A DNA stretch of 64,000 nt. Source: Anaerolineae bacterium. Lineage in GTDB: Bacteria; Chloroflexota; Anaerolineae; Aggregatilineales; Phototrophicaceae. Within the stretch, counting starts at the first letter, position 1. Each line of letters begins with the position of its first letter. The notes under the pieces are model-generated. The model saw only the letters and a list, made by a program, of their open reading frames with translations. It did not search any database and was not told the origin of the DNA. A program made the position numbers and the translations under genes. Shown in pieces: positions 1-64,000 of the stretch. The stretch lies in contig JAGWBD010000007.1 of the NCBI GenBank assembly GCA_021296065.1, positions 1 through 64,000 of the forward strand. The letters run 5' to 3'.

Positions 1-291
1 CCGTCGGGGTAATTCGATTTACGTCTACCGGTCCGGAGAATACAATTGATTGATCGTCGGGCATGGTGAGGGGGTGGGTAGCTGGCCCGTCCTGATATTC
101 TGTCCGAACGTCTCCGTGATGCAGGTACTTGAGGTCAGGGCCGCGACTGGCACCGCTGATCGGAATGCATTCCATATTCTCCCTTGCGGAAATGTTGTGA
201 TAGGATATTTGTCAGCGTGAGGCCCGCAGGGTTGGCAATCCACTCCGCAGGCCACACCGGGTTGTGCCGGATTTCGTGCCGGAGGGAGTGC

Positions 292-1323
292 ATGCGGCGA
301 TTGTCATCATTGATGTTGCCTGTGTTGCTGTTTGTGGCCAGCAACCTTGCGCAGGCGCTGCCAATATGCGAATCGCCAGGGGCGGTCGAATGCAGCGTGA
401 GCGATGACGTGCTGGCCGCCAATCGCTGGCCCACGGTGCGCCCCCTGCCCGTCGATGAAGAACTGCTTTACGATCGGGACTACCGGCGCGTGGCGGGCAT
501 CCTGCCCGTCTACGAGGAACCTTTCGGCGAGCTGCTGGAGACCACTGACGAAGGCTACAGTTTCGTCACCGTGTCGCAGATTGAGGACGACTGGGCGGAA
601 ATCGGTGAGGGCCAATGGGTCCCGCTCGACGTGCTTGGCGAGGAAGTCATACCGTCGCGCTATGCCGGCGTGGAATTGCCGACGGCAGGCCTGGAATTCC
701 CGATGGCCTGGACCCTGCGTCATTTGCGCGCGGCGACCGAACCGGGCGGCGCTGACTCGCCGCTAAACCCCTTCCTTTACCGCTACACGCGTGTGAACGT
801 CTTCAGTTGCGTGAAGGTGAACGGCAGGTGCTGGTATCAGGTTGGCAAGGACCAGTGGATACACCAGTACAACCTGGCCATGTTCGTTCCGGTCGGGCGC
901 CCGGAAGACATTGATACGCAAAAGTGGGTCGGCATCGATCTTTACGAACAGGTGCTCACGGCCTACGAGGGCGAGACGCCGGTCTTCACCACGCTGGTAT
1001 CCTCCGGTCTGGAGGAATGGTCCACCAACGAGGGGATCTTCCACGTCTGGTTGCGGCGCGCGCGCGGCGACATGAGCGGCGCTTTCCAGCAGCCGGACTT
1101 CTACTCCTTGCAGGAAGTCCCCTGGACGCAGTATTTCGACGGCGGCATCGCCCTGCACGGCGCTTATTGGCACGATGGTTTCGGCTTCCGCCGCAGCCAT
1201 GGCTGCGTCAACGCTTCCATTCTCGATTCGCACTGGCTCTTCGACTGGTCCAACGACTACTGGGACTGGGAAGAAGGGCACGGCATCGCGGTATACGTCT
1301 ACACAACCGGCCAGTACGAATAG
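292..1323 (+). CDS. L,D-transpeptidase (YkuD-type) with N-terminal signal sequence
   Basis: GIALHGAYWHDGFGFRRSHGCVN matches the YkuD HG...SHGCVN catalytic motif; start moved to internal Met before the signal peptide MRRLSSLMLPVLLFVASNLAQA. Confidence 0.9.
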   Translation: MRRLSSLMLPVLLFVASNLAQALPICESPGAVECSVSDDVLAANRWPTVRPLPVDEELLYDRDYRRVAGILPVYEEPFGELLETTDEGYSFVTVSQIEDDWAEIGEGQWVPLDVLGEEVIPSRYAGVELPTAGLEFPMAWTLRHLRAATEPGGADSPLNPFLYRYTRVNVFSCVKVNGRCWYQVGKDQWIHQYNLAMFVPVGRPEDIDTQKWVGIDLYEQVLTAYEGETPVFTTLVSSGLEEWSTNEGIFHVWLRRARGDMSGAFQQPDFYSLQEVPWTQYFDGGIALHGAYWHDGFGFRRSHGCVNASILDSHWLFDWSNDYWDWEEGHGIAVYVYTTGQYE

Positions 1324-1409
1324 TCCGCAGCAACAGGTCAATGCCGGAGCGCGATGCGCGCCCCGCTTGCAGCGCCGCCCCTTGCGGGCAGCGAGGCTTC
1401 AGACTGTGT

Positions 1410-2165
1410 TCAGAGGGTGATATCCCAGGCGGCCAGATCGGCCAGGAAGCGGTGGGCGGTCAGGTCCAGATGGATGGGCGTCACGCTGGCGTAGCCGTGG
1501 TGCACGGCCCACAGGTCGGTGCCTTCCTCGTCAGTCATGCCGCCGGGCGCGGGCCCGACGATGCGATAGACGCTGCCATTGCCGGCCAGTTTGTCGTTGT
1601 AGATGCGGATGCCCTGGCGCGTGAGACGAATCTCGCGAATGTCGTCACAGGCAGGCAGATTGACGTTGAGGATGGTGAAGGGCGGCAGGCAGCGTTTGAG
1701 GGCGTATTCGCCGACAATGCGGGTCGCGATACGCGCGGCGGCGTCGTAATCGGCGACCTCGTCGGCCTCCGGGTTATCAAGGGAGAAGGCGATGGCCGGG
1801 ATGCCGTGGATGGTGGCTTCCAGCGCCGCGCTGACGGTGCCGCTGTAGGTAACGTCCTGGCCCATGTTGGCGCCGCGGTTGATGCCCGAAACGACGACGC
1901 GCGCGGGCCATTCGGCCATGCCCAGCGCGGTCAACGCGATGCAATCGGCCGGCGAGCCGCTCACGGCCAGGGCGGGGGTGCCGTCCGGCAGCAAGGTTTC
2001 CGCGACCGGGATGTCCTGGAAGAGGGTCTTCTTGTGGCCGCTGGCGCTCTGGTTGACGGCCGGGGCGATAACGCGCACCTCGCCAAGCTCCTGCATGGCG
2101 GCGGCCAGCGCGACGATGCCCGGCGCGCGCACGCCATCATCGTTGGTGACGAGAATGTAACTCAC
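1410..2165 (-). CDS. surE: 5'-nucleotidase SurE
   Basis: MSYILVTNDDGVRAPGIVAL, SGSPADCI, SGINRGANMGQDVTYSGTVSAALEA are SurE signatures. Confidence 0.95.
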   Translation of the reverse strand: MSYILVTNDDGVRAPGIVALAAAMQELGEVRVIAPAVNQSASGHKKTLFQDIPVAETLLPDGTPALAVSGSPADCIALTALGMAEWPARVVVSGINRGANMGQDVTYSGTVSAALEATIHGIPAIAFSLDNPEADEVADYDAAARIATRIVGEYALKRCLPPFTILNVNLPACDDIREIRLTRQGIRIYNDKLAGNGSVYRIVGPAPGGMTDEEGTDLWAVHHGYASVTPIHLDLTAHRFLADLAAWDITL

Positions 2166-2269
2166 TCAGGTTGTGCTCCCTGTGTCTTCGGATTCCCCAT
2201 ACCATGTATTGTACGACTGGATGTCAAGTGGAGATTTCAACCGGGTTAAGGGTAGGTAAACCAAGCTGT

Positions 2270-3937
2270 TCAGTTCTCAATGGAAATGCTGCCGAGAGGG
2301 ATGCGTCTGTCTTCGGGTCGTTGACCGTCGGCGAGGGTGACCTCCAGGCGTTGTCCGTCCACCAGTCGATAAAGCCCCGTGTAGACCTTATAGGTCCCGG
2401 CAATCAGATCCGGTGGAACTGTGACGTTCCATTGTTCGCGGGACTGCATCCCGGCATACCAGAGGCGGGTGGGCAAACGCTGCCCAAGTGGATACTGGTC
2501 CACATTCCAGTGCGACCCGTTGGTCTCATGTATGAAATGCAGAAACTGGGTCCAGTCTTCCACGCCATCACTGACAGAATTCCACAGAAATTCGACGTCC
2601 ATTGATTGCCCGGCCTTTACACGCCCGGGTATGTCAACCTTCTGCAAGACAAATCCGTTGGCAAAGTCTCCGACCACTGCTTTCCGGTCCGAATTTGCTG
2701 CCAGGTCCGGAAACACCAGTTCGTCCAGTAAAATATGGGTGTCTCCCAACAGGGGATGATCGCTGGTGTCGATCGTCACAGGTATGAATTCGTCTTCATC
2801 AATCCGCCAGAACGAGAGTGTCAGCCACAAGGCGCGATCTGTGGGCGCAGCTTGCGGTATATCCAGCCTCGCTTTGGGGAAAGCGGAGTTCAGGTTGCCA
2901 GGCATCCAGCTGCGGGTATCGATACCGCTCCGGCTGTTGGCCGAAGCGATTGGGTTGCCATTTTCCTGGTCCAGGAGCTGGAAAGTAATTCCAAAGTAGT
3001 CGGTTAGTGGTCTTGTCGCATACAACCAGATCCTGATCGTTTCCTTTTCACCAGGGTTGAGGGTAGCGTGAGACCAGCCCCGCAGGGCCAGGGCGCCATC
3101 CAGGATGTCCGCGGAGATCTCGTTATCGTATCCCTTCCAGAGGAAATAATACCTTTGGAAAACCTTGTCTTGCCAGACTGGCGCGGCCAACTGCAGAATG
3201 CAGACAAGCGCGTAAGTCAGGCAGATACTTGCCAGGAACTTTCGTTCACCGATCCTGGGGCCTGGCACGTTGGCTTTTGCGGACCCTGCCGTGCCTGCAA
3301 GCGCAACAGCGATACCCAATACCTCCAGGGTCTCTTCCAGAGGTTCAACCAGGGTAATTCCAAACAGTGTCGCATCGTCAAGAAGATGGGCAATAGCGGC
3401 AAGACATATTCCAACTGGCAAGAGAAAGAGACAGACACGTCTGACAACGTGCTTTCTGTAGTGGCGGATCAGGACCAGCGAATGTACGACCAGAAAGACG
3501 CCGAACAAGAGCAACAGCCATTTTTCGGGAATGAAATTACGGTTGAGGGCAATTAACTCGAACAGGGACAATCCTGTAAACCCGGATCCAAGGACCAGCC
3601 AGAACGTCCGCTCAGCGAAGCGGCCCCTTAAGGATGCGATTCCGTTATAGAAGCCCAGGATACCCAGAAAGAGCATTTGAAAAGTTGAATTCACCGAGGT
3701 GATGGTCCACTCATGGTCAAAGTGCCAGAGCTTGAGGGGTAAAATTGCCGAGTTTGTCAGGTCCGCCACAAGGTAGATCACCAGCAGCAGGGCGTGCACG
3801 GCAACAAACAGGGTCGGCAGGTTCTTTCCCGGCCCTGGAATGAGTGGCCCTGATTTGAATCTGACAACCCAGACAAAAAGTGTACACAGGGCCAGCGACA
3901 GGGACAGAAAGGGCAAAACCGGATGAGGCCAGGTCAC
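2270..3937 (-). CDS. Hypothetical multi-TM membrane protein with C-terminal extracytoplasmic beta-rich region
   Basis: Long ORF with repeated hydrophobic segments in the first ~260 aa; no family recognised. Confidence 0.65.
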   Translation of the reverse strand: MTWPHPVLPFLSLSLALCTLFVWVVRFKSGPLIPGPGKNLPTLFVAVHALLLVIYLVADLTNSAILPLKLWHFDHEWTITSVNSTFQMLFLGILGFYNGIASLRGRFAERTFWLVLGSGFTGLSLFELIALNRNFIPEKWLLLLFGVFLVVHSLVLIRHYRKHVVRRVCLFLLPVGICLAAIAHLLDDATLFGITLVEPLEETLEVLGIAVALAGTAGSAKANVPGPRIGERKFLASICLTYALVCILQLAAPVWQDKVFQRYYFLWKGYDNEISADILDGALALRGWSHATLNPGEKETIRIWLYATRPLTDYFGITFQLLDQENGNPIASANSRSGIDTRSWMPGNLNSAFPKARLDIPQAAPTDRALWLTLSFWRIDEDEFIPVTIDTSDHPLLGDTHILLDELVFPDLAANSDRKAVVGDFANGFVLQKVDIPGRVKAGQSMDVEFLWNSVSDGVEDWTQFLHFIHETNGSHWNVDQYPLGQRLPTRLWYAGMQSREQWNVTVPPDLIAGTYKVYTGLYRLVDGQRLEVTLADGQRPEDRRIPLGSISIEN

Positions 3938-4077
3938 GGAAGGTGAACCGTCGGATCGTCGGGCAAGTCGGAAAATCCCGGATGCCCGGAGGAGATTGGG
4001 AGGGATTTCATTAGACCTGACGTACTGCAGAACGATCTGCAGCCCTTGTGAAAATTAAGCGGCCGGCTGCCCGTGAC

Positions 4078-4773
4078 TCAAGCGGCGCTGCCAACGCGAA
4101 TGCCGGGCCCCATGGTGGAGGTAAGCACGATGCGCCGCAGGTAAGCTCCCTTGACGGCCGAGGGACGGGCGCCGGCGATGGCGTCAACCACCGTGCGCGT
4201 GTTTTCCAGCAAGGGCTCGTATTCGAAGCTGGCCTTGCCGACCGGCACGTGCAGGTTGCCGGTCTTGTCGTTGCGAAACTCGACGCGGCCGGCCTTGCGC
4301 TCTTCGATGGCCTGGGGCAGGTCGGCGGGTTGCACCACAGTGCCGGCGCGCGGGTTGGGCATCATGCCGCGCGGGCCAAGGATGCGGCCGAGGCGCCCGA
4401 CGCGCGACATCATGGAAGGCACCGCCAGGGCGGCGTCAAATTCCAGCCAGCCCTCGTTCTGGATGCGGGCGACCACCGCGTCGTCGGCGATGACGTCGGC
4501 GCCGGCCTCTTCGGCGGCGCGGGCGTCCTCACCCTCGGCGAAGACCAGCACACGCACCGAACGGCCGAGGCCATGCGGCAGCAGCACGGTATTGCGCACC
4601 TGCTGGTCGCTGTGGCGCGGGTCTATGCCGAGGCGCACGTGTAGCTCGATGGTCTCGTCGAATTTGGCGGTAGCCAGTTGTTGCACCAGCCGGACCGCTT
4701 CCTCAAGCGGATAGTCGCGGTTGCGGTCGAAGGCCTGCAGCGCTGCTTCGTAACGTTTGCCTCTTTTTGCCAT
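4078..4773 (-). CDS. rplA: 50S ribosomal protein L1
   Basis: MAKRGKRYEAALQAFDRNRDYPLEEAV..., GRLGRILGPRGMMPNPRAGTV; internal Met preceded by GGAGGA. Confidence 0.97.
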   Translation of the reverse strand: MAKRGKRYEAALQAFDRNRDYPLEEAVRLVQQLATAKFDETIELHVRLGIDPRHSDQQVRNTVLLPHGLGRSVRVLVFAEGEDARAAEEAGADVIADDAVVARIQNEGWLEFDAALAVPSMMSRVGRLGRILGPRGMMPNPRAGTVVQPADLPQAIEERKAGRVEFRNDKTGNLHVPVGKASFEYEPLLENTRTVVDAIAGARPSAVKGAYLRRIVLTSTMGPGIRVGSAA

Positions 4774-4831
4774 GTTTTCCTCCCCGTGGTGCTGGCGGGC
4801 CATGCATGGCCCTCCCACAGAACTGTATGAA

Positions 4832-5257
4832 TCAGTCGACGACGGTGACGCCCATCTGGCGCGCGGTGCCTTCCACCTGACGCATGGCCGCCTCGATGTT
4901 TGAGGTGTTAAGGTCGGGCAATTTCACCTCGGCGATCTCCTGCACCTGACGGCGATTGAGCTGGCCGACTTTTTCGGTGAGGGGGTTGGCTGCGCCTTTC
5001 TCGATGCCCGCAGCCTTGCGGATCAGAAAGGCGGTCGGCGGGCTTTTGAGTTCAAAGCGGAAGGAGTTGTCGCTGAAGACGGTGATTTCGGCGGGAATGA
5101 TATCGCCCATGCGGTTGCTGGTGCGGGCGTTGTATTCCTTGCAGAAGCCCATCAAATTGATGCCGTGCTGGGCCAGTGCCGGACCGATCGGCGGCGCCGG
5201 ATTGGCCTTGCCGGCGGGGATTTGCAGGGTCAGGATGGCCTTGATTTTCTTTGCCAT
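4832..5257 (-). CDS. rplK: 50S ribosomal protein L11
   Basis: [46 protein letters not shown]. Confidence 0.98.
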
Positions 5258-5272
5258 GCAGTTTTTTCGTCC

Positions 5273-5893
5273 TCAGGCTTTCTCAACTTCCAGGAAATCC
5301 AGTTCGACCGGCGTATCGCGCCCGAAAAAGTTGACCATCACGCGCACGCGGGTCTTGTCGATATCGATGTTGTCGACCGTGCCGATAAAGTCATTGAAGG
5401 GGCCATCGATGATACGCACCTTCTCACCGACGCTGAAGTTGACGACGATGGTCGGCGTTTCCTGCGACATGCGGTCCATGATCTTGTTGACTTCTTCCTC
5501 GAGCAGGGGCGTGGGGTCGTTGCCCATGCCCACAAAGCCGGTCACGCCAGGCGTGTTGCGCACGACGTACCAGGAGTCCTCGTCCATGACCATTTCGACC
5601 AGCAGGTAGCCGGGGAAGACACGGCGTTCCACAGGACGGTGCTTGCCGTCGCGAATCTCAATTTCTTCCTCGGTGGGAATGATGACGTCAAAGATCTTGT
5701 CACGCATGCCCATGGTCTCGATACGCTGCTCAATGGCGTGGCGCACCTTGTTCTCGTAGCCGGAATAGCAGTGGATCACGAACCACTGTCTGTCAACCGC
5801 GGCGGATTCTGTACCGTCTTCGAGGATGATATTTAACTCATCGTCCTCGTTATCCAGCCAGACCGGTTCGGGGTCGAACCCTTCCTGGTTCAT
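5273..5893 (-). CDS. nusG: Transcription termination/antitermination protein NusG
   Basis: WFVIHCYSGYENKV, VFPGYLLVEMVMDEDSWYVVRNTPGVTGFVG and C-terminal KOW; start at MNQEGFDPEP (upstream extension overlaps secE). Confidence 0.96.
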   Translation of the reverse strand: MNQEGFDPEPVWLDNEDDELNIILEDGTESAAVDRQWFVIHCYSGYENKVRHAIEQRIETMGMRDKIFDVIIPTEEEIEIRDGKHRPVERRVFPGYLLVEMVMDEDSWYVVRNTPGVTGFVGMGNDPTPLLEEEVNKIMDRMSQETPTIVVNFSVGEKVRIIDGPFNDFIGTVDNIDIDKTRVRVMVNFFGRDTPVELDFLEVEKA

Positions 5894-5910
5894 TTGCTCT
5901 CCCGCCCCCG

Positions 5911-6369
5911 TCACCAGGACGCTGAATTCTTGCGATTCGAACGAATGTAAAGAAATGTGCCCAGCCCGACAACCACGACGAAAAAGCCAAGAAAGACGAG
6001 TGGCTGGCCGAGGCCAATGGCAAAGAGTTCGCTGTAACCAAGGGTGATCAGGCCCAGCACGATGGCCGCCAGCAGCGTGGACACCAGCACGATGACACTC
6101 AGACGGCGCGCCTCCAGGCGCGTGGGCCAACTGACCTTTTTGACCTCGTCACGCACGCCCTCGAAGTAAATGGCGAGTACGGTGAAGGGCCGGGTCAGCC
6201 GGTTGCCGCTTTCCTGCACCACGGGCTGGTTGCGCCGGCCGGGCGTGGCGCGACCCTTGCGCGCAGTAACGCCGCGCTCCTGCGACTCGTCCGGCTGTGC
6301 GTCGGAGCGGTCGCCGAATGGCCACCAGCCCCGCCTTCTCCGGGTTCCGGTCGTCTTGCCGGTTGTCAT
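5911..6369 (-). CDS. secE: Preprotein translocase SecE with long basic N-terminus and an apparent extra C-terminal TM segment
   Basis: FEGVRDEVKKVSWPTRLEARRLSVIVLVSTLL signature; adjacent to nusG. Confidence 0.88.
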   Translation of the reverse strand: MTTGKTTGTRRRRGWWPFGDRSDAQPDESQERGVTARKGRATPGRRNQPVVQESGNRLTRPFTVLAIYFEGVRDEVKKVSWPTRLEARRLSVIVLVSTLLAAIVLGLITLGYSELFAIGLGQPLVFLGFFVVVVGLGTFLYIRSNRKNSASW

Positions 6370-6425
6370 ACAAACTCCTCGCTTACGCAGCGGGCACCGG
6401 GCTTGCGCGCCCCCTATTCTTGTGC

Positions 6426-6497
6426 AGGGGAGGCAGGAATCGAACCCACAACCTACGGATTTGGAGACCGTTGCTCTGCCAATTGAGCTACTCCCCT
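6426..6497 (-). tRNA. tRNA-Trp (CCA)
   Basis: Reverse complement AGGGGAG...CTCCAAA...GGTTCGATTCC...CTCCCCT folds as cloverleaf; anticodon CCA. Confidence 0.93.
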
Positions 6498-6516
6498 AGG
6501 ATGCGATCCCGCGCTC

Positions 6517-6678
6517 TCAGCGGGTCTCGCGGTAGAGCACGTGACGACGAATGAAGGGGTCGTACTTTTTCAACTCCAGCCGGGCGGTGGTGGTGCGCCG
6601 GTTCTTGGAGGTGATGTACATGTGACCGCTTTCGGTGCTCTTAAGTTTGACGATAACGCGATTGCCTTTTTTGGCCAT
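6517..6678 (-). CDS. rpmG: 50S ribosomal protein L33 (not in supplied ORF track, 53 aa)
   Basis: Manual translation: [53 protein letters not shown]. Confidence 0.96.
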
Positions 6679-6742
6679 CCTGGATCCTGTTCCCTGGCGC
6701 GTTCACCCCTGCCGAAGGAGCGCTGCGCTACGGATGAAAGCA

Positions 6743-6814
6743 AGCCTCTGACGGGATTTGAACCCGTGACCTCATTCTTACCAAGAATGCGCTCTACCCC
6801 TGAGCTACAGAGGC
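6743..6814 (-). tRNA. tRNA-Thr (GGT)
   Basis: Reverse complement GCCTCTGTAGCTCAGGGGTAGAGCGCATTCTTGGTAAGAATGAGGTCACGGGTTCAAATCCCGTCAGAGGC; loop TTGGTAA. Confidence 0.93.
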
Positions 6815-6818
6815 GCTG

Positions 6819-6901
6819 TGGGCCGGGCTGGATTCGAACCAGCGTAGGCTCTCGCCAATGAATTTACAGTCCATCCCCATTAGCCACTCGGGCACCGACC
6901 C
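6819..6901 (-). tRNA. tRNA-Tyr (GTA)
   Basis: Reverse complement GGGTCGGTGCCCGAGTGGCTAATGGGGATGGACTGTAAATTC...GGTTCGAATCCAGCCCGGCCCA; long variable arm. Confidence 0.93.
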
Positions 6902-6984
6902 GTTTCCGCGCCGCCTGCTGCTTACTGCTCACTTCGCGGCCAAGCCTTCGCTCAAGGGCGCCAGGCGCAACCGCCACAGGTTCA

Positions 6985-7057
6985 AGCCACCGACGGGATT
7001 CGAACCCGTAACCACTCGCTTACAAGGCGAGAGCTCTGCCGGTTGAGCTACGGTGGC
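6985..7057 (-). tRNA. tRNA-Thr (TGT)
   Basis: Reverse complement GCCACCGTAGCTCAACCGGCAGAGCTCTCGCCTTGTAAGCGAGTGGTTACGGGTTCGAATCCCGTCGGTGGC. Confidence 0.93.
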
Positions 7058-7067
7058 GTACCCACCG

Positions 7068-7077
7068 CAGTATAGCA
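7068..7077 (-). promoter_or_regulatory. Extended -10 promoter TGCTATACTG for the tRNA-Thr cluster
   Basis: TGCTATACTG ends 11 nt before the tRNA 5' end; same motif recurs before other genes. Confidence 0.65.
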
Positions 7078-7189
7078 GTGCCGCCTTGCCCGGCAAGGCG
7101 TCACCTGCCCGGCAGCACCTGACCGGACGCAGGCGCATTCTAGTCAGGCGGGCAGTTGCTGTCAATGCCAGGCCTGTGCTGGCCGCGGT

Positions 7190-7540
7190 TCATGCCCGGG
7201 CCATGCGCTCCGGCGACAGCAGACCGTTGCGCAGGAGCCAGGCGCTCAGCTGCGCCATGCCCGGCTCGGTGATCAGGCAACCACGATCGATACCGCGCGG
7301 GCTGGTGTCCGGCGGCAAGGGGGATGGCGGCTCCAGCGGCAGGTCACTGCCACGCCTGGCGATGACAAGGGTGGGAACGGAGAGGAATCCGACCCAGTCC
7401 AGCAGTCGCTGGCGGGCCTCGTCGTCATCATCGATGAACAGGTCACGCCAGGCGACGCCGTGCAGGCGCAGGGTCTGCTGCGCCAGGGTAACCCAGGGGC
7501 AGGGCAGACGCCGGTTGTACATCACCAGTTCGCGCGTCAC
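7190..7540 (-). CDS. Glutaredoxin-like protein, single Cys in CPW motif
   Basis: VMYNRRLPCPWVTLAQQTLRLHGVAWRDLFIDDDD...GFLSVPTLVI thioredoxin-fold pattern; GTG start overlapping upstream gene. Confidence 0.65.
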   Translation of the reverse strand: MTRELVMYNRRLPCPWVTLAQQTLRLHGVAWRDLFIDDDDEARQRLLDWVGFLSVPTLVIARRGSDLPLEPPSPLPPDTSPRGIDRGCLITEPGMAQLSAWLLRNGLLSPERMARA

Positions 7541-8535
7541 AGGCCCTCACTCCTTGCCGGCAAATCGCTGCGCCGATCCAGAAAGCACAGGATACCATTG
7601 ACCACGCCGGTGGCGACCCGGTCCGGCCGTTCAGTCAGGAGTTCGCGGTCGGCCAGCATGAAGCCGGTTTCGATGATGGCCGCCGGCGTCCAGAGGTGGA
7701 CCTCGCGGAAGGTATGGTAACTGGTCATGTCCACCGTGACCCCTTCGTGGCGCTGCAGGCCGGTCTCGCGGGCATAGTGGCGCGCGATGCAGTCCACGAG
7801 AATGTCATCGCGGCTGCGGGCGGCCACGCGCGCAGCGGCTGCGGCAACCAGGAAGCCGGACACCTGTTCGCTGAAAGGCTGGCAGGTATTGGCATGGATG
7901 GAGACCAGCGCCGCTGCCTGATAGTCCTGCAGGCGTGGGTCAAATTCGTCGAGCAGGTCGACGGAAAAGCCACGACTGCGCAAGCCGCGCACGATGCGTT
8001 GCGCCACCTCAAAGTTGATGTCGACTTCCGCCAGGCCATCGAGACAGAGCGCACCGGGGTCCGGGTCGGCGCCGGGGCTGTCGGGGTTGGGGCCGCGATG
8101 GCCGGCGACGATGCCGATGCGTTGCAACCAGTTGGGTGTGGCCGCGGCGGTCGGCCGTGCCAGCACTTCCGCCTCAAGCGCTTCCATGCCCAGCTCGTTG
8201 CGTACGGCAGCGGGGATGAAATCCGGCGGAGTCCACCACACCAGAATGGTCGCGATCAGGCCGCTGGCGACGGCCACCAGGAAGAAGGCGCGCATGAAGC
8301 CGCCCAGCAGGTTGACGGCGCCCTGCTGCCGGTCACTGCGACGCCGCTGCAAACGCCGGTCGCGTTCGCGGGCGAGAGCGGCGGCCCGTCGCTGCCGGCT
8401 CTTTTCGGGCGCAGATACCTGCGGGCTGCGGGCGCGCGCCGCCTGCCGCATCATTTCCTCAAATTCCTGTGCGGCAGGCCCTTGTGGCGGCTGTGGCTGG
8501 TCGCCGGAGTCCGGCGGCTCGGGAGTATCGGACAT
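7537..8535 (-). CDS. N-acetylmuramoyl-L-alanine amidase-like (Amidase_3) membrane-anchored protein
   Basis: IVAGHRGPNPDSPG...EVDINFEVAQRIVRGLRSRGFSVDLL...LVSIHANTC; N-terminal TM; start at MSDTPEPPD. Confidence 0.75.
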   Translation of the reverse strand: MSDTPEPPDSGDQPQPPQGPAAQEFEEMMRQAARARSPQVSAPEKSRQRRAAALARERDRRLQRRRSDRQQGAVNLLGGFMRAFFLVAVASGLIATILVWWTPPDFIPAAVRNELGMEALEAEVLARPTAAATPNWLQRIGIVAGHRGPNPDSPGADPDPGALCLDGLAEVDINFEVAQRIVRGLRSRGFSVDLLDEFDPRLQDYQAAALVSIHANTCQPFSEQVSGFLVAAAAARVAARSRDDILVDCIARHYARETGLQRHEGVTVDMTSYHTFREVHLWTPAAIIETGFMLADRELLTERPDRVATGVVNGILCFLDRRSDLPARSEGL

Positions 8536-8601
8536 CAATTTGCCGGGATAATTGCTGACGCCGGCGATTGTAGTCGGCGCCGGCGGCGGGGACAAGCGCG
8601 C

Positions 8602-10413
8602 TCAGGCGCCGCCATTCAGCAACTGGCCGGCCGCCTCAATGTATTCCAGCGACTGGTGGCGAAAGTAGGTGTTGTAAAGTTCGGCGTAGTGACCGCCCTG
8701 GGCCAGCAGGGTTTCGTGGTTGCCTTCCTCGATGATCTCACCATTGCGCAGGGCAATAATGCGGTCCGCATGGCGAATGGTGGAAAGGCGGTGCGCGATG
8801 ACGATGCTGGTGCGGTCCGCCAGCACCAGGTCCAGCCCTTCCTGAATGAGAGTCTCGGTCAGGGGGTCCACGCTGGCGGTGGCCTCGTCGAGGATGAAGA
8901 TGGAGGGGTCCTGCAGCAGGACGCGGGCCAGCGAAACCAGTTGCCGCTGCCCCATCGAGAGGGCGCTGCCGCGTTCGCCGACTGCCGTGTCCAGCCCTTC
9001 AGGCAAGGCTTTCAACCAGTCGCCATGGCCGACCAGGCGCGCGCTGCGCTCGACGTCTTCATCGCTGGCGTCGGGTTTGCCGTAGCGGATGTTGTCGCGC
9101 ACGTAGCCATCGAAGAGGAAAGGCGTCTGCGTCACCAGGCCCAGTCGCGTGTGGTAGTCATGCAGATCCAGGTCGCGGATGTCCACGCCGTCGATGCGGA
9201 TGGTCCCGCCCTGAAACTCGTAGAAGCGGGCGATGAGCTTGCCGATGCTGGACTTGCCGGAGCCGGTGTGGCCGACCAGCGCGAGCGTCTCGCCGGGGTG
9301 AATGGTGAGCGAAAAGTCCTGCAGCACCTGTTCCTTGTCGGTGTAGCGAAAGTCGACGCGCTCGAAGCAGATTTCGCCGGCAATATCGGGCAGCACGCGC
9401 TCGTCACGCTGGATGACCTTTGGCTCGTCGTCGATGAGGGCGAAGACGCGCTCGCCGGCGGCCAGGCCCAGCTGAAACTGGCTCCAGAAAGAGGCGATGC
9501 TGGTCAGCGGGAACCAGAACATCTGCATGCCCTGGATGAAAAGGAACCAGGTGCCGGCGCTGATACCGCCCACCTGGGCATCAAGGATGCCAAAATAAAC
9601 GAGGGCGGTGGTGCCGAAGCCGGCCAGCAGGCTCAGCAGGGGGAAGATGCTGCTGAAGGTGTAGCCGGTGATCAGGTTAATGCGGTAAGAGCGCCGGTTC
9701 ACGCCAAGAAACTCGCGGTAGATGCTGTGTTCCTGGCGAAAGGTCTTGGCGATGCGAATGCCGCTTACCGTCTCCTGGATGTGGGCGCTGACCTCGGCGT
9801 TGACGCGCCGCGACTGGGTGATGGTCTTGCGCGCCAGATGGCGGAAGCCGAGCGCCGTGGCGATGATGACCGGCGCCAGCAGCAGCAGAATCAGGGTCAG
9901 GCGGGAGCTGACGGTGAAGAGATAGCCCACCAGCAGGACGACCAGCAGGAACTGACTCATCAGGTCGGTGGTCAGGGTGACGACGGCCGAGAAGGCCTGG
10001 GTATCCGAGTTGACACGGCTGACGATTTTGCCGGAAGGGTAGCTGTCGTAAAAGGAGAGATCGCGGCGCAGCACGGCGTCCATGGCGTCCTCACGCAGGC
10101 GCAGGGTGACGTTGCCGATGGCGGTGGCCGATTGCCACTGCCGCAGCGCGTTGAAGGCCCAGGCGAAAGCGCCCAGCAGGATGGTGCCGACGAGCGCCAG
10201 AATCAGGTTGCGCTGGCTGGGGTCGGCGGCGACGCGATCGATGGACTGCGAGATGAAGATCGGCAGACCGGTGTTCAGCAGCGACGTACTGAGGAGGGCG
10301 CCGGACACCAGCAGCATGCGCCTGCCCTCGGGTCGAAAGTAGCCGAGGATACGGCCCACCAGTTCACGATCGCCGTACTGGCGGTCGTACTCTTCGGCGT
10401 CGAGGCCGTCCAT
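8602..10413 (-). CDS. ABC transporter, fused permease/ATPase (exporter type)
   Basis: Walker A GHTGSGKSS, signature LSMGQRQ, Walker B SIFILDEATASVD. Confidence 0.95.
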   Translation of the reverse strand: MDGLDAEEYDRQYGDRELVGRILGYFRPEGRRMLLVSGALLSTSLLNTGLPIFISQSIDRVAADPSQRNLILALVGTILLGAFAWAFNALRQWQSATAIGNVTLRLREDAMDAVLRRDLSFYDSYPSGKIVSRVNSDTQAFSAVVTLTTDLMSQFLLVVLLVGYLFTVSSRLTLILLLLAPVIIATALGFRHLARKTITQSRRVNAEVSAHIQETVSGIRIAKTFRQEHSIYREFLGVNRRSYRINLITGYTFSSIFPLLSLLAGFGTTALVYFGILDAQVGGISAGTWFLFIQGMQMFWFPLTSIASFWSQFQLGLAAGERVFALIDDEPKVIQRDERVLPDIAGEICFERVDFRYTDKEQVLQDFSLTIHPGETLALVGHTGSGKSSIGKLIARFYEFQGGTIRIDGVDIRDLDLHDYHTRLGLVTQTPFLFDGYVRDNIRYGKPDASDEDVERSARLVGHGDWLKALPEGLDTAVGERGSALSMGQRQLVSLARVLLQDPSIFILDEATASVDPLTETLIQEGLDLVLADRTSIVIAHRLSTIRHADRIIALRNGEIIEEGNHETLLAQGGHYAELYNTYFRHQSLEYIEAAGQLLNGGA

Positions 10414-10459
10414 GATGAAACCCAGGGGTCAGTCCTCCCTGTGACTCTGCGACGTCGGC

Positions 10460-12235
<1,776 letters not shown>

Positions 12236-12263
12236 GGGTTCTCCTGCAGGCTGGAAGGGCGGC

Positions 12264-12273
12264 CATTGTAGCA
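12264..12273 (-). promoter_or_regulatory. Extended -10 promoter TGCTACAATG for the ABC exporter pair
   Basis: TGCTACAATG 29 nt before the preferred GTG start. Confidence 0.5.
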
Positions 12274-12460
12274 TAGCGTTACTGGCTGTGAAGTCCTGTA
12301 CGGCGCGGTAGAGGGCCTGGGGACATTACTTGTGTAATCCAATGCTTTATTAAGAGCCGGACACACCTTGCATATGACCTGATTGTCGTGTCGCGGGCGC
12401 TCTTGTCGGTGATGAACAAGCGCGTTGCTGCCTGGAAATACCGGGGTCGGGCTCGAGGGA

Positions 12461-13255
12461 CTATGGACTATCCCGCAGCAGGTCGCGGTCGCCGAGGGGC
12501 TGGACGGGGCGGGCGTTGTTCGCGTAAAGGGCTGTATAGGCGGCGATCTGGTCCGCTGACAGCCTGACCGGCGTATCCAGCAGCAACCAGCGCACGATTT
12601 CGCTGCAGGGCGGCGTGGTCAGCGAGCCCTGGTAGGTGAAATAGCGGCGCATTTCCGGCAGCAGCGTCGCCAGGTCCAGGTCGTCGTCGCTGCCGAGGGT
12701 CAGGTCCGCCTCGTCCGGCAGGTTGTTGAAGACCGGCGCGTAGGCCGCGTTGTCGCTGTCGCCCTCTTCAAGCAGGATGCCGACCACGGCCAACATGTCT
12801 GAATTCGGGTCCAGGTGGACGAAGTGCAGCTCCATCGCCGCCGCCTGGCCGTCGATCGTGTGCTCCGACGGGGCGTGGAAGTGGAGCTGCAGCAGGTTGT
12901 AACGAATGCCGTTGTAGATGACGTGGCTGTCACCCTCGACGTCGACCTGGATGCCGTGACCGGTGTTGCGCACCCTGTTGGCCGTCTGCCCATACGCAAA
13001 GCGAACGGGCACCAGGTCCAGTTCGCTGGCGTCGCGAATGTCGATCGGGGACTGGGCGCTGCCTTCTGCGCAAAGCGCGTAGTCCGGCGACAGATTGCCC
13101 CAGTTATCGGGGCCGGTCTCGCCTTCATAGCCCCAATGCAATGCTTCCGCCATGGTCAGCGCCGCCAGGGTCAATAAACTCACAAGAGCCAGCAGTCGGG
13201 GCAGGGTCGCCAGGCGAACAGCAAAAGCACCTTTCATGGCCTGCACCTGCATCAA
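12461..13255 (-). CDS. Alpha-type carbonic anhydrase, secreted
   Basis: HWGYEGETGPDNWGNL, AQSPIDI, LQLHFHAPSEHTIDG, MELHFVH, YQGSLTTPPCSEIVRWLL. Confidence 0.95.
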   Translation of the reverse strand: MMQVQAMKGAFAVRLATLPRLLALVSLLTLAALTMAEALHWGYEGETGPDNWGNLSPDYALCAEGSAQSPIDIRDASELDLVPVRFAYGQTANRVRNTGHGIQVDVEGDSHVIYNGIRYNLLQLHFHAPSEHTIDGQAAAMELHFVHLDPNSDMLAVVGILLEEGDSDNAAYAPVFNNLPDEADLTLGSDDDLDLATLLPEMRRYFTYQGSLTTPPCSEIVRWLLLDTPVRLSADQIAAYTALYANNARPVQPLGDRDLLRDSP

Positions 13256-13379
13256 CAGTGAAGGTCAGATTAATAGCGCAAACCCGGGAATGCGGTCAAC
13301 GACGGTATGAGTCCGCCCTGCCACGGGAAGGACAATCAGGTGTATACTGGTCGTGCCAATCGCCTGCACGGGACAGGAC

Positions 13380-14498
13380 ATGACGAAGCGAGCGCCGGTT
13401 TACCCCTTCACCGCCATCGTGGGCCAGGAGCGCATGAAGCGCGCCCTCATACTCAACGCCATTGACATGCGCATCGGCGGGGTCCTTATCCGCGGCGAAC
13501 GCGGCACCGGCAAGTCCACCGCCGCGCGCGCCCTGGCGGCCCTGCTGCCCGAGGTGCGGGTGGTGGCCGATTCGCCCTTCAACGACGACCCCGACCAGCC
13601 TTCGACCTGGTCCGACGTGGTGCATGAGCGTTACGAACGCGGCGAGCAATTGCCGGTAAGCATGCGCCGCATCCGCTTTGTGGACCTGCCGGTCAGCGCC
13701 ACCGAGGACCGCGTGGTGGGCACGCTGGACATCGAGAAGGCCATCCAGCGCGGCGAGCGCCACTTCGAGCCCGGCGTGCTGGCCAACGCCAACCGCGGCA
13801 TCCTCTACGTCGACGAGGTCAATCTGCTCGACGACCACGTGGTCGACCTGCTGCTGGATTCGGCGGCCATGGGCATCAACGTGGTCGAGCGCGAGGGCAT
13901 CAGCTTCTCGCATCCTGCCCGTTTCATTCTGGTCGGCACCATGAACCCCGAGGAAGGCGATCTGCGGCCGCAATTGCTGGACCGTTTCGCGCTCTCGGTG
14001 GACGTCACCAGTATCGACGCGGCGCGCGAGCGCATGCAGATTCTGGAACGTCACATCGCCAGCGAGACCGATGCCGATGCCTTTCGCGAGGACTGGGCGC
14101 CGCGCGAGGGGCAACTCTCGCAGCGCATCGCCGCCGCGCGCGAACTGGTCGACCAGGTGGAATACGACCGGCGCGACCTTTATGCCATCGCCACCCTGAC
14201 CAGCAGCCTGCATATCGACGGCCACCGCGCCGATCTGGTGATTCTCAAGTCCGCGCGCGCCCACGCCGCCTGGCAGGGCCGGACGCGCATCAACCATGAG
14301 GATATCCTGCTGGCCGCCGAGCTGGCCATCCCGCACCGTCTCAAGCGCGGCCCCTTCACGGACGCCACCATGAGCATCGACGCCATGGGCGACCAGCTGG
14401 ACCAGGTCATGTCCGAGTGGAGCGAGGGCGACGATGCCGCCGAAGCCAGCGCCGACAGTGAGGAAGAACAGGCGGCTAAAAAAAAAGTCAGTCCCTGA
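13380..14498 (+). CDS. Chelatase AAA+ ATPase subunit (Mg/cobaltochelatase I type), zero-frame product
   Basis: YPFTAIVGQERMKRALILNAIDMRIGGVLIRGERGTGKSTAARALAALLPEV, GILYVDEVNLLDDHVVDLLLDSAAMG. Confidence 0.93.
   Translation: MTKRAPVYPFTAIVGQERMKRALILNAIDMRIGGVLIRGERGTGKSTAARALAALLPEVRVVADSPFNDDPDQPSTWSDVVHERYERGEQLPVSMRRIRFVDLPVSATEDRVVGTLDIEKAIQRGERHFEPGVLANANRGILYVDEVNLLDDHVVDLLLDSAAMGINVVEREGISFSHPARFILVGTMNPEEGDLRPQLLDRFALSVDVTSIDAARERMQILERHIASETDADAFREDWAPREGQLSQRIAAARELVDQVEYDRRDLYAIATLTSSLHIDGHRADLVILKSARAHAAWQGRTRINHEDILLAAELAIPHRLKRGPFTDATMSIDAMGDQLDQVMSEWSEGDDAAEASADSEEEQAAKKKVSP
14480..14486 (+). promoter_or_regulatory. Candidate programmed -1 frameshift site A AAA AAA within a 9-A run
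   Basis: GCT AAA AAA AAA GTC in frame 0; AGGAAG at 14461-14466 sits 13 nt upstream; zero-frame TGA at 14496-14498. Confidence 0.7.
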
Positions 14499-15454
14499 GC
14501 GACAGCAGTGACGAGGAACTGCCGGACCTCGGCCAGGCCGAGCCGGCGCCGCAGAACGTCTTCGACCAGCAGGACGCCTACTGGTGGGAAGGCGGCAAAC
14601 AGGTCGAGAGCAAGGCCGAATTCACGCCGCGTAAACTGGATACCCCGCTCGATCGCCTGACGCGGCAACGCGCCGGACGCCGTTCGCGCACGAAAACCGA
14701 GCGCAAGCGCGGGCGCTACATCCAGGCGCGCCCGGCCAACGGCCGCACCGACGACATCGCCTTCGACGCCACGCTGCGGGCCGCCGCGCCGCACCAGCAG
14801 GAACGCGAGGCGGAGCGGGAAGACAGCGGCGTGGCCTGGTCCTTGCGCAAGGATGACCTGCAGCGCAAGGTGCGTGTGCGGCGCGCCTCCAACCTGATTC
14901 TGTTTGCGGTGGATGCCTCGTGGAGCATGGCCGTCTCGGAGCGCATGCAGGCCACCAAGGGCGCCATCATGTCGCTGTTGACGGACGCTTACCAGCGGCG
15001 CGACCGCGTCGGCCTGGTCGTCTTCCAGAAAGACCGCGCCTCGCTGGTGCTCTCGCCCACCAATTCCGTGCTGCTGGCGAAAAAGGCGCTGGCCAACATC
15101 CCGGTCGGCGGCAAGACACCGCTTTCGGCCGGCTTGCTGCTTTCCTACGAAACGGTGCGGCGCGAGACCACGCTCAATCCCGACGTCGTGCCCATGATCA
15201 TCCTGTTGACGGACGGCGCCGGCAACGTTTCCATCAGCGAACAGGCGCCGCAGGACGAAGCGCATCGCATCGCCACCATGATTCGCGAGCACGACATCAA
15301 GACGGTCACCATCAACATGGAACACGTGGCCTTTGACCGCGGCCTGGCCAGTCGGCTGGCGGAGAAGCTGGGCGGGCCCTGTTACACCCTGGGCCAGTTG
15401 CACGCCGAGCTGCTCTACCAGACCGTGCGTCAGGAGATGGAAACGCCACGCTAA
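14480..15454 (+). CDS. Chelatase D-type middle region plus VWA domain; probable -1 frameshift extension of the preceding ATPase gene
   Basis: Manual translation of the -1 frame after the A9 run: KKSQSLSDSSDEELPDLGQAEPAPQNVFDQQDAYWWEGG...DDIAFDATLRAAAPHQQEREAEREDSGVAWSLRKDDLQRKVRVRRASNLILFAVDASWSMA; no ATG/GTG/TTG between 14480 and 14831. Confidence 0.85.
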   Translation, partial: KKSQSLSDSSDEELPDLGQAEPAPQNVFDQQDAYWWEGGKQVESKAEFTPRKLDTPLDRLTRQRAGRRSRTKTERKRGRYIQARPANGRTDDIAFDATLRAAAPHQQEREAEREDSGVAWSLRKDDLQRKVRVRRASNLILFAVDASWSMAVSERMQATKGAIMSLLTDAYQRRDRVGLVVFQKDRASLVLSPTNSVLLAKKALANIPVGGKTPLSAGLLLSYETVRRETTLNPDVVPMIILLTDGAGNVSISEQAPQDEAHRIATMIREHDIKTVTINMEHVAFDRGLASRLAEKLGGPCYTLGQLHAELLYQTVRQEMETPR

Positions 15455-15470
15455 TCATCGAGGACTCTCC

Positions 15471-16604
15471 GTGAACGACACAATCCGTGATGAAGCGCAA
15501 GTACCGGACTACGACTTGCCGCCCCTGCTGCAACTGGCGGATGGCAGCCCCGTGCGCGATGCTGCGACCTGGCGCGGACAGCGACGACCGCAACTGCTGA
15601 CGCTCTTGGCGCAACAGGTCTACGGTCAGACGCCGCTGCAAGGCATTCCGCTGCACGTCGAGACGCTCGAAAGCGTAAAATTGTCGGGTGGCGTGGAACG
15701 ACGTCAACTGCGTCTGTTGCTTGACGGCGCGCATGCGCTGCAGCTTCTGCTCTGGCTGCCGCGGCAACGACTCGCGCCGGTATTTCTGGGCCTCAACTTC
15801 AACGGCAATCACAGCACGCACCCCGATACGGCCATCCTCACGCCGCCGGGCAATGAGGCAGTGCGCGGCAGCAACGCCGGTCGCTGGCCGGTCGAAGGGA
15901 TTCTGGCGCGCGGTTACGGCCTGGCAACGTTGCACTGCGGCGATCTCTTTCCGGACCGCGTCGATGGCCGGGCCGACAGCGTTCAGCGGCTGTTTGAAGC
16001 GCCAGTCGATGAGGGCAGCGCCTGGTGGGCGGTGGCGACCTGGGCCTGGGGCTTGAGCCGGGCGCTGGACGCCCTGCTGGAGACAGGCGACTGCGGCCCC
16101 GTCGCCCTGATCGGTCACTCGCGCCTGGGCAAGACGGCGCTGTGGGCGGCGGCGCGCGACGAACGCTTTGCGCTGGCCATCAGCAACAACAGCGGCTGCG
16201 CCGGCGCGGCGCTTTCACGGCGACGTTTCGGCGAGACGGTGGCGGCCATCAACACGCGTTTTCCGCACTGGTTCTGCCGCAACTTCCACGCATACAACGA
16301 TCGCGAAGATGCCTTGCCGCTTGATCAGCACATGCTGCTGGCGTTGATCGCGCCGCGTCCGCTCTACGTGGCCAGCGCGACGGAAGACCTGTGGGCCGAC
16401 CCGCGCGGCGAATTCCTGGCGACGCTGGCCGCCTCGCCGGTCTGGCAAGTGCTGGGCCACGAAGGCCTGCCGGTCAGGGAGCAACCGGCGCCGGATACCC
16501 CGGTCGCCGGCCGCGTGGGCTATCACCTGCGCAGCGGCGGGCATGACGTCAGCGCCTGGGACTGGGAACGCTACCTCGATTTCGCCGACTCGCAGTTGCG
16601 CTGA
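15471..16604 (+). CDS. Alpha/beta hydrolase resembling glucuronoyl (CE15) esterases
   Basis: FLGLNFNGNHST, IGHSRLGKTALWAAARDERFALAISNNSGCAGAAL (GxSRxGK nucleophile motif); GTG start after GAGGACT. Confidence 0.7.
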   Translation: MNDTIRDEAQVPDYDLPPLLQLADGSPVRDAATWRGQRRPQLLTLLAQQVYGQTPLQGIPLHVETLESVKLSGGVERRQLRLLLDGAHALQLLLWLPRQRLAPVFLGLNFNGNHSTHPDTAILTPPGNEAVRGSNAGRWPVEGILARGYGLATLHCGDLFPDRVDGRADSVQRLFEAPVDEGSAWWAVATWAWGLSRALDALLETGDCGPVALIGHSRLGKTALWAAARDERFALAISNNSGCAGAALSRRRFGETVAAINTRFPHWFCRNFHAYNDREDALPLDQHMLLALIAPRPLYVASATEDLWADPRGEFLATLAASPVWQVLGHEGLPVREQPAPDTPVAGRVGYHLRSGGHDVSAWDWERYLDFADSQLR

Positions 16605-16613
16605 GGCCCTGCT

Positions 16614-17390
16614 TCAACGCCAGTTTTCCGCGCCGCGGAAGGGCATGCATTCACCCGCCACGTAACGCGGCCGTTCCGCGTACTGATTGCCGTTGTCGAC
16701 CGCCTCGCCGCGCACGAGGATGCTGCGCCAGCCCTCGGCCTTGACGCGGGTGCTGGTGGGGATGTAACGCAGGGTCAGGCCGATGCGCCAGGTGTCCGAG
16801 GTGTTGGCTTCCGAGCCATGGATGATGCGCGGGTTGTGGATGGAAATGTCGCCGGCCTCCAGTTCGAGGTCCACGACGTCGGAGTCGTCGATCAGCGAGG
16901 GATGGATCTGCGAGTTCAGGACATATTTGTCTTCGTCGACGTCGACCATCTCGCGGCGCGAGAGCAGGCGCATGTCCTGGGTGCCGGGCAGGATGCGCAT
17001 GCAGCCGTTGGCGCGCGTTGAGGCCGTCGCCGCCAGCCAGACGGTCATCACCTCCATCGGTTCCAGCGGCCAGTAATAGCCGTCCTGGTGCCAGAGCACG
17101 GGCTTGCCGTCGCCAGGCGGTTTGGCGATGTAGTGCGGCGCATAGAGCGCGATGTCGGGGCCGAGAAAGGGCTCGAGGATATCGACGATGCGCCCGTCGC
17201 TGACGAGACGGTGCATGAAGGGGTCGTTTATCAGGAAATTGTGGAAGAAGGCTTCGGGCCGCACGCCCGGGTTCCTGCGCGACAGCCAGTGGACGTGTTC
17301 GGCTGTTTCGGCGGCGAGGTCCGCGTCGATGGCCTTGCGCACGATGGCGTAACCCTGTTCGTCGTATTGTTGCTTCAGACCAGCGCCCAT
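16614..17390 (-). CDS. Phytanoyl-CoA dioxygenase (PhyH) family protein
   Basis: WHQDGYYWPLEP (HxD) and ISIHNPRIIHGSEANTSDTWRIGLTLRYIP distal His. Confidence 0.85.
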   Translation of the reverse strand: MGAGLKQQYDEQGYAIVRKAIDADLAAETAEHVHWLSRRNPGVRPEAFFHNFLINDPFMHRLVSDGRIVDILEPFLGPDIALYAPHYIAKPPGDGKPVLWHQDGYYWPLEPMEVMTVWLAATASTRANGCMRILPGTQDMRLLSRREMVDVDEDKYVLNSQIHPSLIDDSDVVDLELEAGDISIHNPRIIHGSEANTSDTWRIGLTLRYIPTSTRVKAEGWRSILVRGEAVDNGNQYAERPRYVAGECMPFRGAENWR

Positions 17391-18613
17391 CAGCTACCTC
17401 CCTGTGCTGGCGGCGGCGAAGCCGTCAGTGTCTGTGCTGGCGACGGCGAAGCCGTCAGTGCCTGTGCCGGCACGGCGCTGCCGAAGCCCGTCGCTTCCCT
17501 GCCCGCCTCAGGCCGTCGGCGTTTGCCATTCAGCAGCGTCCCGAACCACGAATAACGCACTTCACGCCTCCAGGCAAGCAGCAGCAGGCCGCTGACGACC
17601 AGCACCAGCGTGATATAGAAGAGGTGCGGGTTGGGCACCAGCGCCCGGATGTGGCGGGCCAGCACCTGCATCAGGAGTTCGTGCGTCAGGTAAATCCAGA
17701 AGGCCGCGTCGGCGAGGAGCCGTACCCAGGGGCGCTCGCGCGCGGCGATGGCGCGAAACAGCCCCATCATGCCGAAGCACATGAGCCAGGCGAAAAGGGT
17801 CTCCAGCAGGCTGCCCTGGATTTGCGCGGTGACTTCGCGCAGACGCTCGTGCACGAAGAGCAGGGGGATGGCCAGCGGGTAAACGAGGGTGACGGCGGGC
17901 AGGATGGCGATCATCCACCAGCGCCGAACCTGAAAGCCGCGCTGATAGAAGAAGACTCCGAAGAAGTAGAAACAGGCGTAATAGGCCAGCACCTCGATGT
18001 CCACCAGGACGGCGACCGAGGTCTCGGGGCCGAAGACGAGGAATTCCTGGTCCATGTGGAAGGCGGGCAACCAGGCGAGCGGCAACAGCAGCCACCACAG
18101 GTTATGGCGGAAGCGCAGCCCGAGCCGCAATGCCAGCAGGAAGAGACCGCTCAGCAGCAGCAGTTGCCAGAGAAACCACAGATTGCTGAGGTCGCTGATG
18201 ACGACGGCGTTGAACCACTCGGCGCTGGTGGGGTTGTCGCCCCAATTGAGCTGGTTGATGATGAATTCCAGGTTGCGAATGGTCGGAATGCAGATGAGCA
18301 GGGGCAGGGCGATGCGCAGAATGCGGTTCTTCAGCAGTCCTTTCAGACCGCGGCGCTGCAAGAGCAGGGCGCAAAAGAATCCGCTGAGCAGGAAGAAGAC
18401 CGGCATGCGCAGGCCATGGATGAGCTGGACGGCGTGGAAGTAAGGCAGGGCCCAGACGTTGGGGCCGCCGGGCAATATGGGGTAACGGAAGTAGCGCCAG
18501 GGGATGGTATGGAAGGTGGCGTGCAGCAGGACGCCCAGCAACATGGCGCAGGCGCGCAGGGCGTCAAGGTCGTGGAAACGTTTCGTCGGCGGGCTGTCTG
18601 CGCGTGCTGGCAT
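17390..18613 (-). CDS. Acyltransferase 3 family membrane protein
   Basis: FHDLDALRACAMLLGVLLHATF, RMPVFFLLSGFFCALLL; multi-TM. Confidence 0.88.
   Translation of the reverse strand: MPARADSPPTKRFHDLDALRACAMLLGVLLHATFHTIPWRYFRYPILPGGPNVWALPYFHAVQLIHGLRMPVFFLLSGFFCALLLQRRGLKGLLKNRILRIALPLLICIPTIRNLEFIINQLNWGDNPTSAEWFNAVVISDLSNLWFLWQLLLLSGLFLLALRLGLRFRHNLWWLLLPLAWLPAFHMDQEFLVFGPETSVAVLVDIEVLAYYACFYFFGVFFYQRGFQVRRWWMIAILPAVTLVYPLAIPLLFVHERLREVTAQIQGSLLETLFAWLMCFGMMGLFRAIAARERPWVRLLADAAFWIYLTHELLMQVLARHIRALVPNPHLFYITLVLVVSGLLLLAWRREVRYSWFGTLLNGKRRRPEAGREATGFGSAVPAQALTASPSPAQTLTASPPPAQGGS
17401..17470. repeat. 30-bp tandem repeat (two near-identical units plus partial third) encoding a 10-aa repeat
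   Basis: CCTGTGCTGGCGGCGGCGAAGCCGTCAGTG / TCTGTGCTGGCGACGGCGAAGCCGTCAGTG / CCTGTGCCGG... Confidence 0.9.
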
Positions 18614-18621
18614 GGGGCGGT

Positions 18622-20496
18622 TCAGGACGGGGTGAAGACGCGCGCCTGTTCCACAAGGTCGGCGGCGAGGTCGTAGCGGCCGAAGGCCGGGATGATGTAG
18701 GTGCCCTGCACCTGGTCGCGCATTGCCGTCAGCAACTCACCGGCGATGCGCAAGCCCTCCTGCGGGGCATCCTCAGCGGCATCGGCCATACGTTCAATGA
18801 CCTGCGGCGGAATGTGAATGCCGGGCACTTCGTTGTGCAGAAAGCGGGCGTGCTTGACGCTGTAGAGCGGCATCAGGCCCATAAGCACGGGCAGGCGCAG
18901 GGGCTCGCCGATCAGGGTCTCGTAGAAGTCGTGGAAGGCGCGGATGCGTTCTGGCTCGAAAACGGCCTGGCCGAGCGCAAAACTGGCGCCGCCCTGCAGC
19001 TTGCGTTGCAGGACGCGAATCTCACGCTCCGGGTTGCTGGCATTCATGTTCAGCGCGCAGCCGACGGTGAAGGAGGTGGGCTGGCCGATGGAGTGACCGG
19101 CCTGGTCCAGGCCGTGATTGAGGCGCTGGCGGATGAGGTGAATCAGGGCCGAGGGCGCCAGGTCATAGTGGTCCATGGCTTCGGGGTAGTCGCCGACCTG
19201 GGTGGGGTCGCCCATGACCACGAAAAGGTTGCGCAAGCCGAGGGCATGGGCCGCCAGCAGGTCGCCCTGCACGCGCAGCAGGTTGCGGCCGCGGGTGGGG
19301 AAGTGCAGCACGGTCTCCACGCCCAGACGCGACTGCAGCAGGTGGCCGATGGCCCAGGGGCTCATACGCATGCGCGCGGCGGGGCTGTCGGCCACGTTGA
19401 TGAAGTCGGCGCCGGCCTCCTGCAGGGTGCGGGCGGCGTTGAGCAGGCGCTGCGGCGTGTAGCTGCGCGGCGGGGCCATTTCGACGCTGATGACGAACTC
19501 ACGGCGCGTCAACTGGTCCGAGAGCCGCGTGGGGCGGTCGGGCGCGAGCTCTTCCTCGTCCTCAATATGGACCAGCGCGGGCAGGGGCGGCGACGACGCC
19601 TGCGGGTCGTCGAGGGCCCGGCGCATGGCGGCGATGTGTTCAGGGTGTGTGCCGCAGCAACCGCCGATCAGGACCGCGCCCAGATCGCGAAAGGTGAGGG
19701 CGTAGTCGGCGAAGTAGTCGACGGTGGCCGGGTACATCACGCGGTCGCCGACGGCCTCGGGGAAGCCGGCGTTGGGCTGGGCGGAGTAGCGCTGGCCCGG
19801 CGCGCTGTGTTGCATGGCCTGCAGCAGGCGCGCGATCTGGGCCGGCCCGCTGCTGCAGTTGATGCCGATGATGTCCGCCCCTGCGTCCACCAGACCGCGG
19901 GCGACGGCGCCCGGCAGCCAGCCCAGCTGGGTGCGGTCGTCATTTTCAAAGGTCATCTGGCAGGCGACGGGCATGGCCGGGTCCAGTTCACGCAGCGCGG
20001 CCAGCCCTTCCAGCAATTCGTTGAGGTCGCTGAAAGTCTCCAGCACAATCAGGTCCACGCCGGCGGCCAGCAGCGCTTCGGCCTGTTCGCGAAAGGCCGC
20101 GCGGGCGTCCTCACGGGCCAGGCGGCCATAGGGTTGCAGGCGCACGCCGAGGGGCCCGATTGACCCGGCCAGATAGAGGTTTTCGCGACCGTCTTCGCGC
20201 ATGGCGTCGCGGGCGATCTCAACGGCGGCGCGGTTGATGGCCGACAGTTGCTCCGCCAGGCCGTGCCCGTCCAGTTTGAAGCGGTTGGCGCTGAAGGTAT
20301 TGGTCTCCAGCAGCTCTGAGCCGGCGTCCAGGAAAGCGCGATGCACGCGGGCCACCCGCTCCGGCTCGTGGAGGCAAAGCGCATCAAAGCAGGCACTGAT
20401 CGGCAGGCCCTGTTCGTGCAGCATGGTGCCCATGGCGCCATCCACCAGCAACGGCGTTGGCTGCTGCAGGCGTTGCGCGAAGGGGAGGGCAGGCAT
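18622..20496 (-). CDS. Bifunctional homocysteine S-methyltransferase / 5,10-methylenetetrahydrofolate reductase
   Basis: LVDGAMGTMLHEQG...VLIGGCCGTHPEHIAAMRRAL plus C-terminal MetF-type TIM barrel. Confidence 0.93.
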   Translation of the reverse strand: MPALPFAQRLQQPTPLLVDGAMGTMLHEQGLPISACFDALCLHEPERVARVHRAFLDAGSELLETNTFSANRFKLDGHGLAEQLSAINRAAVEIARDAMREDGRENLYLAGSIGPLGVRLQPYGRLAREDARAAFREQAEALLAAGVDLIVLETFSDLNELLEGLAALRELDPAMPVACQMTFENDDRTQLGWLPGAVARGLVDAGADIIGINCSSGPAQIARLLQAMQHSAPGQRYSAQPNAGFPEAVGDRVMYPATVDYFADYALTFRDLGAVLIGGCCGTHPEHIAAMRRALDDPQASSPPLPALVHIEDEEELAPDRPTRLSDQLTRREFVISVEMAPPRSYTPQRLLNAARTLQEAGADFINVADSPAARMRMSPWAIGHLLQSRLGVETVLHFPTRGRNLLRVQGDLLAAHALGLRNLFVVMGDPTQVGDYPEAMDHYDLAPSALIHLIRQRLNHGLDQAGHSIGQPTSFTVGCALNMNASNPEREIRVLQRKLQGGASFALGQAVFEPERIRAFHDFYETLIGEPLRLPVLMGLMPLYSVKHARFLHNEVPGIHIPPQVIERMADAAEDAPQEGLRIAGELLTAMRDQVQGTYIIPAFGRYDLAADLVEQARVFTPS

Positions 20497-20517
20497 CGGG
20501 GTCTCTCTCCGAAGGGA

Positions 20518-20901
20518 CTAGACGCCGCAGCTGCTGACATAGACGAGGCGGCCTTCAGGGACGCCATCGCGTGGCGGGTGGACGCCCCAGTTGAGGGCGG
20601 CCAGGCCGCGGAAACGCTCGGCGCGCAGCAGTTCAAGGTTGCGTTCACGGAGCCACTGTCGCAGCGTCTCCTCGTCGTCGTCGGTCTGCAGCACCAGGGT
20701 GGTGTAGCCCAGCGCGCGCGGCCGCCACAGTTCGTACTCCTGCGAAACAATTTCCGCGTCGGGATACATCACCTGGCGGGACGTGATGTCCATGTGGCAG
20801 ACCTGGTCGATCAGCAGCACGAAGAGCGCGATGATGGCGAACGCGCCCAGAATCATGGTGATCAGGGTGCGCAGCAGCGGCGGTGAGCGGTGAAAGATCA
20901 T
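20518..20901 (-). CDS. Hypothetical protein with one N-terminal TM
   Basis: 127-aa ORF between two methionine-cycle genes; LLRTLITMILGAFAIIALFVLLI. Confidence 0.6.
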   Translation of the reverse strand: MIFHRSPPLLRTLITMILGAFAIIALFVLLIDQVCHMDITSRQVMYPDAEIVSQEYELWRPRALGYTTLVLQTDDDEETLRQWLRERNLELLRAERFRGLAALNWGVHPPRDGVPEGRLVYVSSCGV

Positions 20902-20996
20902 GTGGCAAATGCCGACGGCGGCGGGTTCAGGCGTGTCGCCTGCGACAGGTTTGCGAATGACAAGAAAGTCCTCCTGATCTCAGTGATGTGACGCCG

Positions 20997-23900
20997 TCAG
21001 CCCTGGTCCAGGATCATGGCCGAGCGGTCGAGATTGCCGACGCTGAAGTAGCGCGCGGCGGGGTGATGCACGACTATGGCGGCCGTGCTCTGCTCCGGTA
21101 TCCACTGGAAGGCGCTGGTAAGTTCCAGGCCCAGCTCCGTCGCGTTGGGCAAGAGACGCAACACCGTCTCGTGGTCGGCCAGCTCCGGGCAGGCCGGATA
21201 GCCCCAACTGTAACGCTTGCCCTGCTGCGGCGGAATGCCCAGCTCGCGCGAAATATGCTGATGCACGTAGACGGCCGTGGCCTCGGCGGCCTGCACGGCC
21301 AGGCCGTGGAAGAACCAGGCCTCGCTGTATTCGTCGGCCGCCTGCAGGGCGTCGACGCCTGCGGTGGCGACTGCGCCGACGGTCACGATTTGCAGCGCGA
21401 CAACGTCGATCCGGCCGCCTGCCGCCGCCGCGAAGTAGTCGGCGATGCAAAGTTGGTCGCCTGTCGGCTGGCGCGGAAAGGCGAAACGGGCCAGTTCGCG
21501 ACGCTCGCCGGCGGCCAGCGCCTCGTGCTGCCAGACGATCAGGTCATCGCCTTCGCTGCTGGCCGGGAAGTAGCCGTAGACGGCCTGGGGTTGCAGGGAC
21601 TTGTCGCGCAGGGCCTGGCGGCTCATGGTTTCGAGGCGGGCCGTGAACTCGGCCTCCAGTTGCAGCCATTCCTCGCCGCGGGTGTTTTTGGCGCCCCAGG
21701 AGAGGCGGAAGAGCTCCGGCCGGTGGATGTGTTGCAACACGATCTCCAGCGGCAGGTAGTCGATGGTTTTGGCGCCGAAGAAGGGCGGCTGCGGAATGGA
21801 CGGCGCCGCGGCCACACTGCTGCCGCCGTTGGCGCGGGCCCGCTTGCGTCCGGCAGCGGGACGTTCCTTTTCGGCCCTGGCGCCCTGCAGCAAACCGGCG
21901 AGCATGTCCGTGCGACGCTGCGGGTCCACCAGGCCGTCAACGACTTCAAGCCCTTCGAAAGCATCCTTGCAATAGAAGACGCCCGGGGCGTAGGGCTGGC
22001 CGTCGTCCTCAAGGAAGAGGATGCGGCGGCCGAAGCGGCGATTGATGGCCGCGCCGCCGATGAGCACCGGATAGTCGAGGTCGCGCCGCGCCAGTTCGTT
22101 GACGATCAGCGGCATCTGCTTCGAGGTGCTGACCAGCAGCGCGCTGAGGCCAATGGCGTCGGCCCGCAGCGCCTGGGCCTGGTCGATGATGGTGTTGGCC
22201 GGCACCTGCTTGCCGAGGTCGTGCACGGTGTAGCCGTTGTTGCCGAGGATGGTCTTGACCAGGTTTTTGCCGATGTCGTGCACGTCGCCGTAGACCGTGG
22301 CCAACACGACCGTGCCCTTGCTGGCGCCCTCCAGGCGTTCCATGAACTGCTCGAGGTAGGCGACGGCGCGCTTCATGGCCTCGGCGCTCTGCAGCACGAA
22401 AGGCAGGATCAACTCGCCGGCGCCAAACTTGTCGCCGACCTCCTTCATGGCCGGCAGCAGCACGTTGTTGAGCACAGAGATGGCGTCCTGGCGCGTCAGG
22501 CAGTCATCGACCAGCGCCTCAAGGCCGTCTTTCTTGCGATGCACGATCTGCCAGTGCAGGGCACCCTCGCTGCTCATGTCGGCGGTGGGGTCTTCCAGCT
22601 CCTTGCCAGCCAGCTGCACCTCGTTCTGTTCGTAGAACTGGATGAAGTCGGTGAGGGCGTCCTCGTGGCGGTTGAAAATCAGGTCTTCGGCCAGCTTGCG
22701 CTGCTCCGGCGGGATCTCCGCCAAAGGCGTGATGTGCGCCGGATTGACGATGGCCATGTCGAGGCCGGCCTGCACTGCGTGCCACAGGAAGACGCTGTTG
22801 AGCACGCCGCGCGCCGCCGGTCGCAGGCCGAAGCTGACGTTGCTGATGCCCAGTGCCGTCAGCACGCCGGGGATCTGCTCCTTGATGAGCCGCAGCCCCT
22901 CAATCGTTTCGATGGCGCTGTCGCGCAGTTCCGCCTGGCCGGTGGTCAGTGGGAAGGTGAGCGTGTCGTAAATGAGGTCCTCGGGGCTCATCCCGTAGTC
23001 CTCACAGGCGATCTGCGTGATGCGCTGCGCGACGGCCAGCTTGTGCGCGCGCCCGTGGGCCATGCCCTCTTCGTCGATTGTCATGGAGAGCACGCCGGCG
23101 CCGTGTTCGCGCGCGACGGGCAGAACAGTGTCAATGCGTTCGCGGCCATTCTCGAGGTTGTTGCCGTTGATGATGGCGCGGCCGGGGTACTGCTCCAGTG
23201 CGGCGGCGGCGACGTCGGCTTCGGTGGTGTCGATGATCAGCGGGGCCGGCACGGCCAGCGCCAGTTTCTTGACCAGTTGCTGCATCTGTTCCAGTTCGTC
23301 GTCGCGCTCGGTCAGAGCGACGCAGACGTCCAGCATGTGCGCGCCGCGCTCGACCTGGTCGACGGCGATCTGCACGACGCCGTCGTAGTCGTCGGCCAGC
23401 AGCAGTTGCTTGACCTTGCGGCTGCCGAGGCTGCTGACGCGCTCGCCGATCATGGTGGGGCCGGGATGCTGCACCATGGGCGTGGCGGTCATGGCGCTGG
23501 AGGCCTTCGCCTCGTGTTGCGTCTCGCGTTGCGCCGGCGCGCGCAGGGTGACGGGGCGGCCGTCCTGCAGGTCGCCATGCACCTTGTTGACCAGTTGCGC
23601 CAGGTGCTGCGGCGTGGTGCCGCAGCAGCCGCCGACCACGTTGACGCCGCGCGCGGCGAAGTCGGCCACCATGTCGCTGAAGGGGCCGGGTTCCATTGGG
23701 TAAACGGCCTCGCCCTCGACGTTGACGGGCAGGCCGGCGTTGGGCAGCACGCTGAGCGGCAGGCGACTGCTCTCCAGCAGATGTTGCACGGGCGCGCGCA
23801 TGTATTCGGGGCCGGTGGAGCAGTTGAGGCCGATGACGTCGACCGGCAGGGCCTCCAGCGTGGTCATGGCGCTGTCGATGTCGGTGCCGAAGAGCATGCG

Positions 23901-24536
23901 GCCGCTGGTATCGAGGGTGACCTGCACCTGCAGCGGGACGCGCGTGCCGGAATCAGCGAAGTAACGCTGGATGCCGTGGATGGCGGCCTTGACCTCCAGC
24001 ATGTCCTGGCTGGTCTCCAGCAGCAGCAGGTCGGCGCCGCCCTCGCAGAGGCCCTGGGCCTGCTCGTAAAACAGGTCAGCCAGTTCGCCCCAGGTGATGT
24101 CGCTGAGGTCGGGGTCTTCGCCGCCGGGCAACTTGCCGGAGGGCCCCATGCTGCCGGCGACGAAGCGCGGCAGGCCGGTGGTCTCTTCAAATTTGTCGCA
24201 GGCGCGCCGCGCGAGGCGGGCGGCATTGCGGTTGATCTCCAGCGTGCGTTCGCCGAGGCCGTATTCGCCGAGCGTGAGGCGGTTGCCGCGGAAGGTGTTG
24301 GTCTCGACGACCTCGCAGCTGACGGCGAGGAAGGACTCGTGGATGGCCTCGATCATGTCCGGGCGGGTGACGGAGAGGTAGTCGACACAGCCCTCGTAGC
24401 GCTCGCCGCCGAAATCGGCCGCGACTGGATTGCGCGCCTGGATGCTGGTGCCCATGGCGCCGTCAAAGAGCACGACGTGGTCGGCGATGGCGTCGAGGTA
24501 ACGTCGGTTGGTGAAGGTACGCTGCGCCCGCTTCAT
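20997..24536 (-). CDS. metH: Methionine synthase, cobalamin-dependent
   Basis: FDGAMGTSIQARN, VGGCCGTTPQHLAQL, VLATVYGDVHDIGKNLVKTILGNNGYTVHDLGKQVP; start at MKRAQRTFTN. Confidence 0.95.
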   Translation of the reverse strand: MKRAQRTFTNRRYLDAIADHVVLFDGAMGTSIQARNPVAADFGGERYEGCVDYLSVTRPDMIEAIHESFLAVSCEVVETNTFRGNRLTLGEYGLGERTLEINRNAARLARRACDKFEETTGLPRFVAGSMGPSGKLPGGEDPDLSDITWGELADLFYEQAQGLCEGGADLLLLETSQDMLEVKAAIHGIQRYFADSGTRVPLQVQVTLDTSGRMLFGTDIDSAMTTLEALPVDVIGLNCSTGPEYMRAPVQHLLESSRLPLSVLPNAGLPVNVEGEAVYPMEPGPFSDMVADFAARGVNVVGGCCGTTPQHLAQLVNKVHGDLQDGRPVTLRAPAQRETQHEAKASSAMTATPMVQHPGPTMIGERVSSLGSRKVKQLLLADDYDGVVQIAVDQVERGAHMLDVCVALTERDDELEQMQQLVKKLALAVPAPLIIDTTEADVAAAALEQYPGRAIINGNNLENGRERIDTVLPVAREHGAGVLSMTIDEEGMAHGRAHKLAVAQRITQIACEDYGMSPEDLIYDTLTFPLTTGQAELRDSAIETIEGLRLIKEQIPGVLTALGISNVSFGLRPAARGVLNSVFLWHAVQAGLDMAIVNPAHITPLAEIPPEQRKLAEDLIFNRHEDALTDFIQFYEQNEVQLAGKELEDPTADMSSEGALHWQIVHRKKDGLEALVDDCLTRQDAISVLNNVLLPAMKEVGDKFGAGELILPFVLQSAEAMKRAVAYLEQFMERLEGASKGTVVLATVYGDVHDIGKNLVKTILGNNGYTVHDLGKQVPANTIIDQAQALRADAIGLSALLVSTSKQMPLIVNELARRDLDYPVLIGGAAINRRFGRRILFLEDDGQPYAPGVFYCKDAFEGLEVVDGLVDPQRRTDMLAGLLQGARAEKERPAAGRKRARANGGSSVAAAPSIPQPPFFGAKTIDYLPLEIVLQHIHRPELFRLSWGAKNTRGEEWLQLEAEFTARLETMSRQALRDKSLQPQAVYGYFPASSEGDDLIVWQHEALAAGERRELARFAFPRQPTGDQLCIADYFAAAAGGRIDVVALQIVTVGAVATAGVDALQAADEYSEAWFFHGLAVQAAEATAVYVHQHISRELGIPPQQGKRYSWGYPACPELADHETVLRLLPNATELGLELTSAFQWIPEQSTAAIVVHHPAARYFSVGNLDRSAMILDQG

Positions 24537-24566
24537 TGGGTCTCCGTGTAGGTCAGGTGCTTCTCT

Positions 24567-24760
24567 GGACCGGATACTGATTAGTGCGACGTATTTGTCG
24601 CACAACTCATTTTGTGCGACAAAATCACCTGAATCTGTCCGACAAATCGATTTGTGTGTCAAAAGTGTCACACAAACCGGTTAGTGCGACAATTATATCG
24701 AAATATGTCGCACAAATCGATTTGTGCGACAAAAGTGTCATTCAAATACAGTTTCACCTT
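24567..24760. repeat. Phased array of 24-nt (imperfect) palindromes upstream of metH
   Basis: Copies at 24597, 24637, 24667, 24707 (last is a perfect palindrome GTCGCACAAATCGATTTGTGCGAC) with degenerate half-sites at 24567 and 24737. Confidence 0.92.
24692..24697 (-). promoter_or_regulatory. Candidate metH -10 hexamer TATAAT between palindrome copies 3 and 4
   Basis: Reverse complement of AATTATATCGAAATAT contains TATAAT; no convincing -35 seen. Confidence 0.4.
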
Positions 24761-25874
24761 CTGCGATTCTCAAGAGCTCTGTGAATATAAATACGGACGG
24801 GAGCTGTCCTCTTCCAGGTTTGACTTCGGCTAGTATGCCACTGTCTCTTATTCTCTCCAGAATTCGCTGTGCTGCCCGAACTGGGACATTTGTGTCTTTC
24901 ACCAAGCCCGAAGTGGTGAAGACTGGACGATTGAAAATCCCGTCCAATACATGGACTCCGTATTTGGATCTACCTATTTCAGTAATCTGACGCTTCATTT
25001 CGTCGTACAGCAACATAATTTCCCGCACTTTTGACAGGTTGTCTACAGCCTGACTCTCAACAGCGCCAAGAAAGAACCGGCACCATCCGGTCCAATCATT
25101 GTCACTTGAGACCGCAAGTAACCCGTCAAAGTATTCATCCCGATTGGTCTCCAAGTAATTGCTAATGTAAAAAACCGGAGCTTGGATGAGACCGTATTTC
25201 CACATTAACAGTGGAATGAGAATGCGTCCCAGACGTCCATTTCCATCCCAAAATGGATGAATTGCTTCGAACTCGGCATGTAGCACAGCAATCTCGACAA
25301 GCGGATTGGCATGGTTATCTTTTGTTGCATATACCTCCCATGTCTTCATGGTTTGAGACAGTTTGCTGGCAGCGACAGGTACATAAATCGCATCTTTCAT
25401 AGTGCTTCCAGATGGGCCAATCCAGTTCTGGTTAGTGCGATACTTGCCAGGAGTCATTCTTCTTCCACGTGCACCAGACAGAAGAATCTGGTGAACCCTT
25501 TGTATGACGCTTTGAGACATTGGCTGAACTGCAAGTACTTTCCTCGCTTCCTGCATGGCAACTCTGTAGTTTATTACTTCATCATAGTCATCCCGACGCG
25601 AAGGGGATTCTGGCTCATGGCCAGCCTCAAAAAGCAGCACTTCCTTCATGGTTGCCTGAGTTCCTTCAATCCGGGAGGAAAGCACTGCTTCCTGCCTGGT
25701 TAACGGGGATAGAAGCACATCACTATTGGGAATGGCATCCAGTGCACCGGAATAACGTCCCAGTGCTTGGGCTGCCCGTTCAATCTGCGGGGATAGTTCC
25801 TTCCAATCAAGATCCTGATCGGGTGGAAAAGCCGCTTGTTGGTAATGCACCGGCGCCATCGTGCTGCTCTCCAC
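24738..25874 (-). CDS. Fic domain protein (AMPylase-type) with inhibitory motif and C-terminal winged-helix-like region
   Basis: HPFWDGNGRLGRI Fic motif; N-terminal SSRIEGT inhibitory (S/T)xxxE(G/N)-type motif. Confidence 0.95.
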   Translation of the reverse strand: MESSTMAPVHYQQAAFPPDQDLDWKELSPQIERAAQALGRYSGALDAIPNSDVLLSPLTRQEAVLSSRIEGTQATMKEVLLFEAGHEPESPSRRDDYDEVINYRVAMQEARKVLAVQPMSQSVIQRVHQILLSGARGRRMTPGKYRTNQNWIGPSGSTMKDAIYVPVAASKLSQTMKTWEVYATKDNHANPLVEIAVLHAEFEAIHPFWDGNGRLGRILIPLLMWKYGLIQAPVFYISNYLETNRDEYFDGLLAVSSDNDWTGWCRFFLGAVESQAVDNLSKVREIMLLYDEMKRQITEIGRSKYGVHVLDGIFNRPVFTTSGLVKDTNVPVRAAQRILERIRDSGILAEVKPGRGQLPSVFIFTELLRIAEGETVFE

Positions 25875-25880
25875 AGAAAA

Positions 25881-25903
25881 ATCGACCCCCGTCGCGGCGG
25901 GGG
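25881..25903 (-). terminator. Rho-independent-terminator-like hairpin in the region just upstream of fic
   Basis: Minus strand CCCCCG-CCGCGA-CGGGGG followed by TCGATTTTT. Confidence 0.6.
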
Positions 25904-26164
25904 CCTGGACCTGCCAATGCGCATCAGTCGGACGGGCCCGCCGCTGATGGCGATCCCGACGCTTCGGAGCTTGCCGCGAGCATGGCCGGCTGACGCGACC
26001 ACTGTCTACGTAAGACTGTCGTCAGTCTGGCAGAGATTCAGGTGGCTGTCAATATGACCTCAGTCCAGGCAGGGCGGACACTGCAATACATCCTCTGCCT
26101 GTTGCAGCATATGTGGTTTCCGCATATCATGAAAGCAAGGCGTTTCCGGCAGTGGGGAAGTGAA

Positions 26165-26350
26165 ATGGAGACCGAAAAGAAAGCTGGCAAGACCCGCAAA
26201 CCTGCCCGGCCCGAAACCGTTGTACAGGACGGTCAAAATGACAGGCCCTGGCCCACGCTGGAAAATGAAGTGATGGAAAAATGGGCCAGGAACATCAAGA
26301 AGAAGCGCAAAGAACCCGGCTCCATCCCCTACCCGTTCAACCGTGAGTGA
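26165..26350 (+). CDS. Small putative antitoxin partner of the PIN protein
   Basis: METEKKAGKTRKPARPETVVQDGQNDRPWPTLENEVMEKWARNIKKKRKEPGSIPYPFNRE; 8-nt overlap with downstream PIN ORF. Confidence 0.55.
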   Translation: METEKKAGKTRKPARPETVVQDGQNDRPWPTLENEVMEKWARNIKKKRKEPGSIPYPFNRE

Positions 26351-26780
26351 TGCAGGCTACGTCCTCGATACAAACATCGTCATCGAAAGAGGCAAGCGAT
26401 CACCGGATCACAACGTGATCCGGTGGTTTGATTCTGTGCCGCGCGACAGGCTGTTTCTGACGCCGCCGGTCTATGATGAATTGCTTAAAGGTATAGACGA
26501 AACTGACAGGGAGAATCCCGCAAGACAGCGAAAATGGCTTGAAGAGTTCAGAGCGAGATACGGGTGGCTGGAACTGCCAGGGGGCAGGCCGGTCGTCATG
26601 ACGGATGCCATGGCGCGGGTTCTCGTGGAAAACAATGGAAGCATACCAAGGAAGATTTACGTAGACTTTCTCATTGGCATGATAGCGATCAACCATGAAA
26701 TGGTGGTCGTTACCAGAAACGAAAAAGATTTCAGACGTTTGGGTATACCATTTGCAAACCCTTTTAGATTCAGGGGCTAA
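26343..26780 (+). CDS. PIN-domain toxin (VapC-like)
   Basis: YVLDTNIVIERG, PVYDELLKG, VDFLIGMIAINHEMVVVTRNEKDFRRLGI. Confidence 0.85.
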   Translation: MSDAGYVLDTNIVIERGKRSPDHNVIRWFDSVPRDRLFLTPPVYDELLKGIDETDRENPARQRKWLEEFRARYGWLELPGGRPVVMTDAMARVLVENNGSIPRKIYVDFLIGMIAINHEMVVVTRNEKDFRRLGIPFANPFRFRG

Positions 26781-26799
26781 AGCGCTCCCCACCTGACTC

Positions 26800-27627
26800 T
26801 CAACCCAGCCAGGGGCGTACCATGTCGGCCTCGATTTGCAGGCCGGCCCACTCGTCGTCGTCCGGTCCGTCATAGATCAGCGTGTAGGGGCCGGAGAAGC
26901 CGCCCTCGTCACAGACCTGCAGGCAGCGCTCGAAGTCAACCGCGTCGGGCTGCAGCGGGGACGTGAAGCTGCACTTGGCGTGGGTGGAGCCGGCGTAGGG
27001 CATGATCTGCGCGAAGTCGTCGTACTTGTCGGCGCCCTTCCAGTTGCCGAAGTCGACGCAGAGGCCCACCTGGTCGCGCAGCGGTTCCAGCAGTTCACAG
27101 ACCCGCCCGGGCGTGCCGGTGACGTCGAACCAGTTTTCGGTCATCAGACGAACGTTGTGCTTCGCCGCCACGTCGGCCAGGGAGGCGAGGGCATCGCGAC
27201 TGCGCGCGACGGCGCCGTCGTCGAGGGTCTTGCCGCCGATGACCCGCGCGCATTCCGCGCCCAGTTTGCCGGCGACCGCCAGCCAACCTTCGATCCAGGC
27301 CAGGTCGCGCGCCTGGTGCTGCGGGTTGCTGATGTCGCCGTCGTCGATGAGCAGCGAGAAGATGGACACGCCGGCCTCGTCATGCGCCGCGCGCAGCTGT
27401 TCGAGGTAGGCATCATCCAGTTGCGAGAGGTGAAAGTGGCAGATTTCCAGTGTGTGAATGCCAAAATCGGCCAGGCGCGCGGGCAGTTCCGGAAGCGTAA
27501 GTTCACCAGGGCCCCAGGGTTCGCCGTAGGTCTTTTGCGGCTGTTCCGGGCTGTCCCACCAGCTGGGCCCGAGTTGCCGGTGCAGGCTCCAGGTCGATAC
27601 CGACAGACGTCTTCCATTCTCCGCCAT
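26800..27627 (-). CDS. Sugar phosphate isomerase/epimerase-like TIM barrel protein
   Basis: LEICHFHLSQLDDAYLEQLRAA...ENWFDVTGTP...LCVDFGNWKG...HAKCSF; start at MAENGRRLSVSTWS. Confidence 0.8.
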   Translation of the reverse strand: MAENGRRLSVSTWSLHRQLGPSWWDSPEQPQKTYGEPWGPGELTLPELPARLADFGIHTLEICHFHLSQLDDAYLEQLRAAHDEAGVSIFSLLIDDGDISNPQHQARDLAWIEGWLAVAGKLGAECARVIGGKTLDDGAVARSRDALASLADVAAKHNVRLMTENWFDVTGTPGRVCELLEPLRDQVGLCVDFGNWKGADKYDDFAQIMPYAGSTHAKCSFTSPLQPDAVDFERCLQVCDEGGFSGPYTLIYDGPDDDEWAGLQIEADMVRPWLG

Positions 27628-27724
27628 GACAATCTCCCACACCGGTCCGGCGCGCTGTTTGCAGTGACGGGCAGCGCGCTGCATCGCCAACATCTTATCG
27701 GCTGACACTCGCCCCGGCCAGGCG

Positions 27725-30472
27725 TCACAGCAGATCAATCGGGTCGAGGTCGATGATCCAGTCGCGGCCGGGCTGCAGTGCGTCCAGCGCGCGACCGGGA
27801 TTCGCGCTGCGCAGCAGAAGATGCCAGCGGTACTGGCGGCGGATGCGGGTGAAAAAGCAGGGCGCGGGTCCGATGAGTTCGCTGCCCCGCAGGTCCTGCG
27901 CCTCAATGATGTCGCGCAACTGTTGCGCCGCCTGGCGGGCTTCCTGTTCGGCGCGGGCCTCGCTTTCGCGCTGGATGAGGATGCGCGCCAGGCGCCGGAA
28001 GGGCGGGTGCCCCAGGCTACGGCGCCATGCGATTTCCTGTTCGTGAAAATTGCGATAGTCCTGGTTGGCGGCCGTCTGGATGGCGTAATGCTCCGGCTGG
28101 TAGGTCTGCAAAATGGCCCGCCCGCCCGCCAGCCCTCGTCCGGCGCGCCCGGCCGTCTGGGTCAGCAACTGGAAGCTGCGCTCGCCGGCGCGGAAGTCCG
28201 GCAGGTTGAGGCCGTGGTCGGCGTTGACCATGCCCGCCAGGGTCACCATGGGCAGGTCCAGGCCGCGTGCGATCATCTGCGTGCCGACCAGAATGTCCGC
28301 CTCGTGGTCGCTGAAGCGCTGTAGCAGGCGGTCATGGGCGACCGGGCTGCGGGCGCTGTCGGCATCCCAACGCAGGACGCGGGCGCGCGGGAAGAGCCGC
28401 TGCAATTCCTGCTCGACCTGCTGGGTGCCGGCCCCGAAATAACGGATTCGGCGCGAGCGGCAGTCCGGACAACTGCGGGGAGGCGCGCGCTCAAAGTTGC
28501 AGAGATGACAGCGCAGGCGGCTGTCGTGGCGGTGCCAGGTGAGGGAGTTGTCGCAATTGGGGCAGCGCTCCACGTGGCCGCAATCGCGACAAAAGACCCA
28601 GGTGTTGGCGCCGCGCCGGTTCAGAAAAAGCAGGGCCTGCTGCTCCTGGGCCAGGACTTCGCGCAGGCCAGTCTGCAAGGCGCGGCTGAAAATGCTGGTG
28701 TTGCCGTTGCGCAGTTCGCTGCGCATGTCGACCAGCGTTACCGGCGCCAGCTCGACCATCAGCGCCAGGCCGGCGGGCGCCGGCACGTAGCGCGCTTCCA
28801 GCTTGCGCGTTTCGCTCAGCTGTCGGATGCGGCGGCGGTGGCCCATGATTCGTTGCGGCAACTCCAGCAGACGCAGGTCCCCGCGTTGCGCGCGGTGAAA
28901 GGTCTCGACATCGGGCGTGGCGCTGCCTGGCAGCAGGATGCCGTCGTTGGCGCGCATCATCGCTTCGGCGACGCTGCGCGCGTGGTACCAGGGGATGGCG
29001 GCGTCCGGCCCCTGGCGATAGCTGGCGTCGTGTTCCTCGTCGAGAATGACGAGGCCGACGTCCGGCAAGGGAGTGAACAGCGCCGAGCGGGTGCCGACCA
29101 CCACCTGAATCTCGCCCGTCCGCGCCTTGCGCCAGACGTGGTGGCGTTCACGGTCGCCGAGGCCGCTGTGCGAGACGGCGACCTGACCCGGAAAGCGGGC
29201 CGTGACGCGACGCAGGGTCTGCGCGGTGAGCGCGATTTCCGGCACCAGAAAGAGCGCCTGGCGGCCCTGCGCCAGCACGCGTTCGATGGCGCGCAGGTAG
29301 ATTTCGGTCTTGCCACTGCCGGTCACGCCGAAGAGCAGAAAACGACGCTTTTGCGCCTCTCTTACCTGCGGCCAGCGGTCGATCTCGGCCCTGATTTCCC
29401 GCCAGACGGCCTGCTGCCCGGGGGTGAGCGGCGGCGCTTCTTCCGGCACAAAGTCACGGGCCACTTTTGCGTTAAACCAACTTTCGGCGCTGCCGAGGTG
29501 AATCAGACCGGCGTCCTCCAGGCGCTTTAGACCGGCAAGGGTGATGCCGGTCTCATGCTGCAAGAGGCGGGTTGCCACAGGCGCGTCCGCCCGGGCCAGC
29601 AACTGCAGGGCGCGCAACGGCCGCTCCGCCTGGCGCAGGGTGAGGAGCGTTGCGCCCAGTTCGCTGGAAGGGACGGCGCAGACGAGGCGTTCGCTATCCC
29701 CTGCAGCAACGCGGCGCAGCAAGCCCTCGCGTTGCGCCCGCAGCAGCGTGGCGTTGGAGGCGATGTCCAGGGCTTCCTCGAGCGGCAGGCCCTCCGGTCC
29801 GGCCCGCGCCACCTGGTGCAGCAGGTCCGCGCGCCGTGAGCGGCGTCCGAGTTGATGGCGGTGGGCGTCGATGCTGTCGCGGGGAATGGCCAGCATGGCC
29901 GTGCGCAACTGCCGCGGCCGCGCTGGCGGCAGGAGGGTGGGCTCGCTGCGCAACAGGCCGGCAGCCTCCAGCCCGCTGAGTGATTCACGCCAGTTGGTTT
30001 TGGGCAAGGCGCTTCCGAGCTGCGTGCTGGTCAGCGGGCCGCGCCGTTGCAGCAGGCCCAGCACTTGCCGGTCCAGGGAGTCCAGTTCACCTGCACCACT
30101 TTCCTGCGCACCCTTGATCAACGAAACACGCGTGCTGCGTCGGCTGCCCAAGCCGGGTGGCAGGAAAAGCCACAGGCAGGGACCGGGCGGCATACGGAAG
30201 CGCCGGCTGATCCAGAGCGCCAGTTCGATTTGCTGCGCGCTCAGGAATGGCTCGGGATCAAGCAGGGCTTCCAGCGGTTTCGTGTGCGCGATTTCGCTGT
30301 GGTCATTGAGTGCAACCAGGATGCCGGGTTGCAGGCCGGTGCCGAAACGGACGCGCACCAACTGGCCGGGCCGGACCCGGTGCTGCAAGGCTTCAGGTAC
30401 ATGCCAGGTGAAAGTGCCAGGCAGCGGCACGTTGAGGGCGACCTCGGCGAAGCACTCGGGCCTGGTGGACAT
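27725..30472 (-). CDS. priA: Primosomal protein N' (replication restart helicase PriA)
   Basis: LLFGVTGSGKTEIYLRAIE, VILDEEHDASYRQ, zinc-binding CRDCGHVERCPNCDNSL...CHLCNF, GTQMIARGLDLPMVTL. Confidence 0.96.
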   Translation of the reverse strand: MSTRPECFAEVALNVPLPGTFTWHVPEALQHRVRPGQLVRVRFGTGLQPGILVALNDHSEIAHTKPLEALLDPEPFLSAQQIELALWISRRFRMPPGPCLWLFLPPGLGSRRSTRVSLIKGAQESGAGELDSLDRQVLGLLQRRGPLTSTQLGSALPKTNWRESLSGLEAAGLLRSEPTLLPPARPRQLRTAMLAIPRDSIDAHRHQLGRRSRRADLLHQVARAGPEGLPLEEALDIASNATLLRAQREGLLRRVAAGDSERLVCAVPSSELGATLLTLRQAERPLRALQLLARADAPVATRLLQHETGITLAGLKRLEDAGLIHLGSAESWFNAKVARDFVPEEAPPLTPGQQAVWREIRAEIDRWPQVREAQKRRFLLFGVTGSGKTEIYLRAIERVLAQGRQALFLVPEIALTAQTLRRVTARFPGQVAVSHSGLGDRERHHVWRKARTGEIQVVVGTRSALFTPLPDVGLVILDEEHDASYRQGPDAAIPWYHARSVAEAMMRANDGILLPGSATPDVETFHRAQRGDLRLLELPQRIMGHRRRIRQLSETRKLEARYVPAPAGLALMVELAPVTLVDMRSELRNGNTSIFSRALQTGLREVLAQEQQALLFLNRRGANTWVFCRDCGHVERCPNCDNSLTWHRHDSRLRCHLCNFERAPPRSCPDCRSRRIRYFGAGTQQVEQELQRLFPRARVLRWDADSARSPVAHDRLLQRFSDHEADILVGTQMIARGLDLPMVTLAGMVNADHGLNLPDFRAGERSFQLLTQTAGRAGRGLAGGRAILQTYQPEHYAIQTAANQDYRNFHEQEIAWRRSLGHPPFRRLARILIQRESEARAEQEARQAAQQLRDIIEAQDLRGSELIGPAPCFFTRIRRQYRWHLLLRSANPGRALDALQPGRDWIIDLDPIDLL

Positions 30473-30498
30473 GGCAGGCGGACAGTGATTTACAGCGT

Positions 30499-30508
30499 CA
30501 GTATAGCA
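30499..30508 (-). promoter_or_regulatory. Extended -10 promoter TGCTATACTG upstream of priA
   Basis: Same 10-mer as before the tRNA-Thr cluster and the 53727 gene. Confidence 0.55.
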
Positions 30509-30530
30509 GGGCGTGGGGGCGGAATCGCGT

Positions 30531-31901
30531 TCAACGTATGGGAAAGAGTTCGGAGAGCGGGCCCATCAGCCCGTTGGCGTCGCGGGCGGCGATCGCCAGA
30601 CTGGTGAAATTCTGTGGCACAAAGCCTTCCCAGGTGACGCTGGTGCTGCCTTCGATATCAAACTGCACGTAGCGCCTGGCGCCGGGTCGGCGCAGGGCCA
30701 CGACGTAACCACTGGCGCCCGGCACCGGTTCCCAGACCAGGGTGCGCCCGCCGTTTTCCGCCTCCCGCAGGGCGATGTTGCGTGGCGGACGTGGACCGTC
30801 GGCGACGGCGGTGACGACGGCCAGCACGGCGCGCGTCACACGGGTGAGGTAACTGGCCTGCACGATTTCGATCGTATCGCGGGCGTTGTTCTGGCGCGTG
30901 CTGTCCTCAAGGCTCTGAATCAGACGGAAGGCGGGGTAGCCGGCATCGCTGAAGGTGATGTGATCGCTGTAGCGTCCGGCGCGGTCTGCGCTATCGTGCA
31001 GGACAAGCTCCAGGTCCGGGACATGATTGAGGGCCAGCAGTTCGACGGTGCGGGCTGCTTCCCGCGAGGGCGAAGTATCCGGGCCTTCAGAATAGACGCG
31101 CAGGCGGTCGGGATCGCTGTTGCCCAGCGCATCCAGGGGGCTGCCGATGCTGTCAAGGTTGATCATCAGGCGGATGTCGATGCCGCTGGGCTTCAGGTAA
31201 TCGTGGACGAATGAGATGCTGCCGCGACGTCCCACTTCCTCAGCTGAAAAGGCGACGAACATGATGGCGCTGCGATGCGGGCGCGAACTCAGCACGCGCG
31301 CCAGTTCAAGCAGGGCGGCCACGCCGCTGCCATTGTCATTAGCGCCCGGCGCGGGCGCGTTGCCGTCGTTCTGGTTGCTGCCGGTGCTGTCGTAGTGGGC
31401 GCCGATGAGCAACGTGCCGGCCGCGGGTTCGCTGCCGCTGAGGAAGGCGACGATGTTGCGCGCCTCGCTGCGAACGCCGGCCCAGTCCAGATCAAAAGGC
31501 TGCGGAAAAACGACCAGTCTGCCCTGGGAGGAGGCGCGAATGCCCTCAAACTGGCGCAGAACCCAGTCCGCCGCGGCGCCGATGCCGCGATTCGGGTTGC
31601 CGTAGTCGGAGTTGACATGGCGCGTTTCGAACCCCTGCAGGGTAGCGATGTGCGACATCAGTCGGTCCGATTCGATTTGGTTGCCATAGTTCAGCAGAAG
31701 CGACGTGGCATCCGGCGCACCGGTGACCGCGGCCGGCGGCAACTGTTGCGGGCTGAGTGTGGCGTAGCCGATGGTGGGTTGCGGCGTGATGCGGGGGGTC
31801 GGGATCAGGGTGGGGGGTGCGCTGCGCGTCCCCAGGTCACAGGCGAGCGCCGCCAGCGCCAGCGCCGCGAGAACGAGTGTGACCCTGGCGACCGGTTTCA
31901 T
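30531..31901 (-). CDS. M28-family metallopeptidase, lipoprotein
   Basis: Lipobox LAALAC; LLIGAHYDSTG, PGANDNGSGVAALLELARVL, VAFSAEEVGRRGS. Confidence 0.9.
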   Translation of the reverse strand: MKPVARVTLVLAALALAALACDLGTRSAPPTLIPTPRITPQPTIGYATLSPQQLPPAAVTGAPDATSLLLNYGNQIESDRLMSHIATLQGFETRHVNSDYGNPNRGIGAAADWVLRQFEGIRASSQGRLVVFPQPFDLDWAGVRSEARNIVAFLSGSEPAAGTLLIGAHYDSTGSNQNDGNAPAPGANDNGSGVAALLELARVLSSRPHRSAIMFVAFSAEEVGRRGSISFVHDYLKPSGIDIRLMINLDSIGSPLDALGNSDPDRLRVYSEGPDTSPSREAARTVELLALNHVPDLELVLHDSADRAGRYSDHITFSDAGYPAFRLIQSLEDSTRQNNARDTIEIVQASYLTRVTRAVLAVVTAVADGPRPPRNIALREAENGGRTLVWEPVPGASGYVVALRRPGARRYVQFDIEGSTSVTWEGFVPQNFTSLAIAARDANGLMGPLSELFPIR

Positions 31902-31939
31902 GGCGGAAATAGTATCACAAACGGCCCTGCAGCCGGGTC

Positions 31940-32452
31940 TCAGTCCTTGCGCACGATTTCCCAGGCAAGGTGATTGATTTCGGGGAAAAGCAGCTTCTCG
32001 CAGGCCAGACGCACGGCGCCGCTGCTGCCGGGCAGGGACACGACCAGGGTGCGACGGTAGACCCCGGCGGTGGCGCGGCTGAACATGGCCGCCGGGCCGA
32101 TGTCCTCATAACTGAGCATGCGAATGAGCTCGCCGAAGCCGGGGAGGGTCTTCTCCATGTGGCGGCTGAGCACGTCGAAGGTGGTGTCGCGCGGGCTGAT
32201 GCCGGTGCCGCCGTTAAAGACGATGATCTGGATGGCGGGCATGGCCGCCAGTTGCTGCAGGGCTGCGGCCACCTCGTCGGGCTCATCGCGAATGAGTCGG
32301 TAAGCGCCGACGCGATGGCCCAGCGCCTCCAGTTGCCCTGACAGCCAGGCGCGATTGCGGTCCGTTTGCGGCGTGCGGCTGTCGCTGACGGTGACAATGG
32401 CCAGGGTGACGGGCTGGTTGCCCGCGCGTTGGTGGTGTTCGGCTACGGTCAT
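31940..32452 (-). CDS. moaB: Molybdenum cofactor biosynthesis protein B
   Basis: [43 protein letters not shown]. Confidence 0.92.
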
Positions 32453-32509
32453 GTCAGGGGAGGGGGTGTCATTGTCGCCATTGGCGGGTGGCGAAGGCCG
32501 GCAGGTTGT

Positions 32510-32791
32510 TCAGCGAGATCTGCCGGAGGCAGCGACTCGACGCTGCGGGCTGCGCGGGGCCGGGCCAGCGGACTTTGCAGGTTGGTCGGAGGCGGCAGTG
32601 GTCCGGGTAAAGTCCTCTCCATCCACCTCTTCATCTTCCTGGTCAAGCAATTCCTGAATCAGCTTTATTCGTTCGGCTTTCGGCATGTCAGGGGGAATGA
32701 CGACGCAACGGGTTTCCTCGTCTTCCTCACCGCGGGCATGAGCCAGGGCTTGCTGCGCGCTCCGAATCAGGCGTTCACCTGCTTTACTCAC
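32510..32791 (-). CDS. Putative antitoxin of the RelE/HigB-like module
   Basis: MSKAGERLIRSAQQALAHARGEEDEE start resembles HigA-type partners; lies directly downstream of the toxin; no clear HTH. Confidence 0.55.
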   Translation of the reverse strand: MSKAGERLIRSAQQALAHARGEEDEETRCVVIPPDMPKAERIKLIQELLDQEDEEVDGEDFTRTTAASDQPAKSAGPAPRSPQRRVAASGRSR

Positions 32792-32821
32792 GATCTTCCT
32801 CCATGTTTACGAGGGCAAGGC

Positions 32822-33178
32822 TCAACTTGCCTCGTGGGCTGCCCTGATTTGACTTATGATCACCCTCAGAGCGTTTCTTTCTGCCTGTGTCAAGTCGACT
32901 CTATCACCTTTTGCAGAGATATCGAACAGGTATATGCTGTCTGCTGACCCTGATGAAACGAAACAGGTGATAACCCGGTAACGTCCACTCTTCCCTTTTC
33001 CACGCCCGGCGAAGCGAATCTTGCGGGCACCATCGGTACCGGGAATGACCACGCCAGTTTCGGGGCTACGTTTAAGCGTATCCAGTATGATTGCCAGTTC
33101 CCGGTCAGGGATCCTGGAACGTTTGGCGCGCCTTCTGAATTCGAGTGTGAGCCTTACAATTGTCGGCTTTTCGCTCAT
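32822..33178 (-). CDS. RelE/HigB-family toxin
   Basis: GARKIRFAGRGKGKSGRYRVITCFVS...IYLFDISAKGDRVDLTQAERNALR. Confidence 0.8.
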   Translation of the reverse strand: MSEKPTIVRLTLEFRRRAKRSRIPDRELAIILDTLKRSPETGVVIPGTDGARKIRFAGRGKGKSGRYRVITCFVSSGSADSIYLFDISAKGDRVDLTQAERNALRVIISQIRAAHEAS

Positions 33179-33238
33179 TCAGTTGCCCCTGGCTGCGACG
33201 TTGGTGGCGGGGAAGGGCGGCGGGCTGGCGTAAGGCGA

Positions 33239-33556
33239 TCAGCGGTCCCGCAGGTGACGGGTCGCGCGTTGTTCCTCGAGCAGTTCTTCGAGGGTGGTGA
33301 TGTCTTCTTCGTCCAGTTCTTCTTCCTGGGCGACGCGCTGCGCCAGGCCTTCGTTGCGTTTGAGCCTGGCAATACGCTCCTGTTCCTGCTCCCTGCCGGA
33401 ACCGCGCCAGATGAAAAAGGTGCTGAACACGGCGCCAATGACGAACATGGGCGCGAATTCACCTGCCAGACTGTCGAAGACGGCCAGGGCGACGAGAAGT
33501 ATGGCCATGATCAGCCAGATGGCGATGGTGGATACCATGCGGGCAATGTCATTCAT
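33239..33556 (-). CDS. Small membrane protein, two TM plus acidic coiled C-terminus
   Basis: IAIWLIMAILLVALAVF, FAPMFVIGAVFSTFFIW, EEELDEEDITTLEELLEEQ; start overlaps upstream stop. Confidence 0.6.
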   Translation of the reverse strand: MNDIARMVSTIAIWLIMAILLVALAVFDSLAGEFAPMFVIGAVFSTFFIWRGSGREQEQERIARLKRNEGLAQRVAQEEELDEEDITTLEELLEEQRATRHLRDR

Positions 33557-34035
33557 CAGCCGGACATCCCCAGGGCGTCGAAGACGCGCGGCGTGATCAG
33601 CCATTCCAGAGTGCCGCTGCTGGCGCCGGCGTCGATTTTCAGGCGCGCCAGACCACCGGGCTTCATGCTGACATGCGCGCCGCAGAGTTCTTGCACGACC
33701 ATCGGCAGATAAGGATTGTGGCCCACGCAGAGCAGGTCCGCGTCTGGCGGGAGTTCAGCCAGCAGCGCAGGCAGGTCAGCGGCGCTGAAGCCGTAGTCCA
33801 GCGACGGACGCTCCTCGACCGCCACGCCCAGCGCTGCGGCGACGATGTCCGCCGTCTGGCGGGAGCGGACGCGCGGGCTGCTGAAGATGCCCGCCGGCCG
33901 CAACTCCAGACGCGCCATGACCCGGGCGGCCCTTTCCATACGCTCGATGCCGGCGGGCGTGAGGCGACGCTGCGCATCGCGGACGTTGTGCGCTTCCGCC
34001 TTGCCGTGCCGCAGTAGATAGAGACGCATGGTCAA
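33556..34035 (-). CDS. Histidine phosphatase (SixA-like)
   Basis: LYLLRHGKAEAHN, SSPRVRSRQTADIVAAAL, LLCVGHNPYLPMVVQEL. Confidence 0.88.
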   Translation of the reverse strand: MTMRLYLLRHGKAEAHNVRDAQRRLTPAGIERMERAARVMARLELRPAGIFSSPRVRSRQTADIVAAALGVAVEERPSLDYGFSAADLPALLAELPPDADLLCVGHNPYLPMVVQELCGAHVSMKPGGLARLKIDAGASSGTLEWLITPRVFDALGMSG

Positions 34036-34096
34036 TTGCAGCCTTTAAAGGCAAACGGAGCCAGGGGCCCCGGTTGGCAGGACTTTGGTTGCAAAG

Positions 34097-34168
34097 AGCG
34101 GGAGATGAGATTCGAACTCACGACATCTTCCTTGGCAAGGAAGCATTCTACCGCTGAATTACTCCCGC
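34097..34168 (-). tRNA. tRNA-Gly (GCC)
   Basis: Reverse complement GCGGGAGTAATTCAGCGGTAGAATGCTTCCTTGCCAAGGAAGATGTCGTGAGTTCGAATCTCATCTCCCGC. Confidence 0.94.
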
Positions 34169-34177
34169 AAGTCAAAA

Positions 34178-34187
34178 CAGTGTAGCA
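34178..34187 (-). promoter_or_regulatory. Extended -10 promoter TGCTACACTG for tRNA-Gly
   Basis: 10 nt upstream of the tRNA 5' end. Confidence 0.55.
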
Positions 34188-34230
34188 TATTTGCCGCGCC
34201 GCGCAAGACATTCAACCATCGAGGTGTCCC

Positions 34231-35475
34231 TTGACTGCAGAAATACGTCGCGCCTGGCGCGTGTGGTTGTTGTGGAGTGGCGGCCAGGCCCTGCTCTCGT
34301 CGCTGGCCTTCACCGCCATCATGATTTATCGCATCACCGAAGTTGGCCTGTCGCCCCTGGAACTGGTGCTGGTCGGCACGGTGATGGAACTGGTGGTCTT
34401 CCTCTTCGAGATTCCGACCGGCGTGGTGGCGGACGTCCACAGCCGGCGCCTCTCCATGCTCATCGGCGCCGTATTGATGGGTCTGGCCTTTATGTTGGAA
34501 GGGTTGGTGCCCACCTTCGGCGCGCTACTGCTGGCGCAGGCGATCTGGGGTCTGGGCTACACTTTTACCAGTGGCGCCAGCCAGGCATGGATCAGCGACG
34601 AAATCGGTGAAGAAGCGGCGTCGCGGGCCTTCCTGCGTGGCGCACAGGCGGGCACCGTCGCCGGCCTGCTCGGGATCGTCGGCAGCATCCTGCTGGCCAG
34701 TATCCAGATCAACCTGCCCATAGTGCTGGCCGGAGTCCTGATGCTGGCTCTGGCAGCGCTGCTGGCCTTAATCATGCCCGAACACAACTTCAAACCCATT
34801 GCGCGTGAGGAACGGGACAACTGGAGCGCCATGCGGGCCACCCTGCGCGCGGGACTCGACCTGCTGCGACAGCGGCCGGTGCTGCGCATTGTGCTGCTGG
34901 TGGAGTTGATCGCCGGCCTGTACAGCGAAGGCTTCGAGCGCCTGTGGCAGAAACACATTCTGGAGACCTTCACCCTGCCGAATCTGGGCGGGCTGCAACT
35001 GCAGCCGGTCGCCTGGTACGGTCTCTACGAGCTGGTGGCCAGCCTCGGCGTCATCGCTCTGACGGAGTTTCTGGGCCGGCGCGTACGTCTGACGCGGCAG
35101 GGACCGGCGGTGCGCGCGCTGCTCCTGCTCAATCTGGCCATCGTGACGGGCATCCTGGTTTTCAGCCTGACGGACAACCTTGCGCTGGCCGCGCTGGCGC
35201 TGCTGTGCCTGACGGCGACGCGCGCTGCCGCCACGCCTGTCAGCAACGCCTGGCTCAACCAGAGCGCCGAGCCGGGAATACGCGCCACCCTTTTCTCGCT
35301 CCACGGTCAGGTCAATTCGATCGGGCAGGTCGCCGGCGGGCCGCCGGCCGGGCTGATCGGGCAGCGTTCGCTGCGCGCGGCCCTGTTGGCCAGCGGCCTG
35401 GTGCAGACCTGCTCGTTGCCGCTACTGGGGCTGGCGTTGCGACGGGCGCCGGTGGACGAAGGGAGAGACGATTAG
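34231..35475 (+). CDS. MFS transporter
   Basis: Multi-TM; FLFEIPTGVVADVHSRRLSMLIGAVLMGLAFMLEG; TTG start. Confidence 0.87.
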   Translation: MTAEIRRAWRVWLLWSGGQALLSSLAFTAIMIYRITEVGLSPLELVLVGTVMELVVFLFEIPTGVVADVHSRRLSMLIGAVLMGLAFMLEGLVPTFGALLLAQAIWGLGYTFTSGASQAWISDEIGEEAASRAFLRGAQAGTVAGLLGIVGSILLASIQINLPIVLAGVLMLALAALLALIMPEHNFKPIAREERDNWSAMRATLRAGLDLLRQRPVLRIVLLVELIAGLYSEGFERLWQKHILETFTLPNLGGLQLQPVAWYGLYELVASLGVIALTEFLGRRVRLTRQGPAVRALLLLNLAIVTGILVFSLTDNLALAALALLCLTATRAAATPVSNAWLNQSAEPGIRATLFSLHGQVNSIGQVAGGPPAGLIGQRSLRAALLASGLVQTCSLPLLGLALRRAPVDEGRDD

Positions 35476-35930
35476 TTGGTGGACTGGGTGTAGCTGCCTG
35501 GCGAGCCCTGGTTGCCTTCCTTGCCATCCGGCCAGACGGTGTTGTTGTTGAAGCGCACCCCGTTGACGTTGGCGCCGCGCAGACTGGCGCGCAACAGGTT
35601 GGCGTCGTTCAGGTTGGCGCTCTTGAGGTTGGCGCCGGCCAGATTGGAATCCTGCAGGTTGGCGCCGCTGAGGTCCGCGCCCTGCAGGACGGCGCCCTGC
35701 AGGTCGGCACCTGGCAATTGCGCCAGCGACAGGTTGGTGTAATACAGGTTGGCGGAGCGCAGGGTGGCCTCCCGCAGGCGGGAGGAGGACATGTTGGCCT
35801 GTTTCAGGTTGGCGCCGTTGAGGTCCAGGCGCGTCATGTCCAGTTCTTGCAGGTTGACGCCCGCCAGCCTTGGGTTGGGGCCGGCAGCGATGAGCATCAG
35901 GACCAGCTGCTGCCGGGTTATTTCAGGCAT
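35472..35930 (-). CDS. Pentapeptide-repeat protein
   Basis: Serial A(D/N)LxG-type units: GADLQGAVLQGADLSGANLQDSNLAGANLKSANLNDANL. Confidence 0.93.
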   Translation of the reverse strand: MPEITRQQLVLMLIAAGPNPRLAGVNLQELDMTRLDLNGANLKQANMSSSRLREATLRSANLYYTNLSLAQLPGADLQGAVLQGADLSGANLQDSNLAGANLKSANLNDANLLRASLRGANVNGVRFNNNTVWPDGKEGNQGSPGSYTQSTN

Positions 35931-36098
35931 GTCCCTGGCTCCGGAAGATCACGACGCAACAACCGCCAGTGTACCTTTGCAGTCGCCTGGCGGCCAGGCA
36001 AGACCTGTACCACCAGGCATGGTCATGGTTTGGGCGGCGCCCGGTCACAGGCGGCATCGTTGGCGGGCGGCTCCTCCGGCCCGGGCGGGTTCTTCGCG

Positions 36099-38654
36099 TC
36101 AGGCTGGCTGCAGTTGCAGGCGACTGCCGGCGGCGTCCTTTTCCACCCGAATCTGCAGGGGGAAGCGGTCGCGCAGCTCCTCGATGTGGGTGATGACCAG
36201 GATCAGGTCGAAATCGTCCTGGATGGCGGCGATGGCCTCCACCAGGCGCTCGCGACCGGCATCGTCCTGGGTGCCGAAACCCTCGTCGATGAAGAGGCTG
36301 CGCAATTGCGTGCCCGCCCGTCGCGCCAACAGGCGGGAGAGTGCGATGCGCAGGGCAAAATTGATACGGAAGGCTTCCCCGCCGCTGAAGAGTTCGTAAT
36401 CGCGCAGGCCGTATTCATCGGCGATGCGGATGTCCAGGGTCTCGATTTCGCCACCGCGTTTGCGCTCGCGGGTGGTCTCCAGTTGCAGACGCAGTCGGCC
36501 ATCCGTCATGCGCAGCAAGAGGTCGTTGGCGGCAGCCTCCAGTTCCGGAATTGCGTTTTCCATGAGCAGGGCCGGAACGCCGTCGCGTCCGCAGGCCTGG
36601 CGCAAGTCCCGGTAAGTCTCCGCCTCGTGGCGCAGCCCTGCGGCGCGCTCCTGCAAGGTCGCATGGCGCTGGCGCAGGCTCTCCAGCGCGGCCATTTCCT
36701 GCTCGGCGCTGACCAGCGTCCGTGTAGCCTGTTGCGCCTCCACACGCAACCGGGCGAGATTTTCCTGCTGCGCCTGGTACGCCGTCAGCCCTGTTTCCAG
36801 TGCCGCGATGTCCGCTTCCAGCTGGCCAATGCGTTCCTGCGCGGCGCGCTGCTCCGCCTCAATGCGTTCGCTGCGGGCCGTCGCCGCTGCCAGCGCGCTC
36901 TGTGCCTCGGGCAGGCCATTCAGCGCGATCTGCAGGCTTGTCTGGCGCTTCTCGAAGGACTCATATTCTGCCTGTTGCGCCTGAGCGGCGTCGTGTTGCG
37001 CGCTGTCGTAGCCAATCGCCTCTGTGCTGCTCTCCAAATCGGCCAGTTGCGCGCGCAATTCCCGAGCGAAATCTCCGGAGTCCAGACGGGCCGTCAGGGT
37101 CAACTGTTCACTGCGCAGCAGTTGCAACTGTTCCTCCGCTGCGGCCGCTCCCCTGGCGCGCGCTTCCAGTTCGGCGACGCGGGCCAGCAGCGGCTGCAAC
37201 TGGCGCAATTGATCATCCAGTTGCGCAGTGCGCGCCAGGCGCCGCTGGCCCGCGTCGGCCAGTTCTTTCATGCGTTGTTCGTTGGCGCGCCAGCGGTCCC
37301 CCTGGGCGCCGCCTTCCTGCTGCAGGTCTGCGACAAGCGCCTGGCGCGCGTCCTCGTCGAGGGGTTGACCGCAGAGCGGGCAGGTGACTCCACTGGCGCG
37401 TTCCAGACGGTCCAGGCGCGAACGCAGGTCCAGCATTGTCTCGCGCAGGTTGCGATTGGCGCCTTGCAGACGGGCCCGTTCGCCCTGCTCCCGGTTGGCG
37501 TCCGACTGCAATTGCGCCCGTTCGCGTTCCAGCGCGTGCAGGGCCGCGATTCGCTCCCGCGTCTTGTCCAGCGCGGCGGCGGAGGCCGCCGCGACATCCC
37601 GTTCCAGGCCTTCAATGCGGACGCCGAGGGCGCTCAGGCGCGTGTCCAGGTCCGCGCGCGCGTCGCGCAGGCGGTCGCGCAGCGTCTGTTCACGCTGGCG
37701 CAGGTCACCAAGCCGGCGCAGGCGCTCGCCCAGTTGACGGTCGCTCTGTCGCGCGTCCTGCAGGGCATCCCAGCCCTGTTTAATCTCTTCGCGTTGGGCC
37801 AGCAAGTTTTCGAAGGCGACGATGCGTTCGCGCTGCCGTTCGCAATCGCTGCCGGCGGCTTCGCCGTCTGCCAGGTGCTGTTGCAGTTTGTCGCGCTCTT
37901 CGGCCAGGCGCTCCCTGGCGAAACGAAGGTCGTGCGGCACATGCTGGTTGCCTTGAGCGACCTGCTCCGCGGCCTCCAGCGCGCGCTGCGCCACGGCGTG
38001 GGCTTCCCCGGCGTGCTGCAGGGCAGTTGCGAGCGTCTGCTGACGCGCCAGGTCGCCTTCAATCTCCTCGCTGCGGGATTGCAGCAGGACCAGCTGCGTC
38101 TCCAGCCCGGAGAGGCGGTCTTTGGCTGCCTGCTCCAGGCGCTGCCACAGCGAGAGATCAAGGATGCCGGCCAGCAATTGCTTGCGTTCCGCCGGCGTGC
38201 GGCTGGTGAAGGCATCGGCGCGGCCTTGCTGCAGCCAGGCGGAATTGACAAAGGTCTCGAAATCCAGCCGGACCAGGCTGGTGATGCGCCGCTGTGTGGC
38301 GCGCATGCTCGCTTCGCTGACGCGGGTGAAGTTGCCCTGCGCATCGCGCACGAAGAGGTCGAGCGAACCCTCGCCGCGTCGCGCCCGCCAGCGCTGGCGC
38401 AGCACGCGGTAGACTTGGTCGTCCTGGCGGAAATCCAGCTGGACGCGCATTTGCCGGCTGCCCTCACGCAGCAGGTCGGCGGCGCTGCGGCCGCGCGCGC
38501 GGCCCCACAGCGCCCAGCTGATGGCATCCAGCAGGGCGGACTTGCCGGCGCCGTTGGGGCCGCCGAGGCAGGCGATGTGAATGTTCTCCAGGCGCAGGGC
38601 ATCCAGTTCGCGCCAGGACATGAAGTTGCGCAGTTCCAGACGCAGCGGCAACAT
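36099..38654 (-). CDS. sbcC: SbcC/Rad50-type DNA repair ATPase
   Basis: NFMSWRELDALRLENIHIACLGGPNGAGKSALLDAI, zinc-hook CPLCGQPL, FSGGEAFRINFALRIALSRLL. Confidence 0.93.
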   Translation of the reverse strand: MLPLRLELRNFMSWRELDALRLENIHIACLGGPNGAGKSALLDAISWALWGRARGRSAADLLREGSRQMRVQLDFRQDDQVYRVLRQRWRARRGEGSLDLFVRDAQGNFTRVSEASMRATQRRITSLVRLDFETFVNSAWLQQGRADAFTSRTPAERKQLLAGILDLSLWQRLEQAAKDRLSGLETQLVLLQSRSEEIEGDLARQQTLATALQHAGEAHAVAQRALEAAEQVAQGNQHVPHDLRFARERLAEERDKLQQHLADGEAAGSDCERQRERIVAFENLLAQREEIKQGWDALQDARQSDRQLGERLRRLGDLRQREQTLRDRLRDARADLDTRLSALGVRIEGLERDVAAASAAALDKTRERIAALHALERERAQLQSDANREQGERARLQGANRNLRETMLDLRSRLDRLERASGVTCPLCGQPLDEDARQALVADLQQEGGAQGDRWRANEQRMKELADAGQRRLARTAQLDDQLRQLQPLLARVAELEARARGAAAAEEQLQLLRSEQLTLTARLDSGDFARELRAQLADLESSTEAIGYDSAQHDAAQAQQAEYESFEKRQTSLQIALNGLPEAQSALAAATARSERIEAEQRAAQERIGQLEADIAALETGLTAYQAQQENLARLRVEAQQATRTLVSAEQEMAALESLRQRHATLQERAAGLRHEAETYRDLRQACGRDGVPALLMENAIPELEAAANDLLLRMTDGRLRLQLETTRERKRGGEIETLDIRIADEYGLRDYELFSGGEAFRINFALRIALSRLLARRAGTQLRSLFIDEGFGTQDDAGRERLVEAIAAIQDDFDLILVITHIEELRDRFPLQIRVEKDAAGSRLQLQPA

Positions 38655-39883
38655 CAGTCCGAAACGGTCCCGACCTCGCGCAGCAGCCCTGCGGCGGCGT
38701 CGAGCAGGTTCTTTTGCCGCTGCGGCGGGGTATCGCGCGCTTCCAGGTAGTGTTGCAGCAGGGGCAAGGGCTCCAGGTCGTTGAGGCCGGTGCCGGCGCT
38801 GCGCCTGGGCCGCTCGACCTCGCGCTGCAAGCCCGCCAGATGCCAGACGCCGGCGTTGCGCAGGGCCTCGTGGAGCGCGTCCGCGTCGAGGGCCGCCTCG
38901 TTATCTGCGGACAGTTGCAAGAGCAGGCGCAGAATGACGCCCTCCAGCTGCTGGTCGGCGAGGGCCTGTTGCAGGGCCCCGGCGGGTGCCGCGCTTTGCC
39001 GCAGGTCCAGCTGCAGGCTGCGTAGCGGCCGCGCGTCGAGCGGCAGAAAACGCCAGCGCGTCGCGCCACGCGCCAACTCGATCAGGCAAGCGCCGCGCGG
39101 CGCATCCTCTTCACTGAAATCCAGGCGTTCGGGGGCGCCGCTGCAGACCACGGCAGGGCGGTCCGCACGACCCGTCGTCAGGTCCTGATGGAGATGATGG
39201 TAACCGAGGGCGACGTGGTCCTGGCGCGGGTCGGCGAGCAGATCAGGCGGGAGGTTCGGCGCGTCGCCAGGGATAAAGCCGGCCTCGCTGCCCGCCTGCG
39301 CGCCGCAAACGGCGAAGTGGGCGACCAGCAGGCGAGGCATGTCGTAGCGGTCGGCTTCTGCCGCCAGATCCGACAGGCGGGTCGCCAGCGCTTCTTCCAG
39401 TTCAGTCGTTGACAGCGTGCCGCGCGCTTCAGGCAAAAGGCGCGCGCGTTGCGGCCAGGGGGCGGTCGTCACGGCCAGCGGGCCGCGACGCGTGTCAATC
39501 TGTCGGACTTCGTAGTCGTTGCATACCAGCACGCCGGGGACGGCCAGCGTGGCGAAAATCTCGAGGCTGCTGGCGCGGCTCGGCTGCAACGGCAGGTCAT
39601 GGCGACCGGTCAGCAAGAGCAGCGGCGCCTGCTGCGCGAAGGCCTGCACGCGTTTGGCAAACTCGCGTTGCAGGGTGGGGTTGGGCGAGCGGTTGTGAAA
39701 GGCATCGCCGGCGAAGACCGTCAGGTCAACGTCGTGTTCACAGGCCAGACCGACCAGGTCGTCGAGGCGTTGCAAAAAGTCCTGCGCGCGCGCGCCGAGG
39801 CCGCTCTGCGGGTCGACGGGTCCATGGTTGGCGACGCCGAGGTGCAGGTCTGCGAAATGCAACACGCGCAGGGCTTCGTCCAT
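38654..39883 (-). CDS. sbcD: SbcD/Mre11-type nuclease
   Basis: VLHFADLHLGVANHG, VFAGDAFHNRSPNPTL, LLLTGRHDLPLQPSRA; overlaps sbcC start. Confidence 0.92.
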   Translation of the reverse strand: MDEALRVLHFADLHLGVANHGPVDPQSGLGARAQDFLQRLDDLVGLACEHDVDLTVFAGDAFHNRSPNPTLQREFAKRVQAFAQQAPLLLLTGRHDLPLQPSRASSLEIFATLAVPGVLVCNDYEVRQIDTRRGPLAVTTAPWPQRARLLPEARGTLSTTELEEALATRLSDLAAEADRYDMPRLLVAHFAVCGAQAGSEAGFIPGDAPNLPPDLLADPRQDHVALGYHHLHQDLTTGRADRPAVVCSGAPERLDFSEEDAPRGACLIELARGATRWRFLPLDARPLRSLQLDLRQSAAPAGALQQALADQQLEGVILRLLLQLSADNEAALDADALHEALRNAGVWHLAGLQREVERPRRSAGTGLNDLEPLPLLQHYLEARDTPPQRQKNLLDAAAGLLREVGTVSD

Positions 39884-39889
39884 GCGGCC

Positions 39890-39899
39890 ATTTTAGCAC
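39890..39899 (-). promoter_or_regulatory. Extended -10 TGCTAAAATG, 7 nt before the sbcD start (leaderless geometry)
   Basis: Hexamer TAAAAT ends at 39891; start codon begins 39883. Confidence 0.55.
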
Positions 39900-40000
39900 G
39901 GGCGCAGCCAGTACAGGCCCGCCAGGTCGGGTCTTGTACAGCGCTGAAATACCGGGCGTCGCCGTGTATACTGCCTGCGGCAGGCCATGGAAGCCAGGCA

Positions 40001-42382
40001 ATGAACGCAAGGGCGCTGCAGGCGCTGGAACTGCACAAGGTGCTGGAGCAACTGGCGGAGCATTGTTCCTTCTCCGCCGGGGCGCAACTGGCGCGCGAGC
40101 AGCTGCCGACCGGCGATTTCGACGAAGCCGCGCAATGGCAGCGTGAGACCGCCGAGGCGCGCCTCCTGCTTGAACAGCGCGAGGTGTCGCTGGGTGGCGC
40201 GCGCGACGTGCGCGACCCGGCCATGCTGGCGACGCGCGGCATTCACTGTGACCCGGCCACCCTGCTGGACATCCGCCAGACGCTGCGCCGCGCCACGACC
40301 CTGCGCCGCACCATCGGCCGCCTGCGCGCGCAGTACCCCCTGCTGGTTGAGCTCATCAACGAAGCGCAGGAATGCAGTGAGTTGCAGGCCGCCATCAGCG
40401 CCGCGTTGACGGAAAACGGCGACATACGCGACCACGCCAGCCCGCGCCTGGCGATCCTGCGCCGCGATCTCAAGCTGGCGCACGAACGATTGATCACGCG
40501 TCTGGAGCGCATCGTCGCCAGCAGCGAGCATCGCCCCTTCCTGCAGGAGGCGTTGGTCACGACGCGCGGCGGACGCTACGTCATCCCGCTCAAGGCCGGT
40601 TTCAAGGGCCGCATTCCGGGCATTGTGCACGATTCATCATCCAGCGGCGCGACCCTGTTCATCGAGCCGCTGGCGACTGTTGAACTGAACAACGCCTGGC
40701 GCGAACTGCAACTGGAAGAGGAAAAGGAAGTCCGGCGCATCCTGGCGGCGCTGAGCGCGCAGGTCGGCGAAGAAGCAGAGGCCATCGTGCGCACGGTGGA
40801 CGTGCTGGCCCAGCTGGACCTGGTGCTGGCGCGGGCGCGTTACGCGGAGCAGCTTGCCGCCTGCGAGCCGATCTTCGTGCCTTTCCGGCCAGGCAATGGT
40901 TCGCCGGGCAGCGTGGTGCACGTGCAGGGCGCGCGCCATCCCCTCATTGGCAGTCCGGTCGTCCCGATCGACCTCGTCTTTGACGCCAGCACCTGGGTGC
41001 TGGTCATCACCGGGCCCAATACCGGCGGCAAGACGGTGACCCTGAAAACCGCCGGGCTGATGGCGCTGATGGCCCAGTGCGGCCTGCAACTGCCGGCGGA
41101 CGACGCGCGCCTGAGCGTCTTCAGCGGCATTTACGCCGACATCGGCGACGAGCAAAGCATCGAACAGTCGCTGAGCACTTTCTCGGCGCACATGACCAAC
41201 ACCATCAACATCCTGCAGGAAGCGGACAGTCACTCCATGGTCCTGCTGGACGAGGTGGGCGCCGGCACGGACCCGGCCGAAGGCTCGGCGCTGGCGCGGG
41301 CGCTGCTGACCCATTTGCGCGACCGTGGCGTGACGACCGTTGTAACGACCCATCACCCGGAACTGAAGATCTATGGCGTGGAGACGCCCGGCGTGCGCAA
41401 CGCCAGCGTCGAGTTTGACCCGGAGACTCTGAAACCGACCTATCGCCTGGTCATCGGTCTGCCCGGCCGCTCCAACGCGCTGGCGATCGCCAGGCGACTG
41501 GGTCTGGATGAGGGCATTGTTGACGCGGCGCGCCACATGGTGGCCACCGAGGAGTTGGTGGCGGACGATTTGCTCGACGAAATCCAGCGCACCCGGGAGG
41601 ACGTTCGCCGCCAGGACCGGGCCCTGCGCGCCACCCTTGAGGACGCCGAAGAACAGCGTGACGAGTTGCAGACGCGGCTTGACAAACTGGATGACGAGCG
41701 CCGCGACGTGATCAACGCGGCGCGACGTCAGGCGGAGGATGAACTGCGCGGCTTCCAGCGTGAAATGCGCCGACTGCGCCGTGAACTGCACGCCGCGGGT
41801 CAGCCGCTGGCGGAACTGGCGGCGCTGCAGGAAGCGGCAGCCGGCCTGGAAGGTCAGGTTGCGCCGCCGCCGGCCAGCGAAAACGTGGCTCCCGAAGCGG
41901 ACTGGGTGCCGCGCGCAGGCCAGCGCGTGTGGCTGCGCACGCTCAACAGCGAGGGCACCATCCGCGAACTGGACGGCGACGAGGCACTGGTGCAAATGGG
42001 GTCCCTGCGCGTGCGGGCGGGTGTGCATGAGTTGCGGCGACGGCCGCAGCTGGAGGGGCCCGCCATGCGGCGGGGCGGCGAGCGTCGTTACGAAGCCTCG
42101 CCCGACCCCGTGGCGCCCAAAGGCAAGTCACCCGGGCTGGAGCTGGACCTGCGCGGCGAGCGGGTGGAAGAGGCGCTGAAGCGCTTTGAGACCTGGTTGG
42201 ATGCCGCCTGGACCTCCGGCCTGCCTTTCGGCCGCATCATTCACGGCAAGGGCACCGGCGCGCTGCGTAAGGCCGTGCGCGACCGCGCCAACGACCATCC
42301 CCTCATCGCCAAGGTGACGGAGGCGCATCCCGGCGAGGGCGGCAGCGGCGTCACCATCATTCACATGGTGCCCATCACCTGA
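40001..42382 (+). CDS. mutS2: MutS2 with C-terminal Smr domain
   Basis: VITGPNTGGKTVTLKTAGLMALMAQCG, LLDEVGAGTDPAEGSALARALL, C-terminal LDLRGERVEEAL...IIHGKGTGALRKAV. Confidence 0.95.
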   Translation: MNARALQALELHKVLEQLAEHCSFSAGAQLAREQLPTGDFDEAAQWQRETAEARLLLEQREVSLGGARDVRDPAMLATRGIHCDPATLLDIRQTLRRATTLRRTIGRLRAQYPLLVELINEAQECSELQAAISAALTENGDIRDHASPRLAILRRDLKLAHERLITRLERIVASSEHRPFLQEALVTTRGGRYVIPLKAGFKGRIPGIVHDSSSSGATLFIEPLATVELNNAWRELQLEEEKEVRRILAALSAQVGEEAEAIVRTVDVLAQLDLVLARARYAEQLAACEPIFVPFRPGNGSPGSVVHVQGARHPLIGSPVVPIDLVFDASTWVLVITGPNTGGKTVTLKTAGLMALMAQCGLQLPADDARLSVFSGIYADIGDEQSIEQSLSTFSAHMTNTINILQEADSHSMVLLDEVGAGTDPAEGSALARALLTHLRDRGVTTVVTTHHPELKIYGVETPGVRNASVEFDPETLKPTYRLVIGLPGRSNALAIARRLGLDEGIVDAARHMVATEELVADDLLDEIQRTREDVRRQDRALRATLEDAEEQRDELQTRLDKLDDERRDVINAARRQAEDELRGFQREMRRLRRELHAAGQPLAELAALQEAAAGLEGQVAPPPASENVAPEADWVPRAGQRVWLRTLNSEGTIRELDGDEALVQMGSLRVRAGVHELRRRPQLEGPAMRRGGERRYEASPDPVAPKGKSPGLELDLRGERVEEALKRFETWLDAAWTSGLPFGRIIHGKGTGALRKAVRDRANDHPLIAKVTEAHPGEGGSGVTIIHMVPIT

Positions 42383-42388
42383 AGCGGT

Positions 42389-43960
42389 TCAGCCGCGGCC
42401 AGGCTCCAGCACGCGCAGGTCTGCCGGCGCAAAACCCTGACAGTCCAGCCCATCTACCTGAACCCAGGCGCCCGACTCAGCGGTTGGCAGGTGCAGCCAG
42501 AGGCCGTCCGGGTCGCGACCGTCGACGGCCACCTGGCTGCCGGCCTCGAGTTGCGCCAGCGGTTGCGCATCGGCTTGTGGTTCGCCATACAGGTCCAGGG
42601 TGTCACTCTTCACCGTACAGGTGGGCGTGAAGGCCGGAACGATGAGCCGATGCTCCAGCAGGTTGCCATACGCATCCGTGGCAACCAGCTTGAGGGCAAG
42701 GGCGTCCCCGGTCTGCAAGGAAAGGCTCTCCAGCGCGCCGCTGGCTGCAAGGTCGCTTCTTGCCAGTTGCTGCGGACCTTCGATCCGCAATTGTCGTGCG
42801 CCCCTTACGTCCCAACGCAAGGACAGCGTCTGCTCCACGTGGCGCAGCAGCGTCGCCGGCGCAGCGCTGAAGTCCAGCACCTGCATGGGCTCAAAGACGG
42901 TGACGACCAGGGGCTGACTGACGCTGTGATCGCCGTTTCCGGCCAGCAGCAGCAGCGCAATGTCGCCATCCAGATTCAGGGTTTCGATCCGGTAGCCACC
43001 TGTTGGCATTTCAGGCGGCAGATCGCGCAACTGGCCATTGACCTCGAGTTGCAGCGTCGCGGCGTCCTGCACCTGATATTCGAGTACCAGCGCCTCGCCC
43101 CGTGGCAGCAACCTGTTGTTGCTGTTGAAGTCCAAAATGGAAGGCACAAGGGGCTGTCTCTGCACGAGGGCCAGCACGGTCAGCGCCAGGAGCAGGAGCA
43201 GCAGCGGGATGATGCGCCAGTCGAGGCGCGGGGAGACCCGCAGACGGGCGGGCAGGGCGAGCACAAAGCCGGCCTCATCCAGCGAGTTGGCCTCGATGGT
43301 GAATTCAATGGTGCGGCTTCCGCCGAGCAGGGGACGGGCGCCGGCGCGCAGGCGCAGTGGCAAACTGCGCTGTTCCCCGGCCGCAAGGGTCAGGGGGCCT
43401 GCGGGTAGCCTGGGCGCGTGGATATCGGCGGGCGCCAGCGCACCGAGCTGGATCGGCAGGGGCGTATTGCCGTGATTGTGCAGCAGGAGCTGGAGCTGGT
43501 TTCCTTCCTGATCGAGCGCCATGCCGAAACCGCTGCCAGGCAGCAGTTGAAGCACAAATTCCTGTTCGCGCGCGGCCTGCGGCGCATGGGTCGGCTCAAC
43601 GCGCAGGACCAGATTGTGCTCGCCAGGCGGGAATTGCGGATGCCTTCCCGGGTGCAGCAGGATGTAGAGGAGGGTGGATGCGCCCGGCGCGATCGTCGCG
43701 GTCAGGGAATCGTAGCGGGCCCAGCTTTCCGGGATTCCATCCAGGCTGAGTCGATAGCGCGCCGGGGCGTCCCCGTCATTGCGGATTACGAGTCGGACAC
43801 TGCTGCGCCCCCCGGGCGCGATCGCTTGCGCCGGCGGTTCCAGCGCGAGTTCAAATAGCTGACGAAGGGCGGCGACCGGACGGGTCGGGCCCTGACCGGC
43901 GTCTGCATCCTGCGAAATGCCGGCAGTCGTGTCGCCGGCATCGCTGTCGGAGACGGTCAC
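42389..43960 (-). CDS. Hypothetical membrane protein with Ig-like (COG1470/NEW3-like) repeats and C-terminal SH3b-like domain
   Basis: Single TM WRIIPLLLLLLALTVLALVQ; C-terminal VKSDTLDLYGEPQADAQPLAQLEAGSQVAVDGRDPDGLWLHL. Confidence 0.6.
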   Translation of the reverse strand: MTVSDSDAGDTTAGISQDADAGQGPTRPVAALRQLFELALEPPAQAIAPGGRSSVRLVIRNDGDAPARYRLSLDGIPESWARYDSLTATIAPGASTLLYILLHPGRHPQFPPGEHNLVLRVEPTHAPQAAREQEFVLQLLPGSGFGMALDQEGNQLQLLLHNHGNTPLPIQLGALAPADIHAPRLPAGPLTLAAGEQRSLPLRLRAGARPLLGGSRTIEFTIEANSLDEAGFVLALPARLRVSPRLDWRIIPLLLLLLALTVLALVQRQPLVPSILDFNSNNRLLPRGEALVLEYQVQDAATLQLEVNGQLRDLPPEMPTGGYRIETLNLDGDIALLLLAGNGDHSVSQPLVVTVFEPMQVLDFSAAPATLLRHVEQTLSLRWDVRGARQLRIEGPQQLARSDLAASGALESLSLQTGDALALKLVATDAYGNLLEHRLIVPAFTPTCTVKSDTLDLYGEPQADAQPLAQLEAGSQVAVDGRDPDGLWLHLPTAESGAWVQVDGLDCQGFAPADLRVLEPGRG

Positions 43961-43975
43961 ATTGCAACGCGGCGG

Positions 43976-45018
43976 CTAGCCGACCCGGTGACAGGCGACG
44001 AAGTGACCGGGCGAAGCCTCGATCAGACCGGGGTCGGGCGCGTCGTAACAGAGCCCGAAACGCACGGGGCAGCGCGTGTTGAAATTGCAGCCCTCGGGCG
44101 GATTGGATGGACTGGGCACGTCTCCGGTGAGGATGATGCGCTGCGCGCGCTTCTCGCGCATGGGGTCCGGCACCGGCACAGCCGAGAGCAGCGCCTGGGT
44201 GTAGGGGTGCAGGGGGTTTTCGTAGAGTTGGTCGGCGGGCGCCAGTTCGACGATCTTGCCGAGGTACATCACGGCGACGCGATCGCAAATGTGGCGCACC
44301 ATGCTGAGGTCGTGTGCGATGAACAGGTAGGTCAGGTTCAATTCTTCCTGCAGGTCTTCCAGCAGGTTGACGACCTGCGCCTGAATCGAGACGTCCAGCG
44401 CGGAGATGGGCTCGTCCGCCACGATGAAACCGGGTTCCAGCGCCAAAGCGCGGGCGATACCGATGCGCTGGCGCTGACCGCCGGAAAACTCGTGGGGGTA
44501 GCGATTGACAAAATAGGGATTGAGGCCCACCCGCTCCAGCAGGTGTTCCACGTAGCCTTCCTGTTCGTTGCGCTCCATGGTCTTGTGGATGCGCAAGGGT
44601 TCGCTGACGATGCGGCCGACGGACATGCGCGGGTTGAGCGAGGCATAGGGGTCCTGGAAGATCATCTGCATGCGCCGCCGCATGCGGCGCAGGTCCTCGC
44701 CCTTCATCTCGGTCAATTCACGCAGTTCACCGTCCTCGCGCAATTGCACCGAGCCGGCGGTTGGCTCGTAGAGTTGCAACACGGTGCGCCCGGTGGTGCT
44801 CTTGCCACAGCCGGATTCGCCCACAAGGCCGAGAGTCTCGCCCTCGTAGATATCGAAGCTGATGCCATCGACGGCCTTGACGGCGCCGACCTGACGCTGG
44901 ATGACGATGCCGGAAGTGATGGGGAAATGTTTCTTCAGGTTGCGCACGCGCACCAGCACGCGCCCGTCCGCGTCGGCGTCCGCTGCGTTGCGGGCAAGAG
45001 GTTGGTCGGCCACTGCGC

Positions 45019-45022
<4 letters not shown>
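43976..45022 (-). CDS. Oligopeptide/dipeptide ABC transporter ATPase (OppF/DppF type)
   Basis: [43 protein letters not shown]-terminal oligo_HPY region. Confidence 0.93.
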
Positions 45023-46044
<1,022 letters not shown>

Positions 46045-46164
46045 ACTCCTCCCGGGTAACCAGCGGCCGGGCGCAAGAGAGTCGCTGCACGCCGCCGTCG
46101 GCCGGCACCCCTTGTGCCCTGTGTCAGCAGGATACTGGCAGCAATGGCCTTACTTGTCAAATAC

Positions 46165-46659
46165 TCATGCGGCCGGTTCGTCCTTCACGCGAAACATGCC
46201 GCCAAGCAGGCGTTCCATGGCGATGGTATGGCTGGAGACGCCGCGGCGGCGGAAGGAATCGCTGTCGCAATGCCAGTTGCCATCGCCGTAGCCGACCTCG
46301 TGGTCGCTGTTGAGGCCGCGCACGGTTGCCTCGAAGGCGCGCACGTGGATACGGTCGCTTTCCTGTGCGTAACGACTGGCCTTTTCGACGTCGCTGACGA
46401 CGTTCTGGCCGGGCGCGTAGGGCAGCGGCGGCAGGGGCAGCATGGGTCGCAAGAGGCGTTCCAGCGCCATGATGTGCGGGCAGATGCGATGGGTCTCAAA
46501 GCCCTGGCAGCTGCAACGCCAGCCCTCTTGCGCGAGCGTGATGTGATAGGCGTCGTTGTCGCCGTCAAAGTGGATTTCCAGGCTGCGAAAGGTCACGCGC
46601 TCCGGCTCCTCGGCGTAAAGGCGCGCCTTTTCGATCTGACTGATCATGCCATTGTCCAT
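46165..46659 (-). CDS. SWIM zinc-finger protein with internal duplication
   Basis: WRCSCQGFETHRICPHIMALERLLRPML (CxC...CxH) and degenerate second copy WHCDSDSFRRRGVSSHTIAMERLLGGM. Confidence 0.8.
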   Translation of the reverse strand: MDNGMISQIEKARLYAEEPERVTFRSLEIHFDGDNDAYHITLAQEGWRCSCQGFETHRICPHIMALERLLRPMLPLPPLPYAPGQNVVSDVEKASRYAQESDRIHVRAFEATVRGLNSDHEVGYGDGNWHCDSDSFRRRGVSSHTIAMERLLGGMFRVKDEPAA

Positions 46660-46850
46660 CGAACGCTCCCTGTTCCGCCGCTGCTGGCGGAATCAAAACA
46701 CGCGCCGGTTTTGTGCCCCGCGCGTGTCGTCGGCCCCTGCGAACGTTGCTGTCACAACATCCGGGTATCATGCCCCGCATTTTAGGGGGACGTCATGCAT
46801 TTGTCAAAGAAAGTCATGCGGGTTTCGGCCCTTGCATGCAAAGGACGGGC

Positions 46851-47623
46851 CTAGCCGCCGATGGCCTCGCTGACGACGAGGTTTTCGAAGCCGACCTCGA
46901 CGCCAAGGCGGTTGAAGGCGGCCGCCGCCAGCCCGATCTGTCCATTGGCGAAGCTGTTGTCCTCCACTTCCGCCACGAACGCCTCGTTGATATAGAAGGC
47001 GAGGTAATCGTCGGCGCAGACGGCGCGCAGGTGGTTGCGCGCGCCGGGGCCACGCTGGACCAGGTCCGAGGCCGTCCAGTCGCTCAGGGGGCGCGGAAGA
47101 TGCCCCAGGTGCCGCTCCCCTGGATGAGAAAGAGGTAACCGTCGCCGTTGGCGATGGCTGCGGCCGCCGGCGGCTGCAGCGCGACGTCCAGGCCATCCCC
47201 GTATTCTGCCGACTCGCCCAGCGTCAAAAGCTCCAGCAGGGGTTCGCTCTCCATCTGCTGGCCGACCTGGCCGCGCAGGCGGCAGGCCACGCCCCAGGCG
47301 GCTTCCTCGCGCTCGCTGATCTGCTCGACGTCGACGTCAATCACGACGTTGTCCAGCGTGTCGCCCCATTGCCCCCACCAGACCTCTCCGTCGCCGCTGT
47401 TGACGCGGATCAGGTAACGACCGTCGTCGATACGCAACGAGGCGTCGGTGTAGATACCTTCCTCAAAGCTGTTGGGCTCCGAAAAGTCCTGCTCAAGCAG
47501 TGTGTCACCGACGCCGATCTCGCGCTCCGGGCCGCTGCTGCAGGCGACCAGCAGCAGGATTAGGGCCGGCAGGACCAGCAAGGGGGTATGGAATCGGCTC
47601 ACGCGGTGAAAACTCCGCTGCAT
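46851..47623 (-). pseudogene. Lipoprotein with LamG/DUF1080-like domain, interrupted by a frameshift at a 5-G/C run
   Basis: MQRSFHRVSRFHTPLLVLPALILLLVACSSGP...GSGTWGIFRAP* then -1 frame PLSDWTASDLVQRGPGARNHLRAVCADDYLAFYINEAFVAEVEDNSFANGQIGLAAAAFNRLGVEVGFENLVVSEAIGG*. Confidence 0.75.
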
Positions 47624-47737
47624 CGGCACAAGGCTATCATACCAGCGCCGCCGCCCTGCGTGCAGGACGTTCATAAAGTATTCAGGTCGGCACATGCTAC
47701 AATGCGGCGCGCAGGCGCTGGCTGCGGGAGCGGATGC

Positions 47738-48814
47738 ATGAGCGTTGAAGAAGCGCTGCGGGCGCAGCGGGCCGCCCAGGGGGACCTGTTGCGTCGCGCC
47801 AACGTCGTCGGTGTGGCCGTGGGCAACAAGGGCAGCAAGATCGAGACCACGGGTGAGCAGTCCGTCGTGGTGCTGGTGGAACGCAAACTGCCGGTGGCGG
47901 CGCTTTCCCGGCGTGACCGCGTCCCGCGCTCGATTGACGGGATACGCACCGACGTTTATGAGGTGGGTTACCTGCGCGCGCTGGCGAACCCGCGCGATCG
48001 ATTTCGACCCGGCATGCCGGCCGGCGTCAGCATCGGCCACTATCAGGTGACGGCGGGCACGCTGGGCACGCTGGTCACCGACCGTCTGAGCGGCGAACGT
48101 CTCATCCTCTCCAACAATCACGTGCTGGCCAACGCCAATGACGCCAAGTCGGGCGACCCGGTGTTGCAGCCCGCGCCCAGCGATGGCGGGCGCAACCCGG
48201 CCGACGTGGTGGCGCATCTGGAGCGCTTCATCCCGCTGCACTTCATCGGCGAGCCGCCGCCCCGGCCGCAGCCGACGCGTCGCGTCCGCCCCGCCAACAA
48301 CCCCGGACGATTCCTGCGCGTCCTCGTCAACGTGATCAACACCATGAACAAACTTTACGGCTCGGACTGGCGCGTGCAGACGGCCGTCGCGGCGAATTCG
48401 GCGCTGGCCGCGCAACAGGCGGCCCTGTCCAGCGGCAACCATTTCGACGTGGCTCTGGCGCGGCCGGTTAACCTGACGATGTTCAACGCCGATATCCGCG
48501 GCATCGGCCGCGTGCGCGGCACGCGCCCGGCGACCCTGGGCATGGCCGTGCGCAAGACCGGGCGCACCACCGACCTGACGAAAGGGAAAGTCATGTTGTT
48601 GAATGCCACCGTCAACGTCGCCTATGGCAAGAAATCGGCGCGTTTCACCGGCCAGGTGTTGACGTCGCCCATGAGCCTGGGCGGCGATTCCGGCGCGCTG
48701 GTCGTGCATGGCGAGGACAGGGTGGCGGTTGGGCTGCTCTTCGCCGGTTCCACCCAGGCGACGATCTTCACGCCGATCCGGCCGCTGCTGGAAGCGCTGG
48801 ACGTGACCCTCTGA
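47738..48814 (+). CDS. Trypsin-like serine protease family protein with N-terminal accessory domain
   Basis: LILSNNHVLANAN (His), HFDVALARP (Asp), MSLGGDSGALVV (Ser). Confidence 0.8.
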   Translation: MSVEEALRAQRAAQGDLLRRANVVGVAVGNKGSKIETTGEQSVVVLVERKLPVAALSRRDRVPRSIDGIRTDVYEVGYLRALANPRDRFRPGMPAGVSIGHYQVTAGTLGTLVTDRLSGERLILSNNHVLANANDAKSGDPVLQPAPSDGGRNPADVVAHLERFIPLHFIGEPPPRPQPTRRVRPANNPGRFLRVLVNVINTMNKLYGSDWRVQTAVAANSALAAQQAALSSGNHFDVALARPVNLTMFNADIRGIGRVRGTRPATLGMAVRKTGRTTDLTKGKVMLLNATVNVAYGKKSARFTGQVLTSPMSLGGDSGALVVHGEDRVAVGLLFAGSTQATIFTPIRPLLEALDVTL

Positions 48815-48823
48815 GGTGCCGCG

Positions 48824-49084
48824 ATGGACCAGGACCAGCAGACCCAACGGGCGATCCGCATGCAGGAGAAGTACAGCGAGCAGTTGATGGCCCTGCCCAA
48901 CGTGGTGGGGACGGCCGTCGGCTTGCGTAAACGCCAGGGCCAGTTTACGGACCAGGTGGCGCTGGTCGTCATGGTGGCGCGCAAGCTGCCGCGCGCCAGC
49001 CTTGCGCCGGCCGAACTTGTGCCGCGGGAACTGGAAGGGGTGCCGGTTGACGTGCTGGAGACCGGCGCTTTTCACAGCATCTGA
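48824..49084 (+). CDS. Stand-alone homologue of the N-terminal domain of the preceding protease
   Basis: PNVVGTAVGLRKRQGQFTDQVALVVMVARKLPRASLAPAELVPRELEGVPVDVLETG aligns to ANVVGVAVGNKGSKIETTGEQSVVVLVERKLPVAALSRRDRVPRSIDGIRTDVYEVG. Confidence 0.8.
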   Translation: MDQDQQTQRAIRMQEKYSEQLMALPNVVGTAVGLRKRQGQFTDQVALVVMVARKLPRASLAPAELVPRELEGVPVDVLETGAFHSI

Positions 49085-49163
49085 TCCTGCCCACTTGCGT
49101 TGAATCCCGGTCTGGGGCAGGATAGAGACAAGGCAGGTTGCCTGGAGGCACGGGAGAACCACG

Positions 49164-50375
49164 ATGAGGCAATTCGCGAACGCTGCGGCAGCCCTGTCTG
49201 CGCTCATCTTGCTGCCCCTGCTGGCGGCCTGCAATCTGACTGTGTCGACCGGCCCGCAGGTAGAGGAGATTAGCGGGCCGCCGCAAGTGCAGATTTTGTC
49301 GCCCATGCCCAACTCGACCTATCTCGAGGGCGTGGCAGTCAACATTCAGGTGCAGGTGGTTAACGCCGGCGCGGACCTGGCGCGGGTCGATTTTGCGGTG
49401 GACGACCAGGTCCTTGATTCCCAGGCCAGCCCCAACAGCGACGGCGTCTCTAACTTCATCGCATCCAGCAGCTGGACGGCCTCCGGCGCCGGGGCGCACA
49501 TATTGAGTGTGATTGCCGCGCGCAGCGATGGCAGCAGCAGCGTGCCCGCCAGCGTCACTGTGACGGTGATCGGTCAGGGCGGCGTCACCGGCGAGCAGGC
49601 GCCTGGCGGCAGCCAGGGCGATACGAACGGCAGCGGAGAAGTGCCGCCGGAGCCGGCCGTGGCAGAGCAAGCCGACCCGCCGACCGCCGAACCGGAGCCA
49701 ACCTCCGACCGGCCGATGGCGCGGGTGCAACGCGGGGCCTACGTGCGCGCCGGGCCGGACACGCGCTTTGCGCCGCCGATTGGCAGTATCGGGGCCGGCG
49801 ACCAGGTCGAACTGCTGGCGGTCAACATTCACAAGACCTGGTACAAGATCAAATATTACAACGGCGAGGGCTGGGTCTTTGGCAGCCTGCTGGAAATTAG
49901 CGGGAACATCGACGATCTGCCGGCGATCTGGGGGCCGCCCCTGCCGCAACCCACGGCCATTCCGCCGACCGCGGCGCCGGAAGTGGTCGTCGGGGACGTC
50001 AACCTGGTGGCCGGCAGCATGCGTCACAGCGCCGCGGGCGGCAAGATTGAATGTGGCGTGGGCTTCCGGGTGGAGATCGACGTGGCCAACTTCGGCACTT
50101 CGCGCTCACCGGGCGGCAGCGTGCGCTTCCAGGACTACGCCACCAAGCGGGATGGCGGTCGTCTGGATGGAAACGAGGCGGTCGTGTTCGGCACCTTCCC
50201 GCCCATCGATCCCGGCCAGACGGTGAGCGCCAGCGCCGAGATCACGATCACTTTCCATTTCAACGAGCAGCACATCATGAAGGCCTTCGTCAACCACGAC
50301 GGCAATATTCCGGAGAGCAACCGCACGGACAACCAAGGCTTCTTCAATTACACGCTGAACAAGGCTGGTTGCTAA
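49164..50375 (+). CDS. Lipoprotein with Ig-like, SH3b and CARDB-like domains
   Basis: Lipobox LLAACN; YVRAGPDTRFAPPIGSIGAGDQVELLAVNIHKTWYKIKYYNGEGWVFGSLL; C-terminal IDVANFGTSRSPGGSVRF...AFVNHDGNIPESNRTDNQGFFNYTL. Confidence 0.78.
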   Translation: MRQFANAAAALSALILLPLLAACNLTVSTGPQVEEISGPPQVQILSPMPNSTYLEGVAVNIQVQVVNAGADLARVDFAVDDQVLDSQASPNSDGVSNFIASSSWTASGAGAHILSVIAARSDGSSSVPASVTVTVIGQGGVTGEQAPGGSQGDTNGSGEVPPEPAVAEQADPPTAEPEPTSDRPMARVQRGAYVRAGPDTRFAPPIGSIGAGDQVELLAVNIHKTWYKIKYYNGEGWVFGSLLEISGNIDDLPAIWGPPLPQPTAIPPTAAPEVVVGDVNLVAGSMRHSAAGGKIECGVGFRVEIDVANFGTSRSPGGSVRFQDYATKRDGGRLDGNEAVVFGTFPPIDPGQTVSASAEITITFHFNEQHIMKAFVNHDGNIPESNRTDNQGFFNYTLNKAGC

Positions 50376-50413
50376 TAGAAACCGGGGCTTCGGTTAACGA
50401 AACCAGGTCTCGG

Positions 50414-51250
50414 TCAAAGTTCTACCCGCAGCACACGGTCGAGGCCGGCAAGGTCCTGCAGCACTTGCGCCTGACGAGGCCGCAGCGCCTGCGCCAGGCG
50501 CAGCGCCTCCGCGCCCTGCAGCATGCCGATCTCCAGCAGGGCCAGCGCGCCCGGCTGACAGACCCGAGACAGCGCCCGCAGCAAACGTCGGTTGAGCGCC
50601 ATGCCGTCCGGCCCGCCGTCCATGGCGAGCCACGGCTCATGGCGGCTGACTGCCAGTTGCGGCAAGTCCTCACTGCTGACGTAGGGCAGGTTGGCCAGCA
50701 GCATGTCGACGCGCTCACTGCGCTGCAGCAGGGGCTGCAGCATGTCGCCCTGGCGGAACGTCACCCGCACCCGGTGGCGGGCGGCGTTTATGCGCGCCAC
50801 CGCCAGCGCCGCCGGGCTGATGTCCGTCAGGATGACGCGGGCGCGCGGGCGCAGCGCGGCGAAAGTGATGCCCAGGGCGCCGCTGCCCGTGCCGATCTCC
50901 GCCAGCGTGCCGTTGAAGTCCGGCGGCGTATGCGCCAGCGCCTGCTCCAGCAACTGTTCGCTCTCGGGCCGCGGGATAAGCACCGCCGGCGACACGTGAA
51001 AAGCACGGTCGAAGAATGCCTGGCGGCGACGCAGGTAGGCCAGCGGCTCGCCCCCTGCGCGGCGCGCGACGAGAGCGGATAGGCGCCGCGTTTGCGCATC
51101 GGTGAGCGGAAATTCGCCATGTGCCAGCAGCCAGGCGCGCCCCCGCCCGGTGACCAGGGCCAGCAACAGTTGGGCGTCCAGCGCGGCTGTGTCGCTGCCG
51201 GCCTGCAGGGTCTGCGTCGCCGCGCGCAGGGCCGCGGCCACGTCTTTCAT
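50414..51250 (-). CDS. prmC: Peptide chain release factor N5-glutamine methyltransferase
   Basis: AEIGTGSGALGITFA and NLPYVS (NPPY-type) motif; HemK/PrmC N-terminal helical domain. Confidence 0.93.
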   Translation of the reverse strand: MKDVAAALRAATQTLQAGSDTAALDAQLLLALVTGRGRAWLLAHGEFPLTDAQTRRLSALVARRAGGEPLAYLRRRQAFFDRAFHVSPAVLIPRPESEQLLEQALAHTPPDFNGTLAEIGTGSGALGITFAALRPRARVILTDISPAALAVARINAARHRVRVTFRQGDMLQPLLQRSERVDMLLANLPYVSSEDLPQLAVSRHEPWLAMDGGPDGMALNRRLLRALSRVCQPGALALLEIGMLQGAEALRLAQALRPRQAQVLQDLAGLDRVLRVEL

Positions 51251-51786
51251 GAGTCGCCGAAGTGCAGGTTGTGGTTGCGCAGGGGGATGAGCGCCAGCAG
51301 GACGGCCTGGGCGTAGTATTCGCGACGCGTCAGGGCGTCGCCGGTGAGCAGGCCAACCGAACCGCTGCCCTGCTTGCTGTTTTGACTGCCGAAGACGAGG
51401 TCGTTGGCGTGGCCCAGTTCGCGGCCGGCGCGCACCAGACGCGCGACCTCGTCGGGCAGGTCGTGGGTGGCCGTGCGGCTGCGACCGCTGAGCTCCGGCG
51501 TCAGCATCTGCACCCAGGCGAAGCAACGCAGGCTGTCGCCGACGGCCTCGATACCGCCTTCGATTCCCAGCCACAGTTGCGCCTGGGGCACGGCTTCTCT
51601 GGCGCGGCAGGCGCGGTTGCGCGCGCCCTGCAGGGTCTCGGCGTCGCTCATGGGCTGGTCGGCCACGCCGGAGAGCAGGTCACGCCCCTGCACCTGCCAG
51701 GTCTGCTGCGGCAGCAGGCGCGACAGGGCGAGGCTCAGGGCCTCAATCTTGACCGGATTGCGGGAGGCGACGATGGCCAGGGGCAT
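51247..51786 (-). CDS. Inosine/xanthosine triphosphatase-like (DUF84, YjjX type)
   Basis: LAIVASRNPVKIEALSLALSRLL, VADQPMSDAETLQGARNRA, LWLGIEGGIE. Confidence 0.87.
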   Translation of the reverse strand: MPLAIVASRNPVKIEALSLALSRLLPQQTWQVQGRDLLSGVADQPMSDAETLQGARNRACRAREAVPQAQLWLGIEGGIEAVGDSLRCFAWVQMLTPELSGRSRTATHDLPDEVARLVRAGRELGHANDLVFGSQNSKQGSGSVGLLTGDALTRREYYAQAVLLALIPLRNHNLHFGDS

Positions 51787-51909
51787 GATGGCTGTCCCGG
51801 GTTGCTTTTGATGCGAATGTTGACGCAATGGCTGCCCATGTCAAGCGGGAAAGCGTGGCGGACGGAACAGTGTCCGCCCGCCAGGGTGAAATCAGGGCGT
51901 GGAGCGGGG

Positions 51910-53634
51910 TCAGGCGGCGCGGGTCCAGTCCTCGATGTTCCACATTTCGGAATTCCAGTCGTTGATCCAGACTCCCTCGAGGCGGTTGGAAATGCCGGAG
52001 ACGCTGCCGCGATAGACCAGCGGGACAACCACCAGGCTGTCGATCAGCAGGTCGTTGAGCCGGATGGTGAGTTCGGCGCGCTGCGCCAGCGAGCCCGTGC
52101 GCTGCAGTTGTTCATAGAGCGCGTCGTAGGCGGGGTCGCAGAAGCGCGGAACGTTGCGGCCCAGCCAGTTGTTGGCCGGCGAGGGTTCATCGCCGCAGAG
52201 CCAGCCGGCGAGGAAGGCCTCGGCATCCGGCGAGCCGGTGAAGGTGGTCCACATCTGAACGTCTGCGTAAAACTTGTGATAAGTGTCGGGGCTGGCCGGG
52301 TCCGCGCCAAAAAACACGGCGGCGCTGACGTTGGTCAATTCGGTCTCGACGCCGATTTCAGACCACCATTGCTTGATCAGGGCCTGCGTGTCCTGGCGCA
52401 GGGCGTTGGTCGAGGTCTGGTAGACGACGCGGAGCGGCACGCCATCCAGTTCACGCACGCCGTCGCCATCGCTGTCGAGGATGGCGGCATCGTCCAGCAG
52501 GGCGTTGGCGCCGGCGATGTCTTGGGTCAGACAGGCGTCGTTGTTGGGTGAGACGTTGTGGGGCGGGCCGTTGATCAGGTTACAGGACGGCCGGCCGGCC
52601 GCGCCATAAAGCTGGGTGGCGAGGACATTGCGGTCAATGGCCATGGAAAGGGCCTGGCGCACGGCCATGTTGGTGAGAAAGGGATGCGGGTTGTTGACCG
52701 GGTCGATGGAGCGCATTTCGGGCGGCAGGTCCGGCGAGGGATTGCTCTGGTTGAGCAGCAGGCGCTCGATATTGGTCGCGAAGCCCACCTCGATGCGGCC
52801 GTGGCCCGCTGCTTCCATGGCGGCAAGCACAGGATGTGCGACCTGGAGATTCCACGCGTAATCGGCCTCTCCGGTCTCCAGCACGGCGCGCGCGCCGGAT
52901 TCGGCGTCACCGCCGCCCTTGAAGACGACGCGCTGGAAGTGGGGTTTGCCCGCTTCACGGTAAAGTGGATTGGCGTTGTAGGTCACCACGTCGTTGGCGC
53001 GGAACTCTTCCACCACGTAGGGGCCGGTGCCGAGGGGAGCGAAGTTTTCTTCGGTGCAAGTCGGGGCCGCGCTGCCGAGGCAATGGGCGAATTGCCCGCT
53101 GTGAAGCACGACCGAGCCTTCGCCGACGAAGGGCGCGTAGGGATAAGGTTTCGGCTTGCTGAAGGTAATCCGGATGCTGAGCTCGTCGAGGGCCTCGACG
53201 CTCAAAACGTCCTCAAACCAGCGCAGGCCGGAGCAGCCGGCCTCGGGATGCGTGCAATACGCCCAGGAGAAGACCACGTCGGCCGAGGTCAGGGGCGCGC
53301 CATCGGAGAAAACGACGCCTTCCTTCAGCCGCCAGGTGATGCTGGTCAGGTCTGCGGAGACGCCACCGTTTTCCAGGGTGGGGATCGCATCGGCCAGCGC
53401 GGGCACAAGAATGCCATCGGGGTTGAACCAGGCCAGCGGTTCAAGCACGAGCGCGGCGGCATCCACGTCCTTGGTGCCGCCGGAGAGGTAGGGATTAAGG
53501 ATGGAGGCAGCCTGCCAGTAGAGGATGTTGAGTGTGTCGACCTCCTCGTCCTGGGCCGCCAGCGACCCGAGAGAAGCCGACAAAACGAGCAGGGCCAGCA
53601 AGGCCGGCAGGATGCGCACAGCCGTTCGTTTCAT
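51910..53634 (-). CDS. ABC transporter substrate-binding protein, family 5 (peptide type)
   Basis: Signal peptide; GGVSADLTSITWRLKEGVVFSDGAPLTSADVVFSWAYC. Confidence 0.93.
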   Translation of the reverse strand: MKRTAVRILPALLALLVLSASLGSLAAQDEEVDTLNILYWQAASILNPYLSGGTKDVDAAALVLEPLAWFNPDGILVPALADAIPTLENGGVSADLTSITWRLKEGVVFSDGAPLTSADVVFSWAYCTHPEAGCSGLRWFEDVLSVEALDELSIRITFSKPKPYPYAPFVGEGSVVLHSGQFAHCLGSAAPTCTEENFAPLGTGPYVVEEFRANDVVTYNANPLYREAGKPHFQRVVFKGGGDAESGARAVLETGEADYAWNLQVAHPVLAAMEAAGHGRIEVGFATNIERLLLNQSNPSPDLPPEMRSIDPVNNPHPFLTNMAVRQALSMAIDRNVLATQLYGAAGRPSCNLINGPPHNVSPNNDACLTQDIAGANALLDDAAILDSDGDGVRELDGVPLRVVYQTSTNALRQDTQALIKQWWSEIGVETELTNVSAAVFFGADPASPDTYHKFYADVQMWTTFTGSPDAEAFLAGWLCGDEPSPANNWLGRNVPRFCDPAYDALYEQLQRTGSLAQRAELTIRLNDLLIDSLVVVPLVYRGSVSGISNRLEGVWINDWNSEMWNIEDWTRAA

Positions 53635-53710
53635 GAGGAAACCTCCCTTGGTCGGCTGCGCGTCAGGATAGCATAATCGCTGCCTGATGCCAGGGACCAG
53701 CGGCGGCGCC

Positions 53711-53720
53711 TGCTATACTG
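53711..53720 (+). promoter_or_regulatory. Extended -10 TGCTATACTG, 7 nt (hexamer end) before the ATG at 53727
   Basis: Identical 10-mer to the tRNA-Thr and priA sites. Confidence 0.6.
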
Positions 53721-53726
53721 CGCCGG

Positions 53727-55640
53727 ATGATTCCACTCTCGATCATGTTCATCTTGGGCAGCGTGCTGCTGGGCGCCGGGGCCTTGCTGGCGCCGGCCCT
53801 GCCCGGCGGCAAGGCGCGCGTTGGCCTCGGCGCCGCGCTGACTCTGGCGCTGGTGCTTTGCGGCGCGCTGGCCTGGACGATGCTGTTCGGCTGGGACACG
53901 CTGGTCATCGATTATCTGCTGTTCGCGCTGGTCACCGCCGTCCTGCTGGGCGGGACCCTTGGGCGCGGGCATCTGGCCGCTGCGGGGCAGGATGCGGACG
54001 CCGATGACGCCGACATGGCCTGGCCGGGCAGGACGGAGCTGGCCTTGTTCGCGCTGGCAGGCGCGCTCTTCGCCCTGCCGGTAGTGCTGCTGCCGGTGCC
54101 ACTGGACACCGACGCCCAGGGATTCGGCTATTTGGCGCTGATGACCCGTCTGGCTGGCAGCCTGGACAATCTGGCGCCCTTCCATCCGGAGACAGACTAT
54201 CTATATGCGCCGGGTTTCAGCACGCTGGTGGCCTGGCTCAGTGAGAAGTTGGGCCATCCCGTACACCAGGTGATGTTTGCCTTCGCGGCGGTGCTGGGCC
54301 TGATCAATGTCTGGCTGGCCCATGACCTCGGGGCGGACCTCGGCGGCCGTCGGCTGGGGCGGGCCGTGGCCCTGGCCATGGGCGGGGGCCTGGGGCTGTT
54401 TCTGGCCTACATGGATTCGCATTTCACGACCCTGCTGGCGCTGGTCTTCGCGCAGGGCTTCATTCTTTGCGCGTTGCGTTACCAGCGCGCCGGTCAACGT
54501 ATGGACCTGGCCTGCGCCGGTCTGTTGCTGGCCGCCGTAACGCTCTCGCATCCGGACACCACCGTCCTCCTCGCCCTCGGCTTCGGCCCCTGGCTGGTGA
54601 CGATGTGGGCGGGCGAACCCCGCCCGGACCTGCGGCGCTGGTTAATGTTGCTGGTTGGCGCGCCGCTGCTGGCCTTGCTACTGGTCAGCCCCTGGCTGCT
54701 ACGCATTGCTCCTCTACTGGGCGGTGAGATTGTCTCGCCCTTCACGCGCAGTTCCTCGCATGTCCTGACGATGCTCGTCTTGCACGGTGTCTGGAGCTGG
54801 CCGCTGGCGCTGATCGGGGCGCGGGCGGGCTGGCGGCAGCGGCAACAGGCGACCCTGCTGGCTCTTGGCTGGCTGTTGCTCTGCGCCGATTTCGCCTTCA
54901 TCGGCATCAGCGAGCGCATCGCGCCCTGGCTGCCGCTCTTCCGCTACGACTATCCCTTCAGCATCGCCTGGCACGGGCCGATCATCCCCCTGAGCCTGCT
55001 GGCGGGGCAGGGCCTGCTGACGCTGTGGGGCAAGCTCGAAGGGCGTCGGCCGCAAGGGCCGTGGCGACGGGCGGGTCGGGCCTTGTTTGCTCTTGCTTCG
55101 CTGCTGGTGGCGGGGGCGCTGGTTTTCCCGTCGCAGTTGCTGGCCTTCAGCAAGGGGCGCGTCGCTTTTCACGGCGCATTCGCCTCGGAGGCCGACGTGG
55201 CCGCCATGACCTGGCTGCGCGAGCACACGCCGCCAGACGCGCGCGTGCTCAACTTTCCGGGCAGTGAGCCGGGCAGTTCCTGGGAAGGCGACTGGGCGGC
55301 TGTGATCAGCGAGCGCGACAGCGTCTACTATCGCGGTCAGCCTTTCTTCCGCGGCGATGAAGCCAGCCTGGAGGAGCAGGAGCGATTGCGGGCTTTCTGG
55401 CTGGATCCCGCGGACCCGTCGCATGAAGCGCTGTTGCTCGACGCGGGCATCGACTACGTGCTGCTGCCGCAGATCGTGGCGGCGCCGGAAAGTTTCGCGC
55501 GGGCCTGGCGCTGGCATGAGCCCGACGCCTGGAAACTGCCCATGGTCTCGGCGGTGGCGGCGGCGGCGTATCTGGAGCGGGTCTTCGAGCAGGACGGCGC
55601 GCAGGTCTATGCGCTTCGGGTAGGGGACGACGATGGCTGA
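53727..55640 (+). CDS. Large multi-TM membrane protein, glycosyltransferase-39-like topology
   Basis: 637 aa with ~10 hydrophobic segments and a C-terminal soluble region. Confidence 0.65.
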   Translation: MIPLSIMFILGSVLLGAGALLAPALPGGKARVGLGAALTLALVLCGALAWTMLFGWDTLVIDYLLFALVTAVLLGGTLGRGHLAAAGQDADADDADMAWPGRTELALFALAGALFALPVVLLPVPLDTDAQGFGYLALMTRLAGSLDNLAPFHPETDYLYAPGFSTLVAWLSEKLGHPVHQVMFAFAAVLGLINVWLAHDLGADLGGRRLGRAVALAMGGGLGLFLAYMDSHFTTLLALVFAQGFILCALRYQRAGQRMDLACAGLLLAAVTLSHPDTTVLLALGFGPWLVTMWAGEPRPDLRRWLMLLVGAPLLALLLVSPWLLRIAPLLGGEIVSPFTRSSSHVLTMLVLHGVWSWPLALIGARAGWRQRQQATLLALGWLLLCADFAFIGISERIAPWLPLFRYDYPFSIAWHGPIIPLSLLAGQGLLTLWGKLEGRRPQGPWRRAGRALFALASLLVAGALVFPSQLLAFSKGRVAFHGAFASEADVAAMTWLREHTPPDARVLNFPGSEPGSSWEGDWAAVISERDSVYYRGQPFFRGDEASLEEQERLRAFWLDPADPSHEALLLDAGIDYVLLPQIVAAPESFARAWRWHEPDAWKLPMVSAVAAAAYLERVFEQDGAQVYALRVGDDDG

Positions 55641-56505
55641 ACCCTGCCCGTCGGACTTCGCGCTGGCCCTGCGTCAAAACGCGCGCGACATGCTTGGCGC
55701 CTTCCTGCCGCGCTACCCCGAGGCCGCGCTGCCGCTGGTGCGCGGGCCGGCGCGGGACATCACGCGTCTGGTCTTTCAGTACGAGCGGTTGGTAGGCGAG
55801 ACGGACCTGGTGCAGGCCTCGCAGTGGTTGCTGCCCGCCTTCACCCGCAGCGTAGAGCCGGTCAACCTGCCGGACCCGGCCATCGCGCCCGGTCAGCCGC
55901 TGCTGGTTGTGGGCAACCACGCGGGGGTCATGGACGCCATGGCGCTGTTCGCCTTGACGGGTCGGCCGGACCTGAAGGTCATCACCGCCGAACGTCCAAT
56001 TCTGACACTGCTGCCCAATATCGCGCAGCATCTGATTTTGCTGCCGGAGGCTGGCGGGCGACGCATCCGGGTCTTGCGCACTGCCCTGGCGCATTTGCGC
56101 GGCGGCGGCGCGCTGCTGAACTTCCCCGCCGGTCGCATCGAGCCGGACCCGGCCTGGTACGATAACGCGGCGGAGTCGCTGGCGGACTGGTCGGCGGAGG
56201 GCATCGAGCTCTTCGCACGCCAGGTGCCTCAGTTGACAATCCTGCCTGCAGCGGTCAGTGGTGTGATTTCGGCGCGCGCCCTGCGTTCGGCCCCTGCGCG
56301 CCTCTATAGAGAGGGACGGCGTCGTTCCTGGGTGGCGGCCACGCTGCAGGTGATGTTCAGTCGCTGGCGCGACAGCGAGGTGACGCTGCGCTTCGGTGAT
56401 CCGCTGGTTGCCGGCCCGGGGGTCGCCGCGCAGGTGCTGGCGACGATGGACAATCTGCTGCGCGCTTCGCTGCGCGAGGGCTCTGGCAGGGCGGGGCGGT
56501 GGTGA
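55633..56505 (+). CDS. 1-acyl-glycerol-phosphate acyltransferase-like (PlsC) protein
   Basis: LLVVGNHAGVMDAMALF (NHxxxxD) and [15 protein letters not shown]. Confidence 0.8.
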   Translation: MAEPCPSDFALALRQNARDMLGAFLPRYPEAALPLVRGPARDITRLVFQYERLVGETDLVQASQWLLPAFTRSVEPVNLPDPAIAPGQPLLVVGNHAGVMDAMALFALTGRPDLKVITAERPILTLLPNIAQHLILLPEAGGRRIRVLRTALAHLRGGGALLNFPAGRIEPDPAWYDNAAESLADWSAEGIELFARQVPQLTILPAAVSGVISARALRSAPARLYREGRRRSWVAATLQVMFSRWRDSEVTLRFGDPLVAGPGVAAQVLATMDNLLRASLREGSGRAGRW

Positions 56506-56580
56506 TTTATCGCGGGCCCTCCTATTCCAACTGTTGGTGAGCGTCTTGCCCGGCCTACCTGTGAACACTGGAGCCAACTC

Positions 56581-57372
56581 ATGCAGCCTCTGACCTTCGT
56601 GCACATCAGTGATTCGCACGTGATGAGGGACCCGACCAGAAGGGGGTGGGAACGAGGCCCCTCGCTGCCGGGCGCCAGGGCGCTGGTCCGTGAGATTGAG
56701 GCGCTGCCCGCGCCGGTGGCCTTCGTGCTGCATACGGGCGACGTCAATCACGACCCGGAGCGCGAAGATGAGTACCGTCAGTCGCTTGAGCTTTACCGCC
56801 AGTTGAGCGTGCCGGTGTACTTCCTGCCGGGCAACCACGACCGCAATGTCTGGCTGCAGCGCGTGCTGCGAGGCGTCGAAGGTCCCGGCCCTCACGCCGA
56901 CCAGGAGCTTGAGACTGGCGGCGTCCAGTTCCTTTTGCTGGATAGCAGCGCTACGGACGCGGGCGGCAACGTGGGCCACGGGCAACTTGCGCCAGGGCAA
57001 CTGGCCTGGCTGGAACAACGCTGCGCGGCGCAGGACAGTCGTCCGCTGGTGGTGGCGCTGCATCATCATCCGCTGGCCATCGGGGTGTCCTGGCTGGACG
57101 ACCTGATTTTGCTCAATGGTGATGCGCTGCATGAAATTCTGTTGCTGGCGCGCGGTCGCTTGCGCTGCGTCCTCTACGGACATATCCATGAGAGCCTGTT
57201 GACCTTGCGCCACGGCATCCCCTACCAGAGCGTGCGCGGCAGCTGGTTCCAGAACCGGACCTGGTTCGGCCAGGAGACGGAATTCCCGGAGCCACTGCAG
57301 TGGCCGGGTTACAACCTGGTCACGCTGACGGAACAGGACACTTTCATACGCCATTGCCGCGTGCGCCTGTGA
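56581..57372 (+). CDS. Metallophosphoesterase, CpdA-like (array copy A1)
   Basis: HISDSH, LHTGDVNHD, FLPGNHDR, ALHHHP, YGHIHES. Confidence 0.93.
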   Translation: MQPLTFVHISDSHVMRDPTRRGWERGPSLPGARALVREIEALPAPVAFVLHTGDVNHDPEREDEYRQSLELYRQLSVPVYFLPGNHDRNVWLQRVLRGVEGPGPHADQELETGGVQFLLLDSSATDAGGNVGHGQLAPGQLAWLEQRCAAQDSRPLVVALHHHPLAIGVSWLDDLILLNGDALHEILLLARGRLRCVLYGHIHESLLTLRHGIPYQSVRGSWFQNRTWFGQETEFPEPLQWPGYNLVTLTEQDTFIRHCRVRL

Positions 57373-57451
57373 GGCGTGGCCGGTGGTGGTGTTTCGCCGG
57401 TTCAGGGTGGCCCGCTCAGGTGTATACTGAGGGACATTCAGGAGGTTCGCC

Positions 57452-58807
57452 ATGGCTGAGGGACCGCAAGGCATCACGGCGATCACTGTCGGTGGCTACA
57501 AGTCGATCCGTGACGAGACGACCATCGAAATCCGCCCGTTGACCATCCTCGCCGGCACGAACTGCTCGGGCAAATCCAGCATCATGCAACCTATGTTGAT
57601 GATGAAACAGACGCTGGACGCGACTTATGATCCAGGGCCGCTATCAATCAATGGGCCGAATGTCCGATTCACGAAATACAAGCAGTTTGTTCCACGAGCG
57701 CACAACGACCTTGATCATATTCTGGTCGCAGGATACGAAACCTGTTTCCAAATGTTTGAATATATTGGGACACTTAAACTGAAAAGCGAATTCACTGTTG
57801 GAGAGAGTGCTTACCGCAAAAAAGAACTTCGACTTTCGAGGACGACGGGAAACTATTATGGACAGGACTTTGACATGGTACCAGGAATGAGCAGTGCTGA
57901 GATCATTCGACAAATTGAAACTATTTTTTCTAACGTCTCCAGTGTGATTGAGATTGAGGAAGCAGAAATTGTATCGCAAAGGTGTTTTCTGTATTTCGGA
58001 ACGATTGAGAAACACAGTCGACCCGGCAGACAGTATACGATTAGAATCTCGAACCCATTCATAAGTCCGGCCATTGTGTTGGAACCTGCAATCAAGAACC
58101 TGATACATGTCCCCGGCTTGCGGGACAATCCTTTACGTTCCTATCCTGTAGCATACGTCCAGGGGCCCGGATTTCCCGGCCAATTCCAGAATTATACTGG
58201 AAGTCTGCTTTTGCACTGGATGGAGGAGAGTGATGACAGATTTGTCCAGGTAGAGAGTGACTTGACCCATCTGGAATTGACAAGGTGGGTAAAGCCAGAA
58301 CGAGTTGATGATGCAAATGTTGAAATTCAGGTGGGTCGTTTGCCGGTTCGCGCAAGCGAAAATCCCAAGGAGGATCTGGTCAGTATTGCTGATGTAGGCA
58401 TCGGCGTTTCACAGGTCTTGCCGGTGCTGGTGTCTTTAAGGGCAGCGGAACCCGGCCAATTGGTTTACGTCGAACAACCTGAAATGCATTTGCATCCGCG
58501 CGCGCAGGTCGCGTTGGCCACAGTATTGGCGGATGCTGCAAAGAGGGGCGTGCGCGTCGTCGTTGAGACGCACAGTTCATTACTGCTGCAAGGAATAATG
58601 ACTCTGATTGCCCAGGACAAGCTTGACCATGAAGATGTGATGCTGCACTGGTTCACGCGGGACAAGGAAGGCTATACGAAAGTCGACAGTGTGGAACCGG
58701 ACCGGAACGGGGCCTATGGCGACTGGCCTGAAGACTTCGGGGATGTTGAACTGGGAATTCAAAAGCAACATCTGGATGCAGTTGCTGAACGCGAATTCGC
58801 TACGTGA
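57452..58807 (+). CDS. OLD/RecF-like AAA ATPase (possibly DUF3696-type)
   Basis: Walker A LAGTNCSGKSSIMQ; signature-like DVGIGVSQVLPVL; Walker B LVYVEQPEMHLHPRAQ; VVETHSS. Confidence 0.88.
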   Translation: MAEGPQGITAITVGGYKSIRDETTIEIRPLTILAGTNCSGKSSIMQPMLMMKQTLDATYDPGPLSINGPNVRFTKYKQFVPRAHNDLDHILVAGYETCFQMFEYIGTLKLKSEFTVGESAYRKKELRLSRTTGNYYGQDFDMVPGMSSAEIIRQIETIFSNVSSVIEIEEAEIVSQRCFLYFGTIEKHSRPGRQYTIRISNPFISPAIVLEPAIKNLIHVPGLRDNPLRSYPVAYVQGPGFPGQFQNYTGSLLLHWMEESDDRFVQVESDLTHLELTRWVKPERVDDANVEIQVGRLPVRASENPKEDLVSIADVGIGVSQVLPVLVSLRAAEPGQLVYVEQPEMHLHPRAQVALATVLADAAKRGVRVVVETHSSLLLQGIMTLIAQDKLDHEDVMLHWFTRDKEGYTKVDSVEPDRNGAYGDWPEDFGDVELGIQKQHLDAVAEREFAT

Positions 58808-59346
58808 ATTCATCTCCTGGCAGCAAATCTCTGGTCATCGACGCCAACATCGCACGGGCAGCCGGAGAAAACATTGCAGGGCCGTCCAGGCCTTGTAGCG
58901 ATTTCCTGGAAGCTGTCAGGGAACACAAACACAAGGTCGTGTTTACGCCGGATGTTCTGAGTGAATGGGATGAGCATGGTTCCAGGTTTACGAGTGGTTG
59001 GCGGGGCAGGATGCTAAGGACGAATCAAATCATTTTCCTGCCTGATGCAAAAGATCACACGCTACGCAACAGCGTCAGCAACCAGGCAAATGATGACGGT
59101 TCACGAACAGCAATGCTCAAGGATGTCCATTTGCTGGAAGCGGCCCTCGCTGCAGACAGGAGGGTCGCGTCGATGGACGATCGTGCACGCAGTCACTTTC
59201 TTGCAGTCAGTCCGCAGATAGACATCATTAGGGGCATCATGTGGGTCAATCCCGACACTGATTCGGTGTATTGTCTGGACTGGCTGCAGCGCGGCGCGCC
59301 CATCGAACGCGAACGGCAGCTTGGCTACCAACACAGAAACCAATAG
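58804..59346 (+). CDS. PIN-like nuclease-fold protein, translationally coupled to the AAA ATPase
   Basis: LVIDANIARAAG, VVFTPDVLSEWDEHG, KDVHLLEAALAADRRVASMDDRAR give a PIN-type acidic pattern; GTGA overlap with upstream stop. Confidence 0.72.
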   Translation: MNSSPGSKSLVIDANIARAAGENIAGPSRPCSDFLEAVREHKHKVVFTPDVLSEWDEHGSRFTSGWRGRMLRTNQIIFLPDAKDHTLRNSVSNQANDDGSRTAMLKDVHLLEAALAADRRVASMDDRARSHFLAVSPQIDIIRGIMWVNPDTDSVYCLDWLQRGAPIERERQLGYQHRNQ

Positions 59347-60132
59347 ATGCAAGCCCTGACCTTCGTCCACATCAGTGACTCGCACGTGATGACAGACCCC
59401 GACAGGACAGGGATGCAATACGGTCCCTCGTTGCCGGGCACTGAAGCCCTGATACGCGAGATTAACGGACTGCCCTGTCAAATTGACTTCGTGCTTCATA
59501 CCGGTGACGTCCTCCACGACCCGGAACGGGAAGAAGAGTATCAGCAGGCGTTGGAACTGTATCGTCGGTTAAGCGTGCCGGTGCACTTTCTGCCTGGCAA
59601 TCACGACCGTAGCGACTGGTTGCAGCGCGCCCTGTTGGGTCGTGAAGCTCCCGCAGCCCATGCCGACCGGGAGTTTGAGGCCGGCGGCGTGCAATTCCTG
59701 TTGCTGGACAGCAGCGTCCCCGTCGTCGGCGAGCATCAGGGCCAGCTGGAGCCGGAGCAACTGGCCTGGCTGGAGCAGCGCTGTGCAGCGGATGACCCGC
59801 GGCCGCTGGTGGTGGCGCTGCACCACAACCCGCTGTCGCTGCTCGTCCCCTGGTTTGAGCACATCGTGCTACGCAACGGTGAGGCGTTGCATGAGGTTTT
59901 GCTGCTGGCACGAAATCGCTTGCGCTGCGTTTTTTGCGGTCACATCCACGAGAGCTCGCTGACCCTGCGTGACGGCATCCCCTACCAGAGTGTGCGCAGC
60001 AGCTGGCTTCAGATGCAGACCTGGTTCGGCCAGGAGCATCTTTACATGGAGCCACTCCGGTGGCCGGGCTACAACCTGGTCACATTGACGGAACGCGACA
60101 CCTTCGTGCGTCATTGCCGGGTTCGTATGTGA
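59347..60132 (+). CDS. Metallophosphoesterase, CpdA-like (array copy B1)
   Basis: HISDSH, GDVLHD, GNHDR, GHIHES; start ATG abuts the PIN stop codon. Confidence 0.93.
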   Translation: MQALTFVHISDSHVMTDPDRTGMQYGPSLPGTEALIREINGLPCQIDFVLHTGDVLHDPEREEEYQQALELYRRLSVPVHFLPGNHDRSDWLQRALLGREAPAAHADREFEAGGVQFLLLDSSVPVVGEHQGQLEPEQLAWLEQRCAADDPRPLVVALHHNPLSLLVPWFEHIVLRNGEALHEVLLLARNRLRCVFCGHIHESSLTLRDGIPYQSVRSSWLQMQTWFGQEHLYMEPLRWPGYNLVTLTERDTFVRHCRVRM

Positions 60133-60182
60133 GCCAGGGCCGGCTTCTTGTCGGGCCTGTTGGTCAGCGGTAGATTGCACGC

Positions 60183-60968
60183 ATGCAGGCCCTGACCTTC
60201 GTCCACCTCAGCGACTCGCATTTGATGGCGGACCCTGACGGGCAAGGGTGGCAGCCCGGGCCCACCTTCGCTGCCACCGAAGCCCTGGTGCGCGCGCTGG
60301 AGTCCTTGCCCGCGCCCTTTGCATTCCTGCTGCATACCGGCGACGTCGTCCACGACCCGGAGAGCGAAGAATCGTATCGGCAAACGCTGGCGCTGTATCG
60401 TCGCCTGAACGTGCCGCTGTACTTTTTGCCCGGCAATCACGACCGCGGCGTCTGGCTGCAGCGGGTCCTGTCAGGCAGGGAGGATCCCGGACACCACGCC
60501 GACCAGGAATTCGAATGCAGTGGCGTACAATTCCTGTTGCTTGATAGCAGCGTCCCCACTGCGGAAGGGGGCCACGGGTACCTTGCGCCGGAGCAGCTGG
60601 CCTGGCTGGAACAGCGCTGCGCGGCGCCGGACGTCCGCCCGCTGGTGGTGGCGCTGCATCACAATCCCCTGTCGCTGGCGGTGTCCTGGCCGGAAGACCT
60701 GATATTGCGCAACGGCGAGGCGCTACACGAGATCCTCTTGCTGGCGCGGCATCGTCTGCGCTGCGTGCTGTACGGACACATCCATGAAAGCCTGTTGACC
60801 CTGCGCGACGGTATCCCCTATCACAGCGTGCGCGGCAGCTGCTTCCAGTTGCGGACCTGGTTCGGCCAGGCAGCCCTTGCGCCGGAGCCGCTCCAGTGGC
60901 CTGGCTACAATCTCGTCACGCTGACCCAACGAGACACTTTCATACGTCATTGTCGCGTGCGCCTGTGA
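60183..60968 (+). CDS. Metallophosphoesterase, CpdA-like (array copy A2)
   Basis: HLSDSH, GDVVHD, GNHDR, YGHIHES. Confidence 0.93.
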   Translation: MQALTFVHLSDSHLMADPDGQGWQPGPTFAATEALVRALESLPAPFAFLLHTGDVVHDPESEESYRQTLALYRRLNVPLYFLPGNHDRGVWLQRVLSGREDPGHHADQEFECSGVQFLLLDSSVPTAEGGHGYLAPEQLAWLEQRCAAPDVRPLVVALHHNPLSLAVSWPEDLILRNGEALHEILLLARHRLRCVLYGHIHESLLTLRDGIPYHSVRGSCFQLRTWFGQAALAPEPLQWPGYNLVTLTQRDTFIRHCRVRL

Positions 60969-61054
60969 GGCGCGGCCGGCAGGGTGAAGTCGCCGCAGTT
61001 TTAGCAGTCGGTGAGTATCTTGTGCCGCCTGCCTGTGTCCTGTAGAGTCTGACC

Positions 61055-61843
61055 ATGAAACCCCTGACCTTCGTTCACCTCAGCGACTCGCACCTGGCGA
61101 CGGACCCCGCCTGGAGCGGCCCGCTGACCGATTTCCTGCCGCGGCCGGGCGCCGAAGCGCTGGTGCGCGAGATCGCGGCGCTGCCCGTGTCGATTGACTT
61201 TGTGCTGCACACCGGCGACGTTCACAGCGACCCGGAACGCCCGGAGGACTATCAGCAATCCGCCGAGCTCTACCGCCAGTTGCGCATGCCGGTGTATTAC
61301 CTGCCCGGCAATCACGACCGCGGCGACTGGCTGCAGCGCGTGCTGATGGGACGCGAGGAGCCCGCAAGGCACGCCGACCAGGAATTCGAAATCGGCGGCG
61401 TGCAGTTTCTGCTGCTGGACAGCGGCGCGCCAAACATGGACGAACACTATGGCTGGCTGGAGCCGGAACAACTGGACTGGCTGACGCAGCGTTGCGCGGC
61501 GGACGACGCACGGCCGCTGGTGGTGGCCGTGCACCACAACCCGCTGTCGCTGGTGGTGCCCTGGCTGGACGGCATTTTGCTGCGCAACGGCGAGGCATTG
61601 CACGAAGCGCTCCTGCCGGCGCGTTCGCGCCTGCGCTGCGTGTTCTACGGCCACATCCACGAGAGCATTCTGACGCTGCGCGACGGCATCCCCTACCAGA
61701 GCGTGCGCAGCAGCTGGTTCCAGACGCAGACCTGGCACCAGCAGGCCGACCCTTACAAGGAAGCGCTGCACTGGCCAGGCTACAACCTCGTCACCCTGAC
61801 CGAACGCGACACCTTCGTACGTCATTGCCGGGTGCGCCTGTGA
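61055..61843 (+). CDS. Metallophosphoesterase, CpdA-like (array copy B2)
   Basis: HLSDSH, GDVHSD, GNHDR, YGHIHES. Confidence 0.93.
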   Translation: MKPLTFVHLSDSHLATDPAWSGPLTDFLPRPGAEALVREIAALPVSIDFVLHTGDVHSDPERPEDYQQSAELYRQLRMPVYYLPGNHDRGDWLQRVLMGREEPARHADQEFEIGGVQFLLLDSGAPNMDEHYGWLEPEQLDWLTQRCAADDARPLVVAVHHNPLSLVVPWLDGILLRNGEALHEALLPARSRLRCVFYGHIHESILTLRDGIPYQSVRSSWFQTQTWHQQADPYKEALHWPGYNLVTLTERDTFVRHCRVRL

Positions 61844-64000
61844 GCCAGGGCCGGCTCGGCCACAACCTGACACTGTTGCTGTCGTTCCTGCTGCTGCTGA
61901 CGGTCGTCGCCGCGCCCGCGCAGGCCCAGGGCATCACCCTGGAAGTGGCGGCCGGATTCGACAGCTTCTTCCGCGAACATCAGTGGTTCCCGATTCGGGT
62001 GCAGGCCAGCAATGCCGGCGCCGACCGCAGCGGCCGCCTGGTGGTTCGCCCGGAGACCTCCGGCAGCGCCTTCAGCAACACCTTCAGCACGGCGCTGGAG
62101 CTGCCGGCCGGCGCGCGCAAGAGCGTCTTCCTTTATGCGACCGCGCGCAGCTTCGCCGACAGCGTGCGCATTGAATACCTGGATGACGAAAACGTCGTGC
62201 TGGCCTCGCAGGAGGCGCCGCTGCGACACGTGCCGGTGGCGGACAATTTGCACCTGCTGCCGGGCGATGCGTCGCGCGGCCGGGTGGACCTGTCGTCGCT
62301 GGCGCCTGGCGGACGGCAGGCCTGGCGCGCCGGCATGGCGCTGGAAGACCTGCCGCCACTGGCGGCGGCGCTGCAATCGGTGGACACCTTCCTCTTCAGT
62401 GACGTGGATACCGGCGCGCTCGGCAATGCGCAGCGCGAGGCGCTGGCGGCGCGGGTGCTGGCCGGCGCCCACCTCATCGTCACCGGCGGCGCGGGCTGGC
62501 AGGCGACGGCCGCCGGTCTGGGCGAGTTGCTGCCGCTGCAACCCACCGCCAGTCTGACGACCGCGGACCTGTCGTCGCTGGCGACGCTGGCGGGCCGCAT
62601 GGACCTGCTGTCCGGACGCGAGACCCTGATCGCAACGGGCAACCTGCACGCAGTCGCGCGCGTGCTGGCGGCGACGTCAACCGGTGTGCCGCTGCTGCTG
62701 CGTCGCGAGTACGGTCTGGGCACGGTGGACTATCTGGCGGCGGACCCGCTGGTGGCGCCCCTGAGTGAATGGCCGGGTCTGGACGGTCTGTGGTTTACGC
62801 TGGCGGCCACGCGACGGTCATTGCCCGGCTGGACGCAGGGCATCACCAATCTCGAGCGCGCCGCCAACGCCAGCGAAATCCTGCCAGGTCTGGATCTGCT
62901 GCCGGACCTGTTGCCGCTTTGCGGTTTTTTGCTTTTTTACGTCGCGTTGATCGGCCCGCTGAATTATCTCATCCTGCGCCGCATCAACCGGCGCGCCTGG
63001 GCCTGGGTGACCATTCCTGCGCTGATTTTGCTGTTCAGCGCCTTGTCCTGGACCGTGGGCATTGGCCTGCGCGGGACGAGCGCCACGCTCAGTCGTCTTG
63101 CGCTGGTGCAGGCCTGGCCGGAAAGTGAGAGCGCCCAGGTGACCGGTCTGGTCGGCGTGCTTTCGCCGCGCCGCGCCACCTATGATCTCTTGACGGCGCC
63201 GGGCAGCAGCCTGCGGCCGCTGGCGCGCGAGATCCCCGCCAATCCCTTCGCCGCGGGCATTCAGGCCCGCACGGACATTCGCCAGGCGGAAAGCTTCGAT
63301 GCCCTGAACTTCAACGTCGACGCGAGTTTCATCTCCACCTTCCATACGACGGCGATCACGCCCGCGCCGGCGATCACTGGCGCCGCCACGCTGAGCTACC
63401 GCCAGGGCGAGCCGGACCCGCTGACCGGTGAGCCGCGCTGGCACTGGCTGCTGAGCGGCACAGTACGCAACGCCGGCGACTTTCCCCTGAGCGAGCCGGT
63501 CATTCTTGCGCGCGCCGGCAGTCAGGCGCTGCCGGGCGCCTTGCAGCCGGGAGAGAGCGCGAGCTTCGAGTTGCCGCTGGTGGCGGACAACCTGCAACCC
63601 GCCGCGCCGGCGCCGCTGGAACGCCATGGCGAACCGCAACTGACGCAACTGCGTTTCAGTCGTTTTTCGCGAGCGTTGGCATCGCGCGAACAAAGCGTGA
63701 TGGACATCATGCAGGACAACTACAACAGCCGCGCCTACCGCGAGGGGCCCGGTTCCAGCGCCACTGCCCAGGAGAGGCAGCGGCGCCAGTTGTTGCTTTC
63801 GGCCGCCGCGGCCGATCCCTTCCTCTCCACCGCCCGCAGTGGTCAGGTGTTTCTCGCCGGCTGGGGCGCGATGCCCCTGCAGACGGTGCCGGGGGAGGTG
63901 CAGTGGGAAGCGAACGATGCTGCGCTCTATATCATCGCGCTGGAGGTTGAGCAGGAAATGCCGCAGGGACTGGTGCGCATAGAGGCCGACCAGTTCACCT
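61840..64000 (+). CDS. Secreted/membrane protein, partial at window end (not in supplied ORF track)
   Basis: Manual translation from GTG in the GTGA overlap: VSQGRLGHNLTLLLSFLLLLTVVAAPAQAQGITLEVAAGFDSFFREHQWFPIRVQASN...; internal TM FLLFYVALIGPLNYLIL; no stop before 64000. Confidence 0.85.
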   Translation, partial: MSQGRLGHNLTLLLSFLLLLTVVAAPAQAQGITLEVAAGFDSFFREHQWFPIRVQASNAGADRSGRLVVRPETSGSAFSNTFSTALELPAGARKSVFLYATARSFADSVRIEYLDDENVVLASQEAPLRHVPVADNLHLLPGDASRGRVDLSSLAPGGRQAWRAGMALEDLPPLAAALQSVDTFLFSDVDTGALGNAQREALAARVLAGAHLIVTGGAGWQATAAGLGELLPLQPTASLTTADLSSLATLAGRMDLLSGRETLIATGNLHAVARVLAATSTGVPLLLRREYGLGTVDYLAADPLVAPLSEWPGLDGLWFTLAATRRSLPGWTQGITNLERAANASEILPGLDLLPDLLPLCGFLLFYVALIGPLNYLILRRINRRAWAWVTIPALILLFSALSWTVGIGLRGTSATLSRLALVQAWPESESAQVTGLVGVLSPRRATYDLLTAPGSSLRPLAREIPANPFAAGIQARTDIRQAESFDALNFNVDASFISTFHTTAITPAPAITGAATLSYRQGEPDPLTGEPRWHWLLSGTVRNAGDFPLSEPVILARAGSQALPGALQPGESASFELPLVADNLQPAAPAPLERHGEPQLTQLRFSRFSRALASREQSVMDIMQDNYNSRAYREGPGSSATAQERQRRQLLLSAAAADPFLSTARSGQVFLAGWGAMPLQTVPGEVQWEANDAALYIIALEVEQEMPQGLVRIEADQFT

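What the first reader, a model, noticed from the sequence alone, without database searches (positions are those of the whole stretch)
24567..24760. Helically phased palindrome array upstream of metH
Seen directly: four 24-nt imperfect palindromes start at 24597 (GTCGCACAACTCATTTTGTGCGAC), 24637 (GTCCGACAAATCGATTTGTGTGTC), 24667 (GTCACACAAACCGGTTAGTGCGAC) and 24707 (GTCGCACAAATCGATTTGTGCGAC, perfect). Degenerate half-sites fit the same grid at 24567 and 24737. Start-to-start spacing alternates 30/40/30/40/30 nt, giving a 70-nt higher-order unit; every step is close to an integral number of helical turns. The array begins about 30 nt from the metH start codon, and a minus-strand TATAAT (24692-24697) sits between copies 3 and 4. 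This looks like a cooperative operator array. If transcription starts near 24685, copies 1-2 would also form hairpins in the metH leader RNA. I do not recognise the motif as a MetJ box or a SAM/B12 riboswitch.
Basis: partly seen in the sequence, partly recalled or inferred. Interest (0 to 1): 0.75.

Follow-up and report, generated by a model that had tools for sequence, protein, structure and literature searches.

The report
DNA-binding array of anti-phage Fic gene
The repeated palindromes in front of the methionine synthase gene are most probably docking sites for the neighbouring anti-phage toxin protein (a SoFic-type Fic enzyme); the same regularly spaced array follows or precedes relatives of that gene across many bacterial phyla, which suggests how this dangerous enzyme is kept under control.

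Summary
In detail: four palindromes at 24597, 24637, 24667 and 24707, spaced 40/30/40, with outer half-sites on the same grid; in this genome they occur only here. The reading as a metH regulator is mostly wrong about ownership. The array starts on the stop codon of a neighbouring fic gene (24738-25874, minus strand; full-length match to the SoFic anti-phage defence model) and follows fic, not metH. metH upstream regions of 17 relatives outside the genus lack it. SoFic-type genes from at least eight phyla and from prophages carry arrays with the same half-site (TTTGTNNNNCA) and 30/40 spacing, mostly just 3' of fic, sometimes 5'. E. coli and other enterobacterial sofic genes carry 70-nt-period arrays ending on the start codon. 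The variable half-site bases covary with the C-terminal winged helix of Fic, not with its catalytic core, and this was repeated in independent loci. Best reading: an operator array bound by the Fic protein itself, which may also control the next gene (metH here, restriction-modification genes in six other loci). Binding is inferred, not shown. One palindromic operator is known for the Fic-HTH protein CccR; no such array was found in the papers searched. New variant of a known kind.

The parts
24736..24746 (-). outer half-site TTTGAATGACA, overlapping the fic stop codon (24738-24740)
   Evidence: sequence; same -30 position in L004, L007, L011, L012, L015, L021
24706..24731 (.). site 1, perfect palindrome TGTCGCACAAATCGATTTGTGCGACA
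24692..24697 (-). TATAAT in the 14-nt gap between convergent half-sites; possible -10, no -35 seen
   Evidence: GATAAT at nearly the same place in same-genus G002
24666..24691 (.). site 2, TGTCACACAAACCGGTTAGTGCGACA
24636..24661 (.). site 3, TGTCCGACAAATCGATTTGTGTGTCA
24596..24621 (.). site 4, TGTCGCACAACTCATTTTGTGCGACA
24581..24591 (+). outer half-site TTAGTGCGACG at the metH end of the array
   Evidence: sequence, same grid
24738..25874 (-). fic gene, SoFic-type class II Fic AMP-transferase (FIC motif HPFWDGNGRLGR, inhibitory helix SSRIEGT)
24780..24968 (-). C-terminal winged helix of Fic (about residues 303-365; likely recognition helix 332-344), the proposed reader of the array
   Evidence: AlphaFold model pLDDT 89; covariation with half-sites
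20997..24536 (-). metH, next gene after the array; ATG 45 nt from the last half-site

Best explanation
The array is the operator array of the adjacent SoFic-type fic gene and is bound by the Fic protein through its C-terminal winged helix. The unit is an 11-bp half-site, TTTGTNNNNCA, whose middle bases give specificity. Half-sites stand in alternating orientation, with convergent pairs 14 bp and 4 bp apart, so palindrome centres fall 40 and 30 bp apart and the whole repeats every 70 bp. A Fic dimer probably grips the convergent pair across the 14-bp gap, and neighbouring dimers probably pack cooperatively. Bound Fic should block transcription that starts in or crosses the fic-metH spacer, so metH is a likely passive target, and should hold the toxic enzyme at its own gene. 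SHOWN by computation: place, spacing, half-site, link to fic, covariation with the winged helix. INFERRED: physical binding, cooperativity, repression, effect on metH, effect on enzyme activity.
For: A fixed rule (two or more sites 30/40/41 apart) finds arrays beside 24 of 30 fic genes at 44% or more identity to this one (21 at the 3' end, 5 at the 5' end, 2 of these at both); at the 5' end of 6 of 46 more distant ones; in 0 of 3040 shuffles; and in 1 of 669 other stretches of the same loci. Site-pair distances peak at 40, 41, 30 and 70. 104 half-sites from 19 loci share TTTGT and CA at the same positions. Winged-helix distance predicts half-site distance after removing Fic-core distance: partial Mantel r 0.56, p 0.0003; in 12 loci not used to define the motif r 0.41, p 0.004; all 27 loci r 0.39, p 0.0003; the reverse partial test is not significant. 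Convergent pairs across the 40-nt step match best: 67 of 88 variable bases against 48.6 for random same-locus pairing, p 5e-5. Full-length SoFic defence model, E 1e-107; best PDB match SoFic 3eqx, TM 0.82. Enterobacterial sofic genes carry 70-nt-period arrays ending on the start codon. The HTH of the Fic protein CccR binds an inverted repeat and represses its own promoter (PMC9755527); CbFic2 binds DNA through its HTH (PMC10628234).
Against: No binding or expression data. With the exceptions L004 and L052, 3'-array loci show no half-sites above shuffle level within 250 nt 5' of fic (L016's 5' array lies beyond that), so ordinary repression of fic's own promoter is not evident here. In Caldilineaceae (L017, L018, L021) the next gene points toward fic, so the array cannot be that gene's promoter. 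No array was called in 6 of 30 close relatives. Site anchors of the first set were placed by hand, and Mantel tests do not fully remove shared ancestry.
Confidence: 0.8

Rival explanations
1. A dedicated methionine, B12 or SAM regulator binds the array as the metH operator; fic next door is a coincidence.
For: The array ends 45 nt from the metH ATG; a TATAAT lies between sites; fic-array-metH is kept in three species of the genus.
Against: No array upstream of metH in 17 relatives; arrays accompany fic without metH in other phyla; half-sites covary with the Fic winged helix; no riboswitch or other Rfam family at its gathering score.
Confidence: 0.05
2. Besides or instead of regulating transcription, the array is a DNA-based safety catch: local high-density sites at the end of the fic gene capture newly made Fic and hold it in a harmless DNA-bound state, released when the DNA is degraded, unpaired or titrated during phage attack.
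For: The array lies at the 3' end with no 5' operator seen in most such loci; the half-site overlaps the stop codon; DNA-bound CbFic2 is proposed to switch from AMPylating monomer to deAMPylating dimer (PMC10628234); the CTD of EcSofic controls toxicity (PMC12249575).
Against: No direct evidence; in CccR the regulatory and toxic functions were independent (PMC9755527); EcSofic needs to be a dimer to be toxic, the opposite of the CbFic2 model; 5' arrays look like ordinary promoter operators.
Confidence: 0.2
3. The array acts as RNA: tandem hairpins in the fic 3' UTR or metH leader, as an RNA antitoxin or attenuator.
For: Palindromes would fold as hairpins in RNA; EcSofic has a protective downstream gene, AS1 (PMC12249575).
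Against: Mismatches between arms are G-U compatible no more often than chance: 16 and 14 against 16.2 expected; 9 and 11 against 7.5. Half-sites stay conserved even where pairing is broken; arrays also lie 5' of fic.
Confidence: 0.05
4. REP or MITE-like selfish repeat, or the end or target site of a mobile element carrying fic.
For: fic is patchily distributed (4 of 154 genomes of the order) and found in prophages and plasmids; arrays on both sides in L004, L016 and L052; L052 looks like a tandem duplication of the fic end plus array.
Against: Single locus in the genome; arms differ between species and covary with the Fic winged helix; no transposase or insertion boundary seen.
Confidence: 0.04

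Closest known systems
CccR of Yersinia pseudotuberculosis (Fic-HTH toxin and autorepressor, PMC9755527)
   Same: class II Fic enzyme with C-terminal HTH; inverted-repeat operator beside its own gene; dimer needed for DNA binding
   Different: one pair, AGATAATCAT-N26-ATGATAATCT, inside its own promoter; here a tandem array with 14- and 4-bp convergent gaps and a 70-nt period at the gene's 3' end, and another half-site
SoFic defence protein (Shewanella oneidensis 3eqx/3zcn; E. coli EcSofic 9VJC, PMC12249575)
   Same: full-length match to the PADLOC SoFic model; fold TM 0.82; enterobacterial homologues also have 70-nt-period arrays
   Different: enterobacterial arrays are 5' of fic with half-site TTTTATCGACA and 35/35 centres; the window branch has TTTGTNNNNCA at 30/40, at the 3' end
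CbFic2 of Coxiella burnetii (PMC10628234)
   Same: Fic with C-terminal HTH; DNA binding changes oligomeric state and activity
   Different: tested only on random DNA; histone target; no array described
Restriction-modification controller (C) proteins (own knowledge)
   Same: small operator array just upstream of a restriction-modification gene, as in L007, L010, L014, L019, L020 and L051
   Different: C proteins are small Xre-type HTH regulators, not Fic enzymes

Membership tests
SoFic-type class II Fic defence protein | Fic_N plus Fic domain with HxFx(D/E)GNGRxxR motif | tested here: met
   Pfam PF13784 and PF02661; motif residues invariant in 16 homologues
SoFic-type class II Fic defence protein | N-terminal inhibitory helix [S/T]xxxE[G/N] | tested here: met
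   SSRIEGT, S66/S67/E70 invariant
SoFic-type class II Fic defence protein | C-terminal winged-helix domain | tested here: met
   helices 306-315, 321-328, 332-344 and wing strands in a model of pLDDT 89; 3eqx TM 0.82
SoFic-type class II Fic defence protein | full-length defence-family profile match | tested here: met
   PADLOC SoFic E 1e-107; but below the NCBIfam SoFic equivalog cut-off, 184 against 550 bits, so a divergent branch
SoFic-type class II Fic defence protein | AMPylation, toxicity and phage protection | not testable with these tools
   needs bench work
Fic-HTH autoregulatory operator (CccR kind) | inverted repeats bound by the HTH of the Fic protein | tested here: inconclusive
   covariation supports it; no binding assay
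Fic-HTH autoregulatory operator (CccR kind) | operator in the fic promoter | tested here: not met
   array is at the 3' end of fic; no half-site above shuffle level within 250 nt 5' of the window fic
metH operator (MetJ box or riboswitch) | conserved upstream of metH in relatives, or Rfam match | tested here: not met
   absent in 17 relatives; no Rfam family at gathering score
REP/MITE repeat | many dispersed copies in the genome | tested here: not met
   only this locus

The most novel reading that the evidence does not exclude
The 70-nt arrays are a conserved second component of the SoFic defence system: a DNA antitoxin or sensor that holds the toxic AMP-transferase at its own gene and releases it when phage attack disturbs host DNA.
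Probability: 0.17. Interest if true: 0.88.

Novelty: new variant of a known kind. Interest (0 to 1): 0.64.

Why it matters
How SoFic-type toxins are kept silent and then triggered by phage is stated as an open question (PMC12249575). A family-wide DNA array with conserved spacing, matched to the protein's winged helix and present in E. coli sofic loci, gives a directly testable candidate for that control and explains an otherwise puzzling palindrome cluster. The half-site rules would also let binding specificity be predicted from protein sequence.

Tried and rejected
First genome pattern was mistyped and found nothing. AlphaFold without alignment failed, pLDDT 35. The Fic protein as a single query found no viral relatives; the alignment did. 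Riboswitch-like text 5' of fic in L005/L009 was not confirmed by Rfam. microRNA hits over the array are far below gathering scores and reflect the palindromes. 'of' accepts only genome handles. Class-wide searches added few loci. Distant DNA search of E. coli with prophage fic DNA found nothing; with Cedecea fic DNA it did. Rejected: metH-specific operator, REP/MITE, RNA element (see rivals). A TATAAT-like word in the 14-nt gap is shared with few arrays (window; GATAAT in G002; 5' arrays of L004 and L052), so it is not used as evidence for a common promoter.

Full report
WHAT IS THERE. The four palindromes are at the stated places. As 26-mers they start at 24596, 24636, 24666 and 24706; each is two 11-bp half-sites pointing outward (TTTGTGCGACA and its reverse complement) with 4 bp between. 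Between successive palindromes the half-sites face each other across 14 bp (40-nt step) or 4 bp (30-nt step). The motif is unique to this place in the window and in the rest of the available genome. At 10.5 bp per turn the steps are 2.86 and 3.81 turns, so helical phasing is only approximate.

WHOSE IS IT. Two same-genus species keep the order fic-array-metH with diverged arrays. In 17 relatives of other genera metH has no array, and this type of fic is in only 4 of 154 genomes of the order. In contrast, fic homologues from Pseudomonadota, Acidobacteriota, Planctomycetota, Verrucomicrobiota, Poribacteria, Thermodesulfobacteriota, Myxococcota and Chloroflexota carry arrays beside fic without metH. 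A fixed rule calls arrays at 24 of 30 close homologues and in 0 of 3040 shuffles. Prophage and plasmid loci, not used to define the motif, repeat the result: four of them (L090, L091, L092, L112) have 3' arrays, and L096-L098, L106, L110 and a Riemerella plasmid have 30/40 arrays 5' of fic. The 5' arrays show that the element is not tied to the next gene.

WHAT READS IT. The Fic protein has an intact catalytic motif, an inhibitory helix and, in a good model (pLDDT 89), a C-terminal winged helix; its fold matches SoFic (TM 0.82) and its sequence the PADLOC SoFic model over the full length. It falls below the NCBIfam SoFic equivalog cut-off, so it is a divergent branch. 104 half-sites from 19 loci share TTTGT....CA while positions 6-9 vary by locus. 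Distances between winged helices predict distances between these variable bases even after the Fic core is removed: r 0.56 in the first set, 0.41 in an independent set, 0.39 in all 27; the opposite partial test is null. This is the main evidence that Fic itself reads the array. The best-matched half-sites are those facing each other across 14 bp, which points to that pair as the dimer site. The G-U test gives no sign of selection for RNA pairing.

HOW IT MAY WORK. Precedent: CccR, a Fic-HTH toxin, binds one inverted repeat in its promoter and represses itself (PMC9755527). CbFic2 is proposed to change oligomeric state and activity on DNA (PMC10628234). In EcSofic the C-terminal domain controls toxicity (PMC12249575). 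In the window branch the array is at the 3' end, and no 5' half-sites were found for most such genes. In six loci (L007, L010, L014, L019, L020, L051) the array lies between fic and a restriction-modification gene read in the same direction (L020 by sequence likeness of its start to L010 and L014); here it lies between fic and metH. Repression or roadblocking of the next gene is therefore plausible, but in Caldilineaceae the next gene is convergent, so this cannot be the general function. Control of Fic itself, by transcription where the array is 5' and perhaps by sequestration where it is 3', is the common denominator. This last step is inference.

GENERALITY. Cedecea, Pantoea and a Salmonella plasmid carry sofic genes with inverted-repeat arrays ending on the start codon, with a 70-nt period in the first two; an E. 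coli strain has five 70-nt units there, and 278 of 5426 complete E. coli genomes hold a gene matching the query. The half-site is different (TTTTATCGACA) and centres are 35/35, but the 70-nt period and the 13-14-bp convergent gap agree (read from the sequence). I found no description of such arrays in the papers searched; the library holds only open-licence papers.

EVOLUTION. In the genus, metH is 92% identical between the window and its two relatives, while Fic is about 57-58% and the array has diverged too; the three Fic proteins form one fully supported clade. Fast divergence fits a defence gene whose operator changes with it.

LIMITS. No binding, expression or toxicity data exist for this locus. 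Anchors in the first set were hand-placed; the independent set used an automatic rule. Mantel tests do not fully remove phylogeny. The genome is an incomplete, unnamed assembly.

Noticed in passing
window 26042-26780 (+): Small ORF (102 aa) plus PIN-domain gene (145 aa), looking like a VapBC-type toxin-antitoxin pair, divergent from fic; conserved in both same-genus species, the PIN at about 78-84% but the putative antitoxin at only 58% identity; the PIN match in G001 comes in two pieces.
   Followed up: partly
L048 2445-2745 (own genome contig C162): A second, different fic gene of the same genome (504-aa frame) has three 85-nt repeats at 107-109-nt spacing overlapping its 5' end: possibly another Fic-linked array with its own period.
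   Followed up: partly
L117 2100-2510; L114 2285-2457; L115 2285-2457: E. coli, Cedecea and Pantoea sofic genes have 70-nt tandem inverted-repeat units (five or more in the E. coli strain) running up to the start codon; copy number differs between the records.
   Followed up: partly
L052 upstream of fic: The array 5' of fic follows what looks like the 3' end of a second, decayed fic copy: tandem duplication of fic plus array.
   Followed up: partly
L016 5' and 3' of fic: Poribacteria locus with long 70-nt-period arrays on both sides of fic; part is masked as N in the record.
   Followed up: no
L098 500 nt 5' of fic: Prophage-borne fic preceded by about five near-identical 70-nt units: recent array expansion.
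   Followed up: no
L051 987-1334 and 2751-4118: fic-array sits between a short HsdR N-terminal fragment and a full hsdR start, as if inserted with partial duplication.
   Followed up: no
window 18622-20496 (-): Homocysteine S-methyltransferase/MTHFR fusion gene just downstream of metH.
   Followed up: no
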